A stretch of DNA of 64,000 nucleotides from Gemmatimonadaceae bacterium (GTDB lineage Bacteria; Gemmatimonadota; Gemmatimonadetes; Gemmatimonadales; Gemmatimonadaceae): assembly GCA_020846935.1 (NCBI GenBank), contig JADLCY010000008.1, positions 310,001 through 374,000 on the forward strand, in the 5' to 3' direction. Shown piece after piece: positions 1 through 64,000 of the stretch. Numbering within the stretch: position 1 is the first letter of the stretch; every line of letters starts with the position of its first letter. The position numbers and the translations under genes were made by a program. A model generated the notes under the pieces. The model ran no database searches. It was given only the letters and a program-made list of their open reading frames with translations, and was not told where the DNA came from.

Positions 1-716
1 GAGGGTCGCTGTTCCTGCGCCAGGCGCTCGACCTCTCGCACGCTGAGCTGTTCCTCGACCACCCGCCGCGCCGCATCGAGCATGGCACGCTCGTTAGGCA
101 TGGCGAGCAGGGCCCGGGCATGCCCTGTGGTGAGTTGCTCATCCCGCACCATGCGCTGGATCCCTTCGGGAAGCGTCAGGATACGCAGGAGGTTGGCGAT
201 AGTGGAACGATCCTTCCCCACGGCCTCGGCGACCTGCACCTGCGTATGTCCGAACTCGTTGATGAGACGCTGGAGACCTCGCGCTTCGTCGATGGGATTG
301 AGGTCCGCGCGCTGGAGGTTCTCGACGAGGGCGAGCACCAGCATCTCGCGATCCTCGAGGGGCTTTACGATGGCCGGGATCGTGGTCCAGCCCAGTCGCG
401 ACGCCGCTCTTAGGCGTCGTTCGCCGGCAATGAGCTGATACTGACCAGTACCCGTGGCCCGCACCGTGATAGGCTGCAAGAGCCCCGAGGCCTGGAGGCT
501 GCGCTCCAGATCCACGAGATCCTCCGGGCGAAATACGCGACGTGGCTGGAACGGGTTTGGCGAAATGCTGGTCAGCGGGAGTTCGCGGAATGGCGAGAGC
601 GACTCTGCGTTGGTCGTTGGGGCACCTTGGGAAACGGGTGCTGGAGCTGGAGATGCCACCGGGCCCATGAGGGCCTCGAGACCTCGACCCAGGCGTTTCG
701 GCTTTTCCGTGGTCAT
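1..716 (-). CDS. parB: Chromosome-partitioning protein ParB (3' end outside window)
   Basis: This is a DNA-binding CTPase clamp that loads at parS sites and works with ParA in chromosome segregation. The reading frame starts with ATG at 716 and runs off the left edge without a stop, so about 238 residues are visible. It begins with the typical ParB N-terminal motif KRLGRGLEALMG (residues 7-18) that stimulates ParA. The CTP-binding arginine motif GERRLRA is at residues 98-104, and a helix-turn-helix (TQVQVAEAVGKDRSTIANLL) follows. The missing part should be the C-terminal dimerisation domain. It lies 39 bp downstream of parA in the same direction, and two parS-type palindromes lie upstream of parA. 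No strong ribosome-binding site precedes the ATG. Confidence 0.95.
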   Translation of the reverse strand, partial: MTTEKPKRLGRGLEALMGPVASPAPAPVSQGAPTTNAESLSPFRELPLTSISPNPFQPRRVFRPEDLVDLERSLQASGLLQPITVRATGTGQYQLIAGERRLRAASRLGWTTIPAIVKPLEDREMLVLALVENLQRADLNPIDEARGLQRLINEFGHTQVQVAEAVGKDRSTIANLLRILTLPEGIQRMVRDEQLTTGHARALLAMPNERAMLDAARRVVEEQLSVREVERLAQEQRP

Positions 717-755
717 TGCGAGCCAGTCAACACGATGTGGAAAATCACGGGACGT

Positions 756-1589
756 CTAAGCGACCACTTCGGCATCGGGTCGAGCGAGCCGATGAGTAGA
801 AACATGCGTTCCTGTGCGCGCGATAACCTCTTTTGCTAATGCGATATAGGCCAAAGCACCAACCGACCCGATATCATATGAAATGATGGGCTTGCCGAAG
901 GATGGTGCTTCTGCGAGCCGAACGTTTCTGGGAATCACGGTCTCGAATACGCGATCGCCAAAGAAGGCTCTGGCGTCCGCGGCCACCTGGCGCGAGAGGT
1001 TGAGTCGAGCGTCGTACATCGTGAGCGCAACCCCGTCCACCACGAGCGCGGGATTGAGCCCTTGCTGGACCAGTTCAATGGTCTTCATCAGGTGACTGAT
1101 GCCTTCGAGGGCGAAGTATTCACACTGAAGCGGGATCAGGACGGCATCGGCTGCCGCGAGCATATTCAGCGTGATCAATCCGAGCGATGGCGGGCAGTCG
1201 ATGACCACGAGGTCATAGGATGTCGCCAGGGTAGCCATGGCATCTCGCATCCGGAACTCGCGTCGAGGGAGCTCGACGAGTTCGACCTCCGCCCCGGCCA
1301 GGTCGGGGGTCGCCGGGAGCACGTCGAGTCCTTCAAACTGGATCGCGCGCTGGATTGCAGCCTCCGGTGGGCACAACCCAAGGATGACGTCGTAGGTCGT
1401 CAGGCGCACGTGCTCCTGATCAACCCCAATACCGCTCGTCGCGTTGCCTTGAGGGTCGGCGTCCACCAGCAACGTGTGCTGACCAGCGGCAGCCAGGCAC
1501 GCGGAGAGGTTAACAGCAGTGGTGGTCTTGCCGACGCCGCCTTTCTGGTTGGCGACCGCGAGTATTCGTGCCACGGGAGAGCGGTTCAA
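756..1589 (-). CDS. parA: Chromosome-partitioning ATPase ParA (Soj-type)
   Basis: This is a deviant Walker-type ATPase that, with ParB, segregates the replication-origin region. Of 277 residues, the deviant Walker A motif KGGVGKTT is at 16-23, Walker A' (LLVDADPQGN) follows near 41, and Walker B (VVIDCPPSLG) lies near 129. The length is typical for chromosomal ParA without an N-terminal HTH. The TTG start at 1589 has a good upstream purine tract (GGAAGGGG). A GTG five codons later (1574) would give the more usual N-terminus MARILAVANQKGG, so the start is uncertain by five codons. It heads a parA-parB unit, and two parS sites sit within 190 bp upstream. Confidence 0.96.
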   Translation of the reverse strand: MNRSPVARILAVANQKGGVGKTTTAVNLSACLAAAGQHTLLVDADPQGNATSGIGVDQEHVRLTTYDVILGLCPPEAAIQRAIQFEGLDVLPATPDLAGAEVELVELPRREFRMRDAMATLATSYDLVVIDCPPSLGLITLNMLAAADAVLIPLQCEYFALEGISHLMKTIELVQQGLNPALVVDGVALTMYDARLNLSRQVAADARAFFGDRVFETVIPRNVRLAEAPSFGKPIISYDIGSVGALAYIALAKEVIARTGTHVSTHRLARPDAEVVA

Positions 1590-1677
1590 GGTTCACCCCT
1601 TCCGGAACGACAGGAACGTATCGCTCGATGTGGAAGGGGGCGGAATATAGGCGCTGCAAGCGCTACGGAGCGAGACG

Positions 1678-1693
1678 TGTTTCACGTGAAACA
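1678..1693. promoter_or_regulatory. parS: parS site (perfect consensus)
   Basis: The 16-bp palindrome TGTTTCACGTGAAACA matches the ParB-binding consensus known from Bacillus and many other bacteria at every position. It lies about 90 bp upstream of the parA start. ParB is expected to load here and spread or slide on the flanking DNA. Confidence 0.95.
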
Positions 1694-1762
1694 CGTGCGC
1701 CCATCACTGCCAAGGGAGCCGCCAGTAGCGGGCCAAACTGATTGACCACCTTGGTTCGGCAG

Positions 1763-1778
1763 CGTTTCACGTGAAACA
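1763..1778. promoter_or_regulatory. parS: parS site (one mismatch)
   Basis: CGTTTCACGTGAAACA differs from the parS consensus only in the first base. Its centre is 85 bp from that of the perfect site. A cluster of two supports an origin-proximal position for this region. Confidence 0.9.
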
Positions 1779-2853
1779 TGGGACCGTAGCTCACGCATCG
1801 GATCCTCGGTGCGCTCAACCTCAGGATCAACCCGGCACCCTGCACGAGGCCCGCGCCGAAAGCACGCGCACGGCTCGTTGCGCGTGTCCACGTCCTTGTG
1901 GCAACGGGAACTACCGACACCATCCCTTACGCCGGACCTCCTCGGCACCGTCCCCCGGCCCGACACGACCTCTCGCTAGCAGCGGCGCGGTGAATGAGGC
2001 CGCCGGTGCCCGGACTCCGGGCGGGAGGCACCGCGGTCCTCAGCGGCGGATACAGAACCCCGAAACCTAGACACGTTCATGACGCCGTCCCAAGCGAACC
2101 CGATCCTGTCGGACAGCGATGAACTCGGAAGCCGGAAAGCGATCGCGTGGTGACGATGGCAGTGCGCGACCCTCTCACTCAAGCCAGAACCATGAGGGGA
2201 CGCACCAGTAGCGGAGAACGTGCCTCCGGTAGCGCCAGTCCCACCGAGCCCAACGCTACGGCCCGAACCCGATGCAGGAGTTCGGGTGCACTCGACCGCA
2301 TCGCGCTTGCTTCCGCCGCCGCTGCCGCCAAGGAACCGACCGCCGCAAAAAAAGCGCCCCGAGGACGCCATCCGCATCCCGCCAATGGTCATGATTCGAC
2401 CACGCACATCCCGCAGTCTGCCACGCGCATCCGTCCACCGGGCATGACGGTCGAGCCCGCAGCTGGGGCTGTGAGCGTCGATTGAGGTTCACACCTCCGG
2501 TGATCCAGAATCGCACCTTCGATCGGTAGGCAATCTGGGAGTGAGCGAGTCGCGGCGTGCAAGATGCCGGAGGGGGCCGTGGGGAACCGCGCTCCAAGCC
2601 TCGCCAATCAAGCGCACCCGGAGACGGTGACTCCCGAGCGAACGTTCAGCCGAGCCAATCGCCTCGCACGGACCGAAGCACGGAGCGCACCGTGCCGTTG
2701 GTCACGCCCACGCACTCATCCGGCCGCGACTGCGGCCACCGGCTCGGCGGCATGCACAACCCGCGCACGTCAGGCCGAACTCCATCCCTTGCCCGCAGGA
2801 ACACTTTCGTAGCAGATCGATACTAATTCTGCCAATTTCGTAACCGATAGACC
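1779..2853. other. Long gene-poor stretch beside parS
   Basis: About 1.1 kb with no reading frame that looks like a protein. The frames that are open are rich in Arg, Pro, Ser and Gly and are probably chance products of high GC. No rsmG-like protein is visible, although rsmG usually lies between mnmG and parA. No DnaA-box cluster, tRNA or strong terminator hairpin was seen. It may be decayed coding sequence or a structural region near the origin. Confidence 0.5.
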
Positions 2854-4863
2854 CTATTTCAATGCCCACTCGGCACGAAGCGAATCCAGACGCACGGGCT
2901 CCAACACGAGGGCCGCGTCAGCGGCAGGCCCGTCGCTGCGCAGCAGGAACAGCGTGCGGCCCGCGTGTCGCGAAAGCAGCACCGAATCCCGGGCGTGAAG
3001 GTCACGCACATAGGTGTTGCCTCCATCGTCACGTGCCAGCACCGGCAGGAACACCGTGAATCCGGCACGATCTTCAAGAATGCGACGTCGGCAGGTGGCG
3101 TCATACCCATGACCGGGGAGCACTCGTTCGCTGGCGTCGGGCGACCACTGGCTCCGCTCGAGGCGGAGCGAGTCCTTCATTAGCGGCAGTAGCGCAGCGA
3201 CGGCAGCCGGTCCGCGGATCCCGCGCAACTCGAGATCGCGCACGCCCGCCTCGAGCACACAGGCATCCGTGCGCCCATACAACGCTTCGGTGAGGGGACG
3301 AGAGACACCAAGTGCCCAGAGGCGCGGAACGAGCTGCGCGCCCCAACTCTCCCGCACCAGGATCAGCGCTCCCCGCACGCCGAGTTCGCGCGCGGGCCTG
3401 GTCGGATCCTGCCGCATGAGCGACAGACCGGCACGGTACTGGGCAAACCTGGCAGGCGCGTTCACGACGATGGCCATGCCGGCGGCCAATCCCAGGGTCC
3501 ACATTCCCGAATTCCGCCACAAGCCGGGGGACAGCTTCGCCGAGAGCGTCCGTACACCGTCGACGGTCGCCAATACCAGGCCCGGAACAAGCAAGTACAA
3601 GAACCGAGGGCCCAGATAAAACCCATCGTGCCAGTAGGCCCAGTAGCCCGCCACCAGAAGCGCACCGCTGGCCAGCCAATACCGCACGACAGGACCGGCG
3701 TGAGCACCAAACGCCAGGCCGGCCGCGGCAAGCAGCAAACTCGGGAATGGAGACTCGAAGAGATAGGTCTGGAGGCGGAGGAAATAGAGGCTGAGCAGCT
3801 CGAGACCACGGGCAGGGGTATGCGGCTCGCCCCACGGCGGCGTGTGAAAGCCCAGGCCATGACCAGGACCCCACAATGCGTCGTATGCGAAGAGGGTTGC
3901 CGTGCCGGTCGTGCGCGCATTGTACCAGAGCAACACACCCAGCATGACCGCGACGCCCATACCTGACGCCACGAGCTCGCGCCATCGAACGGGTCGTGTG
4001 ACGACACGCCAGGCGATCCACAGGGCTGCAGGAAGTCCGAACGCGGCCGCATCGAGCGGCCGAATCGTGGCCATGGCGCCAATTGCGAGCCCGACCCCCG
4101 CCGCGAAGCGCAGCCCGTCATCAAGACGACAGAGCATCAACGCGGCGAGAAGGGAAAAGCACAGCGCACCAACGTGATTCATGTGCGAGGCGGACATGAA
4201 CACGATGAACGGCGTGACGGCAAAGAGCAGAGCGGCCGCCAGGGCAACGGGCGCATCACACGCGCGACGTGCGATTCCCCAGAATGCCGCCACGCTCACG
4301 GCGCCAAGCGCCGGCGCAATGAGCCACGTGGCGTGCAGCCACACGCCCACGGCGAGCAGGGCCGGCCATCCAGGCGGGAACTGCGAATACCAGCGCCCAT
4401 GGTCATCGAGGAAATGCAGGGCACTTCGGAATTCGGGGTAGGGCCCCGTCTCCATCCACAAACGACCCGACGCAAACACCCTGGCCTGCGCCACCTGTGC
4501 AAGCTCGTCCAGGTGCAGGGGCACACCATCAAACGCGGCATGCGCCATGAGGGCGTAGAGCGCAAAGGCAGCGCCGGCGAGCAGCCACCCTGTTCGCGAT
4601 GGGCGCGACGCGCTCGACCGGGCGATTCGCGATAGGCCATGCGTTGGTGGTGACCAGCCGCGCGTAAGCATCGCGAGCACGATGCCTCCGCCAAGCACAA
4701 TCAAGGATCCCGAGAGCCAGCCAGTGATGACCGTGTCGTACCAGGGAGCCTGACGACCTCCGGGGATCCAATTGACGACTGGCAGCGTGCCCATCGTGAG
4801 AATGACCCCTGCGGCCAGACGGCCGAACCAGCGGTTGGGTGTCGGAGTCGAGTCAGGGGTCAC
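2854..4863 (-). CDS. GT-C type membrane glycosyltransferase (ArnT/PMT-like, GT39 superfamily)
   Basis: A polytopic inner-membrane protein of about 670 residues with a dozen or so hydrophobic segments. The first large periplasmic loop carries the acidic motif HLDELAQVAQ and a later GRWYSQFPPGWP stretch, as in lipid-linked sugar transferases of the ArnT/PMT type, where the acidic residue is catalytic. The C-terminal quarter is soluble. It probably transfers a sugar from a polyprenyl phosphate to a glycan, lipid or protein; the substrate cannot be read. The longest frame opens with TTG at 4896, inside mnmG. I prefer the GTG at 4863, which overlaps the mnmG end by 11 bp and suggests translational coupling. 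Confidence 0.75.
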   Translation of the reverse strand: MTPDSTPTPNRWFGRLAAGVILTMGTLPVVNWIPGGRQAPWYDTVITGWLSGSLIVLGGGIVLAMLTRGWSPPTHGLSRIARSSASRPSRTGWLLAGAAFALYALMAHAAFDGVPLHLDELAQVAQARVFASGRLWMETGPYPEFRSALHFLDDHGRWYSQFPPGWPALLAVGVWLHATWLIAPALGAVSVAAFWGIARRACDAPVALAAALLFAVTPFIVFMSASHMNHVGALCFSLLAALMLCRLDDGLRFAAGVGLAIGAMATIRPLDAAAFGLPAALWIAWRVVTRPVRWRELVASGMGVAVMLGVLLWYNARTTGTATLFAYDALWGPGHGLGFHTPPWGEPHTPARGLELLSLYFLRLQTYLFESPFPSLLLAAAGLAFGAHAGPVVRYWLASGALLVAGYWAYWHDGFYLGPRFLYLLVPGLVLATVDGVRTLSAKLSPGLWRNSGMWTLGLAAGMAIVVNAPARFAQYRAGLSLMRQDPTRPARELGVRGALILVRESWGAQLVPRLWALGVSRPLTEALYGRTDACVLEAGVRDLELRGIRGPAAVAALLPLMKDSLRLERSQWSPDASERVLPGHGYDATCRRRILEDRAGFTVFLPVLARDDGGNTYVRDLHARDSVLLSRHAGRTLFLLRSDGPAADAALVLEPVRLDSLRAEWALK

Positions 4864-6802
4864 GTGGTACGGACTGCTGGCCGCCCGCGGCTGCAACTCG
4901 CCGGTGGCGCTCGACCTCCAGCACCAGGTTCTGCAGATCCGATGGGCTGACGCCGGGAATGCGTGCGGCCTGCGCGAGCGTGCGCGGCCGCTGGGCCGCG
5001 AACTTCTGCCGCGCCTCGAAAGAGACCGAACGCATGCTGGCGTACGGCAGCGTCTCCTCGAGCGCGAACGCCCCCATGCGTCGAAGCTTGTCGGCCGCCG
5101 TGCGCTCTCGCTCGAAGTATCCCGCGTACTTGATCTGCAGCTCCGCCGTTACCACGGCGTCGAGCGGAAGAGACGCACCCACCCCCCCCGCGTCGAGCAG
5201 ACCGCGCAGCGTCACGTGCTGGCGCCGCGTGAGGTCGACGATTCGCGTGGACTGGGTGATCGCCGCGCTGCCCACCTGGGCCAGGACGGCGTTCGCTTGG
5301 TCCGCCCGCAGGCTCGTATCGGTGGCAAGCGAGAGCGCCTCCTCCTCGGCGCGGAGCCTGGCGTCGACCATCGCGTCCTCTCGTGGGCTATAGATCCCGA
5401 GCTCACGCGCCACGCCGGCAAGCCGACGCAGGGCATTGTCCTGCCGCACGGTCAGCCGGAACTCGGACCGCGACGTGAAGAGGCGATAGGGCTCGTCGAC
5501 CCCCCGAACCACGAGATCATCGACCAGAACGCCGATGTAGGACGACTCCCGGCCCAGATACAGGGCCGGCCGCTCGAACGCGGCAAGCCCGGCATTCAAC
5601 CCCGCCACCAGTCCCTGCCCTGCAGCCTCCTCGTACCCGGTCGTGCCATTGATCTGCCCGGCAAACCAGAGCCCCGGTAACGCACGCACCTGAAGCGTCG
5701 CATCGAGCTGTGTCGGCGGGAAGAAGTCGTACTCGATCGCGTAGCCGGCCCGCGTCATCCTCACATGCTCGAGGCCTTTCACGCTGCGCAGGATCGCCAC
5801 CTGTACCGACGCGGGCAACGACGTGGACAGCCCGTTCACATAGAGCTCGGAGGTATCGTGGCCCTCGGGCTCAAGGAACAGTTGGTGGCGCTCCGCGTCC
5901 GGAAACTTGACAATCTTGTCCTCGACGGACGGGCAATAGCGCGGCCCCTGTGCGGCAATCGCCCCACCATACATCGCTGACTTTCCAATATTCTCGGCGA
6001 TGATCCGCTTACCATCCCCCTCGAGGTGGGTGATGAAACACGGGAGTTGCTCTGGATGTCGACTGGCGCCTAATTGGCGCCGATCTGTCGCCCAAAAGGC
6101 CGACCAAGAGTAGTCAAAGAAGTCTACTTCACTCTCCTGGCGCTCCATCTGTGAGTAGTCGACGGACCGACCATCGATGCGGGGTGGCGTACCCGTCTTG
6201 AACCGCGCGACCTGAAGACCGGCATCTTCAAGCTGCTCAGCGAGTTGGATGGTGGACGACTCGCCAGCACGACCGCCCGCGATCCTCGTATCGGTGCCGA
6301 TGTGGATACGGCCGCGCAGGAACGTCCCGGTGGTGATCACGACGGAACGGGCACCGAACCGGCGGCCCTCGAGGGTCTCTACGCCGCGCACCCGACCCTG
6401 ATCGAGCAGGAGCCGAGCAACGGTGCCCTGCAGTGTCGCGAGTTGGTGGTGCGCTTCCAGGAGCTGACGGACGGCTCGGCGATAGAGCCCCCGGTCGCAT
6501 TGAGCACGTGGAGCCCAGACCGCGGCTCCCTTGCTCCGATTCAGCATACGGAACTGGAGCATCGCGAGGTCCGTGGCGCGCGCCATGATGCCGCCCAGCG
6601 CATCGACCTCCCGCACCACGGTTCCCTTGGCCACGCCGCCGATCGCCGGATTGCAGGACATTTGCCCGATGGTCTCGAGGGCGCTCGTGACCAATCCGAC
6701 GCGAGCGCCGAGCCGAGCGGCCGCGACGGCGGCCTCGGTACCGGCGTGGCCCGCTCCGACCACGAGAACGTCGAAGTCCTGCTCAGTATCTACGTGGGTC
6801 AC
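4853..6802 (-). CDS. mnmG: tRNA uridine-5-carboxymethylaminomethyl modification enzyme MnmG (GidA)
   Basis: This FAD enzyme works with MnmE to modify U34 of tRNAs reading split codon boxes. From the chosen GTG at 6802 it has 649 residues, normal for the family; the frame stays open further upstream, but that part is antisense to another gene. The FAD motif GAGHAGTEA is at residues 16-24. Family signatures GPRYCPSVEDK and GQINGTTGYEEAAGQG are present, and the C-terminal helical domain that contacts MnmE and tRNA is complete. It precedes the glycosyltransferase gene with an 11-bp overlap. Neither mnmE nor rsmG is in the window. Confidence 0.96.
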   Translation of the reverse strand: MTHVDTEQDFDVLVVGAGHAGTEAAVAAARLGARVGLVTSALETIGQMSCNPAIGGVAKGTVVREVDALGGIMARATDLAMLQFRMLNRSKGAAVWAPRAQCDRGLYRRAVRQLLEAHHQLATLQGTVARLLLDQGRVRGVETLEGRRFGARSVVITTGTFLRGRIHIGTDTRIAGGRAGESSTIQLAEQLEDAGLQVARFKTGTPPRIDGRSVDYSQMERQESEVDFFDYSWSAFWATDRRQLGASRHPEQLPCFITHLEGDGKRIIAENIGKSAMYGGAIAAQGPRYCPSVEDKIVKFPDAERHQLFLEPEGHDTSELYVNGLSTSLPASVQVAILRSVKGLEHVRMTRAGYAIEYDFFPPTQLDATLQVRALPGLWFAGQINGTTGYEEAAGQGLVAGLNAGLAAFERPALYLGRESSYIGVLVDDLVVRGVDEPYRLFTSRSEFRLTVRQDNALRRLAGVARELGIYSPREDAMVDARLRAEEEALSLATDTSLRADQANAVLAQVGSAAITQSTRIVDLTRRQHVTLRGLLDAGGVGASLPLDAVVTAELQIKYAGYFERERTAADKLRRMGAFALEETLPYASMRSVSFEARQKFAAQRPRTLAQAARIPGVSPSDLQNLVLEVERHRRVAAAGGQQSVPRDP

Positions 6803-6853
6803 GGGAGGGGTCTGGTGCTCGTGGACGACCGTGGGGACGATGTAGACTGCATC

Positions 6854-7138
6854 ATGCCATTGTCGATCCCGTCGCAGCACCCCTGTTTGATCATTCGCAA
6901 AGTCGCCTTCGAGCGAGCACACCTGACCCGGAGCGCCATCGACCAGCGGCTCGGCCTGACGGACGAGGAGTTCAGGGTGGAGGGCGGGCTGGTGGTGATC
7001 GGTCCGATCATCGCCGCTGATGACTTGCAGGGAGTGATCGACGACCTGGAGGGCGCGGGACTCGAGTACTTCGAGGACTTCTTTGATCTGAGTGGCAACT
7101 GGCCCTCCTGGCTGCGACTGCTGGCCATGGGCGCCTAG
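6854..7138 (+). CDS. Small conserved-looking protein of unknown function
   Basis: A 94-residue acidic protein starting at ATG 6854, divergent from mnmG with 51 bp between starts. It is rich in D/E and hydrophobic residues, with a stretch (GLVVIGPIIAADDLQGVIDDLE) that looks folded and unlike the Arg/Pro-rich shadow frames around it. A longer open frame reaches back into mnmG antisense, but its upstream part lacks protein-like composition. Its end overlaps the next, convergent gene by 4 bp. No known domain was recognised; no Cys pairs or membrane segments are seen. Confidence 0.65.
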   Translation: MPLSIPSQHPCLIIRKVAFERAHLTRSAIDQRLGLTDEEFRVEGGLVVIGPIIAADDLQGVIDDLEGAGLEYFEDFFDLSGNWPSWLRLLAMGA

Positions 7139-7410
7139 CGGCGAGCGGCGGGTTCGCGAGCGGCGGGCTGTTCGGTGAGCGGTCCACGTCGGAGGAGGCC
7201 GGTCCAGCCGCAGGTCAGGCACCAGCTCTTACGGAACCACGGCATCAGGCGGTCGAACAGGAACGAAGCCACGCGGAGCGTTGGCTCGTCGCACATCGGG
7301 CAGCGGTCGCCGCGCGGAAGAAGGACGAGAAACACGATCGTGGCCGCGATGATGCGCAGGACGAAGAGTCCACCGAACACGACCGCGAAAAGGACCGCGT
7401 CGGATGACAT
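7135..7410 (-). CDS. Small membrane protein with a zinc-ribbon-like Cys pair set
   Basis: About 91 residues from ATG 7410. One N-terminal transmembrane helix (AVLFAVVFGGLFVLRIIAA) is followed by CPMCDEPT and CLTCGW, two CxxC pairs about 30 residues apart, which would bind a structural zinc or iron. It lies directly downstream of the next gene (6-bp gap) and is probably co-transcribed with it. The function is unknown. Confidence 0.7.
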   Translation of the reverse strand: MSSDAVLFAVVFGGLFVLRIIAATIVFLVLLPRGDRCPMCDEPTLRVASFLFDRLMPWFRKSWCLTCGWTGLLRRGPLTEQPAAREPAARR

Positions 7411-7415
7411 GCGTC

Positions 7416-7976
7416 TCAGAGGCGCTGCTCGACGCGCGCCCAATCTTCGACGAACACCACGCCCTCCTCGACCCGGTCGATGACCACGTCGGTCCCTCGT
7501 GCGAGCGGCGAGTCGTCCACACTGCGAGCCCGCGTGGTGAAACGGCGGTCGTCAATCTGATACGCCACCTCCCCTTCTGCGCCAAACGGAATCTCGGTGG
7601 AGACCGTTGCGAGCTGTCCCTGCAAGGCGAAGCGCTCGTCTGGCGCGTCGCGCAGCGCGTGTGGCACGGCCCATTGCTTGATCGTGAGCACGGCACTGAT
7701 GACCGCGACCGCGGCAACGCTCGCCGCTACCGCGACGGTGGTGAGGGTTCCGAGCGCCGTGAAACGCGTCAGCAGGTATCCGGTCAGGCCAAAGGCACCG
7801 GCCATGGACGCCGCAATTGGCGTCCGAAGGGAAATGCGTCCCAGGCGCAGCTCACGTCCGAACGCATCCAGTCGTCGGACGACTTCACGGCGAGACCAGC
7901 GCTCGGTACCGCGGATGAGCAGGATGACATTGAGAACGAGGCCGGCGACGAACGCCAGGAGAAACAGGGAAGACAT
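7416..7976 (-). CDS. Membrane protein with an NfeD-like soluble tail
   Basis: A 186-residue protein with an N-terminal membrane helix, a short basic cytoplasmic stretch, two more hydrophobic segments around residues 55-95, and a beta-rich C-terminal region (VAYQIDDRRFTTRARS, then TDVVIDRVEEGVVFVE). The last part resembles the OB-like fold of NfeD-type proteins, but the match is weak and is inference only. It is followed at once by the small zinc-ribbon membrane protein. No enzymatic motif is visible. Confidence 0.65.
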   Translation of the reverse strand: MSSLFLLAFVAGLVLNVILLIRGTERWSRREVVRRLDAFGRELRLGRISLRTPIAASMAGAFGLTGYLLTRFTALGTLTTVAVAASVAAVAVISAVLTIKQWAVPHALRDAPDERFALQGQLATVSTEIPFGAEGEVAYQIDDRRFTTRARSVDDSPLARGTDVVIDRVEEGVVFVEDWARVEQRL

Positions 7977-8052
7977 TCGACAAGATCTGCAGGAGGGCCC
8001 GCGACGGCCGAACGGGCACGCGCGCTACACCTGCATCCTACCGGGTAACCGA

Positions 8053-9036
8053 TCACGGCGACATGGCCAACTGCTGCTCGCCAAACTCGACCACACGGCG
8101 GTCGCTGTACGAGGTGGTGGCCCAGGGCAGGAGGCCTTCAACAAAGCCGACGTGGCCCCCGACAGGGACAAACTCCGTCTGCACGCACGGGTTGCTCTCG
8201 ACGACCGCGCGCACCTCATGGAGGATCTCCGGGGGGTGGAACGGGTCGTCGAAGGCGCTGAGGAGGAGCGTGGGAACGCGGATATCGCGAAGGAATCCGA
8301 GGGAACTCGACTGGGCATAGTAGTCGGCGGCATCGCGGAAGCCGTGGACCACGCTGGTAAAGGCGTCATCAAAGGCCCAGAGGCTGTTGGCGCGCTGCAC
8401 CGCGGCTGCATCAGCCAGGCCTGGGTGTCGCTGAATCTTGTCGAGGGCCTTCTCGCGCAAGGTTGCCAGAAAGCGTCGGCTGTAGAACGAGGCCGTGGCG
8501 TCGATGTGGGCACAGGACCGGGCGAGGTCGAAGGGAACTGAAACCGCGGTGGCCGCGGCGACGACGCCAGTGAGTGCGGTACCCTGCTCCCCCAGCCACT
8601 TGAGCAATACGTTGCCGCCTAACGAAACGCCCGCCAGCACGAGGGGTGCGTCGGGCCGCTCGGCGCGAAGCCGCGAGACCACGAAGTCCAGGTCCCGTGT
8701 CTCGCCGCTGTGATAACTGCGGGCAACGCGATTGACCTCGCCGCTACAGCCGCGGAAGAAGAGCAGGTTCGCCTGCCAGCCACGGCGCCGCGCCTGCTGC
8801 AACGTGCCCGCGATGTAGTGCGAGCGATGTGATCCCTCCAGCCCGTGAAGGAGGAGAAACGTTGGTGCGTTGGGCTCGGGCGTGTCGACGCGCAGCAGGT
8901 CGACGAAGTCCCCGTCCGGCGTGTCTCGACGTTCCTGTCGCCAGGGGAGCTGAGCACGGCGTCGAAAGACGCGTCCCCACACCGTATGCAGGTGCGGGTT
9001 GGTGAGCCAGGGAGCGGGGCGATAGGGGCGCGACAT
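8053..9036 (-). CDS. Alpha/beta hydrolase, YheT family
   Basis: A cytoplasmic serine hydrolase of about 327 residues from ATG 9036 (a longer frame begins at 9078). Family marks include the N-terminal NPHLHTVWGR motif, the oxyanion motif LLHGLEGS, the nucleophile elbow GVSLGGN, an aspartate in AFDDPFHPP and the histidine in PVGGHVGF, completing a Ser-Asp-His triad. YheT relatives hydrolyse small esters and their physiological substrate is not settled. It stands alone, divergent from the Spx/ArsC-like gene. Confidence 0.88.
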   Translation of the reverse strand: MSRPYRPAPWLTNPHLHTVWGRVFRRRAQLPWRQERRDTPDGDFVDLLRVDTPEPNAPTFLLLHGLEGSHRSHYIAGTLQQARRRGWQANLLFFRGCSGEVNRVARSYHSGETRDLDFVVSRLRAERPDAPLVLAGVSLGGNVLLKWLGEQGTALTGVVAAATAVSVPFDLARSCAHIDATASFYSRRFLATLREKALDKIQRHPGLADAAAVQRANSLWAFDDAFTSVVHGFRDAADYYAQSSSLGFLRDIRVPTLLLSAFDDPFHPPEILHEVRAVVESNPCVQTEFVPVGGHVGFVEGLLPWATTSYSDRRVVEFGEQQLAMSP

Positions 9037-9148
9037 GCTGGGCTCGATTACAATCCTCCACGGCCCGACCACGATCACCAGGGTTGGGCCCGGACCGACG
9101 GCACGCGAAGGATAGCGGTTCGAAGGCCGGCATCATCCCCCTGCAGTC

Positions 9149-9511
9149 ATGGAAGTCCAGATCTTCGGTCACAAGAAGAGCGCCGAGACCCGCAAGGCCC
9201 TGCGGTTCTTTGCGGAGCGCCGCATCAAGACCCATTTCGTGGACCTGCATGAGCGAGCCGCATCACCGGGCGAACTGCGGCGATTTGCGCAACGGTTTGG
9301 CGTCACGGCGCTCGTCGACCGGGAGGCGCGGCGCTACGCCGAACTTGGCCTCGGTCCCGCGCGCTATTCGGACGAGCGGTGGCTCGCCCTCCTTGCCGAC
9401 GAGCCCCTGCTCCTCCGCGTGCCGCTCGTCCGGTTCCAACAACACCTGACGCTTGGCCTCGATGAGGCGGCGTGGGGAACGTGGCTCAAGGCACCGGGCA
9501 GCGCGAAATGA
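9149..9511 (+). CDS. ArsC/Spx-family thioredoxin-fold protein lacking the catalytic cysteine
   Basis: A 120-residue protein with the fold and length of the ArsC/Spx/YffB family. The segment IFGHKKSAETRKALRFF corresponds to the redox loop, but the usual cysteine (CxxC or CSTC) is replaced by KKSAE, so no thiol chemistry is expected there. The later VPLVRF motif matches the conserved part that follows the cis-proline in the family. Its stop overlaps the start of the ABC-F gene (ATGA), so the two are translationally coupled. It may be a binding or regulatory protein rather than a reductase. Confidence 0.8.
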   Translation: MEVQIFGHKKSAETRKALRFFAERRIKTHFVDLHERAASPGELRRFAQRFGVTALVDREARRYAELGLGPARYSDERWLALLADEPLLLRVPLVRFQQHLTLGLDEAAWGTWLKAPGSAK

Positions 9512-11475
9512 CCCAGCTGTCGCTCTCTGCGGTCAGCGTGCAGTACGGCGCGACCACGGTGCTGCACGACGTGACCTGCACGATTGGTGAGGGTGAGCGG
9601 TGGGGTGTGGTAGGACGCAACGGATCCGGCAAGACGTCGTTGTTTCGACTGCTGACTGGTGACCAGTCGCCGACCAGCGGGTCGATCGCCCGCACGCCGG
9701 GGCTCCGATTCGCCGTACTCGACCAGCATCGCGACTTCCCCGGAGCGACGACCGTATGGGGTGCGGTGGCTGAGGCGTTCCGGGCGCTGATCGACCTCGA
9801 GGACGACCTCGCGCTCCAGGCCAACGGCCTCGCCGAAGCGGGAGAGGGTGCCAGCAAGGCACAGCTGGATCGTTACGCGCGCGATCTCGAGCGCTTCGAA
9901 CACAGCGGTGGCTACACCTACCAATCCACCGTCGACGCGGTCCTCGAGGGTCTGGGGTTCAACGCCAGCGGGGCGCGGGAGATGCCGTTGGCGCACCTGA
10001 GTGGCGGCGAACGCGGCCGCGTGGCGCTCGCTCGGCAGCTGGCCATTCCCGCCGATGTGTTGCTGCTCGACGAGCCAACGAACCATCTCGATCTCGAGAC
10101 CACCAGGTGGCTCGAGGAGTTTCTGCGAGGCTCGCGCGAGACTCAGTTGATCATCTCACACGATCGCGCCTTTCTGGATCGGGTCGTCGATCACGTCCTG
10201 CACCTCGAAGACACCACGGCGGTTGCCTATGGTGTCGGCTACGCCGACTTCATCAGACAACGCGCGGAACGCCGGCTGTCACAGCAGCGCTCGTTCGACC
10301 GACAGGCGAAGGCGATCGCGCGCGAAGAAGACTACGTGCGCCGCAACATCGCGGGACAGAACTCGAAGCAAGCCAAGGGGCGGCGCAAGCGGCTGGAGTG
10401 GCTGCCCCGACTCACGCCGCCGCCCGATGACGAAACCGCGATGAGCGTGCGGTTTGAGGCCCGCGAACGCGGCGGCGACCAGGTCGTCGTGTGTGAGCGC
10501 GTCGAGGTGCACATGGGCGATCGCGTGCTGCTGCGGCCGTTCACCGGATGGGTCCGACGTGGCGACGTGATTGGTCTGGTCGGACCCAACGGCACCGGCA
10601 AGTCCACGCTCCTCCGTTCCATTGTGGGCGCGCGCGCGCTGACCAGCGGTGAGATTCGCGTCGGTGGGGCGATCCAGACGGCGATGTACACGCAGGACTT
10701 CGCGAACGTCCCGCGAGACAAATCGCTCTACGACATCATTGCCGACCTGCGCCCGATGTGGGAACGCGGTGCGGTGATGGGCCACCTGGGCCGGGTGCAG
10801 TTCTCCGGCGACGAGACCCGACGATCCACGTCATCACTTTCCGGTGGCGAGCTTGCGCGCCTTGCGCTCGCCATGATGATGCTGGACGGCGCCAACTTCC
10901 TGATCTTTGACGAGCCGACAAACCACCTCGATGTGGAGTCCATCGAGGCGCTCGAGGACGCGATCGAGCGCTACGACGGGACCGTCCTTCTGGTGAGTCA
11001 TGATCGCGAACTGCTGCGGAAGCTGACCACACGCGTGTGGGACCTGCGTGACGGCCACATGCGTGTGTTCGACGGCCCATTCGACGAGTGGGAGGAGGTG
11101 CGCGAGCGCGAAGAGGTGGCAAGGGTCGCCCGCGAAGCCGAACGCACGGCGGCGGTGCGGGAGCGCGAACGCGACATCGAGCGGCGCCATGCGGACGCGA
11201 CGGCGCGGGCACGAACCTCATCGCGCGAGCTCCGCCGCGCCGTGGACACGGCCGAGGCGGATGTGCTGTCCCTGGAGGTTCGGGTGACCGATCTGACGAC
11301 CCGGATGGCGGACCCCGAACTCTACGATGGCACGCCGGGCGCGATCAGCCGTGCCGAAGCGCTGGCGCGGGAGCTCGAGGAAACGCGCCGGGCCCTCTCG
11401 CGGGCAATGGCGGTGTGGGAGCAGGCCATGGAGGCGGCGGACCATGACGCCCAGACATCGCCCCAAGGCCGATAG
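9508..11475 (+). CDS. ABC-F family ATPase (Uup/Ettl-type ribosome-associated factor)
   Basis: A soluble twin-cassette ATPase of 655 residues without membrane segments. Cassette 1 has GRNGSGKT, LSGGERGR and LLLDEPTNHLD; cassette 2 has GPNGTGKST, LSGGELAR and LIFDEPTNHLD. A basic linker between the cassettes fits the P-site tRNA interaction motif, and the Arg/Glu-rich C-terminus is a coiled coil, as in Uup. ABC-F proteins act on the ribosome to relieve stalling or regulate translation; some give antibiotic resistance, but nothing here points to that. ATG 9508 overlaps the stop of the preceding gene. Confidence 0.92.
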   Translation: MTQLSLSAVSVQYGATTVLHDVTCTIGEGERWGVVGRNGSGKTSLFRLLTGDQSPTSGSIARTPGLRFAVLDQHRDFPGATTVWGAVAEAFRALIDLEDDLALQANGLAEAGEGASKAQLDRYARDLERFEHSGGYTYQSTVDAVLEGLGFNASGAREMPLAHLSGGERGRVALARQLAIPADVLLLDEPTNHLDLETTRWLEEFLRGSRETQLIISHDRAFLDRVVDHVLHLEDTTAVAYGVGYADFIRQRAERRLSQQRSFDRQAKAIAREEDYVRRNIAGQNSKQAKGRRKRLEWLPRLTPPPDDETAMSVRFEARERGGDQVVVCERVEVHMGDRVLLRPFTGWVRRGDVIGLVGPNGTGKSTLLRSIVGARALTSGEIRVGGAIQTAMYTQDFANVPRDKSLYDIIADLRPMWERGAVMGHLGRVQFSGDETRRSTSSLSGGELARLALAMMMLDGANFLIFDEPTNHLDVESIEALEDAIERYDGTVLLVSHDRELLRKLTTRVWDLRDGHMRVFDGPFDEWEEVREREEVARVAREAERTAAVRERERDIERRHADATARARTSSRELRRAVDTAEADVLSLEVRVTDLTTRMADPELYDGTPGAISRAEALARELEETRRALSRAMAVWEQAMEAADHDAQTSPQGR

Positions 11476-11491
11476 AGAAAGCCTTGAACAC

Positions 11492-11506
11492 CGATAACGA
11501 TTATCA
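11492..11506. promoter_or_regulatory. Fur/Mur-like 7-1-7 inverted repeat upstream of terC
   Basis: CGATAACGATTATCA matches the Fur-family 7-1-7 pattern TGATAAT-N-ATTATCA at all but two positions. It lies about 80 bp before the terC start. TerC proteins export manganese in other bacteria, so control by a Mn- or Fe-sensing Fur-family protein is plausible. This is inference from one site. Confidence 0.45.
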
Positions 11507-11582
11507 GGTGAACGACCAGCGCGGGTCGCGGTAGTTTTCCCGAAGCGTCTGGCAGGACACCGACAGTCACACACGCCGGAGA

Positions 11583-12608
11583 TTGGTCATCACACAGGAA
11601 CTGTTGGCCTGGGTCGGCTTCATCGTTTTCGTCGTCGTGGTGCTGGCGGTGGACCTCGGCGTGCTGAACCGCAAGGCACACGTCGTCACGATTCGCGAGG
11701 CGCTCACGTTCACGGCTGGACTGGCCGTGCTTGCCCTGGCGTTCAACGCGCTCGTGTACGTGATGTACGAACATCACTGGCTCGGGCTGGGCTCCCACGT
11801 CGACAAACTCGACGGCCTGACCAACGATGGCCGACTGGCCGCCGTGAAGTTCTTCACGGGCTACATCATCGAGATCTCGCTCAGTGCGGACAACGTGTTC
11901 GTGATGGCGATGATCTTTCAGTACCTGCGCGTGCCGTCGCAGTACCAGCATCGCGTGTTGTTCTGGGGCATCCTCGGCGCCCTCGTGATGCGCGGCGTCA
12001 TGATCGTGCTTGGGGCGACGCTGATTGCCCGGTACCACTGGATCCTGTACGTCTTCGGCGCGTTTCTGGTGTTCACGGCCGTGCGGATGCTGGTACAGAA
12101 GTCGTCCGACGATGATGTAAGCGACTCCGCGGTGATCCGATGGGTGCGGCGATTCTTCCCGGTGACGCCGACGTACCACGGGCAACGGTTCGCCATCCTG
12201 CAGGACGGGCGACGTGTGCTCACACCGCTGGCTGTGGCGCTGGTACTCGTGGAGACGACGGATCTCGTGTTCGCCGTGGACTCGATCCCGGCCATCTTCG
12301 CGATCACCACCGATCCCTTCATCGTCTTCACGAGCAACGTCTTCGCGATTCTCGGGCTGCGGTCCCTGTACTTTGCCCTGGCGGGAGCGATGGAGAAGTT
12401 CCGCTACCTCAAGGTGTCGCTCGCGGCGATCCTGGCGCTGGTGGGCATCAAGATGCTCGTCGCCGACCTGCTCAAACGCTACATCGGGCCCTCGTTCAAC
12501 TTCTACCTGCTGGGCATGGTGGCCCTGATCCTCCTCATCGGTGTTCTGGCGAGCGTGGTGGCTGCGCGACGCGAGACCGGACAGGACCAGGGCGTGCTGA
12601 CTGACTGA
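11583..12608 (+). CDS. terC: TerC/Alx-family membrane protein (probable manganese exporter)
   Basis: A 341-residue integral membrane protein with seven to nine hydrophobic helices. The two family metal-site motifs are present: SLSADNVFV near residue 100 and TTDLVFAVDSIPAIF near residue 225, with aspartates and asparagine in the membrane core. Characterised TerC/Alx members export Mn(II) and support metalation of exported proteins. The frame opens with TTG at 11583, which has no spaced ribosome-binding site; TTG 11604 is an alternative. A Fur-like box lies upstream and a strong bidirectional terminator follows. Confidence 0.92.
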   Translation: MVITQELLAWVGFIVFVVVVLAVDLGVLNRKAHVVTIREALTFTAGLAVLALAFNALVYVMYEHHWLGLGSHVDKLDGLTNDGRLAAVKFFTGYIIEISLSADNVFVMAMIFQYLRVPSQYQHRVLFWGILGALVMRGVMIVLGATLIARYHWILYVFGAFLVFTAVRMLVQKSSDDDVSDSAVIRWVRRFFPVTPTYHGQRFAILQDGRRVLTPLAVALVLVETTDLVFAVDSIPAIFAITTDPFIVFTSNVFAILGLRSLYFALAGAMEKFRYLKVSLAAILALVGIKMLVADLLKRYIGPSFNFYLLGMVALILLIGVLASVVAARRETGQDQGVLTD

Positions 12609-12696
12609 GCACACCGGGGCGCGGATCGAATCCGCCTGCCGATTGCCCGGCCTCGCAAGCAGCGCTGTACGACGGCACCGAGGCTGAGGGATGAAA

Positions 12697-12733
12697 CACG
12701 AACGGGGGCCTCGGTGAGAGGCCCCCGTTCGTG
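12697..12733. terminator. Bidirectional intrinsic terminator between terC and cold-shock gene
   Basis: A perfect 16-bp stem (12697-12712 with 12718-12733) and 5-base loop, GC-rich in the centre. It sits between the convergent terC and cold-shock genes and can serve both. The flanking T-tracts are weak. Confidence 0.85.
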
Positions 12734-12747
12734 CAGACTCCTCGGGC

Positions 12748-12960
12748 TTACGCGCTGAGACGCGTAACACCTTCCGCAGCCGGACCCTTCTCGCCCTGCA
12801 CGATCTCGAACTCCACCGCGTCGCCTTCGGCGAGCGTCTTGAAGCCGGAACCCTGGATCGCGCTGTAGTGCACGAAGCAATCCTTGGTACCGTTGTCGGG
12901 CGTGATGAAGCCAAAGCCCTTCGCGTCGTTGAACCACTTCACCTTGCCGGTCGTACGCAT
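12748..12960 (-). CDS. Cold-shock protein (CspA family)
   Basis: A 70-residue single OB-fold protein that binds single-stranded RNA and DNA. RNP1 (KGFGFITP) and RNP2-like (DCFVHYSAI) motifs are intact. An AAGGAG ribosome-binding site lies 7 bases before ATG 12960. A -35/-10 pair at 13104-13131 would give an mRNA leader of about 135 bases, the long structured type known for cold-shock genes. A second copy lies at 62548-62754. Confidence 0.96.
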
Positions 12961-13103
12961 ACATCTGCTCCTTGGAAGTGTTGCTTGTCGTCAAGGAGCG
13001 CGCAGCGCTGAGCCCTGACAAAAGCTGTTCTGCGGAACCCAGAGGCTCGTTAGGCGATCCCTCCGCATTGGATCACGGCGCCAGGCAGCGGCGACGAGCG
13101 GCA

Positions 13104-13131
13104 CGAATATACGGGCCCCAGGCGACGTCAA
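13104..13131 (-). promoter_or_regulatory. Probable promoter of the cold-shock gene
   Basis: On the minus strand TTGACG (13126-13131) and TATTCG (13104-13109) are separated by 16 bp in a locally AT-richer patch. Transcription from here would give a 5' leader of about 135 nt before the cold-shock start. Confidence 0.5.
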
Positions 13132-13169
13132 CAATGCGGCGGGTTCGCGGTCGGCCGGCATCGACCGGG

Positions 13170-13628
13170 TCAGGGCTGCTGAATGGGGCGCGCACCGACG
13201 CCGTAGTACTGGGTCTCGCCAAAGCAGGACAGGATCACGCCCTTGTGTTCCTCATACGTCAGCTCCACCTGACGCCCGATCAACTGCCCGATGGCGGCTG
13301 CCGTGCGATCGTTCCGCACGGTGAAGGGGAACGTGACCGGGAGGCTGCCGGGGACCGGCGCGACCTGCAGCTCGCCCTCCCACGTTTTGCAGATCCAGCC
13401 CTTCTTCGAGAGCTTCATGAGCACACCGGCGCGATGACCCGATGAGTAGGTGAAGGTCATGGCGGCGTACGACCAGACGAACAGCGCCAACAGCGGAACG
13501 CCAAAAAGCGTCAGCAGCGTGAGCTTCCCCCAATGCCGGCGGGCGAAGCTCTTGCGGGGGGGAGGGGCGAGGGCCGCGACGTCTTCGGTGTTCAGTTCGC
13601 GGTCGGGAAGTCCGGGATCCTGGGCCAT
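13170..13628 (-). CDS. Single-pass membrane protein of unknown function
   Basis: A 152-residue protein with a basic cytoplasmic N-terminus, one transmembrane helix (LTLLTLFGVPLLALFVWSYAA, residues about 36-56) and a soluble extracytoplasmic domain containing SGHRAGVLMKLSKKGWICKTWEGEL. That last motif recalls small anchored proteins seen in Bacteroidota that are sometimes misnamed dehydrogenases; no catalytic residues are evident. It is divergent from ispG, with 53 bp between the starts. Confidence 0.75.
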   Translation of the reverse strand: MAQDPGLPDRELNTEDVAALAPPPRKSFARRHWGKLTLLTLFGVPLLALFVWSYAAMTFTYSSGHRAGVLMKLSKKGWICKTWEGELQVAPVPGSLPVTFPFTVRNDRTAAAIGQLIGRQVELTYEEHKGVILSCFGETQYYGVGARPIQQP

Positions 13629-13681
13629 GATGCGGGCGAGGGCTGCTACCTTTGACCGGTCAGCAGCATGGGGAAGGCAGA

Positions 13682-14905
13682 GTGACGTTCAAGAGACGTC
13701 GGCATACGGTGACGGTCGCGGTGGGTGGGGTCAAGGTTGGATCGGGCCATCCGGTGGTCGTCCAGTCGATGACGAACACCGACACGGCCGATGCCGCCGC
13801 GACGGCTGATCAGGTGCAGGCCCTGGCGGAGGCTGGTTCCCAGCTCGTGCGCGTCACGGTGAACACCGATGAGGCGGCGGAGGCGGTCCCGGAGCTGATC
13901 CGGCGTCTCGAAGACCGAGGGTGCCAAGTCCCCATCGTGGGCGACTTCCACTACAACGGTCATCTCCTGCTGACTCGCCACCCGCAGTGTGCGCGTGCCC
14001 TCGCCAAGTACCGGATCAATCCAGGCAACGTCGGGAGCAAGCGACGGGACGAGAACTTTCGGACCATCGCGCAGGTGGCCGCCGACGAGGGAAAGCCGGT
14101 GCGAATCGGCGTGAACTGGGGGTCGCTCGACCAGGATCTCCTGACGCAGATGATGGACGACAACGCCCGTGATGCGCAGCCGCGTGACGCGAGGGACGTG
14201 TACATCGAGGCCATGCTGGAGAGCGCGCTCCGGTCTGCGGCTCTCGCCGAGGACGTGGGGCTCGCGCACGACCGCATCATCATCTCGGCCAAGGTGTCGC
14301 AGGTGCAGGACCTGGTTGAGGTGTATCGTCGCCTTGGGACCCGCTGCGACTTTCCGTTGCACCTCGGCCTCACCGAGGCCGGTCTGGGGAGCAAGGGGAT
14401 CATTGCGAGCACCGCGGGTCTCTCGATCCTGCTCGCCGAGGGGATCGGTGACACGATTCGCGTTTCGCTGACGCCGCGGCCCGGGGGCGACCGCACGGAA
14501 GAGGTGTTCGTGGCGCAGCAGGTGCTCCAGTCCCTGGGCCTGCGTGCCTTTGCGCCGCAGGTCACGGCCTGCCCCGGGTGCGGGCGAACAACCAGCACCT
14601 TCTTTCAACACATGGCAGAAGACATTCAGCACTTCCTGCGCGAGCAGATGCCAGAGTGGCGGCAGCGGTACACCGGCGTGGAGGAACTCAAGGTCGCCGT
14701 GATGGGGTGCGTGGTGAACGGGCCCGGTGAGTCGAAGCACGCGAACATCGGGATCTCCCTGCCGGGTACGTTCGAGGAACCCAAGGCACCCGTGTACGTG
14801 GATGGGGCGTTGCGCACCACACTCAAGGGCGACCGGATCGTCCCGGAGTTCCTGGAGATCCTCGAGTCGTACGTCGCCGAACGCTACGGCGGTGGAGCCC
14901 GCTAG
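13682..14905 (+). CDS. ispG: 4-hydroxy-3-methylbut-2-enyl diphosphate synthase (IspG/GcpE)
   Basis: The penultimate enzyme of the non-mevalonate isoprenoid pathway, converting MEcPP to HMBPP with a [4Fe-4S] cluster. From GTG 13682 (upstream GGGGAAGG) it has 407 residues. Family marks are VQSMTNTDT near the N-terminus, NPGNVG, and the C-terminal cluster cysteines in CPGCGR and [10 protein letters not shown]. It is the short bacterial form without the extra central domain of plants. It ends 4 bp into the convergent HD-domain gene. Confidence 0.97.
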
Positions 14906-15504
14906 CCGGGAAGCGACTCCAGTTCGCGCACGACCTGCGCATACTCGTCCATGATCGGCGCGTCAAATCCCATGGCCACGAGGCGGTCATGAACCCGGCG
15001 GTACCAGCGCACCGCAGTGTCACGCCCACCCGAGAGGCGGCTCCACACGGAGGCCGGGTCGACCGTGCGGCGAACGTCGGCCACGAGTGAGGCGGCACCG
15101 TGCAATTTGTCAGCGGCGCAGACCCACCGGGCCGCGGGCGTCGCGGCCGCCAGTCGAGCGAGCAGATCATCGCGCCGTTCGTCAGGGGTGAGTTCGACGC
15201 CTTCATCGTCGGCGCGACGCTGGGTGACGCTCACCAGCGTGGTGAACACGCCCGCGCCGAACTTCTCGGACAATCGCTGTTGCAGCACCTCGCGTGAATA
15301 GCCGTCCCGCGACCAGTCGTCAACGACGTCGTGCAGGATCCCCGCAATGACGATCGACTCGTCCTGGCCATAGCGCGTGAGAATGATTGCCACGTTGGCC
15401 GGCTGCGTCAGGTACGGGGCCCGCATGCCCCGGCGCACCTGCTGATCGTGGTGCTTGGCCGCAAAGGCCAGTGCGTGGTTGATGCGGTCGGAGTATCCGG
15501 TCAC
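14902..15504 (-). CDS. HD-domain phosphohydrolase (RelA/SpoT hydrolase-like)
   Basis: About 200 residues from GTG 15504. It carries the helical HD fold of guanosine-pentaphosphate hydrolases: [12 protein letters not shown], the metal motif GILHDVVDD, and later AADKLHG. There is no synthetase, TGS or ACT domain, so it is a stand-alone small hydrolase candidate, similar in size to Mesh1-like proteins, and could cleave (p)ppGpp or another nucleotide. The frame continues upstream to 15633, but that part looks non-coding. It overlaps ispG tail-to-tail by 4 bp. Confidence 0.8.
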
Positions 15505-15562
15505 GACACGTCGAGGGAGGGTGCGGGACAACTTATGCCGTGAATCGCAACCGCGGCAAACC

Positions 15563-17239
15563 TCACCCAGCGAGCGCGACGACGGGGACGCGACCTTGCC
15601 AGAGCACCACGCCGCGCACGCGCGCCCCGGCATCGATCAGCGTGGCCACTGCGCGTGCCAGCGTCGCGAGTCGTGTGGTGCCCTGGACGGCACAGACGAT
15701 CACGTCATCGCCCGCACGAACCTTCTGCGCCAGCAGGGATGGCGAGACGATCACCGTCGCATCATGGCGCCGCGCGGCGCGCACGACATCGGCGACGAGT
15801 GCCTGACCTTCGGATGGCCCGAGAGAACGGTCGCGCGTCCCGCTTGGCAACACATCCATCGTGCGGCTGCGGCCGACGGCGACGGTGTGCAACGATTCTG
15901 TCCACCTGCGCAGGTTGGCGACCACCGCGGCAAGGCCCGGTGAATCGGGAAGCTGGAGGACGTGACGTACGGGGCTCGCTGCAAAGTCGGTATCGACCAG
16001 CAGCGTTGACCGCGCGTCCACGGCGAGGACGGCCGCGAGATTGGCGCCAACGATTGCGGAGACCACCGAGTCGTCGCCGGTGACCGTCACGATCCCCTCG
16101 CGCGGCCAGAGCGACGTGAGATGCCACGCGAGGATGCGGTACTCGTCCGACGTGGGGTCGAGCAAGGGCGCGATCGAACGATCGGCCGCCCGTCGCGCCC
16201 GCTGTGCAGGAACCTCCCGGCGGCTGGCCATCGTCAGTACCCGCAGTCCGGACAAGCGCTCCGCTTCAGCGGCATCCGCCACGCGTGGGCTGCGCATTTC
16301 ATCGGTGAGCGCGAAGGCGAACGCCAGGAACACTGCGACCACGGCAGCGCCCGCGAGCATCACGGGCAGCGGGGCAAGCTGCGTCCGACGGCGCTCGACG
16401 GCCGCGGCGCTGTCGCGGGCGGCGTTCGTGAGATGTGCGCTCGCCAAGGTTCGGTCAGCGGCGACCGCTGCCACGCGCGCTCGGCCGAGTGCGAGCGACG
16501 CCTGCAAGGTGTCGGGCAGCGGACCCACGACTGGTGCATCGCCGGTCGTGGGCGAAGGGGTCGCGGCCGCCATGTCGTGGCGCAAGCGCGCGAGTTCCTC
16601 CTCACCAAGCGCCTGAAGCGAGCGGCCCAGTTCGTTGGCGCGCGTAGTCAGCGCCACAAAGACCGGATCAACGGTCGCTCCGCCACCGAGGTCGTCACGC
16701 TCGCGCTCGACATCGATGAGCGAGTCGACCAGCGCGCGCGCGCGGACATCAGCACGTAGCGCAGCGGATTCCCCAAGCGCGCGATAGCTGGCAGTGAGCG
16801 GAGCCGCAGCTACGCGCTGGAGCAGGGCTGACAGCGTTCGCACCAAACCCGCAAGCGAATCGCTGCGAACCGAGTCAGCCGCTGGCGCTGGCAGCGCGGT
16901 TGCGGCCGCCAGGGCGCGAGCGTGGGCGACGCGCGCGGCTGCCAGGAGCGCTTCTGCGTCGGCAACCGCAGTGCGCGCCGCTGCGGCGCGGCGGCCCAGC
17001 GCCACGGTGTCGAGACGTGTGGTGGCCGGAGGATTCACCAAGGTCCGGATGCCTTCGACGCCGCGTGGCAACACCAGGTACAGGACAAGTAGCGCGGTGA
17101 AGGCGACACCTCCGAGTACCAGCAGGCGCCGCCCGCGCCGCAGCACATTCGTCGCGCGTGCGCCGAGCCAGGCGCCGCGCGAGGGAAGGCGCAGGCGGCG
17201 TGAGACGGACGGAAAGCGAGTAGCGGCGGACGAGTCCAT
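15563..17239 (-). CDS. Wzz/BY-kinase-like membrane protein with degenerate ATPase
   Basis: A 558-residue protein resembling a polysaccharide co-polymerase fused to a bacterial tyrosine kinase. It has an N-terminal membrane helix (residues about 38-58), a long Ala/Arg/Glu-rich periplasmic coiled coil, a second helix near 300, and a cytoplasmic domain of the CpsD/CapB type. The usual P-loop (GEGKS/T) is replaced by TGDDSVVSA, while the Walker A'-like STLLVDTDF remains. ATP binding is therefore doubtful and no C-terminal tyrosine cluster is present. No polysaccharide genes are adjacent, so its role may be structural. Confidence 0.65.
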   Translation of the reverse strand: MDSSAATRFPSVSRRLRLPSRGAWLGARATNVLRRGRRLLVLGGVAFTALLVLYLVLPRGVEGIRTLVNPPATTRLDTVALGRRAAAARTAVADAEALLAAARVAHARALAAATALPAPAADSVRSDSLAGLVRTLSALLQRVAAAPLTASYRALGESAALRADVRARALVDSLIDVERERDDLGGGATVDPVFVALTTRANELGRSLQALGEEELARLRHDMAAATPSPTTGDAPVVGPLPDTLQASLALGRARVAAVAADRTLASAHLTNAARDSAAAVERRRTQLAPLPVMLAGAAVVAVFLAFAFALTDEMRSPRVADAAEAERLSGLRVLTMASRREVPAQRARRAADRSIAPLLDPTSDEYRILAWHLTSLWPREGIVTVTGDDSVVSAIVGANLAAVLAVDARSTLLVDTDFAASPVRHVLQLPDSPGLAAVVANLRRWTESLHTVAVGRSRTMDVLPSGTRDRSLGPSEGQALVADVVRAARRHDATVIVSPSLLAQKVRAGDDVIVCAVQGTTRLATLARAVATLIDAGARVRGVVLWQGRVPVVALAG

Positions 17240-17296
17240 GAGGGGACGACAGCACTGTGGTCCCTTACAGACTCACCATTGTCTCGCCGGGTTGCA

Positions 17297-17333
17297 AGAA
17301 AAAGCGCGGGGGTGCCCGAGAGCACCCCCGCGC
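17297..17333 (-). terminator. Intrinsic terminator of the cupredoxin gene
   Basis: A perfect 12-bp GC-rich stem (17304-17315 with 17322-17333), 6-base loop, followed on the minus strand by TTTTTCT. It sits 20 bp after the cupredoxin stop. Confidence 0.93.
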
Positions 17334-17352
17334 CGTGCGCCGTGTAACGCGC

Positions 17353-17847
17353 TTACTCGACGGTGATGACCATGGTCATGCCCATCGCGAGGTGCGGCGT
17401 GCAGATAACGTTGTACTTGCCGGGCTTGATGTTGCCCAGCGAGACCTGCCACGCTTCGTTCGCGTTCATGAGCATCGGGCTCGAGAACTCGCCCGGCGAG
17501 TTGGGCATGTTCGCCTGCAGCTGCGCCTTCTGGTCTTCCGGTATCGTGGCCGCATCAAACGCAATGTTGTGTGGGCCACCCGAGACCATGATGAAATTGA
17601 TCCCATCACCGGACTTCACGGTGAGCGTAGCGGGGTCGAAGCGGTACCCCTTGTCGTCGCCGACCATCTTCACTTCGTGCACGGTGCCGGTGACCGGCGC
17701 CGCTGCGACCGTGCCCGTCGGCGCGGCCGCGGCGGCCGGAGCGGGAGCCGCCGTGGTGGCGGCGGAGTCAGTCGTCTTTGTCTCGCCACCGCCGCACGCA
17801 GCCAGCAGCGCGGCGCTCGCGACAACAGCCATTCCGATGAAACGCAT
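17353..17847 (-). CDS. Plastocyanin/azurin-like cupredoxin lipoprotein
   Basis: A 164-residue secreted blue-copper-type protein. A signal peptide ends in a lipobox-like LLAAC (Cys at residue 18), then comes an Ala/Pro/Thr linker and a C-terminal cupredoxin domain. Copper ligands are visible as His in GGPHNIAF and the C-terminal Cys-His-Met set in ICTPHLAMGM. It probably carries electrons at the outer face of the cytoplasmic membrane or in the periplasm. It is monocistronic, with its own terminator and two adjoining palindromes about 50-90 bp upstream of its start. Confidence 0.92.
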   Translation of the reverse strand: MRFIGMAVVASAALLAACGGGETKTTDSAATTAAPAPAAAAAPTGTVAAAPVTGTVHEVKMVGDDKGYRFDPATLTVKSGDGINFIMVSGGPHNIAFDAATIPEDQKAQLQANMPNSPGEFSSPMLMNANEAWQVSLGNIKPGKYNVICTPHLAMGMTMVITVE

Positions 17848-17895
17848 GTGCTAGAGGCCTCCAGAGCCGTCCAGGAAAACACCCGAGGATGGGTT

Positions 17896-17935
17896 GCTCG
17901 CAGGGCCCTGCGAGCATTGTGAATTTATTCACAAT
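17896..17935. promoter_or_regulatory. Two abutting palindromes: 20-bp perfect repeat and Crp/Fnr-type site
   Basis: Bases 17896-17915 form a perfect 20-bp palindrome (arm GCTCGCAGGG). Directly next to it, 17916-17935 has 9-bp arms (ATTGTGAAT/ATTCACAAT) around TT, containing TGTGA-N6-TCACA, an exact match to the Crp consensus. They lie between the divergent cupredoxin gene and the his leader promoter, nearer the cupredoxin gene, and probably control it. Confidence 0.65.
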
Positions 17936-18044
17936 CACCCAGAAGTTGTAGTGGCAATGTTGGAATCCCAACTACCAGCGCAAGGCCTGCGGAGGTCCCT
18001 GAGGGCGACCCCCATCCCCCGGAGGCCGGCACTGTCCGCACGCA

Positions 18045-18073
18045 TTGACCGTCGCCACCAGCGCGGATAGGTT
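18045..18073 (+). promoter_or_regulatory. Promoter of the his leader and operon
   Basis: TTGACC (18045-18050) and TAGGTT (18068-18073) are separated by exactly 17 bp. The leader ATG is only 9 bases after the -10 element, so the transcript would start at or within a few bases of the start codon, that is, leaderless or nearly so. Confidence 0.6.
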
Positions 18074-18082
18074 GAGCGCCTC

Positions 18083-18160
18083 ATGCGCCACACACTCCGC
18101 CACCACCATGTCCATCACGTCCACGGCCTCCCGGGCCGCGGCGGTGACGGCACACGGTAG
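18083..18160 (+). CDS. hisL: Histidine-operon leader peptide
   Basis: A 25-codon frame with seven histidines in its first 14 residues (MRHTLRHHHVHHVH, then a Gly/Arg-rich tail), stop at 18158-18160. It lies between a good promoter and an intrinsic terminator that immediately precedes hisG. Such a density of His codons ahead of a complete his operon is the hallmark of ribosome-mediated attenuation: scarce charged His-tRNA stalls the ribosome on the His codons and changes mRNA folding so that transcription goes on. The peptide itself need have no function. The opposite strand and other frames are open but look non-coding. Confidence 0.85.
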   Translation: MRHTLRHHHVHHVHGLPGRGGDGTR

Positions 18161-18196
18161 GACTCGACGCGAGTTCCCTGCGCCACGCACTCCGCT

Positions 18197-18227
18197 ACGG
18201 CCCGTCGACGACGGGCCGTTTTCTTTT
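18197..18227 (+). terminator. Attenuator terminator before hisG
   Basis: A perfect 10-bp stem (18197-18206 with 18210-18219), 3-base loop, then TTTCTTTT. It ends 11 bases before the hisG ATG. Its 5' arm (CGGCCCG, 18198-18204) is also complementary over 7 bases to the leader at 18132-18138. That segment in turn can form an early 5-bp hairpin (18124-18128 with 18134-18138) just after the His codons. These pairings exclude one another, as expected of a terminator/antiterminator switch. Confidence 0.88.
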
Positions 18228-18237
18228 CCACTCCTCC

Positions 18238-19104
18238 ATGCTCCGAATCGCACTACCCAACAAGGGACGACTCGCCGAAGAGACGCGCGATCTCTTTGGG
18301 GACGCTGGGCTCGAAGTCCGGGCGCTCGGGGATCGAGCGCTCACGGCTCGGCTCGGTGAAGACTTCCTCGCGCTGTTCGTGAGGGCGCAGGACATCCCGG
18401 AGTTCGTCGCCGACGGAGCGGCTGACGCCGGCATCACGGGCTGGGATCTCGTCTGCGAGTCGCAGCGCGACCTCGACGTGCTGCTCGACCTCACGTTCGG
18501 TCAGTGTCGCCTGGTCGTGGCGGTCCGCGACGAATCCCGACTGCGGAGCGTGGCCGAGATTGAACCGGGCACGCGCGTGGCCACCGCATTTCCGCGCTCG
18601 ACTCAGGCATACTTCGAGCGTCGAGGTATTGGCGTCGAGGTGGTGCCCGTGAGTGGAGCAACGGAGGTGGCTCCGCACCTCGGCATCGCCGACGTGGTGG
18701 TGGATCTCACCAGCACGGGATCCACGCTCCACGTGAACGGCCTCCGCGAACTGGAGACCGTGCTCGCCTCCTCGGCGCGACTCGTTGTTTCTCCGGCTAC
18801 GATGCAGGCGAATGGCGTGCGCGCCGCCGCGCTCCGCGATCTGACGGCCGCGCTCGAGTCCGTGCTGCGCGCTCGCGGTCAGCGGTACCTGATGGCCAAC
18901 GTTCCGAAGGACGCACTCGACCAGGTCACCGGGGTGCTTCCCGGGCTTCGGGGGCCGACGGTCATCGACATCATCAATGGCGGCGCCCACGCGGCCGTCC
19001 ACGCCGTCGTGCCGGCGCCGGGCGTCTACCGAACCATTGCCGCACTCAAAGCCCTTGGCGCTGAGGGTATCCTCGTGACCCGAATCGAGAGGCTGATGCC
19101 GTGA
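18238..19104 (+). CDS. hisG: ATP phosphoribosyltransferase, long form
   Basis: Catalyses the first step of histidine synthesis, joining ATP and PRPP, and is normally feedback-inhibited by histidine. At 288 residues it is the long homohexameric form with a C-terminal ACT-like regulatory domain, so no HisZ is needed. It starts LRIALPNKGRLAEET and carries the PRPP loop DVVVDLTSTGSTL. No strong ribosome-binding site precedes ATG 18238. It heads the operon behind the attenuator and overlaps hisD by 4 bp. Confidence 0.97.
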   Translation: MLRIALPNKGRLAEETRDLFGDAGLEVRALGDRALTARLGEDFLALFVRAQDIPEFVADGAADAGITGWDLVCESQRDLDVLLDLTFGQCRLVVAVRDESRLRSVAEIEPGTRVATAFPRSTQAYFERRGIGVEVVPVSGATEVAPHLGIADVVVDLTSTGSTLHVNGLRELETVLASSARLVVSPATMQANGVRAAALRDLTAALESVLRARGQRYLMANVPKDALDQVTGVLPGLRGPTVIDIINGGAHAAVHAVVPAPGVYRTIAALKALGAEGILVTRIERLMP

Positions 19105-20408
19105 GTCTGATTACCCTGCGCTACCGCGGTCCCGTCACGGGCCTGCGCGAGGCCGAGCGCGAAGCGCTGTTCGATCGATCCTCACCGGACGACGATCTGG
19201 TGCGTGATACGGTGGGCGCGATCATCGACCTGGTGCGGCGAGAGGGCGATCCCGCGTTGCGGTCCCTGGCGCGCGAATACGACCACGTCAAGCTCGAGTC
19301 CCTCGAAGTGCCCCGCGCGGACTGTACCCGGGCGCTCGAGCGCATGGTGCCGGAGCTCCGGGCCTCGATGGAGCGCGCGGCCCACAACATCACGACGGTG
19401 CATGCGGCGATGCGGCCGACCGCGATGGAGGTGGAGTCGGAACCCGGGATCGTCATCGGTCGCCGACCGGACCCGTTAGGCAGGGTTGGTGTGTACGCGC
19501 CCGGCGGCAAGGCGGCGTACCCGAGTTCCGTGCTGATGGGCGCCATCCCGGCGCGGGTGGCCGGGGTCGGCGAGGTCATCGTCTGCTCTCCGCCGGGCAG
19601 CACCGGCCAACCGCCCACGGCGGTGCTGGCCGCGTGTGCGATCGCCGGTGTCGACCGCGTGTTTGCTGTGGGTGGCGCCGGGGCGGTGGCGGCGATGGCG
19701 TACGGGACGGCGTCAATCCCGCGCGTCGACCGAATCGTCGGGCCCGGCAACGCGTATGTCGCCGCCGCCAAGCTCATGGTGGCGGGAGCGGTGGCGATCG
19801 ACTCCCCAGCGGGGCCATCGGAACTACTCGTGCTGGCGGACGACAGCGCCGACCCCGCGGCGGTCGCGCGCGAGCTCGTTGCGCAGGCCGAGCACGACGA
19901 GCAGGCGTGCGCCGTGGCGCTCGTGCTTGGGGATGCGCTCGCCGATCGCGTCGAGGCATCGGTGTTGGCGCAGGCGGCCGCCACGAAGCGCGGCGACATC
20001 GTCCGCAAGGCGCTCGAAGGCCAGGGCGGCATCCTCGTGGCCACGTCGCGCGAGCAGGCCACCGCGTTCGCCACGCTCTACGCGCCAGAGCATCTGCTCA
20101 TCGCGATGCGGAACCCGTCGGAGATTACGCGCGCGGTGCGCAACGCGGGCACGGTGTTCGAAGGTCCGAGCAGCTCGGCGGCCTTCGGCGACTACATGAC
20201 GGGAGCGAACCACGTGCTGCCGACCGCCGGACTGGCGCGTGCCTATTCAGGGCTCTCCACGCTCGACTTCGTGCGCTGGACCACGTGGCAACGGATCACG
20301 CCCTCGGCGGCGGCTCGTCTGGCGGAGGCGGTCGGGGTGTTCGCGGACGCCGAAGGGCTCGATGGTCACGCCAGGGCGGCACGCGCCTGGCACGGAGCGG
20401 GCCAATGA
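19101..20408 (+). CDS. hisD: Histidinol dehydrogenase
   Basis: A zinc enzyme making the last two oxidations from histidinol to histidine with NAD+. It has 435 residues, the usual length. Signature segments are PGGKAAYPSSVLM, VDRIVGPGNAYVAAAK, IDSPAGPSELLVLAD and a QAEHDEQA motif with zinc and catalytic residues. GTG 19101 overlaps the hisG stop (GTGA); hisC begins 4 bp before its end. Confidence 0.97.
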   Translation: MSLITLRYRGPVTGLREAEREALFDRSSPDDDLVRDTVGAIIDLVRREGDPALRSLAREYDHVKLESLEVPRADCTRALERMVPELRASMERAAHNITTVHAAMRPTAMEVESEPGIVIGRRPDPLGRVGVYAPGGKAAYPSSVLMGAIPARVAGVGEVIVCSPPGSTGQPPTAVLAACAIAGVDRVFAVGGAGAVAAMAYGTASIPRVDRIVGPGNAYVAAAKLMVAGAVAIDSPAGPSELLVLADDSADPAAVARELVAQAEHDEQACAVALVLGDALADRVEASVLAQAAATKRGDIVRKALEGQGGILVATSREQATAFATLYAPEHLLIAMRNPSEITRAVRNAGTVFEGPSSSAAFGDYMTGANHVLPTAGLARAYSGLSTLDFVRWTTWQRITPSAAARLAEAVGVFADAEGLDGHARAARAWHGAGQ

Positions 20409-21460
20409 GCGCACCTCGGTATGCGCCGCGGGCGGCCTACGCGTCCCTGCGCGCGTACGATGCTCAGCCGGTGACCTGCGACATTCAGCTGGCGGACAAC
20501 ACGTCGTCCTTCGGACCTCCGCCTTCCGCGCTACGCGTGCTGCGGGCAGCCGATGCAAACAGTCTGGCGCAGTACCCCACGACGTACTCGCGACCGTTAC
20601 GCGACGCCCTCGCGCGGTACATCGGCGTGGCGCCCGACGAGATCATGGTCGGCGCCGGGTCCGACGACGTGATGAGCTGTGCGTTCCGCGCGCTGGCCGA
20701 CCCCGGTGCGCGACTGGCCTACATGCATCCCACCTTTGTCATGACCCGCGTGTTCGCCGAGTCGAACTCGCTGGTGACGATGCCGATCGGGCTGACCGCC
20801 GACTTTGACGCCGATGCGGAGGCGTTGCTCGCCGAGCGCGCCGAGATCACGTACGTGTGCTCGCCGAACAATCCCACGGGCACGCCGGTGCATCCGGCGA
20901 CGCTCTCCCGCATCGTGACGGGGGCGCGCGGTGTCGTCATGATCGATGAAGCGTACGCCGAGTACGCCGGAACCAGCCTCGCGGCGTCTGCGCCGAGTGA
21001 AGACGGCGTCCTGGTGCTCCGCACGTTTTCCAAGGCGTTCGGACTCGCGGGTCTGCGCGTCGGCTACGCGGTGGGCGCGCGACGTCTGATTGCCGAGTTG
21101 GAGAAGGCACGCGGGCCGTTCATGGTGACGTCGGTCAGCGAGCAGGCGGCGTTGGCGACTCTCACGCACGATGTGCCGTGGGTGATGGAGCGCGTCGGGG
21201 AGATCCGTGATGCGCGCGACTGGTTCGTCGGGGAGGTCGAGCGCGCAGGCTACGCGCCGCTGCGGTCGAGTGCGAACTTCGTGCTGCTTCGCGTGCATGG
21301 CGCCCGGGCGGCGCACCAGGCCCTGCGAGACCGCGGGGTTCTGGTGCGGCCGTTCGAGCAGCTCCCCGGCATCGGCGACGCCCTGCGGATCTCCGTCGCG
21401 GGGTTGCCCGTCATGCACCGCGTGCTCGATACCCTGCGAGAGGTGGTTCCATGCGCGTGA
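20405..21460 (+). CDS. hisC: Histidinol-phosphate aminotransferase
   Basis: A PLP class-II-fold aminotransferase converting imidazole-acetol phosphate to histidinol phosphate with glutamate. It has 351 residues from ATG 20405. Visible motifs are SPNNPTGTP, VMIDEAYAEY and the PLP-lysine segment TFSKAFGLAGLRVGY. The open frame extends far upstream inside hisD, but that part is antisense-like shadow. It overlaps hisD by 4 bp and hisH by 10 bp. Confidence 0.96.
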   Translation: MSAPRYAPRAAYASLRAYDAQPVTCDIQLADNTSSFGPPPSALRVLRAADANSLAQYPTTYSRPLRDALARYIGVAPDEIMVGAGSDDVMSCAFRALADPGARLAYMHPTFVMTRVFAESNSLVTMPIGLTADFDADAEALLAERAEITYVCSPNNPTGTPVHPATLSRIVTGARGVVMIDEAYAEYAGTSLAASAPSEDGVLVLRTFSKAFGLAGLRVGYAVGARRLIAELEKARGPFMVTSVSEQAALATLTHDVPWVMERVGEIRDARDWFVGEVERAGYAPLRSSANFVLLRVHGARAAHQALRDRGVLVRPFEQLPGIGDALRISVAGLPVMHRVLDTLREVVPCA

Positions 21461-22047
21461 GCATCCTGGACTACGGTGTGGGCAACGTGCATTCGCTCGC
21501 CAAGGCCATCACGGCCGCGGGCGGTGAGCCACGCGTGGAGCGCGACGTACGCGTGGCGATGAAAGCGGACGCGCTGGTGCTCCCCGGGGTCGGCGCGTTC
21601 TCCCCGGCGGCCGAGTGCCTGGCACCCGCACGATCGGTCCTTCGCGACACGATCCTCGGAGGGTTCCCGACGCTGGGCATCTGCCTCGGTATGCAACTCC
21701 TCTTTGACGCGAGCGATGAAGGGCCGGGAGCGGGCCTTGGCGTGTTCGAGGGAAGGGTCACGCGGCTCCGGGCGCGCGCGGTGCCGCAGATCGGATGGAA
21801 CGCCGTCGATGGAACGGAGGATCCCTTCATCCGTGGCAGCGCACTGCGTGAGGCCTACTATGCCAACTCCTATGCCTGCCGGCCGCACGACGCGTCCGTC
21901 GTGTGGGCGTGGACCGACCACGACGGCGACCGCTTTCCCGCGGTTGTCCGTCGCGGCCGCACGCTCGGCGTGCAGTTTCATCCGGAGAAGTCGTCACGGC
22001 CAGGCGTGGCGTTCATCCGGGCCTTTCTGTCGGAGGTAGCCGCATGA
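21451..22047 (+). CDS. hisH: Imidazole glycerol phosphate synthase, glutaminase subunit
   Basis: A class I glutamine amidotransferase that feeds ammonia to HisF. In 198 residues it has the oxyanion and nucleophile motifs LPGVGAF and GICLGMQLLF (catalytic Cys), and the His-Glu pair in QFHPEKSS near the C-terminus. It lies between hisC and hisA with overlaps on both sides, while its partner hisF is three genes on. Confidence 0.96.
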   Translation: MRVSILDYGVGNVHSLAKAITAAGGEPRVERDVRVAMKADALVLPGVGAFSPAAECLAPARSVLRDTILGGFPTLGICLGMQLLFDASDEGPGAGLGVFEGRVTRLRARAVPQIGWNAVDGTEDPFIRGSALREAYYANSYACRPHDASVVWAWTDHDGDRFPAVVRRGRTLGVQFHPEKSSRPGVAFIRAFLSEVAA

Positions 22048-22757
22048 TCGCCATTCCGGCCATCGACCTTCGTGGCGGGGCGTGCGTGCAGTTGGTCGGC
22101 GGGTCGTATGCGGCCGAACGCATCCGCCTCGACGACCCTCGCGCCGTCGCTCGCGAGTGGCAACACGCAGGGTTCACGCGACTGCACGTGATCGACCTCG
22201 ACGCGGCCACGGGCCGGGGATCGAACGCGCGCGTGGTGCGCGCCGTGCTCGACGAACGGACGGCGGACGTGCAGGTGGGAGGCGGGTTGCGAGCCACGGG
22301 CCAGGTCGACGACGTGCTCTCGGAGGGCGCGTCCCGCGCGATCGTTGGCACGCGCGCGCTGGAGGATCTCGACTGGCTCGCCGAGCTGGCCGATGATCAC
22401 CCGGGCGAAATCATCCTCGCCGCCGACGTGCGTGAGCGGCGCCTCGTGACGCAGGGATGGCAGCGCACCTTGCCGCGCACGATTCTCGACGTGACGGAGG
22501 AGGTGGCGTCGCTGCCGCTCGCCGGGCTGCTGGTGACGGCGGTGCACAAGGAAGGCCAGATGCTTGGCGTTGACCTGCCGCTGATGGAGGATGTCGTGGA
22601 AGCAGCGGCGTTTCCCGTCCTGGCCGCGGGCGGCGTCGGCGCGATGGCTGACCTGTACGCGCTTCAGGATCGGGGCATCGCTGGCGCAGTGCTGGGCATG
22701 GCGCTCTACACTGGTGCGCTCGATCCCCGCCGTGTGGCCGAGGAGTTCTCTCAATGA
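22044..22757 (+). CDS. hisA: ProFAR isomerase
   Basis: 1-(5-phosphoribosyl)-5-[(5-phosphoribosylamino)methylideneamino]imidazole-4-carboxamide isomerase, a (beta/alpha)8 barrel of 237 residues from ATG 22044. The catalytic aspartate is in IPAIDLRGGACVQL, with phosphate-binding glycines in QVGGGLRA and the second acid in ILAADVRER. It is related by sequence and fold to the neighbouring hisF. ATG overlaps the hisH stop, and hisB starts 4 bp before its end. Confidence 0.96.
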   Translation: MIAIPAIDLRGGACVQLVGGSYAAERIRLDDPRAVAREWQHAGFTRLHVIDLDAATGRGSNARVVRAVLDERTADVQVGGGLRATGQVDDVLSEGASRAIVGTRALEDLDWLAELADDHPGEIILAADVRERRLVTQGWQRTLPRTILDVTEEVASLPLAGLLVTAVHKEGQMLGVDLPLMEDVVEAAAFPVLAAGGVGAMADLYALQDRGIAGAVLGMALYTGALDPRRVAEEFSQ

Positions 22758-23296
22758 TGCTCGAACGCGAGACACGCGAAACCAGCGTGAAGGTGGCCTT
22801 GTCGACCACGGATCCAACGATCGCCGTCGACACGACCGAGCCATTCCTCACGCACATGATGGAAACACTCGCCCGGTACAGCGGTCTCGGGCTTCGCCTG
22901 GAGGCCCGCGGCGACCTTCGGCATCACCTCATCGAGGATGTAGCCATCACGCTCGGCACCGCGCTGCTGGACCTGGTGCCTGCTCACGCGGTGCGCTACG
23001 GACATCGGGTGCTTCCCATGGATGACGCGCTGGTGGCGGTGGCGCTCGACGTAGGCGGCCGACCCTTCTATCGCGGTCCGCTGCCCAGTCGCCTCTGGGA
23101 TCACTGGATGCGGTCATTCGCCGACCACGCCCGGTGCACGTTGCACGTCGTCGTCGAGCGCGGGACCGATCGGCATCACGTGGTGGAAGCAGCATTCAAG
23201 GGTTTGGGACTGGCCCTTCGCGATGCGCTGGCTGACGGCGGCGTCGTGTTCTCCACCAAGGGAGGCGTGGCGTGGCGTCGCCACGGGTCCGCGTGA
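22754..23296 (+). CDS. hisB: Imidazoleglycerol-phosphate dehydratase, divergent
   Basis: Dehydrates IGP to imidazole-acetol phosphate using two Mn ions. The protein is short (180 residues) and lacks a fused phosphatase. Two HHxxE metal motifs are present (RHHLIED and RHHVVEA), with LPMDDALVAVALDVGGRPF between them. The N-terminal segment LTHMMETLARYSGL keeps the first His, but the conserved ARH(G/S)G-type second His is replaced by Tyr, and the normal DDHH is RHH. It may have altered metal binding but is probably the working enzyme, since no other hisB is in the operon. Confidence 0.9.
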   Translation: MMLERETRETSVKVALSTTDPTIAVDTTEPFLTHMMETLARYSGLGLRLEARGDLRHHLIEDVAITLGTALLDLVPAHAVRYGHRVLPMDDALVAVALDVGGRPFYRGPLPSRLWDHWMRSFADHARCTLHVVVERGTDRHHVVEAAFKGLGLALRDALADGGVVFSTKGGVAWRRHGSA

Positions 23297-24057
23297 CGCT
23301 GCGCAAGCGCGTCGTGGTGTGCCTCGACGTTCGCGAGGGGCGCGTGGTCAAAGGCACGAACTTCGTCGACCTGCGTGACGTCGGGGATCCGGCAGACCTT
23401 GCGGTGCACTACGAGCGTGAGGGCGCCGATGAACTCGTGTTTCTCGACATCGCGGCGAGCGCCGACGCGCGCGGTACGCTGTTCGACCTCGCTCGCCGGA
23501 CCGCCGAACGGCTGTTCATCCCGCTCACGGTCGGTGGCGGCATTCGCAGCGTGGACGACGTGGGCACCGCGCTGCGCGCCGGCGCCGACAAGGTGGGACT
23601 CAACTCCGCCGCCGTGCAGCGACCCGAGGTGCTGGCCGAATGCGCCGCGCGCTATGGCGCGCAGTGCATCGTGGCGAGCATCGATGCCCGGCGTGCCGGG
23701 GACGGTTGGGAGGTGGTGGCAAAGGGCGGGCGCGAACCCACCGGGCGTGACGCGATCGCCTGGGCACGCGAGTGCGAAGCGCGAGGCGCCGGCGAGATCC
23801 TGCTCACGAGCATCGACCGCGACGGCGCGCGAACCGGCTACGACCTCGACCTCACGGCCGCCGTGACTGCCGCGGTACGCATCCCCGTGGTGGCCTCGGG
23901 CGGTGCAGGAACGGCCGCTCACGTCTGCGACGTGCTCACGGCAGGTCAGGCCGACGCCGCGCTCGTTGCGGGAATCCTGCACGCGCGCCTGACGAGCGTG
24001 CGCGTGATCAAGCAGGCCATGGCACATGCGGGGATTCCCGTGCGGATGGTCGCATGA
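23293..24057 (+). CDS. hisF: Imidazole glycerol phosphate synthase, cyclase subunit
   Basis: The (beta/alpha)8 cyclase that forms IGP and AICAR with ammonia from HisH. It has the motifs [27 protein letters not shown] and [15 protein letters not shown] 23293 overlaps the hisB stop (GTGA) and gives the usual short N-terminus; an earlier GTG at 23272 would add seven residues. The length is about 254 residues. Confidence 0.95.
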
Positions 24058-24839
24058 GGCTTCCCGCGCGTGTGCTCCTCGACGCGGTCGCTGAGGCAGC
24101 CCGTCTCGCCGGCGAGCTGGCGCTCGACCACTACCGGCGTGGCGTCGGCGTCGAACTCAAGGGCGACGGGAGTCCGGTCACCGCTGCCGATCGCGAAGCC
24201 GAACAGGCGGTACGTGACTGGATCTCGGTGCGCTTTCCGGGGGACGAGGTGCTGGGCGAAGAGTTCGGCTACACACCGGGAACAGGCCGACGCTGGTTCA
24301 TCGATCCGATCGATGGCACGAAGTCCTTCGTGCGGCACGTACCCCTGTGGGGTTCGATGATCGGTGTGGCCGAAGGCGAAACGGTGGTCGCCGGTGCCGT
24401 GTATTGTCCGGCGGTGGGCGAAATGGTGGCTGCGGCGCTGGGTGAGGGCGCCTGGTTCAACGGTGTGCGCTGCCACGTGTCGGACGTGAGTGACATTGCC
24501 CGTGCGACCATCCTCCACACCGACGATCGATTTGCGTGGAACCCGGAGCGTGGGGTTGCCTGGGGCGCGTTGGGTGCGCGTGTCGCGGTCGCCCGAACGT
24601 GGGGCGACTGCTACGGCTACCTGCAGGTGGCCACGGGGCGCGCCGAGCTGATGGTCGATGATCGACTGAGTCCCTGGGACGCCGCCGCGCTGATCCCGAT
24701 CGTGCAGGAAGCGGGTGGTGTGTATTCGGACTGGAAGGGAGGCACCAGGGTCGATGGTGGCGACGGCTTTGCGAGCAACGCGGCCCTGGCGCCGACGTTC
24801 CGTGCGGCGCTCGGCATTCCCGAGCCCTCGGCGTCATGA
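24054..24839 (+). CDS. hisN: Histidinol-phosphatase, inositol-monophosphatase family
   Basis: A Mg-dependent phosphatase of 261 residues from ATG 24054. It has the family metal motifs GEEFG (Glu), IDPIDGTKSFVRH (Asp-Pro-Ile-Asp-Gly-Thr) and SPWDAAALIPIVQEAGG. Position inside the his operon, with 4-bp overlaps on both sides, identifies it as the HisN-type histidinol-phosphate phosphatase rather than an inositol or CysQ enzyme. This supplies the step not covered by the monofunctional hisB. Confidence 0.92.
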   Translation: MRLPARVLLDAVAEAARLAGELALDHYRRGVGVELKGDGSPVTAADREAEQAVRDWISVRFPGDEVLGEEFGYTPGTGRRWFIDPIDGTKSFVRHVPLWGSMIGVAEGETVVAGAVYCPAVGEMVAAALGEGAWFNGVRCHVSDVSDIARATILHTDDRFAWNPERGVAWGALGARVAVARTWGDCYGYLQVATGRAELMVDDRLSPWDAAALIPIVQEAGGVYSDWKGGTRVDGGDGFASNAALAPTFRAALGIPEPSAS

Positions 24840-25450
24840 TCGATCCGGATCAGCTCGACTTCGCCAAGGGCGGCGGGTTCGTCACGGTGGTGTGCCAGGA
24901 CCAGCGCACCGGCGGCGTACTGATGGTGGCGCGCGCGGATCGCGCGGCCATCGAGCGCACCGTCACTACCGGCGAGATGCACTACCACTCCCGTACTCGC
25001 GGGCTGTGGCACAAGGGCGCCACGAGCGGCAACGTGCAGCGCGTGGTGAGTCTCACCGCCGACTGTGACGGCGACACCGTGCTCGCACGAGTGATCCCCA
25101 TGGGGCCGGCGTGTCACGCAGGCTCGATGTCGTGTTTTGATACGCCGGGCGCTGCCGGTGATGCGCTTGGGGAGTTGCAGCAGATCATCGGCCAGCGGCA
25201 GGCCGCGGCAAGCGTCGGGAGCTACACCCAACGACTGCTCAACAACCGCAACCTGCGCCTCAAGAAACTCGGTGAAGAAGCCGCTGAGCTCGCGGTAGCC
25301 TGCGCCGACGGCGACGCCGCACGCGCTACGGAAGAAGCGGCGGACCTGGTGTATCACGCGATGGTCGCGCTCACGGGGCTCGGCGTCCCGTGGCTCGAGG
25401 TGCAGCGCGTCCTGGCACAACGCCAGCGCCGCTCGAGCGACGGCGCGTAG
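24836..25450 (+). CDS. hisIE: Bifunctional phosphoribosyl-AMP cyclohydrolase / phosphoribosyl-ATP pyrophosphatase
   Basis: Performs steps 2 and 3 of histidine synthesis. The N-terminal HisI domain (residues about 1-100) has the zinc and substrate motifs MHYHSRTRGLWHKG and DCDGDTVL plus Cys in PACHAGSMSCF. The C-terminal HisE domain (about 115-200) is a MazG-like four-helix fold with KLGEEAAELAVA and EEAADLVYH, which hold the Mg-binding acids. It is the last operon gene and ends 11 bp from the convergent peptidase gene; no terminator hairpin is visible there. Confidence 0.96.
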   Translation: MIDPDQLDFAKGGGFVTVVCQDQRTGGVLMVARADRAAIERTVTTGEMHYHSRTRGLWHKGATSGNVQRVVSLTADCDGDTVLARVIPMGPACHAGSMSCFDTPGAAGDALGELQQIIGQRQAAASVGSYTQRLLNNRNLRLKKLGEEAAELAVACADGDAARATEEAADLVYHAMVALTGLGVPWLEVQRVLAQRQRRSSDGA

Positions 25451-25461
25451 CGGGACCGCTG

Positions 25462-26775
25462 CTACCAGCGTTCCATGCTGGCCTTCGGCAGGCGCGAGAG
25501 ATCGCCGATGTAGGTCCACTGGACGTCGCGGATCCAGCGCTGTGCCACGCGCCGGATGTCGTCCGGTGTGATCGCTCGCAACTGCTCCTCGAAGTGGCCC
25601 ACCGCGCGAATGTCGCCTTCGTACAGGTATGACTTGGCGAGAAAGTCCGCCTGCTGCGTGTTGGTTTCGTTCTCGAGGAAGAACTGCGTGAGAAACTGGT
25701 GGATGAGGCGACCGAGGGCGTCTTCGTCCACGTTGCTCGTGCGAACCGCGGCGAGCTGCTGGCGCATGATGTCGACGGTGAGCTGTGGCTGTACCGTCGT
25801 CACGTAGAGACCACCGCCGCTGATGCCGTGGTCGATGAACGGCGCCTCGACCGCGTAGGTCAGGTTGCGGCGCGAGCGGATCTCGCCGAAGAACTGGCCG
25901 GAGAGCACGGCGGTCGCGATCCGGAGCGCGTAGTAGTCGCGCGTCCCGGCGCGCGGGCCGGCGTATCGCCCGAGGATGTAGTTGGTGGGCAGATCGCGCT
26001 GCAGTCCGTACACGGACGCCTTGCGTCGAGGCAGCGTGTCGGGAAGCGTCCACGCGTAGGACCCGGCCGGCAGCCTGGCGATGCTCTGCGTGATCAGCCT
26101 CGAGATCTTCTCACGGGGCACGTCGCCCACTACCACGAGCAGCATGCGGGATTTCACGAACTGCTCGGCGTGATACCGCTTGACGTCTGCGAGTGTGATG
26201 CCGGCGATGGAAGCACTCGTGCCGGTCGGGGGAATCGCATACGGGTGCCCGTCGTACCCCACGGAGTCGGCCAGATATTCGGCCAGCGCGTCCGGAGAAT
26301 CCTGGCGCTGGCTCACGGCAAGCAGGAACTGCTGCCTGACGAGTTCGACTTCGGCGGGATCGAGCGTGGGCTCCATCAGGCGGCTCGCGAAGATCGCCCA
26401 GGTGGAGTCGAACGTCGCGCGCGTGGCACGAATGCCGAACGACGTCCAGTCCGTCTCCGCGCCGATGGCGATCGACGTCCCGAGCCGCGCCATCGCGCGG
26501 CGCAGGCGCTCACCGGAATACGACTTCGTCCCGCGCTCGCTGGCGTCGAGGAGCAGCAACTCGATGCCGGCGTTCGCGAATGTTACCTGCCGCACACCGC
26601 CCAGCAGGTAGAGGTTGGCGACGACGATGTCGCTCTGCGACGGGCGGTGGATCACCTTGATGCCCGCCACGTCGTAGAGCGTCGTGGCACTATCGGCCGA
26701 ACGCTGCCCACGGGCGAGGACCGGCGCCGCGATGAGGCCGGCGATCGCGATGGCTCGAAGCAACGGAAGCCTCAC
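25462..26775 (-). CDS. M16-family peptidase-like protein, non-catalytic partner
   Basis: A secreted protein of 437 residues from GTG 26775, which overlaps the preceding peptidase stop. It has an N-terminal signal peptide ending near LARGQ. The fold matches M16 (pitrilysin/insulinase) proteins, with FVKSRMLLVVVGDV and the RRNLTYAVEAPF motif, but the HxxEH zinc site is absent. It most likely forms a heterodimer with the active upstream partner, as in mitochondrial processing peptidase and bacterial M16B pairs. Confidence 0.88.
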   Translation of the reverse strand: MRLPLLRAIAIAGLIAAPVLARGQRSADSATTLYDVAGIKVIHRPSQSDIVVANLYLLGGVRQVTFANAGIELLLLDASERGTKSYSGERLRRAMARLGTSIAIGAETDWTSFGIRATRATFDSTWAIFASRLMEPTLDPAEVELVRQQFLLAVSQRQDSPDALAEYLADSVGYDGHPYAIPPTGTSASIAGITLADVKRYHAEQFVKSRMLLVVVGDVPREKISRLITQSIARLPAGSYAWTLPDTLPRRKASVYGLQRDLPTNYILGRYAGPRAGTRDYYALRIATAVLSGQFFGEIRSRRNLTYAVEAPFIDHGISGGGLYVTTVQPQLTVDIMRQQLAAVRTSNVDEDALGRLIHQFLTQFFLENETNTQQADFLAKSYLYEGDIRAVGHFEEQLRAITPDDIRRVAQRWIRDVQWTYIGDLSRLPKASMERW

Positions 26776-28181
26776 GGCGCGATCCTCGGCAGGAGGTCCG
26801 ACACGGTGAGCGCGAGCTTGCGACGCGACTCCGGATCCAGCTGCACACCCACGACCCGGGGTCTGCCCACGACGTACTTGCGGGCGTAGGCCTGAAGGTC
26901 CTGCAACGTCTGCTTGCCCATGTTGTCCACGTACCCCATGTAGTACTCGAGGTCGGCCACGCTCCACCAGAACCCGAGTGTGTGAGCAAACTCGCTGGCG
27001 CGGTCCATGCCAAAGGCGGTGCTCACGACGCGTTCGGCCTTGGTGGCATCCAGCTGCTCCTGCGTGATGTATCCGGGTGCTGCGAGCTGGGCGATCTCCC
27101 GCTCGAGCGCCGCGAGCGCGTCCTTGAGTTTGTCCGGTGTGGTCTGCCCGAGCACCGAGATCGGCCCGGCCTGGTCCAGCGTGTAGTAGTTGAACCCGAT
27201 GGACTGAAACAGCCCCGTGTCGACCAGCCGGCGCTGGAACGTGGAGACCGACTGGTTGACGGCGTCGGAGAATACGTCGGCGGCGTAGGTCGCTCCCGGA
27301 TCCTTTCGCACACTCGGGCCCTGCCACTTCATGAACACGGTGACCGCATTGACCGGCTGCTCGGAGATGATCGCGGTGGACGCGGCCAGCGGTGGGATCG
27401 GAGGTATCGGGTCGTTGGTGAAGGGATCCGGACCGGCGGGCCAGTCGCCGAACGCCGCCTCGGCCAGGCGAAAAATCTCGGCGGGCTTCACGTCGCCCGC
27501 GACGATGAGCACCGAGTTGTTGGGGATGTAGTACTTCCGCTGGATCTCGCGGAGCTTCTCGGGCGTGACCGTCGCCAGCACCTGCCGTTCGCCGATGATG
27601 TTCTTGCGCCCGAATTGGCCAGGGTAGAGGGCCCGATCCAGATCATTGTTGAACGCGAACCCCGGACTGGACTCGTTGCGGTCGTACTCTCCGAGCACGA
27701 CCTGCCGTTCACGCTCCAGTTCTTCCCGGAGGAACTTCGGGTGACGGAGCGCGCCGGCCATGAGTTCGATGGCGCCCGCCACGCTGTCCCTGGGGAGCGT
27801 CATGTAGTAGTTCACGCGCTCTTCCTGCGTCTGCGCGTTGAAGACCGCACCAAGCTCGGAAGCCCGGGCGATGAACTCGTCGGGTCGCGGCAGCACGTCG
27901 TTGGCCTTGAAGAACATGTGCTCGTACATGTGCGCGAGCCCTTCGTAGCCAGGCGCCTGGGTGAACGAGCCGTTGCGCACGTCGATCTCCACCGTGACCA
28001 GCGGAACGCCGTGGTTCTCGAGGACGATGACCTCCATCCCGTTCGCGAGCACCTTGCGCTGGAGCACCCGTTCCAGCTCGGCGCGCTGCGCCGACGCGAG
28101 CGTCGGCGCCCCGAGGAGCAGCATGGGGACCGTGCGCCACCACCGGCGCCACGTCGTGCGTCGTGCCATCGAACCGTGCAC
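26772..28181 (-). CDS. M16-family zinc metallopeptidase, catalytic subunit
   Basis: A secreted zinc peptidase of about 469 residues. GTG 28181 is preceded by AGGAG with 8-base spacing; ATG 28169 is an alternative. A signal peptide ends near ASAQ. The inverted zinc motif HMYEH is intact (GLAHMYEHMFF), with the third ligand expected in ERQVVLGEYDR. Such pairs degrade peptides in the periplasm. It is coupled to the inactive partner by a 4-bp overlap and is divergent from murB. Confidence 0.92.
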   Translation of the reverse strand: MHGSMARRTTWRRWWRTVPMLLLGAPTLASAQRAELERVLQRKVLANGMEVIVLENHGVPLVTVEIDVRNGSFTQAPGYEGLAHMYEHMFFKANDVLPRPDEFIARASELGAVFNAQTQEERVNYYMTLPRDSVAGAIELMAGALRHPKFLREELERERQVVLGEYDRNESSPGFAFNNDLDRALYPGQFGRKNIIGERQVLATVTPEKLREIQRKYYIPNNSVLIVAGDVKPAEIFRLAEAAFGDWPAGPDPFTNDPIPPIPPLAASTAIISEQPVNAVTVFMKWQGPSVRKDPGATYAADVFSDAVNQSVSTFQRRLVDTGLFQSIGFNYYTLDQAGPISVLGQTTPDKLKDALAALEREIAQLAAPGYITQEQLDATKAERVVSTAFGMDRASEFAHTLGFWWSVADLEYYMGYVDNMGKQTLQDLQAYARKYVVGRPRVVGVQLDPESRRKLALTVSDLLPRIAP

Positions 28182-28276
28182 TGCGGATCTCCTGAGAAAA
28201 TGAGGGCGTCGATTGCGCCGTCCGGGGTGGCCGTCGCTGCTACCGCCACTTGTGCGTGCGACCCAGATTCCTCGCG

Positions 28277-29233
28277 ATGACTGCGACCGAACGCGCCCTC
28301 GATGCCTTTCGCGCCCTGGCGCCGGGCCGCCTGACCACCCAGTCGCTGCGGACCGGCGTTTCCCTCGCCCCATACACCACCTTCCGTATCGGCGGTCCCG
28401 CCGACCTCCTGTACGATGCCACCTCGGCGGATGAACTGGCAAACGCCATAACGTTGGCCAGGGAGACCGGTGTCCCTTGGTTCGTGCTCGGTCTCGGGGC
28501 AAACATCCTCGTCGGCGACAAGGGATTCCGGGGCGTGGTGATCCGGAACCGTGCCGGGGCGCACCGATTTCTCGACCGTACCCGACTCTGGTGCGAGTCG
28601 GGCATGATCGTGAAGGATCTCATCTTCGCGGCCGTGAACCACGGCCTCAGCGGGTTGGAGCACTACATCGGCATTCCGTCCACGGTCGGCGGCGCCGTCT
28701 GGCAGAACCTGCACTTCCTGTCGCCCGCGCCCGAGCGGGAGCGCACGATGTTCATCGCCGAGCTGGTGGAGTCGTGCGAGATCCTCGCGAGCGACGGGTC
28801 GCGACGCACGGTCGACCCCGACTATCTCGCGTTCGGGTATGACGACTCGGTATTTCATCACTCGCGCGACGTGGCGCTGGCCGTGACGTTTCGCCTAACG
28901 CCCGGCGATCCGGCGCTGATGCACCGGGTGATGCAGGAGAACCTGGGCTGGCGCGGGGCCCGTCACCCCTGGCTCGACATCCACCCGAGCGCCGGCTCGA
29001 TCTTCAAGAAGATCGAGGGCGTTGGGGCCGGCCGTCTCGTCGATCAGTGCGGCCTCAAGGGCCATCGTATCGGTGGAGCCCAGATCTCCCACCTGCACGC
29101 CAACATCATGGTCAACCTCGGCGGAGCCACCGCCGCCGAGGTCCGGGCGCTGATCGCACACGCACAGCGCACCGTGGAGGAGCGCTTTGGCCAGCGGCTG
29201 GAGCCCGAGATCGGGTTCATCGGCGAGTTCTGA
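28277..29233 (+). CDS. murB: UDP-N-acetylenolpyruvoylglucosamine reductase
   Basis: A cytoplasmic FAD enzyme making UDP-MurNAc for peptidoglycan. The 318-residue protein from ATG 28277 has the FAD-site segments YTTFRIGGPADLL, LGLGANILVGD and GIPSTVGGAVWQN, and the catalytic Ser/Glu region SAGSIFKKIEG. The C-terminal HANIMVNLGGATAAEV motif is typical. It stands outside a division/cell-wall cluster, divergent from the peptidase pair. Confidence 0.94.
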   Translation: MTATERALDAFRALAPGRLTTQSLRTGVSLAPYTTFRIGGPADLLYDATSADELANAITLARETGVPWFVLGLGANILVGDKGFRGVVIRNRAGAHRFLDRTRLWCESGMIVKDLIFAAVNHGLSGLEHYIGIPSTVGGAVWQNLHFLSPAPERERTMFIAELVESCEILASDGSRRTVDPDYLAFGYDDSVFHHSRDVALAVTFRLTPGDPALMHRVMQENLGWRGARHPWLDIHPSAGSIFKKIEGVGAGRLVDQCGLKGHRIGGAQISHLHANIMVNLGGATAAEVRALIAHAQRTVEERFGQRLEPEIGFIGEF

Positions 29234-29360
29234 GGCCTCGCGCCTAACGGCCCTCGGTACTCCCGGAAGCCCCCGCGCGCGCCACCCGGGCATCCACATT
29301 GCAAGGAGTGCCAGCGTCGCGAACGATGGAGCGACTCCACGCACACCCGAGGCTTTGGAC

Positions 29361-30110
29361 ATGACATACACGGCAGCGCAGGCAGGGGCCGAGATCGTCC
29401 GGCTGGCGAGCGAGTTCCTGAATCTCCGGGAGACGTCGAACAATGCCGCGTGGGACAACCCCGACACGGCCGGGCAGGATCCCGCCGCGACCAGGCTGCG
29501 CCAGCTGCTGGAGACTACCGGCTGGCAGGCGGGTTGGCCCTACTGCATGGCCTTCTGCAAGGCGATCTACATGCAGGCGTATCGCAACCTCGGCGCGTCC
29601 CCCGGCGTGCTTCGGCTCATTGCCCAGCGCTTCACGCCAAGCGTCATGATGAGCTATCGGAACAGCGGCGCCTTCGCGCAGCGCAAGGTGGCGATCCAGG
29701 GCGCCATCTTCTTTATGCAGAAGGGCGACACGCCCTACGGCCACGCCGGGCTCGTCGTCATGCCGGGCCAGGTGAACTTTTCGACTATCGAGGGCAATAC
29801 GAGCCCTTCACCCGGCAGCGCACAGGCCGATCGCGAAGGCGACGGCGTCTACAAAAAGGTGCGCTCGCTCGATTTCACAAAGAAGTCCGGGCTCTGGCTC
29901 CGCGGGTTCCTGAACCCCCTGAGCGCTGACGAGGTCGCTGGCTTGCCGTCGATCGGACCCAAACCAGGTACGCGAAGTCGCGGTGCGAGCGCCGCGCAGC
30001 GCGGCAAGGTGACGCGCTCCAGCCGGAAGGTCGCGGCGTCGGGCCGCACGAAAAGGACGCCGGCCCGGCGCCGGAGCGCGCGATCACCGGGTCCGCGAAA
30101 AAAGCGCTAG
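29361..30110 (+). CDS. CHAP-like peptidoglycan hydrolase candidate
   Basis: A 249-residue protein from ATG 29361. Residues about 50-160 look like a CHAP/NlpC-type papain fold, with Cys in GWPYCMAFCKAIY and His in YGHAGLVVM as candidate catalytic residues. The C-terminal 60 residues are Lys/Arg/Ser-rich and disordered, suited to wall or nucleic-acid binding. No signal peptide is visible, so it may be phage-endolysin derived. It overlaps the convergent aminotransferase by 4 bp. Confidence 0.65.
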   Translation: MTYTAAQAGAEIVRLASEFLNLRETSNNAAWDNPDTAGQDPAATRLRQLLETTGWQAGWPYCMAFCKAIYMQAYRNLGASPGVLRLIAQRFTPSVMMSYRNSGAFAQRKVAIQGAIFFMQKGDTPYGHAGLVVMPGQVNFSTIEGNTSPSPGSAQADREGDGVYKKVRSLDFTKKSGLWLRGFLNPLSADEVAGLPSIGPKPGTRSRGASAAQRGKVTRSSRKVAASGRTKRTPARRRSARSPGPRKKR

Positions 30111-31276
30111 CGTCCCAGGAATGCGCGAATGGCGGCGACCCCGGCCGAGAGGTCGGGCAGTGATGACGTGAACGAGATGCGCACGAACCGCGAGGCGTCG
30201 TGCGCGCCGAAATCGCGGCCGGGTGTCACGGCGACCCCCGTGGCATCAAGCAACGAGACGGCAAACGCCCAACTGTCCTCCGTGAACGCGGAGACGTCGG
30301 TGTAGCAGTAGAACGCGCCATCGGGCCGGCAAGCGACGTGCAGGCCGGCGTCATCGAGCGCGGGCACGAGGTAATCGCGTCGTCGCTCGAGCTCGGCGCG
30401 CTGGACCTCGAAGATCGTCGTGCTGGCTGGCTGGAGCGCCGCGACGCCAGCCCATTGCGAAGGCGCCGGCGGACAAATGAAGAAATGCGACTGCATGCGC
30501 TCCACGGCAGCGTGGTACGCCGGTGGCACCACGAGCCAGCCCAGCCGCCACCCGGTCATGCAGTAGTACTTGGAAAACGAATTGACGACGAACACGTCGT
30601 CGCCAAGGGCTACCGCGCTTGGCGGACGGTGTCCGTACGTGAGCCCGTGATAGATCTCGTCGACGAGGAGCACCCCACCCCGTGAGCGGACGACGTCATG
30701 GATCGCCGCCAGCTCCGCCGGCTCGATCGTGGTTCCCGTCGGGTTGGAGGGCGATGCGATCATCACGCCACGCGTGCGTGGGCCCCAGTGCCGGTCGACG
30801 AGTGCCGCCGTGAGCTGAAACCGCTCTTCAGGCCCCACCGCGATGAGCCCAGCGCGGGCCCCGCAGAACGTCAGGCATGCGCGGTTCGACGGATAGCCCG
30901 GATCGGCCATGAGGATCTCGTCCCCGGGCTCGGCGATCGCGCCAAAGGCGAGGGTGAGCGCACCGGATGCCCCGACCGTCACCACGATACGCTCGGGGTC
31001 GATGTCGATCCCGTGGCGATCGGCATACTGCGCGGCTATGCCCGTGCGCAGCGGCGGGATGCCTAACGGCATCGTGTAGTGTGTCGCGCCATTCTGCGCG
31101 GCGTGGGCAGCCGCTTCCACCACGTGGGCCGGCGTAGGAAAGTCGGGCTCGCCGATGCACATCAGCACCGTACGGCCACTCTCGGCGCGTGCCAACGCCC
31201 GGCGATAGATCTCGACCGCGTAGAACGGCTCGATCTCCTGGGCGCGTGTGGCAAGGCGGGGTCCGGGCCCGGTCAT
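30107..31276 (-). CDS. Pyridoxal-phosphate aminotransferase, class I (aspartate/aromatic type)
   Basis: A 389-residue fold-type I aminotransferase. It shows IASPSNPTGTTI, LLVDEIYHGLTYG and the PLP-lysine motif NSFSKYYCMTGWRLGW, with the C-terminal arginine in RFVRISF that binds the substrate carboxylate. The substrate cannot be told from sequence; aspartate or another common amino acid is likely. Its start overlaps the most upstream possible start of the divergent symporter. Confidence 0.9.
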   Translation of the reverse strand: MTGPGPRLATRAQEIEPFYAVEIYRRALARAESGRTVLMCIGEPDFPTPAHVVEAAAHAAQNGATHYTMPLGIPPLRTGIAAQYADRHGIDIDPERIVVTVGASGALTLAFGAIAEPGDEILMADPGYPSNRACLTFCGARAGLIAVGPEERFQLTAALVDRHWGPRTRGVMIASPSNPTGTTIEPAELAAIHDVVRSRGGVLLVDEIYHGLTYGHRPPSAVALGDDVFVVNSFSKYYCMTGWRLGWLVVPPAYHAAVERMQSHFFICPPAPSQWAGVAALQPASTTIFEVQRAELERRRDYLVPALDDAGLHVACRPDGAFYCYTDVSAFTEDSWAFAVSLLDATGVAVTPGRDFGAHDASRFVRISFTSSLPDLSAGVAAIRAFLGR

Positions 31277-31367
31277 GCGAAGAATCTATTCGTTCGGGGC
31301 GCACCACATCGTGCTTGACGGCGTGTGGAGTGGAGCGCAGCATCCCGCTCCCGTTCGCCGGAACGCT

Positions 31368-32621
31368 GTGTCGCTCACCACCAAGGTTCTCCTGGCGCTG
31401 GTCGTCGGTCTCGTCGTTGGCCTGGCGATCCAGCCGATCGCCGCGAACGCGCCGTTCACCCAGATGCTCGCTGCCGCCGACACCATCGGCACGCTCTGGG
31501 TGAATGCGATTCGCATGACGGTCGTTCCGCTCGTCGTGTCGCTGCTGGTCACCGGAGTGAGCACGACGGCGGACGCGCGCACCGTGCGTGGTGTGGGGCT
31601 GCGATCACTCCTGACCTTCGCCGGGCTGCTGACGGTGTCGCTGTTCGTGGGCCTCGTGTACGTCCCGCTGCTCTTCACCTGGCTCGAGATCGATCCGGTC
31701 ACCAGCGCCACCTTGCGCGCCAACGCCCTGCAGGGCGCCCGCGAGGTGAGCGAAGCCGCGCGCAGTGTGCCGACGTTCTCGCAGTTCCTCGTGAACCTGG
31801 TCCCGGTGAATCCGGTGAAAGCTGCCGCCGATGGCGCCATGCTCCCGCTCGTGCTGTTTTCCATTGCGTTCGGCTTTGCCCTCCTCAAGCTGGACGACGA
31901 TACGCGGGCGCCGGTCCTCGGGTTCTTTCGTGCGGTACGCGATGCGACGCTCGTCGTGGTGCGCTGGATCATCTCCGCGGCGCCCGTTGGCGTGTTCGCA
32001 CTCATGTTGCCGCTGGTTTCACGCGCAGGGCTCGAGGCGGCTGGCGCCCTCACCTACTACGTGGTGGCGATGGCCATCGCGTGCACCACGCTGCTGCTGC
32101 TGCTGTACCCGATCGTGGCGATCGGTGCACGCGTGTCGATGCGGGACTTCGCGCGCGCGGTCCTGCCCGCGCAGGCCGTGGCGGTGAGCACCAGCTCTTC
32201 CCTCGCCTCGCTGCCCGCGCTTGTGGAAGGCGCCGAGCAGCGCCTGAAGCTTCCCAAGGATGTGAGCAGCGTCTGCCTGCCGCTGGCCGTCAGCGTCTTC
32301 AAAGTCACGGCACCGGTCGTCTGGACCGTGGCCACGATCTTCCTGGCAAAGCTGTACGGCGTCGACCTGCCGGCATCGGCCCGGGTCTCCGTTGCCCTCA
32401 CGGCGATGTTGTCCAGCTTCAGCGTGCCCGGCATTCCGCACGGCTGGCTGCTGCTCATCACACCGTTGCTTGCGCACAGCGGCATCCCGGTGGAGGGGAT
32501 CGCGCTCCTGTTCGCGGTGGACGTAATCCCGGACATGTTCGCCACCACCACCAACGTGACGGCGGACATGGCCGCCGTCACGTTGGTGGCGCGTCGGTCC
32601 GCAAGGATCGGGGATGTCTGA
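31368..32621 (+). CDS. Dicarboxylate/amino-acid:cation symporter (DAACS/GltP family)
   Basis: An inner-membrane carrier of about 417 residues with eight helices and two re-entrant loops. Family marks are the serine-rich STSSSLASLP stretch (HP1) and the C-terminal VDVIPDMFATTTNVTAD, matching the conserved substrate-binding part of the last helices. It probably imports C4-dicarboxylates, glutamate or aspartate with Na+ or H+. The start is uncertain: GTG 31368 fits the first helix, and the frame is open from 31248. Confidence 0.9.
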   Translation: MSLTTKVLLALVVGLVVGLAIQPIAANAPFTQMLAAADTIGTLWVNAIRMTVVPLVVSLLVTGVSTTADARTVRGVGLRSLLTFAGLLTVSLFVGLVYVPLLFTWLEIDPVTSATLRANALQGAREVSEAARSVPTFSQFLVNLVPVNPVKAAADGAMLPLVLFSIAFGFALLKLDDDTRAPVLGFFRAVRDATLVVVRWIISAAPVGVFALMLPLVSRAGLEAAGALTYYVVAMAIACTTLLLLLYPIVAIGARVSMRDFARAVLPAQAVAVSTSSSLASLPALVEGAEQRLKLPKDVSSVCLPLAVSVFKVTAPVVWTVATIFLAKLYGVDLPASARVSVALTAMLSSFSVPGIPHGWLLLITPLLAHSGIPVEGIALLFAVDVIPDMFATTTNVTADMAAVTLVARRSARIGDV

Positions 32622-32749
32622 GCGGCGCCGTCAGATATGCTCCGCAGCATCGGCCCGTCACTACCGAGTCCGTGTCGGCGCCTCGACTCGCGGGCGGGTC
32701 GTGCGGGGACACGGGCTCGCTTCCAGACGCACTCGGCCGTATGGCAAAT

Positions 32750-32993
32750 GGACAGCGCGTAAAGGGAGGCTCTGGGGAACTCGGTGTCTCGCCCCGCACC
32801 CTGCGTAGGCGTTTTAGGGAGAGTTGTCTTCCCCGCCTGGATTTGTGTTGCGATGGCGGCGAGTTGTCGCGGCGCTTGCCGGCATCAATGCGGGAAGTAC
32901 CATATGTCTTGCAGCCACGACCCAAGGCTACGCGTCCGCCAATTCGCTACGACGCGCAGTGAGGTGCATGACGGGTCTGAGTCTTAGCCAATC
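32750..32993 (+). pseudogene. Frameshifted AraC-type helix-turn-helix remnant
   Basis: One frame gives ELGVSPRTLRRRFRE, typical of the first helix-turn-helix of AraC regulators. The adjoining frame, from about 32828 on, gives PPGFVLRWRRVVAAL and then GYASANSLRRAVRCMTGLS, typical of the rest of that domain. The two halves are in different frames with the expected order and spacing, so a single frameshift seems to have broken the gene. No effector domain is seen upstream. Confidence 0.5.
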
Positions 32994-33193
32994 CATACGG
33001 AGTCCGCGCCGTGCACCATCGATATCGCGGTGGAGCTTGCCTCCTGCGAGCCGGTTTGCCTCGGTCCGACCCCGCCAACATTGGTGCCGCAGGGCGTGCG
33101 CGACCCCCGCGGCTGCGCAACCTCGGGAGTGCCCCGACGCGGATCCTCAGGATGAGAGGGAGCTGCCGCAGGGGATTGCGAGTAGCGGCTGCG

Positions 33194-34132
33194 ATGCTCG
33201 AGAGGAAGCAGGTTGCCCCGCCCTCGATGGTATCCCCGGACGATCTCAAGGACATGGATGAGGCGATCGACGGTGCAGCCCCTTGGCGCCATCCGTGGCG
33301 TCAGAATCTCCGCCTGTTCATCGTGTCTGGTGTGTTGAACGCTGCGGCGACCTTCGGACTTCGCGCGCTGGCGGCCGGCGATACCTCGCAAGTCGTGTGG
33401 GTCGACGTTCGTGATGCGACGAGCCTGGGCCCCCTCGAAGGCGCGCGCGTGCGCTCCCTGCAGGATTCGCTCGTGCGTACCGTCACGGATGAACGTGGCA
33501 TGGCGGCGATTGCCCTGCGTTCGACCGCGAGAACCCTCGTGACGACGCGCCTCGGCTATGCACCGGACACCACGCGCCTGAGCGATGGGGCGTGGGCCGC
33601 AGGCGTCGTGACGATCGCGCTCGCGCGCAACGCGCAGCCACTGGCTGCGCTCCGCGTGGAGCACCCCGATGCACGGCGCAATGCGATGATGATGGAGTTC
33701 GAGCAACGTCGCGCGCGCCGGGCCGGAGGCGCCTCGTTCATCGGCCCCGCGGACATCGAGCGATCGCCGCACAGCCGCCTCACGGACTTGTTGCGCCGAG
33801 GAATCCTCGGCATCGAACTCGTCGACAGCGGTGGCGTCCTGCTTCCCGTCTCCTCGCGTGGGGCAGTCCTCCGACTCAATCAGGACCGTCCGACGGCCAC
33901 GCAGCGAGCACAGGGGCGCCAGGCAGGAACCATGGAACGCGTCCTATGCACCCTCAGGATCGTCGTGGACGGAAGCGCGAAAGAATGGGGGTTCGATCTC
34001 ACCACAATCGACCGAAACGAGGTGTACGGCATCGAGATCTACGCCGGACCAGCCACGCTCCCCGCGCAGTACGCGAGCATGGGTCGCGACGGGTTCTGCG
34101 GTCTGGTCATGATCTGGACCAGGCCGCGGTAG
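33194..34132 (+). CDS. Exported protein with carboxypeptidase-regulatory-like and TonB-plug-like domains
   Basis: About 312 residues from ATG 33194; the start is uncertain because no clear ribosome-binding site exists and the frame is open from 33011. A hydrophobic segment (LRLFIVSGVLNAAATFGL) may be a signal anchor. A beta-sandwich region follows (VWVDVRDATSLGPLEGARV ... LVTTRLGYAPDT), and the end (DRNEVYGIEIYAGPATLP, then FCGLVMIWTR) is the pattern of small TonB-plug-like proteins common in Gemmatimonadota and Bacteroidota. There is no beta-barrel. Confidence 0.7.
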   Translation: MLERKQVAPPSMVSPDDLKDMDEAIDGAAPWRHPWRQNLRLFIVSGVLNAAATFGLRALAAGDTSQVVWVDVRDATSLGPLEGARVRSLQDSLVRTVTDERGMAAIALRSTARTLVTTRLGYAPDTTRLSDGAWAAGVVTIALARNAQPLAALRVEHPDARRNAMMMEFEQRRARRAGGASFIGPADIERSPHSRLTDLLRRGILGIELVDSGGVLLPVSSRGAVLRLNQDRPTATQRAQGRQAGTMERVLCTLRIVVDGSAKEWGFDLTTIDRNEVYGIEIYAGPATLPAQYASMGRDGFCGLVMIWTRPR

Positions 34133-34269
34133 CACGCGGACCCAACTCCACGCCCACTCGATCACCCGGCTCATCTTGCCGATTCCGGTCGTCCGCGCCA
34201 ACGTGCTCGCACGAGTGGTTGTTCTGGCCGTTCTCGTCCGAGTTCGGCCAGGTGCCGCGAGGAGGCGCG

Positions 34270-35478
34270 ATGCGTGCACGAGTGCGTTGGAGCCAGTGGA
34301 GCCGTAGGCTCGCCCCGTGGGACTCGATCACCCAGCGAGTCGAGGCGGCACGCCTCGCCGTCGGCACTCTCGCCGTCGTGGGCGTTCTCGCCGCCAGTGC
34401 AACCACGGCGCCACCCGCCCACCGGCCCATCCCGGATCGCCTGTCCGACAGCGCCTTCTGGGCCCTGAGCGCCGAGTTGTCCGAGCCGGCCGGCTATTTC
34501 CGTTCAGACAACCTGGTCGGGAATGAGGTGACGATGCAGCACCCGATCCCTGAGCTCGTCGCCGGGACACCGCGAAACGGCGTCTACCTGGGCGTCGGGC
34601 CGGATCAGAACTTCACCTACATCGCGGCCATGCGTCCGCGCATTGCGTTCATCGTCGACATTCGACGGCTGAATGTGATGCAGCACCTGTTCTACAAGGC
34701 GCTGTTCGAACTCAGTCCCACGCGCGCCGATTTCCTCTCGCGCATCTTTGCCCGACCGAGGCCGGCCGGTCTCGACACCACCATGTCGATCGAGGCGCTG
34801 ATCACAGCCTACGCGACTGTTGCTGCCGACTCCCTGCTCTACCAGCGGTCGCTGCGCGAGATCCGGGACCACCTCACCAGGACGCGTGCCCTGCCGCTCA
34901 CCGACGAGGAGTTTTCCGGCATCGAGTACGTCTACACGGCGTTCTTCGGCGCCGGGCCCGAGCTGACCTACAACTTTGGAACAGGACGTGGCGGCTGGGG
35001 CGGTCGGCGCTACATGCCGAGCTATGGATCGCTGGTCATGGAAACCGACGCCAACGGCGTGGCCCGCGGCTACCTCGCCACCGAAGAGAACTATCGCTTC
35101 ATCCAGGACCTCGAGACGCGTAACCTGATCATCCCGGTGACCGGTGACTTTGCCGGTCCCAGCGCGCTGCGCGCCGTGGGCCAATGGGTCCGTGCGCACG
35201 ACGCGACGATTACCGCCATGTACACGTCGAACGTCGAGCAATACCTCTTTCAATCCGATGTCAACTGGCGGCGGTTCTTCGAGAACGTCGCGACGTTCCC
35301 CACGACGCCACAGAGCACGTTCATCCGGGCGATCTTCAACATGGGGTATGGCTATTCGCCAGGCACTCCCGGGCCACGCTCGGTCACCCTGCTCTGCCCC
35401 ATCGACCGGCACGTGCGGCAGTTCAGGGAAGGCGGGCTGATGTCGTACTACGATGTGACGGGGTGCCCGGCGCACTGA
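34270..35478 (+). CDS. Exported or anchored protein of unknown function (LIC_10091-like)
   Basis: A 402-residue protein; ATG 34270 has a strong upstream GAGGAGG. A hydrophobic N-terminal segment (VGTLAVVGVLAASA) suggests an anchor or signal peptide. The body has YFRSDNLVGNEVTMQHPIP, YLGVGPDQNFTYIAAMRPR and IAFIVDIRRLN, which I recall, with limited certainty, from a Leptospira-named family with a methyltransferase-like fold. No experimental function is known to me. It stands alone between two exported proteins. Confidence 0.7.
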   Translation: MRARVRWSQWSRRLAPWDSITQRVEAARLAVGTLAVVGVLAASATTAPPAHRPIPDRLSDSAFWALSAELSEPAGYFRSDNLVGNEVTMQHPIPELVAGTPRNGVYLGVGPDQNFTYIAAMRPRIAFIVDIRRLNVMQHLFYKALFELSPTRADFLSRIFARPRPAGLDTTMSIEALITAYATVAADSLLYQRSLREIRDHLTRTRALPLTDEEFSGIEYVYTAFFGAGPELTYNFGTGRGGWGGRRYMPSYGSLVMETDANGVARGYLATEENYRFIQDLETRNLIIPVTGDFAGPSALRAVGQWVRAHDATITAMYTSNVEQYLFQSDVNWRRFFENVATFPTTPQSTFIRAIFNMGYGYSPGTPGPRSVTLLCPIDRHVRQFREGGLMSYYDVTGCPAH

Positions 35479-35492
35479 GTCCGCGGGCACCC
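35461..35492. terminator. Possible bidirectional terminator (weak)
   Basis: A 9-bp perfect stem (35461-35469 with 35484-35492), but with a 14-base loop and no T-tract. It covers the stop of the upstream gene and lies between convergent genes. Confidence 0.35.
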
Positions 35493-35502
35493 CGGCAAGC
35501 CT

Positions 35503-36045
35503 CTATTTGGCGGGCAAGACGACGCCATCGATCACGTGGACCATCCCGTTCGATCCGCGAACAGAGCCCACGATCTTCGCTTCGCCCACGTACACGTCGC
35601 TGCCCTTGTGGGTGATCGTCACACGGCCGCCGTCGGCCATGCCGAGTTCGAGACCGTCGGTCAGCTGATCGATCTGGAACGCGGACACCGTGACGTGATG
35701 CTGCAGGATGCCCCGCAACTTGTCCGCATTCGCCGGTTTGAGCAGCTCATCGAGCGTGCCCGCCGGCAGTCGATCGAACGCGGCGTTGGTGGGGGCAAAC
35801 ACCGTGAACGGGCCGGCGTTCGAGAGCGCATCGACGAGACCGGCGGCCTGGACCGCTTTGACCAGCGTGGTGTGGTCGGGTGAACCGACGGCGATCTTCA
35901 CCACATCCTTCTCGGAAGCGTCGTCCTTCACGCCCGATTGGCCCGCGAGCACAGCGGGCGCGGCACCGGGCTGGTCAGCCGGCTGCTGATCTGCAGGCTG
36001 ACACGCCAACAGCAATCCAAGGGAAACGAGCATCTGGGTGCGCAT
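35503..36045 (-). CDS. Fasciclin (FAS1) domain lipoprotein
   Basis: A 180-residue surface or periplasmic protein from ATG 36045. A short signal ends in LLLACQ, a lipobox with Cys near residue 14, followed by a Pro/Gln-rich linker and one FAS1 domain. FAS1 marks are FTVFAPTNAAFDRLP, ILQHHVTVS and VHVIDGVVLP. Such proteins usually mediate adhesion or bind matrix. Confidence 0.92.
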   Translation of the reverse strand: MRTQMLVSLGLLLACQPADQQPADQPGAAPAVLAGQSGVKDDASEKDVVKIAVGSPDHTTLVKAVQAAGLVDALSNAGPFTVFAPTNAAFDRLPAGTLDELLKPANADKLRGILQHHVTVSAFQIDQLTDGLELGMADGGRVTITHKGSDVYVGEAKIVGSVRGSNGMVHVIDGVVLPAK

Positions 36046-36270
36046 GGGGGCTCCAAGGGCGCCGCTCGACGGGCGCGGGTTCGGGTGGACTGAGACCATC
36101 AGCTCCACAGTGCCGATGCCCGTCGTCGCGAACCGTCAGGCGCCTGCCATGCATGTCGCGCGGATTTCGCGGGTTCCGGCGTAGGGGAACGCGAGAGACG
36201 TCCAGGTACTCCAGTTGTTGGAGCCGCCCATCATCTCGGAGGGCGGCGCGTCGGCGTCGCGCGGGGGTCC

Positions 36271-36516
36271 GACCCGATTGTACACATCAAGTTCTTCACG
36301 CCGGATTCCAACTGGACGTGGTTCGTGACGGAAGGTCAGGAGGAGGATGGCGACTTCAGGTCCTTTGGCTACGTCATCGGCATGGAATCCGAGTGGGGGT
36401 ATTTCCTCCTCTCGGACCTCCAAGCCGCTCGCGGCCACCTGCGTCTACCGATCGAGCGCGATCTCTATTTTGAGCCCTGTCCTTTCAGCACGTTACCCGG
36501 GGTGAAGCCGCTATGA
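36271..36516 (+). pseudogene. 5'-truncated DUF2958 protein
   Basis: From about 36271 the frame gives DPIVHIKFFTPDSNWTWFVT and ends with GYFLLSDLQAARGHLRLPIERDLYF, the recognisable core and C-terminus of DUF2958 proteins, which are carried mostly by plasmids and integrative elements. About 20-25 N-terminal residues and a proper start are missing; the first available start is GTG 36325. It is likely a remnant of a mobile element together with the next gene. Confidence 0.7.
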
Positions 36517-36574
36517 CGGAGGCACCAAGGGACGCCGTATCGCAACACTCAGGCTCGTCCGCGAGGGTGGGTTC

Positions 36575-36985
36575 GTGGCCCCCGCCGACTACCCAGGGCG
36601 AGAGCCACAAGTGACGAGCGCAGGCGCCATCTACCGCTTCATGCTGCCGTACGCGGCCCGGGAGGTGGTTGAGGCGTTCTGGATTCTCGCGCTGGATGCC
36701 CAGACGCGCGCGATGAAGGGCGCGCCCATCGTGATAACGAGAGGCATCCTGATCAGCGCTCTGGTTCACCCACGCGAAGTGTTCAGGGCGGCCCTTCACG
36801 CGAACGCCATGTCCATCGTCGCCGTGCACAACCATCCGAGTGGAGACCCGATGCCTTCGCCGGATGATAGCGTGATCACCCGGCAGCTCGTTTCCAGCGG
36901 TGAGATGATCGGCATTCCGCTTCTCGATCACGTGATCGTCGCCAGCGGTAGGCATGTGTCGTTCGCCGAACAACGGCTTCTATGA
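36575..36985 (+). CDS. Short RadC-like JAB-domain protein of mobile-element type
   Basis: A 136-residue protein that is mostly a JAB/MPN metalloprotease-like domain: SALVHPREVFRAA, the zinc motif HNHPSGDPMPSPDD and LDHVIVASGRH. The helix-hairpin-helix of chromosomal RadC is absent. This short form is common in plasmids, prophages and integrative elements and its role is unknown. Similarity seems to extend upstream of GTG 36575 in the same frame (TLRLVREGGF), so the N-terminus may be truncated. A terminator follows. Confidence 0.85.
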   Translation: MAPADYPGREPQVTSAGAIYRFMLPYAAREVVEAFWILALDAQTRAMKGAPIVITRGILISALVHPREVFRAALHANAMSIVAVHNHPSGDPMPSPDDSVITRQLVSSGEMIGIPLLDHVIVASGRHVSFAEQRLL

Positions 36986-36988
36986 ACC

Positions 36989-37016
36989 AAGGGCGCAGCA
37001 GAAATGCTGCGCCCTT
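36989..37016. terminator. Intrinsic terminator after the RadC-like gene
   Basis: A perfect 12-bp stem (36989-37000 with 37005-37016) capped by a GAAA tetraloop, partly T-rich after it. It lies between convergent genes and may serve both. Confidence 0.85.
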
Positions 37017-37049
37017 CTGTCATGACCGCACCGCCTCGCATGGAACGTG

Positions 37050-37655
37050 CTAACGCCGAAAAGAGACCGTAATAGCGTCGACGCTAGACGCCGAGAAGGC
37101 ACGTTCTGTGAACCCGGTTCGCGTGAGTTGTACGAATGGTGCCCTTGAAGCCGAGCCAAGAGGTATTTCCACACCTGCCCGCCAAGTGGCTCGGACTGCC
37201 GCGCTCTCGTCCACTCGGACTTTTCTTCGTTGGTTCACCCGCGGATCGGAAGCAACGATTGCTCCCAGCCCCCCGACAAAGCGAATCGGCCAGCCTACTC
37301 GTGGAGCCACACTTCCTTCCAACGCTAGGCCGCTCATCCAAGAGGGAAACACGCCATCGGGTAGGCAACCGTTGCCGGTCGGATGACACAGGTCAATGCC
37401 GTCGACGAGGAAGACCCCTCGGGTCAGCGACGCAAGTGTACGTAACGAGAATGTCGTCGCTATGTGGCGCTCTACACCCAACACGAGGCCAACCGTTCCG
37501 ATGCCGCCTTCCGGGTGGGAAGTGCGGACGCCGCCTACAGTCACGCCAGCTACAAGCAGGGTACGAGGCGTACTTTGCTGGGCAGCAGATGAGCTGGGTG
37601 ACAGTGAGAATGCGATCCCACCTGCCCCCATCACAACAATCAACAGACCGCGCAT
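37050..37655 (-). CDS. Secreted protein, probable small outer-membrane beta-barrel
   Basis: A 201-residue protein with a signal peptide (MRGLLIVVMGAGGIAFSLSPSSSA). The rest alternates hydrophobic and polar residues in beta-strand-like runs and ends in DAITVSFRR, near the usual C-terminal aromatic pattern of outer-membrane proteins. A Cys pair (LCHPTGNGCLP) may form a disulfide in a loop. No family is recognised. It lies 15 bp from the end of the upstream protease gene on the same strand, so the two may be co-transcribed. Confidence 0.7.
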   Translation of the reverse strand: MRGLLIVVMGAGGIAFSLSPSSSAAQQSTPRTLLVAGVTVGGVRTSHPEGGIGTVGLVLGVERHIATTFSLRTLASLTRGVFLVDGIDLCHPTGNGCLPDGVFPSWMSGLALEGSVAPRVGWPIRFVGGLGAIVASDPRVNQRRKVRVDESAAVRATWRAGVEIPLGSASRAPFVQLTRTGFTERAFSASSVDAITVSFRR

Positions 37656-37670
37656 GCTAGCATCTCCGGG

Positions 37671-39602
37671 TTAGAAGCCACATGTCGGATTCCCGGACGA
37701 TACCGAAACGGCCCGAGAGTCAACACTTGGCGTGCTCGATCCATCCGTGACTGTGACTCCGACCGTGAATGATGACCCCGTGTTGGTGTATAGGAGCTGA
37801 GACGAGTTCCCTCCGGTCGCCTGACCGTTGATCGTCCACTGGTAGGTGTACGAGCCAGTTCCTCCGGAAGCGGAGGCAGTCCAGTAACAGCCTTCATTCG
37901 GCCGGACCTCAAACTGACCTTCAATGGTCGCGGTGATCGCGGCAGGCCGCTGGAAGTACACCGTGTTGCCATTTGGCGAGAATGCGCCTGGGGCACTCGC
38001 GACGACGTAATACGCAACCCAAGGAGCCGGCGGCGGCGACGACGATGTCGCCATCACGGTATAGGAGCCGTCGGTAAACGTCGTGGAAGCCGTTTCTGTC
38101 AGGTAGGTGTACGCTCCGCCACCGCTGGAAGTGCTGGAGTAGACATGATACCGGCTTGCGTTCGCGACGGCAGGCCAGCTTATGCGCGGATTGCTGCCCA
38201 CAAGGCTACCGCTCGTCGTGGGCGCGCCTAACGTCGTCGCGCGCGTGACGTTTAGGGTATTGCCGAAATCGAGCTGGATCTGGCTAATTGTCGACCAGCC
38301 GGTGCCTGCACCGTTGAGTGCTGGTCCCACCGTGGTTCCAGCAAGAAACACATAGGGCCCACCGACCGGCAGTACGATGGAACCGCCGCTGTCGCCGCCA
38401 TGATCTGCGTTCGTCGACTCATTCGTGCATCTCACGGTTCTTATGTTCCCCGGTGGCCAGATACCAGTCAGGTTGCGATCCTGACATGTGTAGCTAACCG
38501 TGCCGCTCGTCCATCCCGTCCAATAGCCGAGCTTGTACACCTGCTGTCCCATGAAGCCGTTGGAGGTACCAACAACGACGAAGTATGGGTCGCTCGGGTT
38601 CACCCCAGTCTGGCCGATGCCGCTCGGCCGCGCGACGAGACCGCGCACGAGAGGTTTGCCTGCACCGCGCTGGAACAGCGCCGCATCGCTACGCCGACAC
38701 AGGTGGAGCACCCCGCAATTCCAGGGCCCAGGATCGGCTACTTCGGTACCCGCGAGTGTCCCTCCCCATGCCTGATTGGCCACCCTTCCGTCGACGTTCC
38801 AGATGTCTGAGGTACAGTGGGAGGCCGTTACGAACCCCTGACCCCATGTTGGATGCTCGGCAGTGAATCCGATCGTGCACGTCCATCCCGGACTATTCTG
38901 ACCGATGGCGAGGCCCCCAACCACTGTGTCTGCATTCGCAGTTAGAGTAGTCCACGTGAAATAGCCGATCGATGGAAGGAACGACGGTCGCAGGCCCGCG
39001 TCGGCTACGACCACGAGCGCGCTGGGGTCGCCTCCGGTGCGGGCTAGCAGGCTGCGTGCAGTGCCCTCTGCTGATGCCACTCGACTCGACTGTGCGCCAA
39101 TGCGAATGACGTTGTTCTTCTCGTCAAGATCGAGGCTCTCGATGCCTGGCCCGCTCGTGAAAACGCTGTCGAACACCAGATCACGCCACCGGGAGAGCTG
39201 CGCGAAGTTGTATTTCACTTGGCGCCAGAGGACGGGCACTGTCGTCCCAGTGGGCACCGCAATCACGCGACGATCGATCAGAGCACGTACCGCGAGAACG
39301 GCGCTGGGGCCATCGTTAGGATCGGCCACGTTCACGACGATGCGCCCTTGGGTATCGAAGAAGAAACCGGACGCGGACGGCACCTTCTGCGAAAGCTCAG
39401 CAAAGACTGTCTCGCCCGAAGGTACTTCTCCTTGAACTGCGGCAGCGTTGACCGAAGATGACACACTGCGTGCAGTGGGTTCGGATGGAACTTCGTCGCG
39501 GCAGGAGATCGTCAGTGTCACCAGTAGACCGAGCGCCCCCCGAGTGATGCAACGACTGACGTACTCGGCAGCGGAATTGCGCGGACAACGTCCTGAGCCC
39601 AT
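37671..39602 (-). CDS. S1-family (trypsin-like) serine protease lipoprotein with Ig/PKD-like tail
   Basis: A 643-residue exported protease. The signal region ends in LTISC (lipobox). Residues about 60-210 look like a pro-region, followed by a chymotrypsin fold with the triad His in VTASHCTS, Asp in RRSDAALF and Ser in HGGDSGGS. The C-terminal 200 residues are beta-sandwich modules (WPAVANASRYHVYSS, then TYQWTINGQATGG) of fibronectin/PKD type. Its A+T-richer, Ser/Thr-rich coding differs from its neighbours, and it sits between mobile remnants, which suggests transfer. Confidence 0.85.
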   Translation of the reverse strand: MGSGRCPRNSAAEYVSRCITRGALGLLVTLTISCRDEVPSEPTARSVSSSVNAAAVQGEVPSGETVFAELSQKVPSASGFFFDTQGRIVVNVADPNDGPSAVLAVRALIDRRVIAVPTGTTVPVLWRQVKYNFAQLSRWRDLVFDSVFTSGPGIESLDLDEKNNVIRIGAQSSRVASAEGTARSLLARTGGDPSALVVVADAGLRPSFLPSIGYFTWTTLTANADTVVGGLAIGQNSPGWTCTIGFTAEHPTWGQGFVTASHCTSDIWNVDGRVANQAWGGTLAGTEVADPGPWNCGVLHLCRRSDAALFQRGAGKPLVRGLVARPSGIGQTGVNPSDPYFVVVGTSNGFMGQQVYKLGYWTGWTSGTVSYTCQDRNLTGIWPPGNIRTVRCTNESTNADHGGDSGGSIVLPVGGPYVFLAGTTVGPALNGAGTGWSTISQIQLDFGNTLNVTRATTLGAPTTSGSLVGSNPRISWPAVANASRYHVYSSTSSGGGAYTYLTETASTTFTDGSYTVMATSSSPPPAPWVAYYVVASAPGAFSPNGNTVYFQRPAAITATIEGQFEVRPNEGCYWTASASGGTGSYTYQWTINGQATGGNSSQLLYTNTGSSFTVGVTVTDGSSTPSVDSRAVSVSSGNPTCGF

Positions 39603-39820
39603 GTCTCCCCCTCCTGTAGTGTGGATACCAGCCCCAGCTCCATGAACACCTGGGCAGGCCCAGGTCGAGAAAGGGGGCTTTGGAGTCTCATCAGCTACGC
39701 CTGATCTGGACCCTCATAGATCTACTAGTCGTCACTTGTCGAGCCCGCCTTAGTTGGTGCATGTCATGAGTGTTGATAGAATGGGTTAGCGCTATCTTCT
39801 CTCGTCATCTCACGAGAGGT

Positions 39821-40706
39821 ATGCGCGTGCGCACCGGTCGCCCGAAGGCCTTTGACTTGACCCTCAGCGCCACCGAGCCCAGCGGACCGCCCTCGCCAAG
39901 TCGCGCGCCCTGGCGCATAGTCTCGTCCGCCGGGCGCAGATCATCCTCCGCTCCGCGGCGGGCGACGCGAATACCACGATCGCCGCCGCCATGGGCGTCA
40001 CCCCAGCGCTACTTCGCGTTGTTTGGGGTCCAGCCCCATCGGGCCCGCACCTTCAAGCTCTCGCCGGACCCGTTCTTCGTGGAGAAGGTCCGCGACATTG
40101 TCGGGCTGCATCTGAATCCCCCGGACCACGCCCTCGTGCTCTGTGTGGATGAGAAGAGCCAGATTCAGGCGCTGGAACGCACCCAGCCGAATCTCCCCCC
40201 TCGGGCTGGGCTACGTCGAAGGCTACACCCACGACTACACGCGCCACGGCACGACGACGCTCTTCGCGGCGTTCGACGTCGCGACGGGCGAGGTGCTGAC
40301 CGCGTGCAAGCCGCGCAACCGGCACCAGGAGTTCCTGGCCCTTTTGGCGACGATCGAACGCGAGGTCCCGGCCGACCTCGACGTCCATCTCATCGTCGAC
40401 AACTACGGCACGCACAAGCATCGCAAGGTCAAGGCGTGGCTGGCCCGCCGCCCCCGCTTCCACCTCCACTTCACCCCGACCTACAGCTCCTGGCTGAACC
40501 AGGTCGAGCGCTGGTTTGGCCTGATCACGCAGCGCGCCATCCGCCGCGGCTCGTTCAAGCACGTGCGCGAGCTGGTGGCGCGCATCGAGCAGTTTGTCGC
40601 CCACTACAACACCACGGCGCGCCCCTTCCGCTGGACCGCGTCCAGCGACAGCCTCTTGGCCAAAGTCGAACGACTTACAAAGCAAATCTCCGGGACGTCA
40701 CACTAG
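39821..40706 (+). pseudogene. Degraded IS630-family transposase
   Basis: Three pieces in different frames. [10 protein letters not shown] starts at 39821. A second frame, about 39884-40010, gives [19 protein letters not shown], the helix-turn-helix region. The first frame resumes with [20 protein letters not shown] up to [16 protein letters not shown] (catalytic Asp). A frameshift in a C-run near 40198 then leads to [23 protein letters not shown] (second Asp) and [11 protein letters not shown] (third acid). The part between the helix-turn-helix and VQPHR is deleted. The right end reaches into the argH stop. Clear terminal inverted repeats were not found. Confidence 0.88.
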
Positions 40707-42127
40707 CTCTCCGCGTGGAGCGACGCGCGCGCCTGCTCCAGTTGACGCAGCACCGCAGCAGGTCCGGTCCCGCCATCCACGTTGCGGCGCGCCAGGGATT
40801 TCTCCGGCGAAAGCGCCTCGAGCACGTCGTGCCCGAACTTCGCGTGTGCTGACGAAAAGACGGACAGCGGGAGGGCATGCAGTTCCTGTCCGCTGACCTC
40901 GGCCTCGCGCACGATCGACCCGACGGCCTTGTGCGCTTCGCGAAACGCGACACCGCGGTCCACGAGGTAGTCGGCCAGGTCCGTCGCCATCATCACGCTC
41001 GACACGGCGTCGCGCATGCGCTCGCGCTGCCACCGCACCTCGGCGATGGTGCCTGCCACGCCCGGGAGCACCAGCTGCACCGCATCGAACGCACCAAAGA
41101 GCGCGCGCTTGTCGTCTTGCAGATCCTTGTTGTAACCGCTCGGCAGGCCCTTGATGGTCCCGAGCAGTGCAACGAGGTCGCCAAGGAACCGCGCGCCGCT
41201 TCCGCGCGCGATCTCCAACGCGTCTGGATTGCGCTTCTGCGGCATCATGCTCGACCCGGTCGTGAACGTGTCGCCAAACTTCACGAACCCAAACTCGCTC
41301 GTGCCGAGCAGGATGAAGTCCTCGGCGATGCGCGAGACGTGCGCGCCGATCATGGCGATCGCGAACAACGCCTCGGCCACGAAGTCACGATCAGCCACCG
41401 CGTCGATCGAGTTCTGCGTCAACCGGTCGAAGGCCAGCGCTTCCCGCAGGTCGTGACGCGGCACCGGGAAGGCGCATCCCGCGATCGCCCCGGAGCCGAG
41501 CGGGAGCGACGACGCCGAGTGTGCGACCCGAGCGACACGCTCGCGATCGCGCGCCAGTGGCCAGAAGTGCGCCAGCACCCAGTGCGCCGCCAGCACGGGC
41601 TGCGCCCGCTGCAGGTGGGTGTAGGCCGGCATGATCGCGTCACCAAGTTGCTCGGCCTGTTCGAGCAGCACGTCCTGTACGGCGCGAATCGACGCATCGA
41701 GGGACGCGCAGGCCTCGATGACCCACATGCGCGTTCCCGTGGCCACCTGATCATTGCGCGAGCGACCCGTGTGGAGGCGCGAGGCGACCTCGCCCACGGC
41801 ATCGTGCAACATGCGGTCGACCATCGTGTGGACGTCTTCGTCCGACGGATCCGGCTGTGCGCCGGCCCAGATGCGCTCCGCGACGGTGTCGAGGCCCGCC
41901 ACGATGCGCTCCGCCTCTTCGGTCGACAGCACTCCTGCGACGACGAGCCCTCTGGCCCACGCCTGCGATAAGTGCACGTCGTGCGGCCAGAGCCGAAGGT
42001 CGGTGCCGATCGATCGGTTCACCGCGTCGAGCGCTGCGGCCGTCTGCGCGCCAAAGCGCCCGCCCCAGAGCCGGTGCGTGCCCGCCGCGGGAGTGGCGGG
42101 CACTCCCGCGGAGGTGGGTTCAGTCAC
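40703..42127 (-). CDS. argH: Argininosuccinate lyase
   Basis: Splits argininosuccinate to arginine and fumarate, the last step of arginine synthesis. The 474-residue protein starts at GTG 42127 and has [27 protein letters not shown] and the signature [12 protein letters not shown] with the catalytic serine loop. Its TAG stop at 40703-40705 lies exactly at the end of the IS630 remnant. Because IS630 elements insert at TA, the insertion may have replaced the original stop or trimmed the C-terminus slightly. argG lies 12 bp upstream. Confidence 0.96.
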
Positions 42128-42139
42128 GTGCGCGTCCGG

Positions 42140-43399
42140 TTAGGCGAGTTCGAGAGAAGATTCCGTGGGCGACTCCAGCTTGCCTTCGGCGATAAGCTTG
42201 CGGTCCTTGAGCGCGCGCACGCGCTGCGGCAGGCCGTACAGTCGGATAAAACCGGCCGCATCGCTCTGCTGGTACACGTCATCCTCGCCGAACGTGACAA
42301 ACGCCTCATCGTAGAGGGCGTGGTCGCTCTGGCGGGACGTGATGGACACCGCACCCTTGAAGAGCGACAGCCCGACCGTGCCCGTCACCCGTCCCTGCAC
42401 CACGTCGATGAAGGCGTCGTACGCCTTCTTCTCGGTCGTCCACCAGCGGCCCTCGTAGACGAGGTCTGCATAACGCGGTGAGATGGCGTCCTTGGCGGCG
42501 ATGGTGCGACGATCGAGCACGAGCATCTCGAGTTCCGAGAGCGCCGTGTAGAGCAACGTGCCACCCGGTGTCTCGTATACCCCACGCGACTTCATGCCGA
42601 TCAGTCGATCCTCGACGATGTCGGCGCGACCTACGCCGTGACGACCGGCGATGGTGTTGAGCGTCGAGACCAGGGCCACCGGATCGAGCGCCTCGCCGTT
42701 CACCGACACGGGCGTGCCCTGCTCGAACCCGATGGTCACGGCTTCGGGCGTGTCGGGCGCGTCGGCCGGGTCGGTCGTGAGCAGGAAGAGGTCCTTGGGT
42801 GGTGCCTGACCGGGATCTTCCAGCACGCCGCCCTCGTGCGAGATGTGCCACAGGTTGCGGTCGCGCGAGTAGATCTTCTTCGTACTCGCCGAAACAGGCA
42901 CGTTGTGCGCGGCGGCGTACGCGAGGGCGTCTTCGCGCGAACGAATCTTCCATGCCGCCTCGCGCCACGGGGCGATCACCGGCAGGTGTGGCGCAAACGT
43001 CATGTAGGTGAGCTCAAAACGCACCTGATCGTTCCCCTTGCCCGTGCAGCCGTGCGACAGCGCGTCGGCGCCCACGGCGAGTGCCACGTCGACCTGTCGC
43101 TTGGCGATGATCGGCCGGGCTATCGAGGTCCCCAGGAGGTACTTGCGGTTGTAGATCGCGCCAGCGCGGAGGGTGGGGTAGACGAAGTCCTCCACGAACT
43201 CGCGGCGCATGTCCTCCACGTGGCAGTCGTCGGCGCCCGAGGCGAGAGCCTTCTCGCGGACCCCGCGCAGCTCCTCCTCACCCTGTCCAACGTCCGCGGC
43301 GACACAGATGACCTTGGCGCCGGGATAGTGCTCCTTGAGCCAGGGGACGATGACGGAGGTATCAAGCCCGCCGGAGTAGGCGAGCGCAATCTTCTGCAT
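42140..43399 (-). CDS. argG: Argininosuccinate synthase
   Basis: Joins citrulline and aspartate with ATP. From ATG 43399 (GGAG ribosome site upstream) it has 419 residues. Motifs are the ATP-pyrophosphatase loop LAYSGGLDTSV and HGCTGKGNDQVRFE. The frame extends upstream to 43432, but that part overlaps the operator. It is followed by argH after 12 bp and preceded by a promoter with two ARG-box-like sites. Confidence 0.97.
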   Translation of the reverse strand: MQKIALAYSGGLDTSVIVPWLKEHYPGAKVICVAADVGQGEEELRGVREKALASGADDCHVEDMRREFVEDFVYPTLRAGAIYNRKYLLGTSIARPIIAKRQVDVALAVGADALSHGCTGKGNDQVRFELTYMTFAPHLPVIAPWREAAWKIRSREDALAYAAAHNVPVSASTKKIYSRDRNLWHISHEGGVLEDPGQAPPKDLFLLTTDPADAPDTPEAVTIGFEQGTPVSVNGEALDPVALVSTLNTIAGRHGVGRADIVEDRLIGMKSRGVYETPGGTLLYTALSELEMLVLDRRTIAAKDAISPRYADLVYEGRWWTTEKKAYDAFIDVVQGRVTGTVGLSLFKGAVSITSRQSDHALYDEAFVTFGEDDVYQQSDAAGFIRLYGLPQRVRALKDRKLIAEGKLESPTESSLELA

Positions 43400-43413
43400 G
43401 GCTATGCTCCACG

Positions 43414-43469
43414 TGGGAATGTATTCACTCAAGCTGCATAATTTACCAGCCCTGAGGCTGGTGAGTCAA
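43414..43469 (-). promoter_or_regulatory. argG promoter with two ARG boxes
   Basis: On the minus strand TTGACT (43464-43469) and TAAATT (43440-43445) are 18 bp apart. Two sites of the TGnAT-N4-ATnCA type overlap or follow the -10: 43435-43448 (perfect TGCAT half) and 43414-43427 (perfect ATTCA half). Their centres are 21 bp apart, the classical spacing of paired ArgR operators. A 7-bp hairpin, 43445-43462, lies in the spacer. Confidence 0.6.
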
Positions 43470-43481
43470 CCCACGAGGGCT

Positions 43482-43937
43482 TCAGCCTTCGGCGACCTTG
43501 AGCAGTCGTTTTTCGACGGTCTCGCGAGCGGCCGCCGAGCGGCACACGATCAGGATGGTGTTCTCTCCGCCGATCGTTCCGACCACTTCCTTCCAGCCCG
43601 CGTCGTCAATCGCCTCGGCCACGGGCTGCGCGCCTCCGTAGATCGTCTTGAGGACCAGCAGTTCCGAGACGCCGTCGATCGAGGAGAAGAACTGCGGCAG
43701 CACTTCCTCGATGAGCGTGCGATCGTCAGACTCGCCCAGCGTCTCGGGTGAAACGTAGCGCGGCCCGTCCGGGGTCGGCATGCGAGCCACTCGCATCTCT
43801 CGCAGGTCGCGCGACAGCGTGGACTGTGTCACCTCCCAACCGGCCTCCTGCAGGCGTAGCCGGAGGTCTTCCTGGGAGCCGACGGTCCTCGCGCCGATGA
43901 TCTCGCGGATGGCGTGATGGCGTTCGCGTTTGTTCAC
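43482..43937 (-). CDS. argR: Arginine repressor ArgR
   Basis: A hexameric, arginine-responsive repressor. From GTG 43937 it has 151 residues. The N-terminal winged helix contains VNKRERHHAIREII and the recognition segment TQSTLSRDLREM. The C-terminal domain ends with IGGENTILIVCRS, the arginine-binding and oligomerisation part (GTI(A/G)G(D/E)DT type). It lies between argG and argC, so it probably controls both. The open frame upstream of 43937 is not protein-like. Confidence 0.95.
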   Translation of the reverse strand: MNKRERHHAIREIIGARTVGSQEDLRLRLQEAGWEVTQSTLSRDLREMRVARMPTPDGPRYVSPETLGESDDRTLIEEVLPQFFSSIDGVSELLVLKTIYGGAQPVAEAIDDAGWKEVVGTIGGENTILIVCRSAAARETVEKRLLKVAEG

Positions 43938-44095
43938 AAGCAGTGTGGCGGGACGAATTGTCGCGTGGCGTTCGACCGCGGGCCGGTCGGCACACCGACG
44001 CGCCGCGCGTGCGGACGCCAGGTGCGTGACAATACGCCAGCCCGAGAAGCCCGGCCAGCCGAGCCACCGGCAACGGGTAAGGGCCCAATGGCGTC

Positions 44096-44145
44096 TTGAC
44101 ACGGGGAGCATGCAACAATATGCATTATGTGTGCATAAGATCCCC
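44096..44145 (+). promoter_or_regulatory. argC promoter with ARG boxes
   Basis: TTGACA (44096-44101) and TATGCA (44119-44124) are 17 bp apart. A box TGCAACAATATGCA (44111-44124) covers the -10, and a second, poorer one with a perfect TGCAT half starts at 44132. Their centres are 21 bp apart, as at argG. Transcription would start near 44131, where a GTG begins the argC frame, so the mRNA may be leaderless. Confidence 0.55.
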
Positions 44146-45090
44146 GTAGGCGTCTTCGGGGCCAGCGGGTACGCCGGGCGTGAGCTCTGCGCGATCCTCG
44201 CCGGCCATCCCCACTTCGAGTTGGCCTTTGCGACCGCCAACGCCCAGCGTGGGGAACATGCGTTCCTCGGAGGCCGCGAGGTTCGCTTCATTGCGACCGA
44301 TGACGCCCCGTTGCGCGACGCGGAACTCGTCTTCAGCGCCCTGCCCCACGGGGCCTCGGCGACCTGGGTCGAGCGCGCCCAGGAACACGGCGCGCGCGCC
44401 GTGGACCTCTCCAGCGACCTGCGACCCGGCCACACCACGCTCAAGGTGCCGTACGGGCTCACCGAGGTCGCACGCGACGCCCTGCGAGGCGCCGAGGTGA
44501 TCGCCAACCCGGGGTGCTATCCGACCGCCGTGTTGCTGTCGCTGGTTCCACTTCTCGCCCGCGATCTCGTGCGTCCTGGGTCGGCGATCGTCGTTGATGC
44601 GGCGAGCGGCGTCACCGGAGCCGGCAACTCGCCAAAGCCAGAGCTGTTGTTCGCTGAAGTCACGGAGAACTTCCGTGCGTACGCGGTCGGGAACGAGCAT
44701 CGCCACCTTCCGGAAATGCGCGCGCTGGTCGCCAGCTTCGGGTCGGACGTCGACCTCCTGTTCACGCCGCACCTGCTCCCCGTGGCACGCGGCATCCTGG
44801 CCACCGTCACCGTCCAGCTCACCGAGGAGCTTCCTGATCCACTCCGGATCTTGGACGAGCACTTTGCCGGAGAACCGTTTGTGGAAGTCACGCCTCACCT
44901 CCCTGCCCTGCGGGACGTGGTGCATCGCAACGTGGTTCGACTCACGGTACGCAAGGCCGCCGGGCAGCGCGTTCCCACGCTCATCCTGCTCTCGGCCATC
45001 GACAACCTGGTAAAGGGCGCTGCGGGCCAGGCCATCCAGAACGCCAACGTATCCTTTGGGTTCGCCGAAGCGGCCGGTCTGCCCCGATGA
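44131..45090 (+). CDS. argC: N-acetyl-gamma-glutamyl-phosphate reductase
   Basis: NADPH-dependent reduction of acetylglutamyl phosphate. It has the N-terminal dinucleotide motif GVFGASGYAGREL and the catalytic cysteine in IANPGCYPTAVLL; GNEHRHLPE holds active-site residues. I prefer GTG 44131 (319 residues) because the earlier ATG at 44110 lies inside the predicted promoter and operator; that ATG would add seven residues. argB begins 4 bp before its end. Confidence 0.94.
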   Translation: MHKIPVGVFGASGYAGRELCAILAGHPHFELAFATANAQRGEHAFLGGREVRFIATDDAPLRDAELVFSALPHGASATWVERAQEHGARAVDLSSDLRPGHTTLKVPYGLTEVARDALRGAEVIANPGCYPTAVLLSLVPLLARDLVRPGSAIVVDAASGVTGAGNSPKPELLFAEVTENFRAYAVGNEHRHLPEMRALVASFGSDVDLLFTPHLLPVARGILATVTVQLTEELPDPLRILDEHFAGEPFVEVTPHLPALRDVVHRNVVRLTVRKAAGQRVPTLILLSAIDNLVKGAAGQAIQNANVSFGFAEAAGLPR

Positions 45091-45851
45091 CCCGCGTCGT
45101 CAAGATCGGCGGTCGTGCCCAGGGCGATCCGTCGCTGCCGGCCGCAATCGCGGCGGCGCAGCGCGGGGGACGGTTGTGCGTGGTGCACGGGGGAGGCGAC
45201 GAAGTGAGCGAGCTGCAACGCGCGCTTGGTCAGGCGCCGCGTTTCGTCAACGGTCGCCGCGCCACCACGCCCGAGGAACTGGGTGTCGTCCGCATGGTGC
45301 TCTCGGGGACCGTGAACAAGCGCCTGGTCTCGCAGTTCACCGATGCCGGCGTCGATGCGGTGGGCCTGTCCGGCGAAGACGGCGACATTTTGCGCTGCGT
45401 CGAGTTTGGTGGCGGATCCCTCGGGGTCGTGGGCACGCCGTCACGTGTGCGCCCGGCGGCGCTCGAGGCGCTCATGGACCGCGGGTTCGTTCCCGTGATT
45501 TCGCCCGTGGGTCGTTTCGAGAAAGGCGGCGGAGGCTGCAACGTCAACGGTGATGACGCGGCCGCCGCCATCGCCGCGGCGCTCAACGCGGCGGAACTGC
45601 TGCTCGTCGCTGACGTGCCCGGCGTGCTCGACGACCGCGGAGACCTCATCGCCCGCCTCGATCCCAGTGAGGCCGCTGCCCTCATTCAGAGCGGGGTCGC
45701 GCGAGGCGGAATGATCGCCAAACTCGAAGCCGCGCTGCGGTCGCTCGAACTCGGTGCGCTCCGCGTGCGCATCGGCGGCATCCCGGCCATCGCGGACCTC
45801 ACGATCGGCACCAGCATCGTCGTCGCCCCAACGGGCGCCGTCTCACCGTAG
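45087..45851 (+). CDS. argB: Acetylglutamate kinase
   Basis: Phosphorylates N-acetylglutamate, usually the arginine-sensitive step. It has 254 residues, a short form without the N-terminal helix that in other species gives hexamers and arginine inhibition. Motifs are VVKIGGRA, CVVHGGGDEV and NVNGDDAAAAIAAAL followed by VADVPGVLDD. ATG 45087 overlaps the argC stop. Confidence 0.94.
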   Translation: MTRVVKIGGRAQGDPSLPAAIAAAQRGGRLCVVHGGGDEVSELQRALGQAPRFVNGRRATTPEELGVVRMVLSGTVNKRLVSQFTDAGVDAVGLSGEDGDILRCVEFGGGSLGVVGTPSRVRPAALEALMDRGFVPVISPVGRFEKGGGGCNVNGDDAAAAIAAALNAAELLLVADVPGVLDDRGDLIARLDPSEAAALIQSGVARGGMIAKLEAALRSLELGALRVRIGGIPAIADLTIGTSIVVAPTGAVSP

Positions 45852-45875
45852 CATCTCTTCGAACGCCAGACCGCC

Positions 45876-47072
45876 ATGGCCACCATGACTCCGCCCGTGT
45901 CGACCGCGATCACGCCCTCGCTGCTTCCCGTGTACAAGCGAGCGCCGATGGAATTCGTCGGCGGTACCGGCGTGGAGCTGATCGACGCCGACGGACGCCG
46001 CTACCTGGACTTCACCAGCGGGATCGCGGTCAACGCGCTTGGCTACGGCGATCCCGGCCTGCAACGTGTCATGCATCAGGCGGCGGACGGCTTGATCCAT
46101 ACGTCGAACCTCTTCCGGACGTCGCCGGGCGAACAGCTCGCGGACAAGCTCGTGCGCCTGTCCTTTGCGGAGCGCGTCTTCTTCTGCAACTCCGGAGCGG
46201 AGGCGAACGAGGGCGCCTTCAAGATCGCTCGGCGATGGGCCCGCGGCATCGGAGGGCCCGCCAAGCACGAGATCATCGCGGTGCGTGGTGCGTTCCACGG
46301 GCGACTCTTCGGGACGCTCGCGGCCACCGATCGCCCAAACTATCGCATGCCGTTCCGCCCGCTGGCCGGCGGGATCTCCATCATCGAACGGGATCTCGAC
46401 GATCTCGAGGTCGCGCTGAACGCCGAAACGGTCGCCGCGGTGATCCTCGAGCCGATCCAGGGCGAGGGCGGCATGCGTGTGCTCGACCAGGCCTTCGTGC
46501 GTCGCGTTCGTGAGCTCACTCAGCAACGCCGGATTGCGCTCATCTTCGACGAGATCCAGTGCGGACTCGGTCGGACGGGACGCGTGTTCGCCTACGAAGG
46601 GCTTCAGGTCGTGCCCGACCTCATGACGCTCGCCAAGCCGCTGGCCGGGGGGTTGCCGATGGGGGCGATCCTGGTGTCCGAGGCCGTGGCGAGTGCGATG
46701 CAGCCCGGCGATCACGGCACGACCTTCGGCGGTGGACCGTTCGTGGCGACGGTGGCGTCGTATGTGGTCGATCGCTTGTCGGATCCGGCGCTCCTCGCGC
46801 ACGTGCGCGCCCTTGGAGACATCCTTCGCGAGGAACTCGAGCAGGTTGCCGCGCGTACCGGCCGCATTCGCGCCATCCGTGGTGTGGGCCTGATGATGGG
46901 GATCGACGTCACTGAACCCGCTGCCGAGATCGTGGCGCGCGCACGCGACCTCGGTCTGCTCCTCGTGTCCGCCGGTGAGCACACGATCCGGCTGCTCCCG
47001 CCGCTCATCATCGGAGACGCGGACCTGCGTCGCGGCGTGCACGTCCTGGAGACCGCACTGGTCGCCTCGTAG
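45876..47072 (+). CDS. argD: Acetylornithine aminotransferase (class III)
   Basis: A PLP enzyme of 398 residues giving N-acetylornithine from the semialdehyde. It has DFTSGIAVNALG, FCNSGAEANEGAFK, IFDEIQCGLGRTG and the PLP-lysine in TLAKPLAGGLPMGA. The context after argC and argB favours ArgD over ornithine or GABA aminotransferase; some ArgD proteins also serve lysine synthesis. No argF, argE or argJ is in this window. Confidence 0.94.
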   Translation: MATMTPPVSTAITPSLLPVYKRAPMEFVGGTGVELIDADGRRYLDFTSGIAVNALGYGDPGLQRVMHQAADGLIHTSNLFRTSPGEQLADKLVRLSFAERVFFCNSGAEANEGAFKIARRWARGIGGPAKHEIIAVRGAFHGRLFGTLAATDRPNYRMPFRPLAGGISIIERDLDDLEVALNAETVAAVILEPIQGEGGMRVLDQAFVRRVRELTQQRRIALIFDEIQCGLGRTGRVFAYEGLQVVPDLMTLAKPLAGGLPMGAILVSEAVASAMQPGDHGTTFGGGPFVATVASYVVDRLSDPALLAHVRALGDILREELEQVAARTGRIRAIRGVGLMMGIDVTEPAAEIVARARDLGLLLVSAGEHTIRLLPPLIIGDADLRRGVHVLETALVAS

Positions 47073-47131
47073 CGTCGGGGCGGGGGAAGGCAGGGAGCGC
47101 TAACTTTGCGCCGCCCACTTTCTCGCCCTCG

Positions 47132-47800
47132 ATGACCGACGCTCCTCGTTTCGTTCCTCTCGAACATCGCCGCGTGACAGACGCGGATATGCTCGAACGC
47201 GCACGGGCCTTCCACGCGGACATGGACCGCCGCCGCACGACGCGGCATTTCTCCAGCGATCCGGTTCCGCGCGAGGCCATCGAGTTCGCGATTCGCACGG
47301 CGGGCACGGCCCCGAGCGGTGCGCACCAGCAGCCGTGGACCTTTGTCGCCGTCTCCGACCCGGCGATCAAGGCGCAGATCCGCGAAGCGGCGGAACGCGA
47401 GGAGCACGAGTTCTACCACGGGCGCGCGCCGGCCGACTGGCTCGCCGCTCTCGCGCCGCTTGGCACCGACGAGGTCAAAGCGCATCTCACCGATGCGCCG
47501 TGGCTCGTCGTGGTGTTTCGCCAGGCCCACGGGACCGACGCATCCGGTGAGCGCACGACGCACTACTACACGAACGAGTCCGTGGGTATCGCGGTCGGGT
47601 TCTTCATCGCCGCCGTCCATCGGATGGGCCTGGTCACGCTCACCCACACACCCAACCCGATGCATTTCCTCGCCGAGCTGCTGCAGCGGCCATCCAATGA
47701 GCGTGCCTATCTGATCCTGCCGGTGGGGCACCCCGCGCCGGCGGCGCGGGTTCCCGACATCACGCGCAAGCCGCTCGACGCCATCGCGGTCTTTCGTTAG
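47132..47800 (+). CDS. Nitroreductase-fold flavoprotein, iodotyrosine-deiodinase-like
   Basis: A 222-residue FMN protein. FMN-binding segments are RRTTRHFSSDPVP and APSGAHQQPW, with a C-terminal GLVTLTHTPNPMHFLAELL. The substrate-lid residues of iodotyrosine deiodinase, a Glu and Tyr four apart followed by a Lys 21 later, are all present: E and Y in EHEFYHGR and K in DEVKAHL. Members of this subgroup reductively remove halogen from halotyrosines. It follows argD by 59 bp and may be its own unit. A generic nitroreductase is the alternative. Confidence 0.82.
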   Translation: MTDAPRFVPLEHRRVTDADMLERARAFHADMDRRRTTRHFSSDPVPREAIEFAIRTAGTAPSGAHQQPWTFVAVSDPAIKAQIREAAEREEHEFYHGRAPADWLAALAPLGTDEVKAHLTDAPWLVVVFRQAHGTDASGERTTHYYTNESVGIAVGFFIAAVHRMGLVTLTHTPNPMHFLAELLQRPSNERAYLILPVGHPAPAARVPDITRKPLDAIAVFR

Positions 47801-47803
47801 GCG

Positions 47804-48421
47804 TCAGAACACCAGGCCAAAGGTCACCGGGATCGAACGCACGTCCTTGAAGTACGCGCGGGTGTTGTCACCGGCCGGCACGTTGTTGAGCCGTGCCTCG
47901 ATCATCCCGCCGATCCCGCCCAGTCTGAATCGCACGCCAGCTCCCAGGTTCACCGACGCCTTCACGTCGCTCGCCTCGAGCGCATCCAGCGACTTGTCGG
48001 TCTTGAACGAGACCGCGCCGATTCCCGCCAGCACGTAGGGCTGGAAGCCGCCGGACCCCAGTCCCAGCTCGAGGTTCGCGAACCCGCCGAGCAGCGTGGA
48101 CAGCGCACCGGAGTATTCGTCGCGCGCGGCACCTCCTGAAGCACCCACGCCGGCAAGGCGCTGACCTGAGAGTTGGCCCAGGGCCTCCTTGATCCTGAAT
48201 CGAGCGTAGCTGATCTCCGGGCGCAGCCGCAAGCTGCCGAACCCGTTGAACAACACCGACGCATCGGCGTGCAAGCCCAGGTCGTGGACGTCGCCGAATC
48301 CTCCCGTCGGAACCTGGAGGCCGCCGGCAACAACGAGCTGGACCTGGCGCTGAGATCCCTGAGCACCCGCGGATATCGCGGTGACGACGAGGAGCGCGGT
48401 GACGAACAGCGAGCGACACAT
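47804..48421 (-). CDS. Small outer-membrane beta-barrel protein
   Basis: A 205-residue secreted protein from ATG 48421 with signal peptide (LFVTALLVVTAISAGAQ). Alternating strands such as FQPYVLAGIGAVSFKTD and SVNLGAGVRFRLGGIGG, and the C-terminal phenylalanine after VTFGLVF, are typical of 8-stranded OmpA/OmpW-like barrels. Function unknown. It faces the nitroreductase gene tail to tail and is divergent from the phosphatase gene. Confidence 0.82.
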   Translation of the reverse strand: MCRSLFVTALLVVTAISAGAQGSQRQVQLVVAGGLQVPTGGFGDVHDLGLHADASVLFNGFGSLRLRPEISYARFRIKEALGQLSGQRLAGVGASGGAARDEYSGALSTLLGGFANLELGLGSGGFQPYVLAGIGAVSFKTDKSLDALEASDVKASVNLGAGVRFRLGGIGGMIEARLNNVPAGDNTRAYFKDVRSIPVTFGLVF

Positions 48422-48529
48422 GGGGGCTCCTGATTCAGGTGACCGGCGTGGGGGACGCAACCCACCTTCAACAACGCGGTCCGGTGTGCAGTTTTCTCAC
48501 AGGACCTTCCGCCTTCCCGGGCTATACAG

Positions 48530-50128
48530 ATGCGTTTGCTGCTCGTGCTCCCCCTGACGTGTTCGCTCCTGGCTTGTGCTGCTCGGGCCCAGGTGGCGAG
48601 ACCTGTACCGCCCCTGGCGGACCGGCCGACGCTGGTGCTGCATTTCACCGTCGATCAGCTCAAGGCCGAGTACCTTGACGTGTACGCCCCGCAGTTCACG
48701 GGGGGGCTCGCGCGGCTGTTGAAGGGCGGGGCGGTGTTCACGAACGCGTTCCAGGACCACGGGATCACGGAGACTGCCCCCGGGCATGCGTCCACGCTCT
48801 CGGGCCGCTTTCCACGATCCACCGGGATCGTCGGCAACGAGGCCGGCGTGAAGGATCCGGAAATGCCGCTGCTTGCCGGTGCGCGCGGCGATCCGGCGTC
48901 GCCGTTCAGGTTTCGTGGTACGACCCTCGCCGACTGGATGCGTTTCAGCAACCCCCTCGCGCGAGCGCTATCCATCTCTCGCAAGGATCGGGGCGCGATC
49001 CTTCCGCTCGGTCGCGCGAGGGGAGAAGCCTACTGGTTCGGCACGAACGGCATCGTGACGACGAGTCGATATTACGGCGACACGTTGCCCACCTGGGTCC
49101 AGGCATTCAATGCACGTCGGCTGCCACAGCGTCACGCCGGGTACACGTGGGAACTGCTGCTCCCGGCGAGCGAATATGCTGAGCCCGATAGCGTCGAGGT
49201 GGAGGCCAAGGGCGAGGACTACACGTTCCCCCACCGGCTGTCCACGGACACGGCGCGCGCCGCTTCGGGGTTCTACCAGTTCCCGATGATGGACAGTGTG
49301 TTGCTGCACCTGGCTCTCGACGGTCTCCAGGCGCGGCAGCTGGGTGAGAACCCGGTACGCACCGACCTGCTCGCGATCTCGCTGTCCACCACCGATGCCG
49401 TGGGGCACAAGTACGGGCCCGACTCGCGCGAGATCCACGACCAGATTCTGCGGCTCGACCGCTATCTCGGGCAGTTCCTCGACTCGCTGTACCGGCTCAG
49501 GGACTCGACGAAGATTGTGATCTCGCTGACTGCCGACCACGGCGTCACGCCGTACCCGGTGCCCGGCCACTGGACGCGATACCGCACCGAGCCGGCGGGA
49601 TACGCCGACCTCAGACCGCTCGCTGCCGCGCTGCGCCACGAAGTGGTCGAGGCTGGCGTCGACAGCGCGGGGTTCCGCTGGGAACTCGAAACGCTGTATC
49701 TCGACCACGATGCCTTCGCACGGGCGGCCGTGAACCGCGACTCCGTGGCGCGCGCCTACGTGCGGCGGGCCTCACAGATTCCGGGCGTGCTACGCGCCGA
49801 TGTGTGGAGCGACATTGCCAAGGAGGATCCACGTCGGGACGTCTTTGTTCGTCGCTGGCAGCACATGTTCCCACCCGACCTCCAGGTCGCCGCGGTCGTC
49901 GTGCTCAGGCCCTTCTGGTACTGGGCAGGCGGCGAAACGGCCAACCACGGGTCGCCGCATTACCAGGACGCCCACGTGCCGATCATCTTCGCCGGGGCGG
50001 GTATCCGCCCGGGACGCTACGCCGACTTTGTTCGCGTGGTCGACATTGCGCCGACGTTGGCCGAGGTGGTGCGCGTCAGGCCCATGGAAGCCCTGGATGG
50101 CACCGTGCTCCGGCAGGCATTGCGTTAG
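48530..50128 (+). CDS. Alkaline-phosphatase-superfamily hydrolase (PafA/NPP type)
   Basis: A periplasmic zinc enzyme of 532 residues with a signal peptide (LLLVLPLTCSLLACAARA; possibly a lipobox). The nucleophile appears to be the threonine in GITETAPGHAST, as in PafA-like phosphatases and phosphodiesterases. Zinc ligands are seen in VDQLKAEY, STTDAVGHKYGP, TADHGVTP and NHGSPHY. It probably releases phosphate from organic phosphomonoesters or diesters. It ends 6 bp from the convergent next gene. Confidence 0.9.
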   Translation: MRLLLVLPLTCSLLACAARAQVARPVPPLADRPTLVLHFTVDQLKAEYLDVYAPQFTGGLARLLKGGAVFTNAFQDHGITETAPGHASTLSGRFPRSTGIVGNEAGVKDPEMPLLAGARGDPASPFRFRGTTLADWMRFSNPLARALSISRKDRGAILPLGRARGEAYWFGTNGIVTTSRYYGDTLPTWVQAFNARRLPQRHAGYTWELLLPASEYAEPDSVEVEAKGEDYTFPHRLSTDTARAASGFYQFPMMDSVLLHLALDGLQARQLGENPVRTDLLAISLSTTDAVGHKYGPDSREIHDQILRLDRYLGQFLDSLYRLRDSTKIVISLTADHGVTPYPVPGHWTRYRTEPAGYADLRPLAAALRHEVVEAGVDSAGFRWELETLYLDHDAFARAAVNRDSVARAYVRRASQIPGVLRADVWSDIAKEDPRRDVFVRRWQHMFPPDLQVAAVVVLRPFWYWAGGETANHGSPHYQDAHVPIIFAGAGIRPGRYADFVRVVDIAPTLAEVVRVRPMEALDGTVLRQALR

Positions 50129-50134
50129 GCAGCC

Positions 50135-51901
50135 TTATCGGAGCAGCGCCAGCGTCACCGAAATCGCCACGACGAGCAGCACCGAGCCAAACAACCACCA
50201 GCCAAAACGCGGCGGCACGACCGGCATCGGCGGTTCGACGCGTCGGTGATGCGACGCGCCCCGCCGACGGTGCGGACGGTGGGACTCGTCGGGCGGGATC
50301 AGGTCCGCAACAGCCCTGAGTGGCGCGACCGTCGCCGCATCGTATCCGCCACCGCCGTTGGAAGACGGTATGACGACGGGGTCGACCGCCGTCGGCGACT
50401 CGGGCGGCAACTCCGGCTCGTCGGTGGGTTCGCCAACGTGGCGTGTACGCGCGCGGAGCGCGATGTACGCACGTGGAATGCGAGGGGCGTCGCCGGGCGT
50501 CGAAAATCGCGTCCGGGCGATGCGGCGCATTTCATAGGTAGGCGTGCGGCGCAGCGCGGGCGCCGGCTCCTGGATGAGGGTCGTTTCCGCGGCCCCCAAC
50601 GGCTGGGGTCCTGGTGTCGCCGCTGTGGGCGCAGTATCGGCTCCGGGCTCGACCGGCGAGGGCATCGTCACGAGGCCACCGGGCGGCGCCACGCCCGCCA
50701 CGACGTGTTCGCCCTCGGTGCGGGTGACGCCCGCCGTTGGCTCGCCCCCCCGGGCATCAGCTCGATGATCCGGTTGACCAATGGGCGTCGTGGCCCGGGT
50801 CGCGATGGGCACCCCCGTGGTGCTGCTCCCGCCCGGACTCCGCGCGGCAGGCATCGATCGATTGCGCGGTTGCGGTGCGATCTCGCGATCCTGGCGAGGG
50901 GCGGGTTGCCCGGACTGGCTCACACTCGCGCCAGCGCCCGCCTCGGTTGGCCCGACGTGCGTTGGTGTGATCGCAATCCGTCTGCGCTCGGCGCGCGCCC
51001 GCACCGCCTCACGGAGTGGCGAAATTCCGCGCATGCCGGCGTCGGCCACCTCGCGCGCTGCTGGGGTTCGGCCGCTGCTCGCGACGAATCGTGCGAGCGG
51101 GTGCACCAGCGAGATGGCGGGATCCGGATCGACGACCGGCAGCATCGAACGCGGCGGCTCGAGCGCGGCAACCTCCTCGCGGCTGCTCTGCACGTGGTGT
51201 ACTTCGACCGAACCCGCGCAGGCGCAGCCGAGCGTTTGGGCAAGATCGAGCAGGGAGCGGGTGCCGGTGAGCAGGTGGTCGGCGATGTCGAGAGCGACAT
51301 CGCGTCCCACCACCACGAACCTGGCCTCCAGGCCGCGCTCGGCGATCGCGCTCTCGGATGGAGCGCCACCCGGCAGCGACCAGTGTCGCCGTCGGTCAGG
51401 CGGTACCGTGGACTCGAACACCAGGGGCTGCTGCACAATCGAGATGCCACGCGCCTCCAGGAGCCGGAGCAGTTCCGATGGCGTCATGCGCGCGTCGAGC
51501 GCGTCGTCCTCGGCGCCGGGGCAGGCACCGAGATAGGTGAGCCGCATCGCGACCTCGGGCTGGAGGGCCCGCAAGTAGCGCGCGGTCGCCACCGGGGGCG
51601 CGACCGTCGACATCAGGTGCGGAACGATCTCGTGCCCAGCGGCGAGGAGCCGCTGCCTGACGAGCGGGCACGCGCAGAACACCGTCGCTCGCGCCCCGCG
51701 CTGCTCGAGTTGCCGGAGCGCATGCTCGGCGAGCAGCTCCTCACCCCAGCTCACCGGCACGACAAGATCCCACCCCGCGGCAAGAAGCGCATGCGTCAGC
51801 TGAATGGCCCGACCCGGCAAGGCTGCCAGAATCAGGTCATTCCCGACGATTGCGATCTCGTAGGGGCGATCCTGCGTACTCGAAGACGGACGTGCTGACA
51901 T
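50135..51901 (-). CDS. Tail-anchored protein with an iron-hydrogenase-like domain
   Basis: A 588-residue protein. Residues about 15-270 resemble the large-subunit C-terminal domain of Fe-only hydrogenases: FCACPLVRQR (Cys motif 1), IVPHLMSTVAPPVATARYL, LGACPGAEDDALDARMTPSEL (motif 2) and GCACAGSVEV (a reduced CxGGC motif). About 270 residues of Pro/Thr/Arg-rich, probably disordered sequence follow, then a single C-terminal membrane helix (WWLFGSVLLVVAISVTLALL). Loss of some lysine and glycine positions makes hydrogenase activity unlikely; an iron-sulfur sensor or NARF-like role is possible. No maturation genes are near. Confidence 0.65.
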   Translation of the reverse strand: MSARPSSSTQDRPYEIAIVGNDLILAALPGRAIQLTHALLAAGWDLVVPVSWGEELLAEHALRQLEQRGARATVFCACPLVRQRLLAAGHEIVPHLMSTVAPPVATARYLRALQPEVAMRLTYLGACPGAEDDALDARMTPSELLRLLEARGISIVQQPLVFESTVPPDRRRHWSLPGGAPSESAIAERGLEARFVVVGRDVALDIADHLLTGTRSLLDLAQTLGCACAGSVEVHHVQSSREEVAALEPPRSMLPVVDPDPAISLVHPLARFVASSGRTPAAREVADAGMRGISPLREAVRARAERRRIAITPTHVGPTEAGAGASVSQSGQPAPRQDREIAPQPRNRSMPAARSPGGSSTTGVPIATRATTPIGQPDHRADARGGEPTAGVTRTEGEHVVAGVAPPGGLVTMPSPVEPGADTAPTAATPGPQPLGAAETTLIQEPAPALRRTPTYEMRRIARTRFSTPGDAPRIPRAYIALRARTRHVGEPTDEPELPPESPTAVDPVVIPSSNGGGGYDAATVAPLRAVADLIPPDESHRPHRRRGASHHRRVEPPMPVVPPRFGWWLFGSVLLVVAISVTLALLR

Positions 51902-52748
51902 CCGGTGAGCAATGGGATAGCGGGCTCAGCCACAGTGAAGCAAGCCCGATACCAGCGACGCCCCAGCCTTCGGCAAACGCCGTAAGTGGCTGAATGACAG
52001 CGCCTTGCGTACAGGGTTTACTGTGGGATCCTGCAGGAAGAACGTGCCGAGGAAGGCCTGACTCCGGCGCCCTGTCGCTACAGTGCCGAGCCGCGCCCCG
52101 AGTCCGGAGGGCGAGGTGCGGTGTCGTGCTTCAGGCGAGGTGGCGGCGAAGCGAGGCTGGGCGGAGGGAGGGAGAAGGAGGGGAGGGGGGAGTAGCCAGA
52201 AGGCTCGTCAGCATTGCGGCCCGGAACGCATCCGCCCCGAGGTCAGCGAGTTCTTGCGATACGCGCAGAACTCCGGGGTGAGCGCGAATTGCATCGCGGC
52301 TCGGATGTGATGCAGAGCACAGTTCGCACCACAAACGCTCGCAAAGCCGGCTCGGTCAAGGTCGCGGAACGCGATTCGTCAGATCGACCGGTGCGAACTG
52401 CGAGGCGGCCTCGCAGCGGCCGTGGCCCAACGCAAGGGCGGCAGTATCGGCAGGTCGGCGCGCGGACTTGAATACTCTGCTGGACAACGAGTTATGGTCG
52501 GATTGACAGGGTGTTCCATCCCTGAACAGCGCGATCTGACCGACAACGGTGATCGACGCCAACTCACGGCATCGTGGCACGTTGCAACGGTCAATCGGCG
52601 TCAGACGTCGACCTGTCAAGGAGTTGGACGCTGTTCAAGAGGGTGACGGGGGCACGGATCGTTCGTCTCTCGGCGGCAACCCAGGCGGACAGGACCGTGC
52701 CAGCAGATGCGGACGGACTGACCGCCAGCAACAGGCTCAGCCACCTCC
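51902..52748. other. Long non-coding region before the fibre locus
   Basis: About 850 bp without a credible gene. A strongly purine-rich run lies around 52155-52195. Several short frames are open, but their composition is not protein-like. I looked for a c-di-GMP riboswitch here and did not find its conserved core. A long leader or a regulatory RNA for the downstream fibre genes is possible. Confidence 0.4.
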
Positions 52749-53324
52749 ATGTCCTTCTCCCGTTACCTCCGCCGCGCGATCGCGGCCCTGCTGGTTGTCA
52801 GTGCGTCGAACGCCAGCGCGCAGTCCGGTGTGCTCTCGGCGACGGCCACAGTGACCATCAACGCGACGAAGCTGCCATCGCTCACGGTGTCGGTGACATC
52901 GGGTGGTACACAAACGCTGGCGTCCATCACGGACAATGCGGTGAACAACTTTGCGTCGCCGGTCAACATCACGACGGCGTGGGACATCAATCCGTCGGCG
53001 GCAGCGGTCGTCCTCGTGGGCTACTTCGGGACGCCGGCGCAGGCGCTCGCCAACGGCCCGAACTACATCGCCTCGAGCCTGGTACGCGGGCGACTCGGCG
53101 TCGCGGGTCCGTTCAACGCCTTTACCGGCGGCGTCGTCACCGGTGGCTCATCGACGGTCGGCGTGGCCGGTGGCACGCTCTCGCTCTTTTCGCAGAACAT
53201 CAGTGGCGCGAACCGGCGATCGAGTCGCTCGGACGCGCTCTACCTGCAGCTCAACCTGGTGGGCCAGACCACGGTTCCCGGGACGTACACCGGCACGCTG
53301 AACCTGCGTGCCATCACGCAGTAA
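52749..53324 (+). CDS. Secreted fibre subunit, archaic chaperone-usher-like (copy 1)
   Basis: A 191-residue secreted beta-rich protein with signal peptide (AIAALLVVSASNASAQ). It is Ser/Thr/Gly-rich without cysteines. The C-terminal PGTYTGTLNLRAITQ resembles the last strand of Csu/spore-coat-U subunits (PxGTYxDTVTVT), which completes an Ig fold. It is closely similar along its length to the next gene, so the pair arose by tandem duplication. It is probably exported by the Sec pathway and assembled on the surface with the downstream chaperone and barrel. Confidence 0.75.
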   Translation: MSFSRYLRRAIAALLVVSASNASAQSGVLSATATVTINATKLPSLTVSVTSGGTQTLASITDNAVNNFASPVNITTAWDINPSAAAVVLVGYFGTPAQALANGPNYIASSLVRGRLGVAGPFNAFTGGVVTGGSSTVGVAGGTLSLFSQNISGANRRSSRSDALYLQLNLVGQTTVPGTYTGTLNLRAITQ

Positions 53325-53360
53325 CTCGCCATCACCAAACCCTTTTCGAGGATCTTCGTC

Positions 53361-53933
53361 ATGCCTTCCGTTCGCGCGCTCGGTACTGCCCTCATCGCCA
53401 TCACCCTCGCCTCTGGTGCGGCATCGGCGCAATCGGGCCTGCTCTCGACCAACCAGACCGTGGCCATCAACGCCTCCAAGGCGGCCTCGCTCACGGTGAC
53501 GATCAACTCCGGCGCCACGCAGACGCTGGCCGCGCTCACGGACAACGCCGTGAACAACTTCGCCACGCCGGTGAACATCACCACCGCCTGGGACATCAAT
53601 CCGTCGGCTTCGGCGGTGGTCCTCGTCGGGTACTTCTCGACGCCCTCGCAGGCGCTGGCGAACGGCACGAACTACATCACGTCGAGCCTCATGCGTGGTC
53701 GCGTGGGTGTGGCCGGTCCGTTCAACCCGTTCACGGGTGGTGTGGTGACCGGTGGTTCCTCGACGGTCGGCGTGGCCGGCGGCACGCTGCAGCTCTTTTC
53801 GCAGGCCATCACCGGCGTCAACCGCAACTCGAACCGGACGGACGATCTCTACCTGCAGATCGACCTCACGGGCCAGAGTGCGGTGCCGGGTACGTACACC
53901 GGCACGCTGAACCTCCGCGCGATCACGCAGTAA
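53361..53933 (+). CDS. Secreted fibre subunit, archaic chaperone-usher-like (copy 2)
   Basis: A 190-residue paralogue of the preceding protein, 36 bp downstream. Shared blocks include NITTAWDINPSA, VVLVGYF, GPFN-FTGGVVTGGSSTVGV and the PGTYTGTLNLRAITQ end; the main differences lie in the signal peptide and strand edges. Two nearly alike subunits suggest one is the major shaft protein and one a variant. Gene order places them ahead of the chaperone, as in Csu loci. Confidence 0.76.
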   Translation: MPSVRALGTALIAITLASGAASAQSGLLSTNQTVAINASKAASLTVTINSGATQTLAALTDNAVNNFATPVNITTAWDINPSASAVVLVGYFSTPSQALANGTNYITSSLMRGRVGVAGPFNPFTGGVVTGGSSTVGVAGGTLQLFSQAITGVNRNSNRTDDLYLQIDLTGQSAVPGTYTGTLNLRAITQ

Positions 53934-53938
53934 CCCGC

Positions 53939-54652
53939 ATGCGTCGCGAGGGATTCCTGTGCCTCGCCGCCGCGACCTTCCTGGTCGCGGCGGCGTCGCC
54001 GTGTGAGGCGCAGACCGTGCGCCCTGCGGTGATCGAGTATGCGGGTCAGGGCCGTGGCAGCTTTGATCTGGTCAACGAGACGCTCTTTCCGATGACCGTC
54101 GTGCTCGAACCGCGAGGGTTTGCGGTGAGCGAGAAGGGAGAACTCTCGGACGTGCCCTTCGACAGTGCGAACATCGAGCTCAAGCTGTCGGCGATGAGCT
54201 TTCGCATTCCGCCGCTGGCATCGTATACCGTTCGCTACGAGGCGCGCGCCCGGCAGCTGCCGGCGTGGTTCATGGTCCTTGGCGCCATGACCGGCGCGCG
54301 CACGAGCGCGGGTCTCAATGTGCGGATCGAGCTGCCGCACGTGGTCTACCTGCTCCAGAAGGAGCCGCTCGAAAAGGCGGCGGTCTCCGTGCGCTCGTTC
54401 GTGTTCGACACCACCACCCATACGGCGGTCGTCGAGCTGGAGAACACCAGCAACTCGTTAGGGCGTGTGATGGCGTCGGAGCTGAGCGCCGGCGGGAAGC
54501 AGGGCACGCCGTTCGGCGGGTTTCCGCTCTTTCCCCAGAGTCGCCGCCGCGTGGAAGTGCCATGGACCGGTGAGACCGAACCCGATCACGTGATGCTTCG
54601 CTTCAAGGGGTTCAGCGTGGAGGAGCGGCGACGTCCCGCCGGAGCACCATGA
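53939..54652 (+). CDS. Periplasmic PapD/CsuC-like pilus chaperone
   Basis: A 237-residue secreted protein from ATG 53939, 5 bp after the preceding stop. After a signal peptide (LAAATFLVAAASPCEA) come two beta-sandwich halves. The first has FDLVNETLFPMTVVLEP and FRIPPLASYTVRYEAR, the N-terminal domain pattern of PapD-like chaperones. The strand VRIELPHVVYLL ends it, and a second Ig-like domain follows. It would hold subunits by donor-strand complementation. The match is by pattern and context; a search is needed to be certain. Confidence 0.65.
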   Translation: MRREGFLCLAAATFLVAAASPCEAQTVRPAVIEYAGQGRGSFDLVNETLFPMTVVLEPRGFAVSEKGELSDVPFDSANIELKLSAMSFRIPPLASYTVRYEARARQLPAWFMVLGAMTGARTSAGLNVRIELPHVVYLLQKEPLEKAAVSVRSFVFDTTTHTAVVELENTSNSLGRVMASELSAGGKQGTPFGGFPLFPQSRRRVEVPWTGETEPDHVMLRFKGFSVEERRRPAGAP

Positions 54653-54689
54653 CCCCGCGTCGCTCCACGGCTCCGGTACGCGGCCCCCG

Positions 54690-55340
54690 ATGACGCCGCG
54701 CCGGGCGCATGCAACGAAACGATGGCCCGCCGCGAGGTGGGCCGTTCGTGCGCTCGGGCTGCTCGTGTCGCTTGCTGTCGTGCCACGGGACTCCGCGGCT
54801 CAGGTCGCGAGTATCGCCTCGTCGGCGCCGATCCTCTCCGGCGTGGCCGCATGGAACGTCAGCACGGCGGACACGAGTCGATCCGGCCCCAACTGGCTTT
54901 CGATCATCGTGACCTCGGGCGCCGCTCAGACCATGCCCGCGATCCTCGACAACAGCATCAATCCGTTTCCGATGCCGGTGTCGATCACCACGCAGTGGAA
55001 CCTGGTGAGCCTCGTCACGCTCATCGACGTCGTGGGATACTTCGCCGCGCCCTCGTCGGCACTCGTGAACGGCGGCGCCGCCATTCCGTCATCGCGCGTC
55101 GAGGGGCGTATGGTGTCCGGGCGCGTGCCCACGTTCACCGCGTTCACGCAGGCCCCGGTGTTCGGGAGCGGGTCCGCTGGCGGCACGCTGCACCTCGTGC
55201 GGCAACCGGTGATCCTGGGCTGGAACAACCGCTCACAACGCACGGATCAACTGGACCTGCGCCTCAACCTCGCGGGTGCACCGGCGCTGGTGCCGGGGAC
55301 CTACACCGGGACGCTCACCCTGCGGGCGGTCGCCTACTGA
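54690..55340 (+). CDS. Third secreted fibre subunit, divergent
   Basis: A 216-residue exported protein related to the two upstream subunits. It shares ITTQWNLVSLVTLIDVVGYFAAPS with their equivalent NITTAWDINPS...VVLVGYF block and ends PGTYTGTLTLRAVAY. A Tyr at the C-terminus and a longer N-terminus distinguish it. It may be the tip or a minor subunit. Its stop overlaps the start of the barrel gene (TGATG). Confidence 0.72.
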   Translation: MTPRRAHATKRWPAARWAVRALGLLVSLAVVPRDSAAQVASIASSAPILSGVAAWNVSTADTSRSGPNWLSIIVTSGAAQTMPAILDNSINPFPMPVSITTQWNLVSLVTLIDVVGYFAAPSSALVNGGAAIPSSRVEGRMVSGRVPTFTAFTQAPVFGSGSAGGTLHLVRQPVILGWNNRSQRTDQLDLRLNLAGAPALVPGTYTGTLTLRAVAY

Positions 55341-56944
55341 TGCGCCGCATCCTGCTGGCTCTCACCGTCGCCGCCACCCCGACGCTCGCGCGATCGCAGG
55401 TGTTTCAGGTGCAGGGCGGTGGTTCGTCGCTGTTTGCCGGATACGGCGGGATGCTCAACGTCTGGGGGAACGGCTACGAAGCTTCGCTCGGCGTCGGCTA
55501 CCTCGACGGCCTCCGGATCGGCGTCGCCGGTCGACGACTGATCGGTGGGCGCGACACGCTGCGTGCCGGGAATGACCTGCTGCCGTTCACCTTTGACACC
55601 GACGTGTTCGGCACCGGCGGATCGTTGTTCGCGCAGGGACTGTCGATCCAGAGGCGTCGCGGGCGCACGCAGAGCTGGATCTTTGCTGGTGCCAGCGCCA
55701 ATGCGCTTGCCGCGCCCTACTTCGGTGCGCAGCGCGCCGTGCGCGCCATGGGATGGGCGCGTGTCCGACATGATGTCTCTCGCGCGCTGAGCGTGAGCGG
55801 TCACGCCGTCCTCACCGATCGGCAGAGTCTGTTTGGCTCAGCGCGCTGGCGGCCCGTCCACGGGGTCGACGGCAGCATGACGTTAGGTGTCGGCAGCAAC
55901 GCGCCCTATGCCGCGCTGGGACTCGACGTCGCGCGCGAACGGCTCGACGTACGGGCGGCTCTCGTGGGCATGGGCGCGGGATTCCGCCGCGCGTCGGGGC
56001 CCATGCCGCTCCAGACCGAGCTCGAACATGCCAACGCCCTCGTGACCTGGAAGCCTGCCGATGGCTGGGCCGTCGGTGTGGGACGCCAGCACTTTCGGCA
56101 GGACTCGAGCTTTGCCGCGCTGCCCCAGCGCGCATCACTCACACAACTCACCACGACCGGTCGCTTCGCAGGCGTCGCCTTCTCGGGTGGCTGGTTGCGC
56201 TCGGAAGCGGATCGCCGATCCAACCTGTCGTCGTATTTCACGGCGCGCCGTCAGCTGACCGGCTGGCTCCAGGGCGAAACATACCTGCTGCGCGTTTGGG
56301 AACCCCGGCCGGCCCGCAGCACCACCCCGGTGCTGCTCCTCAGGGAGACGCTGAGTCCGCGACTCTCACTGCTGCAGGTGATCACGCACGAAAGGGGGCG
56401 CAGCAATATCTCGTTTGGCGGGACGCTCGCGTCGGGACTCAACACCATCGGCCTCGACTACCAGCTGGCGCACTCGCCATACCTCACGGGCGACCCCTTC
56501 GTGCACTCCATGGGTGTGAATGCCCGAGTGCATGTTCGAGGCGTGAGCCTGGCGCTCTCGAGCTTCGTGACGCCCGACGGTCGCGTCCACTACTCGGCGC
56601 AGGGCAACACGTTTCTGTACCGCGGCATGGACGGCGGGCCGGCGGCGCCGAGCGGCGGACGCATTGATGCGTTCGTAGCGAGTGGCCGCGTCGTGGACAC
56701 GACCGGAGCGCCCATCGAAGGCGCCGCGCTCGAGGTCGGGAGCGACGTCGTCTACACCGATTCCCAGGGACGCTTCTTCGTGCGCCAACCCACCGGGCGC
56801 GACCTCACCCTCCGTGTTCTGCTCGACGACTTCCTTGCCCCGGGGAAGTTCGAAGTCGTATCCGCACCGGCCGCGCTGCGTCCCTCGAAGGACGGCCGCG
56901 CGACCCCCGCGCTCATCGTGGTGCGGAAGGTGGTGGGACGCTGA
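55340..56944 (+). CDS. Usher-like outer-membrane beta-barrel with regulatory-like C-terminal domain
   Basis: A 534-residue exported protein with a short signal peptide (ILLALTVAATPTLARSQ). Residues about 20-430 are an almost continuous series of amphipathic strands rich in aromatic, Arg and Gly residues, fitting a large outer-membrane barrel. The last 90 residues (SGRVVDTTGAPIEGAALEVG, then YTDSQGRFFVRQPTGR) are a carboxypeptidase-regulatory or Ig-like plug domain. Ushers are usually 700-850 residues, so this is a compact form. It closes the fibre locus. Confidence 0.65.
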   Translation: MRRILLALTVAATPTLARSQVFQVQGGGSSLFAGYGGMLNVWGNGYEASLGVGYLDGLRIGVAGRRLIGGRDTLRAGNDLLPFTFDTDVFGTGGSLFAQGLSIQRRRGRTQSWIFAGASANALAAPYFGAQRAVRAMGWARVRHDVSRALSVSGHAVLTDRQSLFGSARWRPVHGVDGSMTLGVGSNAPYAALGLDVARERLDVRAALVGMGAGFRRASGPMPLQTELEHANALVTWKPADGWAVGVGRQHFRQDSSFAALPQRASLTQLTTTGRFAGVAFSGGWLRSEADRRSNLSSYFTARRQLTGWLQGETYLLRVWEPRPARSTTPVLLLRETLSPRLSLLQVITHERGRSNISFGGTLASGLNTIGLDYQLAHSPYLTGDPFVHSMGVNARVHVRGVSLALSSFVTPDGRVHYSAQGNTFLYRGMDGGPAAPSGGRIDAFVASGRVVDTTGAPIEGAALEVGSDVVYTDSQGRFFVRQPTGRDLTLRVLLDDFLAPGKFEVVSAPAALRPSKDGRATPALIVVRKVVGR

Positions 56945-57467
56945 GTGCATCGGCGGCAACTCGCACCACCGTGACACGACTCACGCCGGTGAGTGCATCG
57001 ACGCCGTGGACCTCGACGCGCCAGACGGTGCGTGAGAGCGCATCGGGAGTCGCCGTGACGGCCCGGAAACGCAGCGGCGCATCGTCGACTTCTGCCCAGA
57101 CGACGGGATCCACGCGCGTCAGGCGACCCGTTCGATCCCGCACGTAGAGCGGCTCCTCGGATACAGCGTCCGCCAGCCGAACCCTGATCGAGGAGACCTC
57201 CCCGGGCCAGACGGCCGCAAGCTCGATGTCGCGGACGGTCCGGACCGCTGGCACCTCGCGAACGGCTATCAGAGAAACACTCGCCGCTGCCGAACGCAGC
57301 CCTTGGGCGCCCGCACCGCGCGCCAGGAGCAGTAGGGCAAGCAACAGTGCTGCGGCAAGCAACCAGTGCCATCGAGGGTCCGCGGCCGCGCGCAGGCGAC
57401 CCGGGCGACGGCGGGCCTTGGCGTCCGGTCGCCGCCGTTGGCGGGGCATGGGAGAGTTCCAGTCCAT
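56913..57467 (-). CDS. Membrane-anchored or secreted protein of unknown function
   Basis: A 184-residue protein from ATG 57467. A strongly basic N-terminus is followed by one hydrophobic helix (WLLAAALLLALLLLARGAGA), then a beta-rich extracytoplasmic domain of about 130 residues (RTVRDIELAAVWPGEVSSIRV and so on). No cysteines or catalytic motifs. Its 3' end overlaps the barrel gene, tail to tail, by 32 bp. The frame is open far upstream, but that part is antisense to the desaturase. Confidence 0.7.
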   Translation of the reverse strand: MDWNSPMPRQRRRPDAKARRRPGRLRAAADPRWHWLLAAALLLALLLLARGAGAQGLRSAAASVSLIAVREVPAVRTVRDIELAAVWPGEVSSIRVRLADAVSEEPLYVRDRTGRLTRVDPVVWAEVDDAPLRFRAVTATPDALSRTVWRVEVHGVDALTGVSRVTVVRVAADALSVPPPSAPR

Positions 57468-57677
57468 GGCAGCCAGTGTCGTCACCGCACCCCTCCAGAC
57501 TTCAGCGGACGCGAGAGTTTGGCGCCGAGAATCGTTCCGCGGGAGGCCCCGACCGTCTCGCATCAGCCCGCCCTCGGGGTCGATTCTCCCCGGGCCGCCC
57601 CGGTAGATTCCCCGTCCCCCGTCGCCCGCCCCATTTCCGGGAAGGGCTGCGGCGTTCCGGACCTCGTGGAGTGTGCA

Positions 57678-58436
57678 ATGCCAGCCTTTGGAAGTTGGGC
57701 CAGCGATTGGTGGAAACCCCTCCTGTTCATCGTCGTCGCCGGCCACATCACGAACTCGTGCGTGACCTTGTTCCTGCATCGCGCGCAAACCCATCGCGCG
57801 GTGACGCTGCACGGGATCGCGGCCATCCCGATGCGCTTCTGGCTCTGGCTCACGACGGCGATCGTGACCAAGGAGTGGGTGGCGTGCCATCGTAAGCATC
57901 ACGCGTTCGCTGACCGCGAGGGCGATCCCCACTCCCCGCTGATCGAGGGGCTGCGGAACATCGTGCTCAAGGGTGCGTTCTATTATCGCCGAGCGGTGCG
58001 GCAGCCGGGCATGCTCGAGAAGTACGGAAAAGGCACGCCCACCGATATCCTCGAGCGCGTCTTGTTCACGCCACTCAATTGGCTCGGGATCGTGCTCATG
58101 CTCGCGGTCGACGTCTACCTGTTTGGCCTGTTCATCGGTGCCATCGTGTGGACCGTCCAGATGCTGTGGATTCCGTTCTGGGCCGCGGGCATCGTGAACG
58201 GCGTTGGGCATGCCATCGGCTACCGCAACTTCGAGGTGAAGGACGAAAGCCGGAACATTTCGCCGGTCGCGATCTGGCTCGGCGGAGAAGAGCTGCACAA
58301 CAATCATCACGCTGACCCGCACTCCGCCCGCTTCTCGCAGAAGTGGTACGAGTTCGATGTGGGTTGGCTGTACCTCCGGCTCCTTTCGCTCGTGGGGCTG
58401 GCCAGGATCCAGTACGCGCGCACGGGTCACGACTGA
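57678..58436 (+). CDS. Fatty-acid (acyl-CoA delta-9 type) desaturase
   Basis: A di-iron integral-membrane desaturase of 252 residues from ATG 57678. All three histidine boxes are present: HRAQTHR, HRKHH and ELHNNHH. Hydrophobic segments flank them, with the usual NGVGHAIGYRNF motif that supplies a further metal ligand. It probably introduces a double bond into membrane fatty acyl chains, for fluidity in the cold. The length is short, without a cytochrome b5 domain. Confidence 0.93.
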   Translation: MPAFGSWASDWWKPLLFIVVAGHITNSCVTLFLHRAQTHRAVTLHGIAAIPMRFWLWLTTAIVTKEWVACHRKHHAFADREGDPHSPLIEGLRNIVLKGAFYYRRAVRQPGMLEKYGKGTPTDILERVLFTPLNWLGIVLMLAVDVYLFGLFIGAIVWTVQMLWIPFWAAGIVNGVGHAIGYRNFEVKDESRNISPVAIWLGGEELHNNHHADPHSARFSQKWYEFDVGWLYLRLLSLVGLARIQYARTGHD

Positions 58437-58533
58437 CCGGCGCCCTGACCGTTCATCGCGGCGACCACCCTCACGCGACCGGCGCGAGTTCGCGGTGGTC
58501 GCCGCGTGTGCTTTCTCTTCCGGAGTCCTCACC

Positions 58534-58812
58534 ATGAGTGACGTCACCTGCGGCCGTTGCGGCCAATCCCGGGCGGGGTTCGAACGCCCGCCTTTTCCTG
58601 GCGCCATTGGCCAGCGCATCGTCGCCGAAGTGTGCCAGACCTGCTGGGGCGACTGGCTCAAGCAGCAGACCATGCTGATCAACCACTACGGGTTGCAGGT
58701 GATGGAACCCCAGGCGCGCAGCTTCCTCACCCGCAACATGCAGGCGTTCCTGTTCAAGTCGGGCGATGGGGAGGATGTGGACACCACAAAGAAGGGAACC
58801 ATCAACTGGTGA
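58534..58812 (+). CDS. yggX: Iron-traffic/oxidative-damage protein YggX
   Basis: A 92-residue cytoplasmic protein. The family core PFPGAIGQRI, QTMLINHYGL and the end of the helix ARSFLTRNMQAFLF are clear. It differs from the enterobacterial form in having two CxxC pairs (CGRC and CQTC), which could bind metal as a zinc-ribbon-like site. YggX protects iron-sulfur proteins from oxidation. It overlaps the GH3 gene by 4 bp (GTGA). Confidence 0.9.
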   Translation: MSDVTCGRCGQSRAGFERPPFPGAIGQRIVAEVCQTCWGDWLKQQTMLINHYGLQVMEPQARSFLTRNMQAFLFKSGDGEDVDTTKKGTINW

Positions 58813-60620
58813 GTCGCATGTTGCTGCGTTCGTTGCTCGCCCTGGTGCTGTGTGCATGCACGGGCGGCGCCGCTGCCACGCCGGTGGAGTCCCTGGTACG
58901 AGCGACGCCCTCCTATGCGCCTTCCACCGCCGCATCGCGGGCGTGGGCGGATTCGGTGCTGCGCACGCTCAGCCTGCGAGACCGCGCCGCCCAACTGGTG
59001 TGGCCGTGGATTCTCGGCGACTACGTCCCCGAGGGGAGCGCCGAGTGGGAGCGCATCTCGAAGTTCGTGATGGATGATCACGTTGGGGGGCTGATCGTGT
59101 CGGTGGGATCGCCGACCGAGATCGCGGCCAAGCTCAATGCCCTGCAGCGCCTCAGTCGGTTGCCGCTCCTCGTCAGCGCCGACCTCGAGACGGGCGTGGG
59201 CTTCCGCGCGCGCGGGGGGTATTTCGTCCCCAATGCGATCGACCTCGGTGGGGCGACGAACTTCCCGTGGCAGATGGCCCTGGGTGCGGCCAACGATCCT
59301 GCGCTTGCTTATGAGCTGGGGAAGGTCACGGCACTCGAGGGTAGGGCTCTGGGCATCCAGATCGCCTTTGGCCCGGTGCTGGACGTAAACAACAACCCGG
59401 CGAACCCGGTGATCGGTGCGCGATCCGTCAGCGAGGACCCCCGGCTCACGGCTCGAATGGGTGTTGAAGTCATTCGTGGTCTGCAGCAGAACGGCATGCT
59501 CGCCACCGGCAAGCACTTCCCCGGCCACGGCGACACAGAAACCAACTCGCACCTGGCCCTGGCCACCGTATCCGCACCACGGGCGCGACTCGACACCATG
59601 GAACTGCTGCCGTTCCGCGAAGCGATCAACGCGGGTGTGGGCGCGATCATGACCTTCCACGGTTTCCTGCCCGCGCTCGATTCCTCCGGAGTACCGGCAA
59701 CGCTCTCGCCGAAGGTCATGACGGGGCTGCTTCGAAATGAGCTGCGCTTTGACGGGCTGCTGGTCTCCGATGCCATGGACATGGCCGGCGTGGTGGATCA
59801 GTTCGGCGACGTGGAGGCGATCAAGCGTGCCGTGGCGGCCGGGAATGATGTGTTGCTGATGCCGCGCCGCATCACGGCTTCGATCGACGCGGTGGTCGCC
59901 GGCGTCTCCGAGGGGCGCTACGACGACGCACGGATCGATCGCTCGGCGCGCCGTGTGTTGGAGCTCAAGTACCGCTTTGGCCTGTCACAGCAGCGGACGG
60001 TGTCTCTGGACGAGGTACGCGCCGTCGTGGGCGATTCCGCCCACGTTGATGCCGCGGAGCTGCTGGCCGCGCGCGCCTTTGTGCTCGTGCGCGACTCGAT
60101 CAATGCGTTCCCATTGCGGGATGGAGTCGCAGGCGCGAAACCGCGCGTGCTTACGATCACGTACGCGCGACGAGCCGAGCTCGGCGCCGGTGTCACATTC
60201 AACGCCGAGCTCGCGCGTGGAGCGACCGTCCAGTCCGCGTACATCAGTGCGGACGATGCCGCGCCGGACTATGCGCGCGTCGCCGCGTTGGCGGCGCAGT
60301 CGGAGGTCGTGGTGATCGGATCGTACGTCAACATCTCTTCGGAAACGGCGACGGCTGACGCACCCCGCGCGTTTGTGGAGTTCGCGCGACAACTGGTTGC
60401 GACCGGAAAGCCGGTCGTGGTGATCACATTCGGCACACCGTACCTCTTGAGTCAGGTGCCATTTGTGCCGACGTACGCCGTGGCGTGGGGCGGCACGCCC
60501 GCCTCGCAACGCGCGGCCGCGCGCGCGTTCCTCGGGGAAGCCGAGATCAGCGGTCACATGCCGATCTCGATACCCGGCCTCGTACGCACCGGCACTGGCG
60601 TGGCGCGCGAGCGACGCTAA
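58809..60620 (+). CDS. Exported glycoside hydrolase family 3 (beta-N-acetylhexosaminidase/beta-glucosidase type)
   Basis: A 603-residue secreted enzyme. A signal peptide ends at LCACTGG (possible lipobox). The GH3 barrel carries KHFPGHGDTETNSH, with the His-Asp pair used as general acid in NagZ-like members, and the nucleophile aspartate in LLVSDAMDM. A C-terminal sandwich domain (VVVIGSYVNISSE) follows. It may act on peptidoglycan or chitin-type fragments. GTG 58809 overlaps the yggX stop; ATG 58818 is an alternative. Confidence 0.92.
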   Translation: MSRMLLRSLLALVLCACTGGAAATPVESLVRATPSYAPSTAASRAWADSVLRTLSLRDRAAQLVWPWILGDYVPEGSAEWERISKFVMDDHVGGLIVSVGSPTEIAAKLNALQRLSRLPLLVSADLETGVGFRARGGYFVPNAIDLGGATNFPWQMALGAANDPALAYELGKVTALEGRALGIQIAFGPVLDVNNNPANPVIGARSVSEDPRLTARMGVEVIRGLQQNGMLATGKHFPGHGDTETNSHLALATVSAPRARLDTMELLPFREAINAGVGAIMTFHGFLPALDSSGVPATLSPKVMTGLLRNELRFDGLLVSDAMDMAGVVDQFGDVEAIKRAVAAGNDVLLMPRRITASIDAVVAGVSEGRYDDARIDRSARRVLELKYRFGLSQQRTVSLDEVRAVVGDSAHVDAAELLAARAFVLVRDSINAFPLRDGVAGAKPRVLTITYARRAELGAGVTFNAELARGATVQSAYISADDAAPDYARVAALAAQSEVVVIGSYVNISSETATADAPRAFVEFARQLVATGKPVVVITFGTPYLLSQVPFVPTYAVAWGGTPASQRAAARAFLGEAEISGHMPISIPGLVRTGTGVARERR

Positions 60621-60711
60621 CGCTGCGACGCAGGAACGCGCACCGCGGCGCTGCGCGATTGACCGCGAGGACGGTGACCGGTAGAATGGCGGGGGCGCGC
60701 GCAATTCGGGG

Positions 60712-60741
60712 TTGACTTTAGTAGCCGCCGGCTACTTATTC
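60712..60741 (+). promoter_or_regulatory. Promoter with an inverted repeat upstream of the Nudix regulator
   Basis: TTGACT (60712-60717) is followed at once by the perfect inverted repeat AGTAGCC-GCC-GGCTACT (60720-60736) and an AT patch (TTATTC, 60736-60741) that could be a weak -10. The ATG lies at 60750, so any transcript from here would be nearly leaderless. The repeat fills the space between the promoter elements, a typical place for a repressor to bind. Confidence 0.55.
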
Positions 60742-60749
60742 GCCCGCCC

Positions 60750-61436
60750 ATGCGCGATCGTTCCACCCTTCCCGCACGTCCCCCCACCGCTCGCCGCACG
60801 TCCTTCACCATCGACGTGGTGGTGGTGGCGCCGGGCGCGGGCGCACTGGATGTCCTCTGTATGGGGCGGCACCGGTCCGCGCGGTCGCTGCCGTACGGCG
60901 TGCCCAGGGCATCGGAGTCGCTGGAGCGGTGTGCGCGTCGTCTCGTGCGCGACCTCACGGGTCGTGAGCCGGCGTGGATCGAGCAGATCGGGGCGTTCGC
61001 CGACGGGCGTCGGCACGCGAGCGGCAGTGAACTCTCGATCGGATTCGTTGCGGTGATGCCGGCGAGCGCGAGGGCTGATCCGGAGGGCGCCGCCTGGGTC
61101 GACTCAGACGAGCTCGGCGGACTCGGTGCGCGTCAGCGCGCGATCGCCGAAGCGGGCCTGGCGGCGCTTCGCGCGCGGATGGACCACGCACCGATCGCCT
61201 TTCGGCTGCTCCCCGCGCAGTTCACGCTCACCGAGCTACAAGCCACATACGAGCTGCTCCTCGGCAAGCCGTTGCACAAGGCGAGCTTTCGACGTGCGCT
61301 GCAGTCCGCGTACCTCGTGCAGCCGACCGATGCGTGGCGGAGCGAGGGGCGTGGCCGGCCGGCCCAGTACTTCGAGTACGCGCCCCGTCGTCGGCGCAGC
61401 GCTCGTCGCGGCGTGCGCTTCGACCTGCTGGGCTGA
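60750..61436 (+). CDS. NrtR-like Nudix-fold transcriptional regulator
   Basis: A 228-residue protein with an N-terminal Nudix fold and a C-terminal winged helix. The Nudix box is degenerate (GVPRASESLERCARRLVRDLTG), lacking the REUxEE acids, so catalysis is unlikely. The C-terminal part has FTLTELQATYELLLGKPLHKASFRRAL and GRPAQYFEY, which is typical of NrtR/ADP-ribose-responsive repressors. No NAD-salvage gene is adjacent; autoregulation at the upstream repeat is plausible. Confidence 0.82.
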   Translation: MRDRSTLPARPPTARRTSFTIDVVVVAPGAGALDVLCMGRHRSARSLPYGVPRASESLERCARRLVRDLTGREPAWIEQIGAFADGRRHASGSELSIGFVAVMPASARADPEGAAWVDSDELGGLGARQRAIAEAGLAALRARMDHAPIAFRLLPAQFTLTELQATYELLLGKPLHKASFRRALQSAYLVQPTDAWRSEGRGRPAQYFEYAPRRRRSARRGVRFDLLG

Positions 61437-61723
61437 CGCGCCGCCCGGCGCGAGGCGATCGCGACCCTCGGGACGGACGTGGACCGCTCTCATCGGCGGC
61501 TCCTTCTGCCAGATCGCATGCCGGCATCCGGCCCGGTGCAGCTCGGGCCGCCTCGCCCACCGGGGCAAGGCCGAGCGTGATGGAGGCGACAACATCAGCG
61601 TGCGGCGCGTCGCACCGGCGGGCTCGTCGATGGCGGGAGCTCCGCGATTCGTGACTGGAACCTGGCTTGACCGTCACGCGTATTAGTTGCAAAGTGTCAA
61701 TTACAACAAATGGGGGGCTTCAC

Positions 61724-62035
61724 GTGCTCGCCTTTCTCGACGCTTTCTGTACAGCCCTGCTGCAGCGCGACGACGTCGTTGTGCGCCAGTTGCTTCACCA
61801 TCCGCTGGCGGCGGCCCTGCCGCAGGCGGTGCGGGAGGAGGCCCAGCGTGTCCTGGACGGCGAAGCGCGTCCGTTTGCCGCCCCCCTGCAGGCCTTGCGA
61901 CTCTACCATCAGACGGCCCACCTCCTCGGCGTGTCGCACGACGCCGCCTCCCGGCTCGAACCGCCGCGGCCTGCTGTCCCGGCCGGTGAACGCGCCCGGC
62001 AGATGGAGTTGGGTCTCCCGGCACGCGTCGCGTGA
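61724..62035 (+). CDS. Small helical protein of unknown function
   Basis: About 103 residues from GTG 61724. It is predominantly helical: LAFLDAFCTALLQRDD, VVRQLLHHPLAAALP and PLQALRLYHQTAHLLG. No metal or catalytic motif. It lies 287 bp after the Nudix gene behind an AT-rich patch and is followed at once by a strong terminator, which supports a real transcription unit. The start is uncertain. Confidence 0.6.
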   Translation: MLAFLDAFCTALLQRDDVVVRQLLHHPLAAALPQAVREEAQRVLDGEARPFAAPLQALRLYHQTAHLLGVSHDAASRLEPPRPAVPAGERARQMELGLPARVA

Positions 62036-62038
62036 AGA

Positions 62039-62074
62039 CACAAAGCCCCGATCCACATGGATCGGGGCTTTGTG
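62039..62074. terminator. Strong bidirectional intrinsic terminator
   Basis: A perfect 16-bp stem (62039-62054 with 62059-62074) and 4-base loop, with AAA/TTT inside the stem base. It lies between two convergent small genes and can serve both. Confidence 0.92.
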
Positions 62075-62095
62075 CATCACGAATGGCTCAGCGGA

Positions 62096-62377
62096 TCAGA
62101 AGCGGGCTCGTCCGCCATTGCGGCGAAGCAAGCCGCGGGCGACCTCGACGTTATCCGAGGCGATGGCCACGAGCCGCCGAACGAGCTGTCCCAGGGAGCC
62201 GCCCTCGGCGCTCTCTATCACGGGCGGTTCGTGGCCCTCGCGTCGGGATGGGTCACTGCGACGCTCGACCGCCACATGCACGCGGTGCATGGTGGCATCA
62301 TCACGCCCCTCGGCTTCCACGTGGACGTAGCCGCCACCCGGCAGCGGCCGTTCATACAAGACTTTGGTGCGATCCAT
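62096..62377 (-). CDS. Small protein of unknown function
   Basis: A 93-residue protein. ATG 62377 has AAGGAG at 7-base spacing. It has a VHVEAEGRDDATMHRVHVAVERR strand pair and a helical end (QLVRRLVAIASDNVEVARGLLRR). No family was recognised. A longer frame continues upstream, antisense to nothing credible, and is not supported by composition. It is followed by the shared terminator. Confidence 0.7.
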   Translation of the reverse strand: MDRTKVLYERPLPGGGYVHVEAEGRDDATMHRVHVAVERRSDPSRREGHEPPVIESAEGGSLGQLVRRLVAIASDNVEVARGLLRRNGGRARF

Positions 62378-62484
62378 CGAATGACTCCTTCCGACCCCGC
62401 GCGTGCGAACCCTGCAAAGTTCGCGCTGCCGTGGTGCGTCTCGTCGAGTGACGCAGCACGCCGGTCCTCGCAACAATGGCTGGC

Positions 62485-62522
62485 CGAAAACACACGCGCC
62501 CCGGGGAGTACCCCGGGGCGCG
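62485..62522 (-). terminator. Terminator of the second cold-shock gene
   Basis: A perfect 12-bp GC stem (62495-62506 with 62511-62522), 4-base loop, followed on the minus strand by TGTGTTTTC. It lies 25 bp after the cold-shock stop. Confidence 0.88.
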
Positions 62523-62547
62523 CGACTTGTGGCCAGCGGAAGTTGGA

Positions 62548-62754
62548 TCAGACCTTGGTGACTTCGGCGGCCTGGGGTCCCTTCTGCCCCTGGACAATTT
62601 CGAACTCGACCTTGTCGCCCTCGGCAAGAGACTTGAATCCCTGCTGTGAGATTGCGCTGAAGTGGACGAACACGTCGGGGCCCCCTTCGCGAGAGATGAA
62701 GCCAAATCCCTTTGCGTCGTTGAACCACTTCACGGTGCCTTGGATACGAGCCAT
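62548..62754 (-). CDS. Cold-shock protein (CspA family), second copy
   Basis: A 68-residue OB-fold nucleic-acid chaperone with KGFGFIS and DVFVHFSAI motifs. It is close to the copy at 12748-12960 (shared [13 protein letters not shown] and VEFEIVQG) but not identical. A GGAAGAGGAA ribosome site precedes the ATG at 62754. The frame that continues upstream is the probable untranslated leader. Confidence 0.95.
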
Positions 62755-62939
62755 CGTACAATTCCTCTTCCCTTGCGGGGCGAAACAGGTGGAGCGGAAT
62801 CGGACGGAGCTGCTGCGGCACTCCGCCGATCGGAAACACGCGCATCCGTCGGTGGACCGCGCGCGAAGAAAAATGCTCGCGCACCCGATACCGACCGAGT
62901 GCACGAGCACGAACGATCGAACCTGACGCGGAGCTGACC

Positions 62940-63152
62940 CTACGCAGCGCCTGCAATATATCGCGCTGTCCGGCCACACGCGGAGCACGTGAGCGTGACA
63001 TGCGACTTGGGTGGTGGCGGAACGAACGCCGGCTCGCGGGCGATCTTTCCCGACCCACAGGACGGGCAGCTCAGCGGGGAGCCGGTGCGATCCGTCGCGA
63101 TCAGGTGCAGCGCCTGCGCGGGGTTGTACGTCGCCGGACGTGGCTTACGCAT
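62940..63152 (-). CDS. Small zinc-ribbon protein
   Basis: A 70-residue protein with CPSC and CSAC pairs 32 residues apart, the layout of a zinc ribbon. GGAGG lies 5 bases before ATG 63152. Function unknown; it could bind nucleic acid or another protein. Confidence 0.75.
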
Positions 63153-63544
63153 GAGACCTCCGAAGCTGAAACGAATCCCTGACGGCGGAGAAGTCGCCTG
63201 TGCTTGCCGAAAGATAACCGTCTAGCGTTGCAAGTCCAAGTCACTAAACAACTTGTAAGCGCGCTACCCGACTACGTTTCAGGCTTTCCCCGACACTCTC
63301 ACGCCGGATCGCCGACCTCGACCCTCGGATTTCGCCACCCTCGGGTCGGCCTCCGCGATCATGAGGTCAACGCACGCGAGGCCGGGAGCGTTGTAGCGCG
63401 TCCCCACGCGGGGCGCCGGCTACACGGCGACCCGTACGCACGTGTCACCGACGGGCGCGCCCCAACGAAGGATCGCGGATTCGCCGCGCGTCCCAAGCGT
63501 CGGCTTGGCACGGGGCTGCCGGACTCGACGGCGAATCTGTCGAC
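63153..63544. other. Intergenic stretch, nothing recognised
   Basis: About 390 bp with a patch of lower GC at 63205-63290 that may hold the promoter of the small zinc-ribbon gene. Open frames on the plus strand are Arg/Pro-rich and not credible. Confidence 0.4.
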
Positions 63545-63775
63545 CTACAAGCCGTAGATCACGTCGCCGTGCGCATCCAAGCCGATCTCCTGCTCCAGGC
63601 CACAAACCCCACACGTGCGTGAGGCAATCCAGACCGTCTTGAGATCGGGCTTGTGCGACGCAGGCGCGGGGCGAACGCGCAGTTTCCTGAAGGAGTACTC
63701 CAGGCAGTGTGAACAGGCGAGCGACCGCGCGATGCGCTCGGCACGGTCCTGAGAAATCCGTCGCGCGGGCGCCAT
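63545..63775 (-). CDS. Small zinc-ribbon-like protein
   Basis: A 76-residue protein with CSHC and CGVC pairs about 36 residues apart and a basic N-terminus (RRISQDRAERIARSL). It probably binds zinc. It starts at ATG 63775, 7 bp from the end of the SPFH gene upstream on the same strand, and may be co-transcribed with it. Confidence 0.72.
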   Translation of the reverse strand: MAPARRISQDRAERIARSLACSHCLEYSFRKLRVRPAPASHKPDLKTVWIASRTCGVCGLEQEIGLDAHGDVIYGL

Positions 63776-63782
63776 GAATTGG

Positions 63783-64000
63783 CTAGCCGTTGCCGGCGTC
63801 CTTGTCGCCGCTTGGCAGGGCCCGCGCCCCTGCTCGCGGCGTCGGCGAGCCAGCCTCCCCGCTGCCAGCAGTTGGCTGTTGCAGCATCGCGCGCAAGCCT
63901 CCCAGCGCGCCCATCACACCTGCGGCCTCACTGGGCAGGAACAGCGTGCTGCCCTTGCCCTGCGCGACCTGTGGCAGCGCATCGAGATACTTCTGGCCGA
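63783..64000 (-). CDS. SPFH/band-7 membrane scaffold protein (5' end outside window)
   Basis: Only the C-terminal 71 residues are present, ending at TAG 63783-63785. GQKYLDALPQVAQGKGSTLF and LPSEAAGVMGALGGLRAML match the end of the SPFH domain of stomatin/QmcA-like proteins, followed by a Gly/Pro/Ala-rich tail. Such proteins form oligomers at the membrane and guide proteases. The rest lies beyond 64000. Confidence 0.78.
   Translation of the reverse strand, partial: GQKYLDALPQVAQGKGSTLFLPSEAAGVMGALGGLRAMLQQPTAGSGEAGSPTPRAGARALPSGDKDAGNG

Follow-up and report, generated by a model that had tools for sequence, protein, structure and literature searches.

Most described cases of ribosome-mediated attenuation are from Proteobacteria and some Actinobacteria and Firmicutes. 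For histidine, the obvious point of comparison is the enterobacterial his attenuator (hisL; Rfam RF00514), in which a run of His codons is combined with a mutually exclusive antiterminator and terminator, immediately upstream of the first his gene. His attenuators have also been predicted from sequence in the Bacillus cereus group, Peptostreptococcaceae and Erysipelotrichales (PMC9413887), again with a His-rich leader, an antiterminator and a terminator before his genes, and with three to five consecutive His codons. Attenuation by a leader ORF without a 5′ UTR has precedents too: in Sinorhizobium meliloti the trpL RNA (peTrpL) begins with the leader ORF ATG, which establishes a leaderless attenuator in another phylum (PMC7298713), and in mycobacteria leaderless polycysteine short ORFs act as attenuators, according to the account of Canestrari (2020) in PMC9031893.

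The window, that is, the whole 64,000-nt stretch of DNA that was analysed, contains at positions 18045–18237 what we read, with a probability of about 0.93, as a ribosome-mediated transcription attenuator of the his operon, judging from the sequence and its relatives. The locus has a His-rich leader ORF, an intrinsic terminator before the first gene and an antiterminator that shares the terminator 5′ arm; selection of the antiterminator by the position of the ribosome is seen in simulated folds only. A first-pass annotation had proposed this layout, which conservation, terminator covariation, cognate matching and simulated folds all support, and most of its anatomy holds when read base by base (Table 1): a 25-codon frame with seven His among its first 14 codons (codons 3, 7, 8, 9, 11, 12 and 14), a promoter with 17-bp spacing (TTGACC-N17-TAGGTT), and a 10-bp terminator with a T-run, the end of which lies ten bases from the hisG ATG and not 11 as annotated. 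The two partners proposed for 18132–18138 are likewise there, 18198–18204 (CGGCCCG) pairing perfectly with the whole segment (CGGGCCG) and 18124–18128 with its last five bases, 18134–18138. Directly 3′ of the terminator hairpin stands UUUCUUUU, and the fold of the 163-nt leader has z = −3.0 against shuffles. In the operon, hisG, hisD, hisH, hisA, hisB, hisF and hisIE have the support of family models, and the hisC-like and phosphatase-like ORFs were named by sequence and position. The closest named genomes place the source genome in Gemmatimonadaceae (Gemmatimonadota).

Table 1. Features of the his leader and operon in window coordinates, and the two further attenuators of the same genome in contig coordinates.
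Feature	Position	Strand	Basis and remarks
-35 box TTGACC	18045–18050	+	Sequence; relatives have TTGAC[GCAT]-N16-18-TAnnnT at the same place with respect to the leader start
-10 box TAGGTT	18068–18073	+	Sequence; 17-nt spacer
Expected transcription start	about 18079–18082	+	Predicted from the -10 box
Leader peptide ORF, MRHTLRHHHVHHVHGLPGRGGDGTR and stop	18083–18160	+	25 codons, 7 His; predicted to be (nearly) leaderless, without Shine-Dalgarno
Region 1, CGGCC	18124–18128	+	Pairs with 18134–18138; its first base is the third position of the final His codon
Region 2, CGGGCCG	18132–18138	+	Copy of the terminator 3′ arm; partner is region 1 or the terminator 5′ arm
Possible antiterminator extension	18140–18144 (GGCGG) with 18192–18196 (CCGCU)	+	Simulated fold with the ribosome on His 7–12
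Small hairpin GACUCG-ACG-CGAGUUC	18161–18176	+	Inside the antiterminator; similar hairpin in a same-genus relative (L003), the comparison being confined to the genus
Intrinsic terminator hairpin, ACGGCCCGUC-GAC-GACGGGCCGU	18197–18219	+	10 bp, 3-nt loop; arms 18197–18206 and 18210–18219
Terminator U tract, UUUUCUUUU	18219–18227	+	Sequence; ends ten bases before the hisG ATG
hisG (ATP phosphoribosyltransferase), first gene of the regulated operon	18238–19104	+	TIGR00070, TIGR03455
hisD, aminotransferase-like ORF (hisC position), hisH, hisA, hisB, hisF, inositol-monophosphatase-like ORF, hisIE	19101–25450	+	
Second attenuator (L203)	contig C1, about 752832	-	TTGACG-N18-TACACT, 10 nt, MRLSAATAQNFYFAGAYWYTSGRWTRTS and stop, terminator CGGCCCCCGAGAUGAUCGGGGGCCG-UUUUC; DAHP-synthase homologue downstream
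Third attenuator (L204)	contig C4, about 95668	+	TTGACG-N18-TAGGTT, 7 nt, MNAAARRAFFFSFSLPHPGENGGA and stop, terminator CCUCCCC-GAGC-GGGGAGG-UUUUUUU

In comparison with hisL, the Gemmatimonadota leader has essentially three pairings (1:2, 2:3 and 3:4), its region 2 lies inside the ORF, where it copies the terminator 3′ arm, and its ORF is predicted to have neither 5′ UTR nor Shine-Dalgarno. The window stays below the gathering threshold of RF00514 and gives no match to that family at E up to 10. The His attenuators of PMC9413887 differ in belonging to Firmicutes, a separate lineage found independently, and in their consecutive His codons. What the leader would share with peTrpL is a start at the leader ATG, while amino acid (tryptophan), lineage (Alphaproteobacteria) and sequence differ; with the polycysteine ORFs, as PMC9031893 presents them, it would share a leaderless, amino-acid-rich short ORF, and there the amino acid is cysteine and the hosts are mycobacteria. 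The type of mechanism is already known. New, to the extent that open-access text shows, are the lineage, the sequence family, the breadth of its conservation and the probably leaderless start. In agreement with the first-pass annotation, searches of the open-access literature turned up no described case in Gemmatimonadota; a subscription survey (Lopatovskaya and colleagues, 2010) may already list Myxococcus.

Conservation of the His-rich frame and the terminator upstream of hisG, which had been put forward as a check on this reading, is found in nearly every relative of this hisG. Within the same genus, family and order, all but one of the close hisG homologues (the exception being L022; the upstream region of another, L008, contains Ns) are preceded, once read in the correct orientation, by a His-rich ORF and a terminator, and the same pair recurs in 80 further named loci wherever there is sufficient upstream DNA, about 20 of them in Myxococcaceae/Archangiaceae and several in ‘Ca. 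Eisenbacteria’. Over 94 leaders, the number of His codons per 11-codon stretch is 4–8. A covariance model built from 48 leaders matches in 137 of 298 Gemmatimonadota genomes, in 57 of the 146 genomes of a Myxococcota sample (51 at E < 1e-8) and in 10 of 47 genomes from the phylum to which an Eisenbacteria locus belongs (7 of them strong matches); in the source genome it matches at the his leader only. About ten weak matches fell inside genes and were excluded. The occurrence in Myxococcaceae and ‘Ca. Eisenbacteria’ goes beyond what had been annotated, as do the probable leaderless ORF and the two additional attenuators in the genome. As the device is conserved across a little-studied phylum, nature supplies about two hundred versions of a small switch on which the choice of RNA structure by ribosome position can be put to the test, and as Myxococcus xanthus carries the same His leader device and is genetically tractable, the idea is testable now.

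The HisG tree lacks an outside root and does not give the direction of a possible transfer of the leader involving Myxococcaceae. In the same tree, a contig labelled ‘Comamonas’ (L064) falls inside Myxococcus and one from a ‘Ca. Kuenenia’ MAG (L087) inside Gemmatimonadaceae; these records are probably mislabelled or contaminated. One further locus (L145) has two near-identical His leaders about 9.5 kb apart, the first before hisG and the second before a HisC-like ORF (MTPFPRDLYAPLVPYAPDRRPVEVDLSDNTNRWGTH), which may mean that the his operon was split and its attenuator copied.

Could such an arrangement come about by chance, or by faulty assembly? Self-complementary structures are frequent, and the DNA here is rich in GC. 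We scanned 2.18 of the 4.52 Mb of the genome for a promoter followed at 4–12 nt by a short ORF and then a terminator, and found exactly three such units in 2.18 Mb, whereas five Markov shuffles contained none. Short ORFs with six or more His in 10 codons number two in the same 2.18 Mb on both strands, namely the his leader and one without a promoter match. This rarity, together with the empty shuffles, argues that the his attenuator is not a chance product. Since the device is, moreover, kept in tens of independent genomes, both chance and an assembly artefact are refuted by conservation, and we regard their probability as negligible.

The helices themselves carry the next line of evidence. 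In the terminator, both sides have changed in 5 of the 10 pairs (36 cells), and none of 500 shuffles has as many such cells. The antiterminator (2:3) helix is paired in 84.9% of cells, compared with 30–49% when slid, and the 1:2 helix in 91.1%, compared with 20–61%, but in the main alignment covariation of these two helices does not exceed that of shuffles, as expected where a single segment has two partners to fit. In most Gemmatimonadota leaders, the last His codon is followed by GGCCC-GACGGGYCGGGGC, the first part being region 1 and the second region 2. Sharing the sequence of the terminator 3′ arm (GACGGGCC), region 2 is able to capture the 5′ arm GGCCCGUC.

The matching is much closer within a leader than between leaders. 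Among 31 divergent leaders, which include Tyr and Phe leaders and His leaders before a different type of HisG, the cognate duplex of region 2 and terminator has a mean energy of −18.6 kcal/mol, while permuted partners reach −16.2 (sd 0.47), and none of 20,000 permutations is as good. Synonymous recoding with the codon usage of the operon weakens the duplex on average from −21.5 to −18.4; for the window's own leader taken alone, this control is not significant (rank 0.43). In five loci from another family of the order, the HisG behind the His leader is of another build (LPKGRM type), and the terminator is wholly different in sequence. The Phe leader of the source genome, again entirely different in sequence, nevertheless repeats the plan with CUCCC, GGGGAG and the terminator CCUCCCC...GGGGAGG. 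At one locus (L021, minus strand), three tandem copies of the terminator 3′ arm with its U tract (GACGGGCTTTTTCGTTTTAGA) lie about 110 nt before hisG.

Many of the leaders encode a peptide of the form HHxHHHGPxGRG, and one might take the peptide as the conserved element, either as a His-rich small protein (e.g., metal-binding) or as an arrest peptide, the terminator being incidental. Counted from the His codons, the core of region 2, CGGGNC, falls in each of the three frames (53, 6 and 19 leaders), so what is conserved is the RNA and not the peptide. GP-x-GRG is then the peptide shadow of an RNA motif, which in the other frames is read as G-S-R-A-G-A or G-P-D-G-T, and peptide-level conservation is rejected on this ground. 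Leaders of the same plan rich in Tyr, Phe or Leu, moreover, are each followed by a gene of the pathway that fits their codons. We consider a peptide-based function very unlikely.

How an attenuator of this kind would switch was followed in simulations in which the RNA downstream of the ribosome was folded until the terminator 5′ arm was complete, the ribosome edge being assumed to lie 15 nt beyond the first base of the A site. In the folds of the window leader, the antiterminator forms with the ribosome on His 7 to His 12, extended by the additional pairing in Table 1, and does not form if the ribosome is at His 3, has reached or passed His 14, stands at the stop codon, or is absent. Over 93 leaders, simulated folds have the antiterminator in 97–100% with the ribosome on any His codon except the last and in 54% on the last; past it the proportion falls to 24% at +1 codon, 12% at +3 and 0% at +5 and at the stop codon, and it is 42% with no ribosome at all. 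Shuffling region 2 leaves some antiterminator in 74% of the stall simulations, compared with 99% for the real sequence, a contrast that is weak by itself, since shuffled segments often pair in such GC-rich DNA. In folds of the window leader the terminator is always the stabler structure once its 3′ arm has been made; read-through would thus require kinetic trapping, and the choice must be made during transcription, as in other attenuators.

On this basis, we propose that transcription would start at the leader ATG or a few bases 5′ of it and that a ribosome would initiate on the RNA 5′ end. Scarce His-tRNA would stall it on the His codons and, at most of these, region 1 would be barred from competing and region 2 left free to pair with the terminator 5′ arm once this is synthesised, allowing the polymerase to read through into hisG. 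With plentiful His-tRNA, the ribosome would pass region 2 and reach the stop codon, where it would mask region 2, or region 2 would re-pair with region 1 after release, and in either case the terminator would form.

The his genes of Firmicutes and Actinobacteria can also be regulated by T-boxes (PMC9413887), and a histidine T-box, or another leader binding uncharged tRNA or protein, could in principle govern the terminator, leaving the His-rich ORF as a by-product. The RNA from a start near 18080 to the terminator is only about 115 nt long and mostly coding, and a T-box or other catalogued RNA was rejected because no Rfam family matches the window at its gathering score, and those appearing at E up to 10 are meaningless; the idea strikes us as exceedingly improbable. 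The window also encodes a TerC/Alx family membrane protein at 11583–12608 (TIGR03718, ‘R_switched’ group), without a riboswitch match in Rfam.

Attenuation could, alternatively, operate on translation, with the hairpin covering the hisG ribosome-binding site and transcription not being ended, and the hairpin indeed ends close to hisG, 18 nt from the ATG. It is followed, however, by a clear U tract that is kept in relatives, and hisG offers no Shine-Dalgarno that could be hidden: CCACUCCUCC stands upstream of the ATG, and 18228–18237 reads CCACTCCTCC. An SD-like core precedes hisG in only 21 of 94 relatives, and hisD, hisH, hisA, hisB and hisF, unlike hisG, are preceded by purine-rich sites. 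Control at translation is accordingly a most unlikely reading, and we retain that of transcription attenuation.

The distance between promoter and leader start is the feature that points to initiation on the RNA 5′ end. In 89 of 94 leaders, the -10 element of the best promoter match ends 5–11 nt from an in-frame ATG or GTG, which shuffled upstream DNA achieves in 8.3%. The usual distance from -10 element to transcription start is 6–8 nt, which would give a leader 5′ UTR of zero to about five bases, with no room for a Shine-Dalgarno. The His leader ORF is thus probably leaderless, or nearly so, as far as promoter spacing tells, and the combination of attenuation with leaderless initiation suggests itself as a recurring arrangement and not the curiosity of a single operon.

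We think it probable, with a good measure of reserve, that in Gemmatimonadota the pathways for His and Tyr/Phe and, judging by single examples, those for Leu and Met/Cys are all under one standardised leaderless attenuator, in which the Shine-Dalgarno step is replaced by 5′-end initiation on nascent RNA, the his version being common to Myxococcaceae and some ‘Ca. Eisenbacteria’. Its plan would be TTGAC-N17-TAnnnT, 5–11 nt, AUG, the regulatory codons, a copy of the terminator 3′ arm within the ORF, and the terminator. The three units found in the source genome are His, Phe and aromatic leaders, and the latter two precede aromatic-pathway genes; the ORF downstream of the third attenuator has a DAHP-synthase match inside it and an N-terminus resembling chorismate mutase. 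In other Gemmatimonadota, leaders rich in Tyr/Phe stand before phenylalanine 4-monooxygenase and DAHP synthase. Those of this plan that are Tyr-rich occur twice before the monooxygenase (L142 and L144) and at six loci before DAHP synthase (L143, L150, L152, L153, L158 and L160). To our knowledge, attenuators with Tyr codons are uncommon. A Leu-rich leader lies upstream of leuA (L155, a single example), and Met/Cys-rich leaders, also single examples, precede an ATP-grasp gene (L146) and an O-acetylhomoserine sulfhydrylase-like gene (L196).
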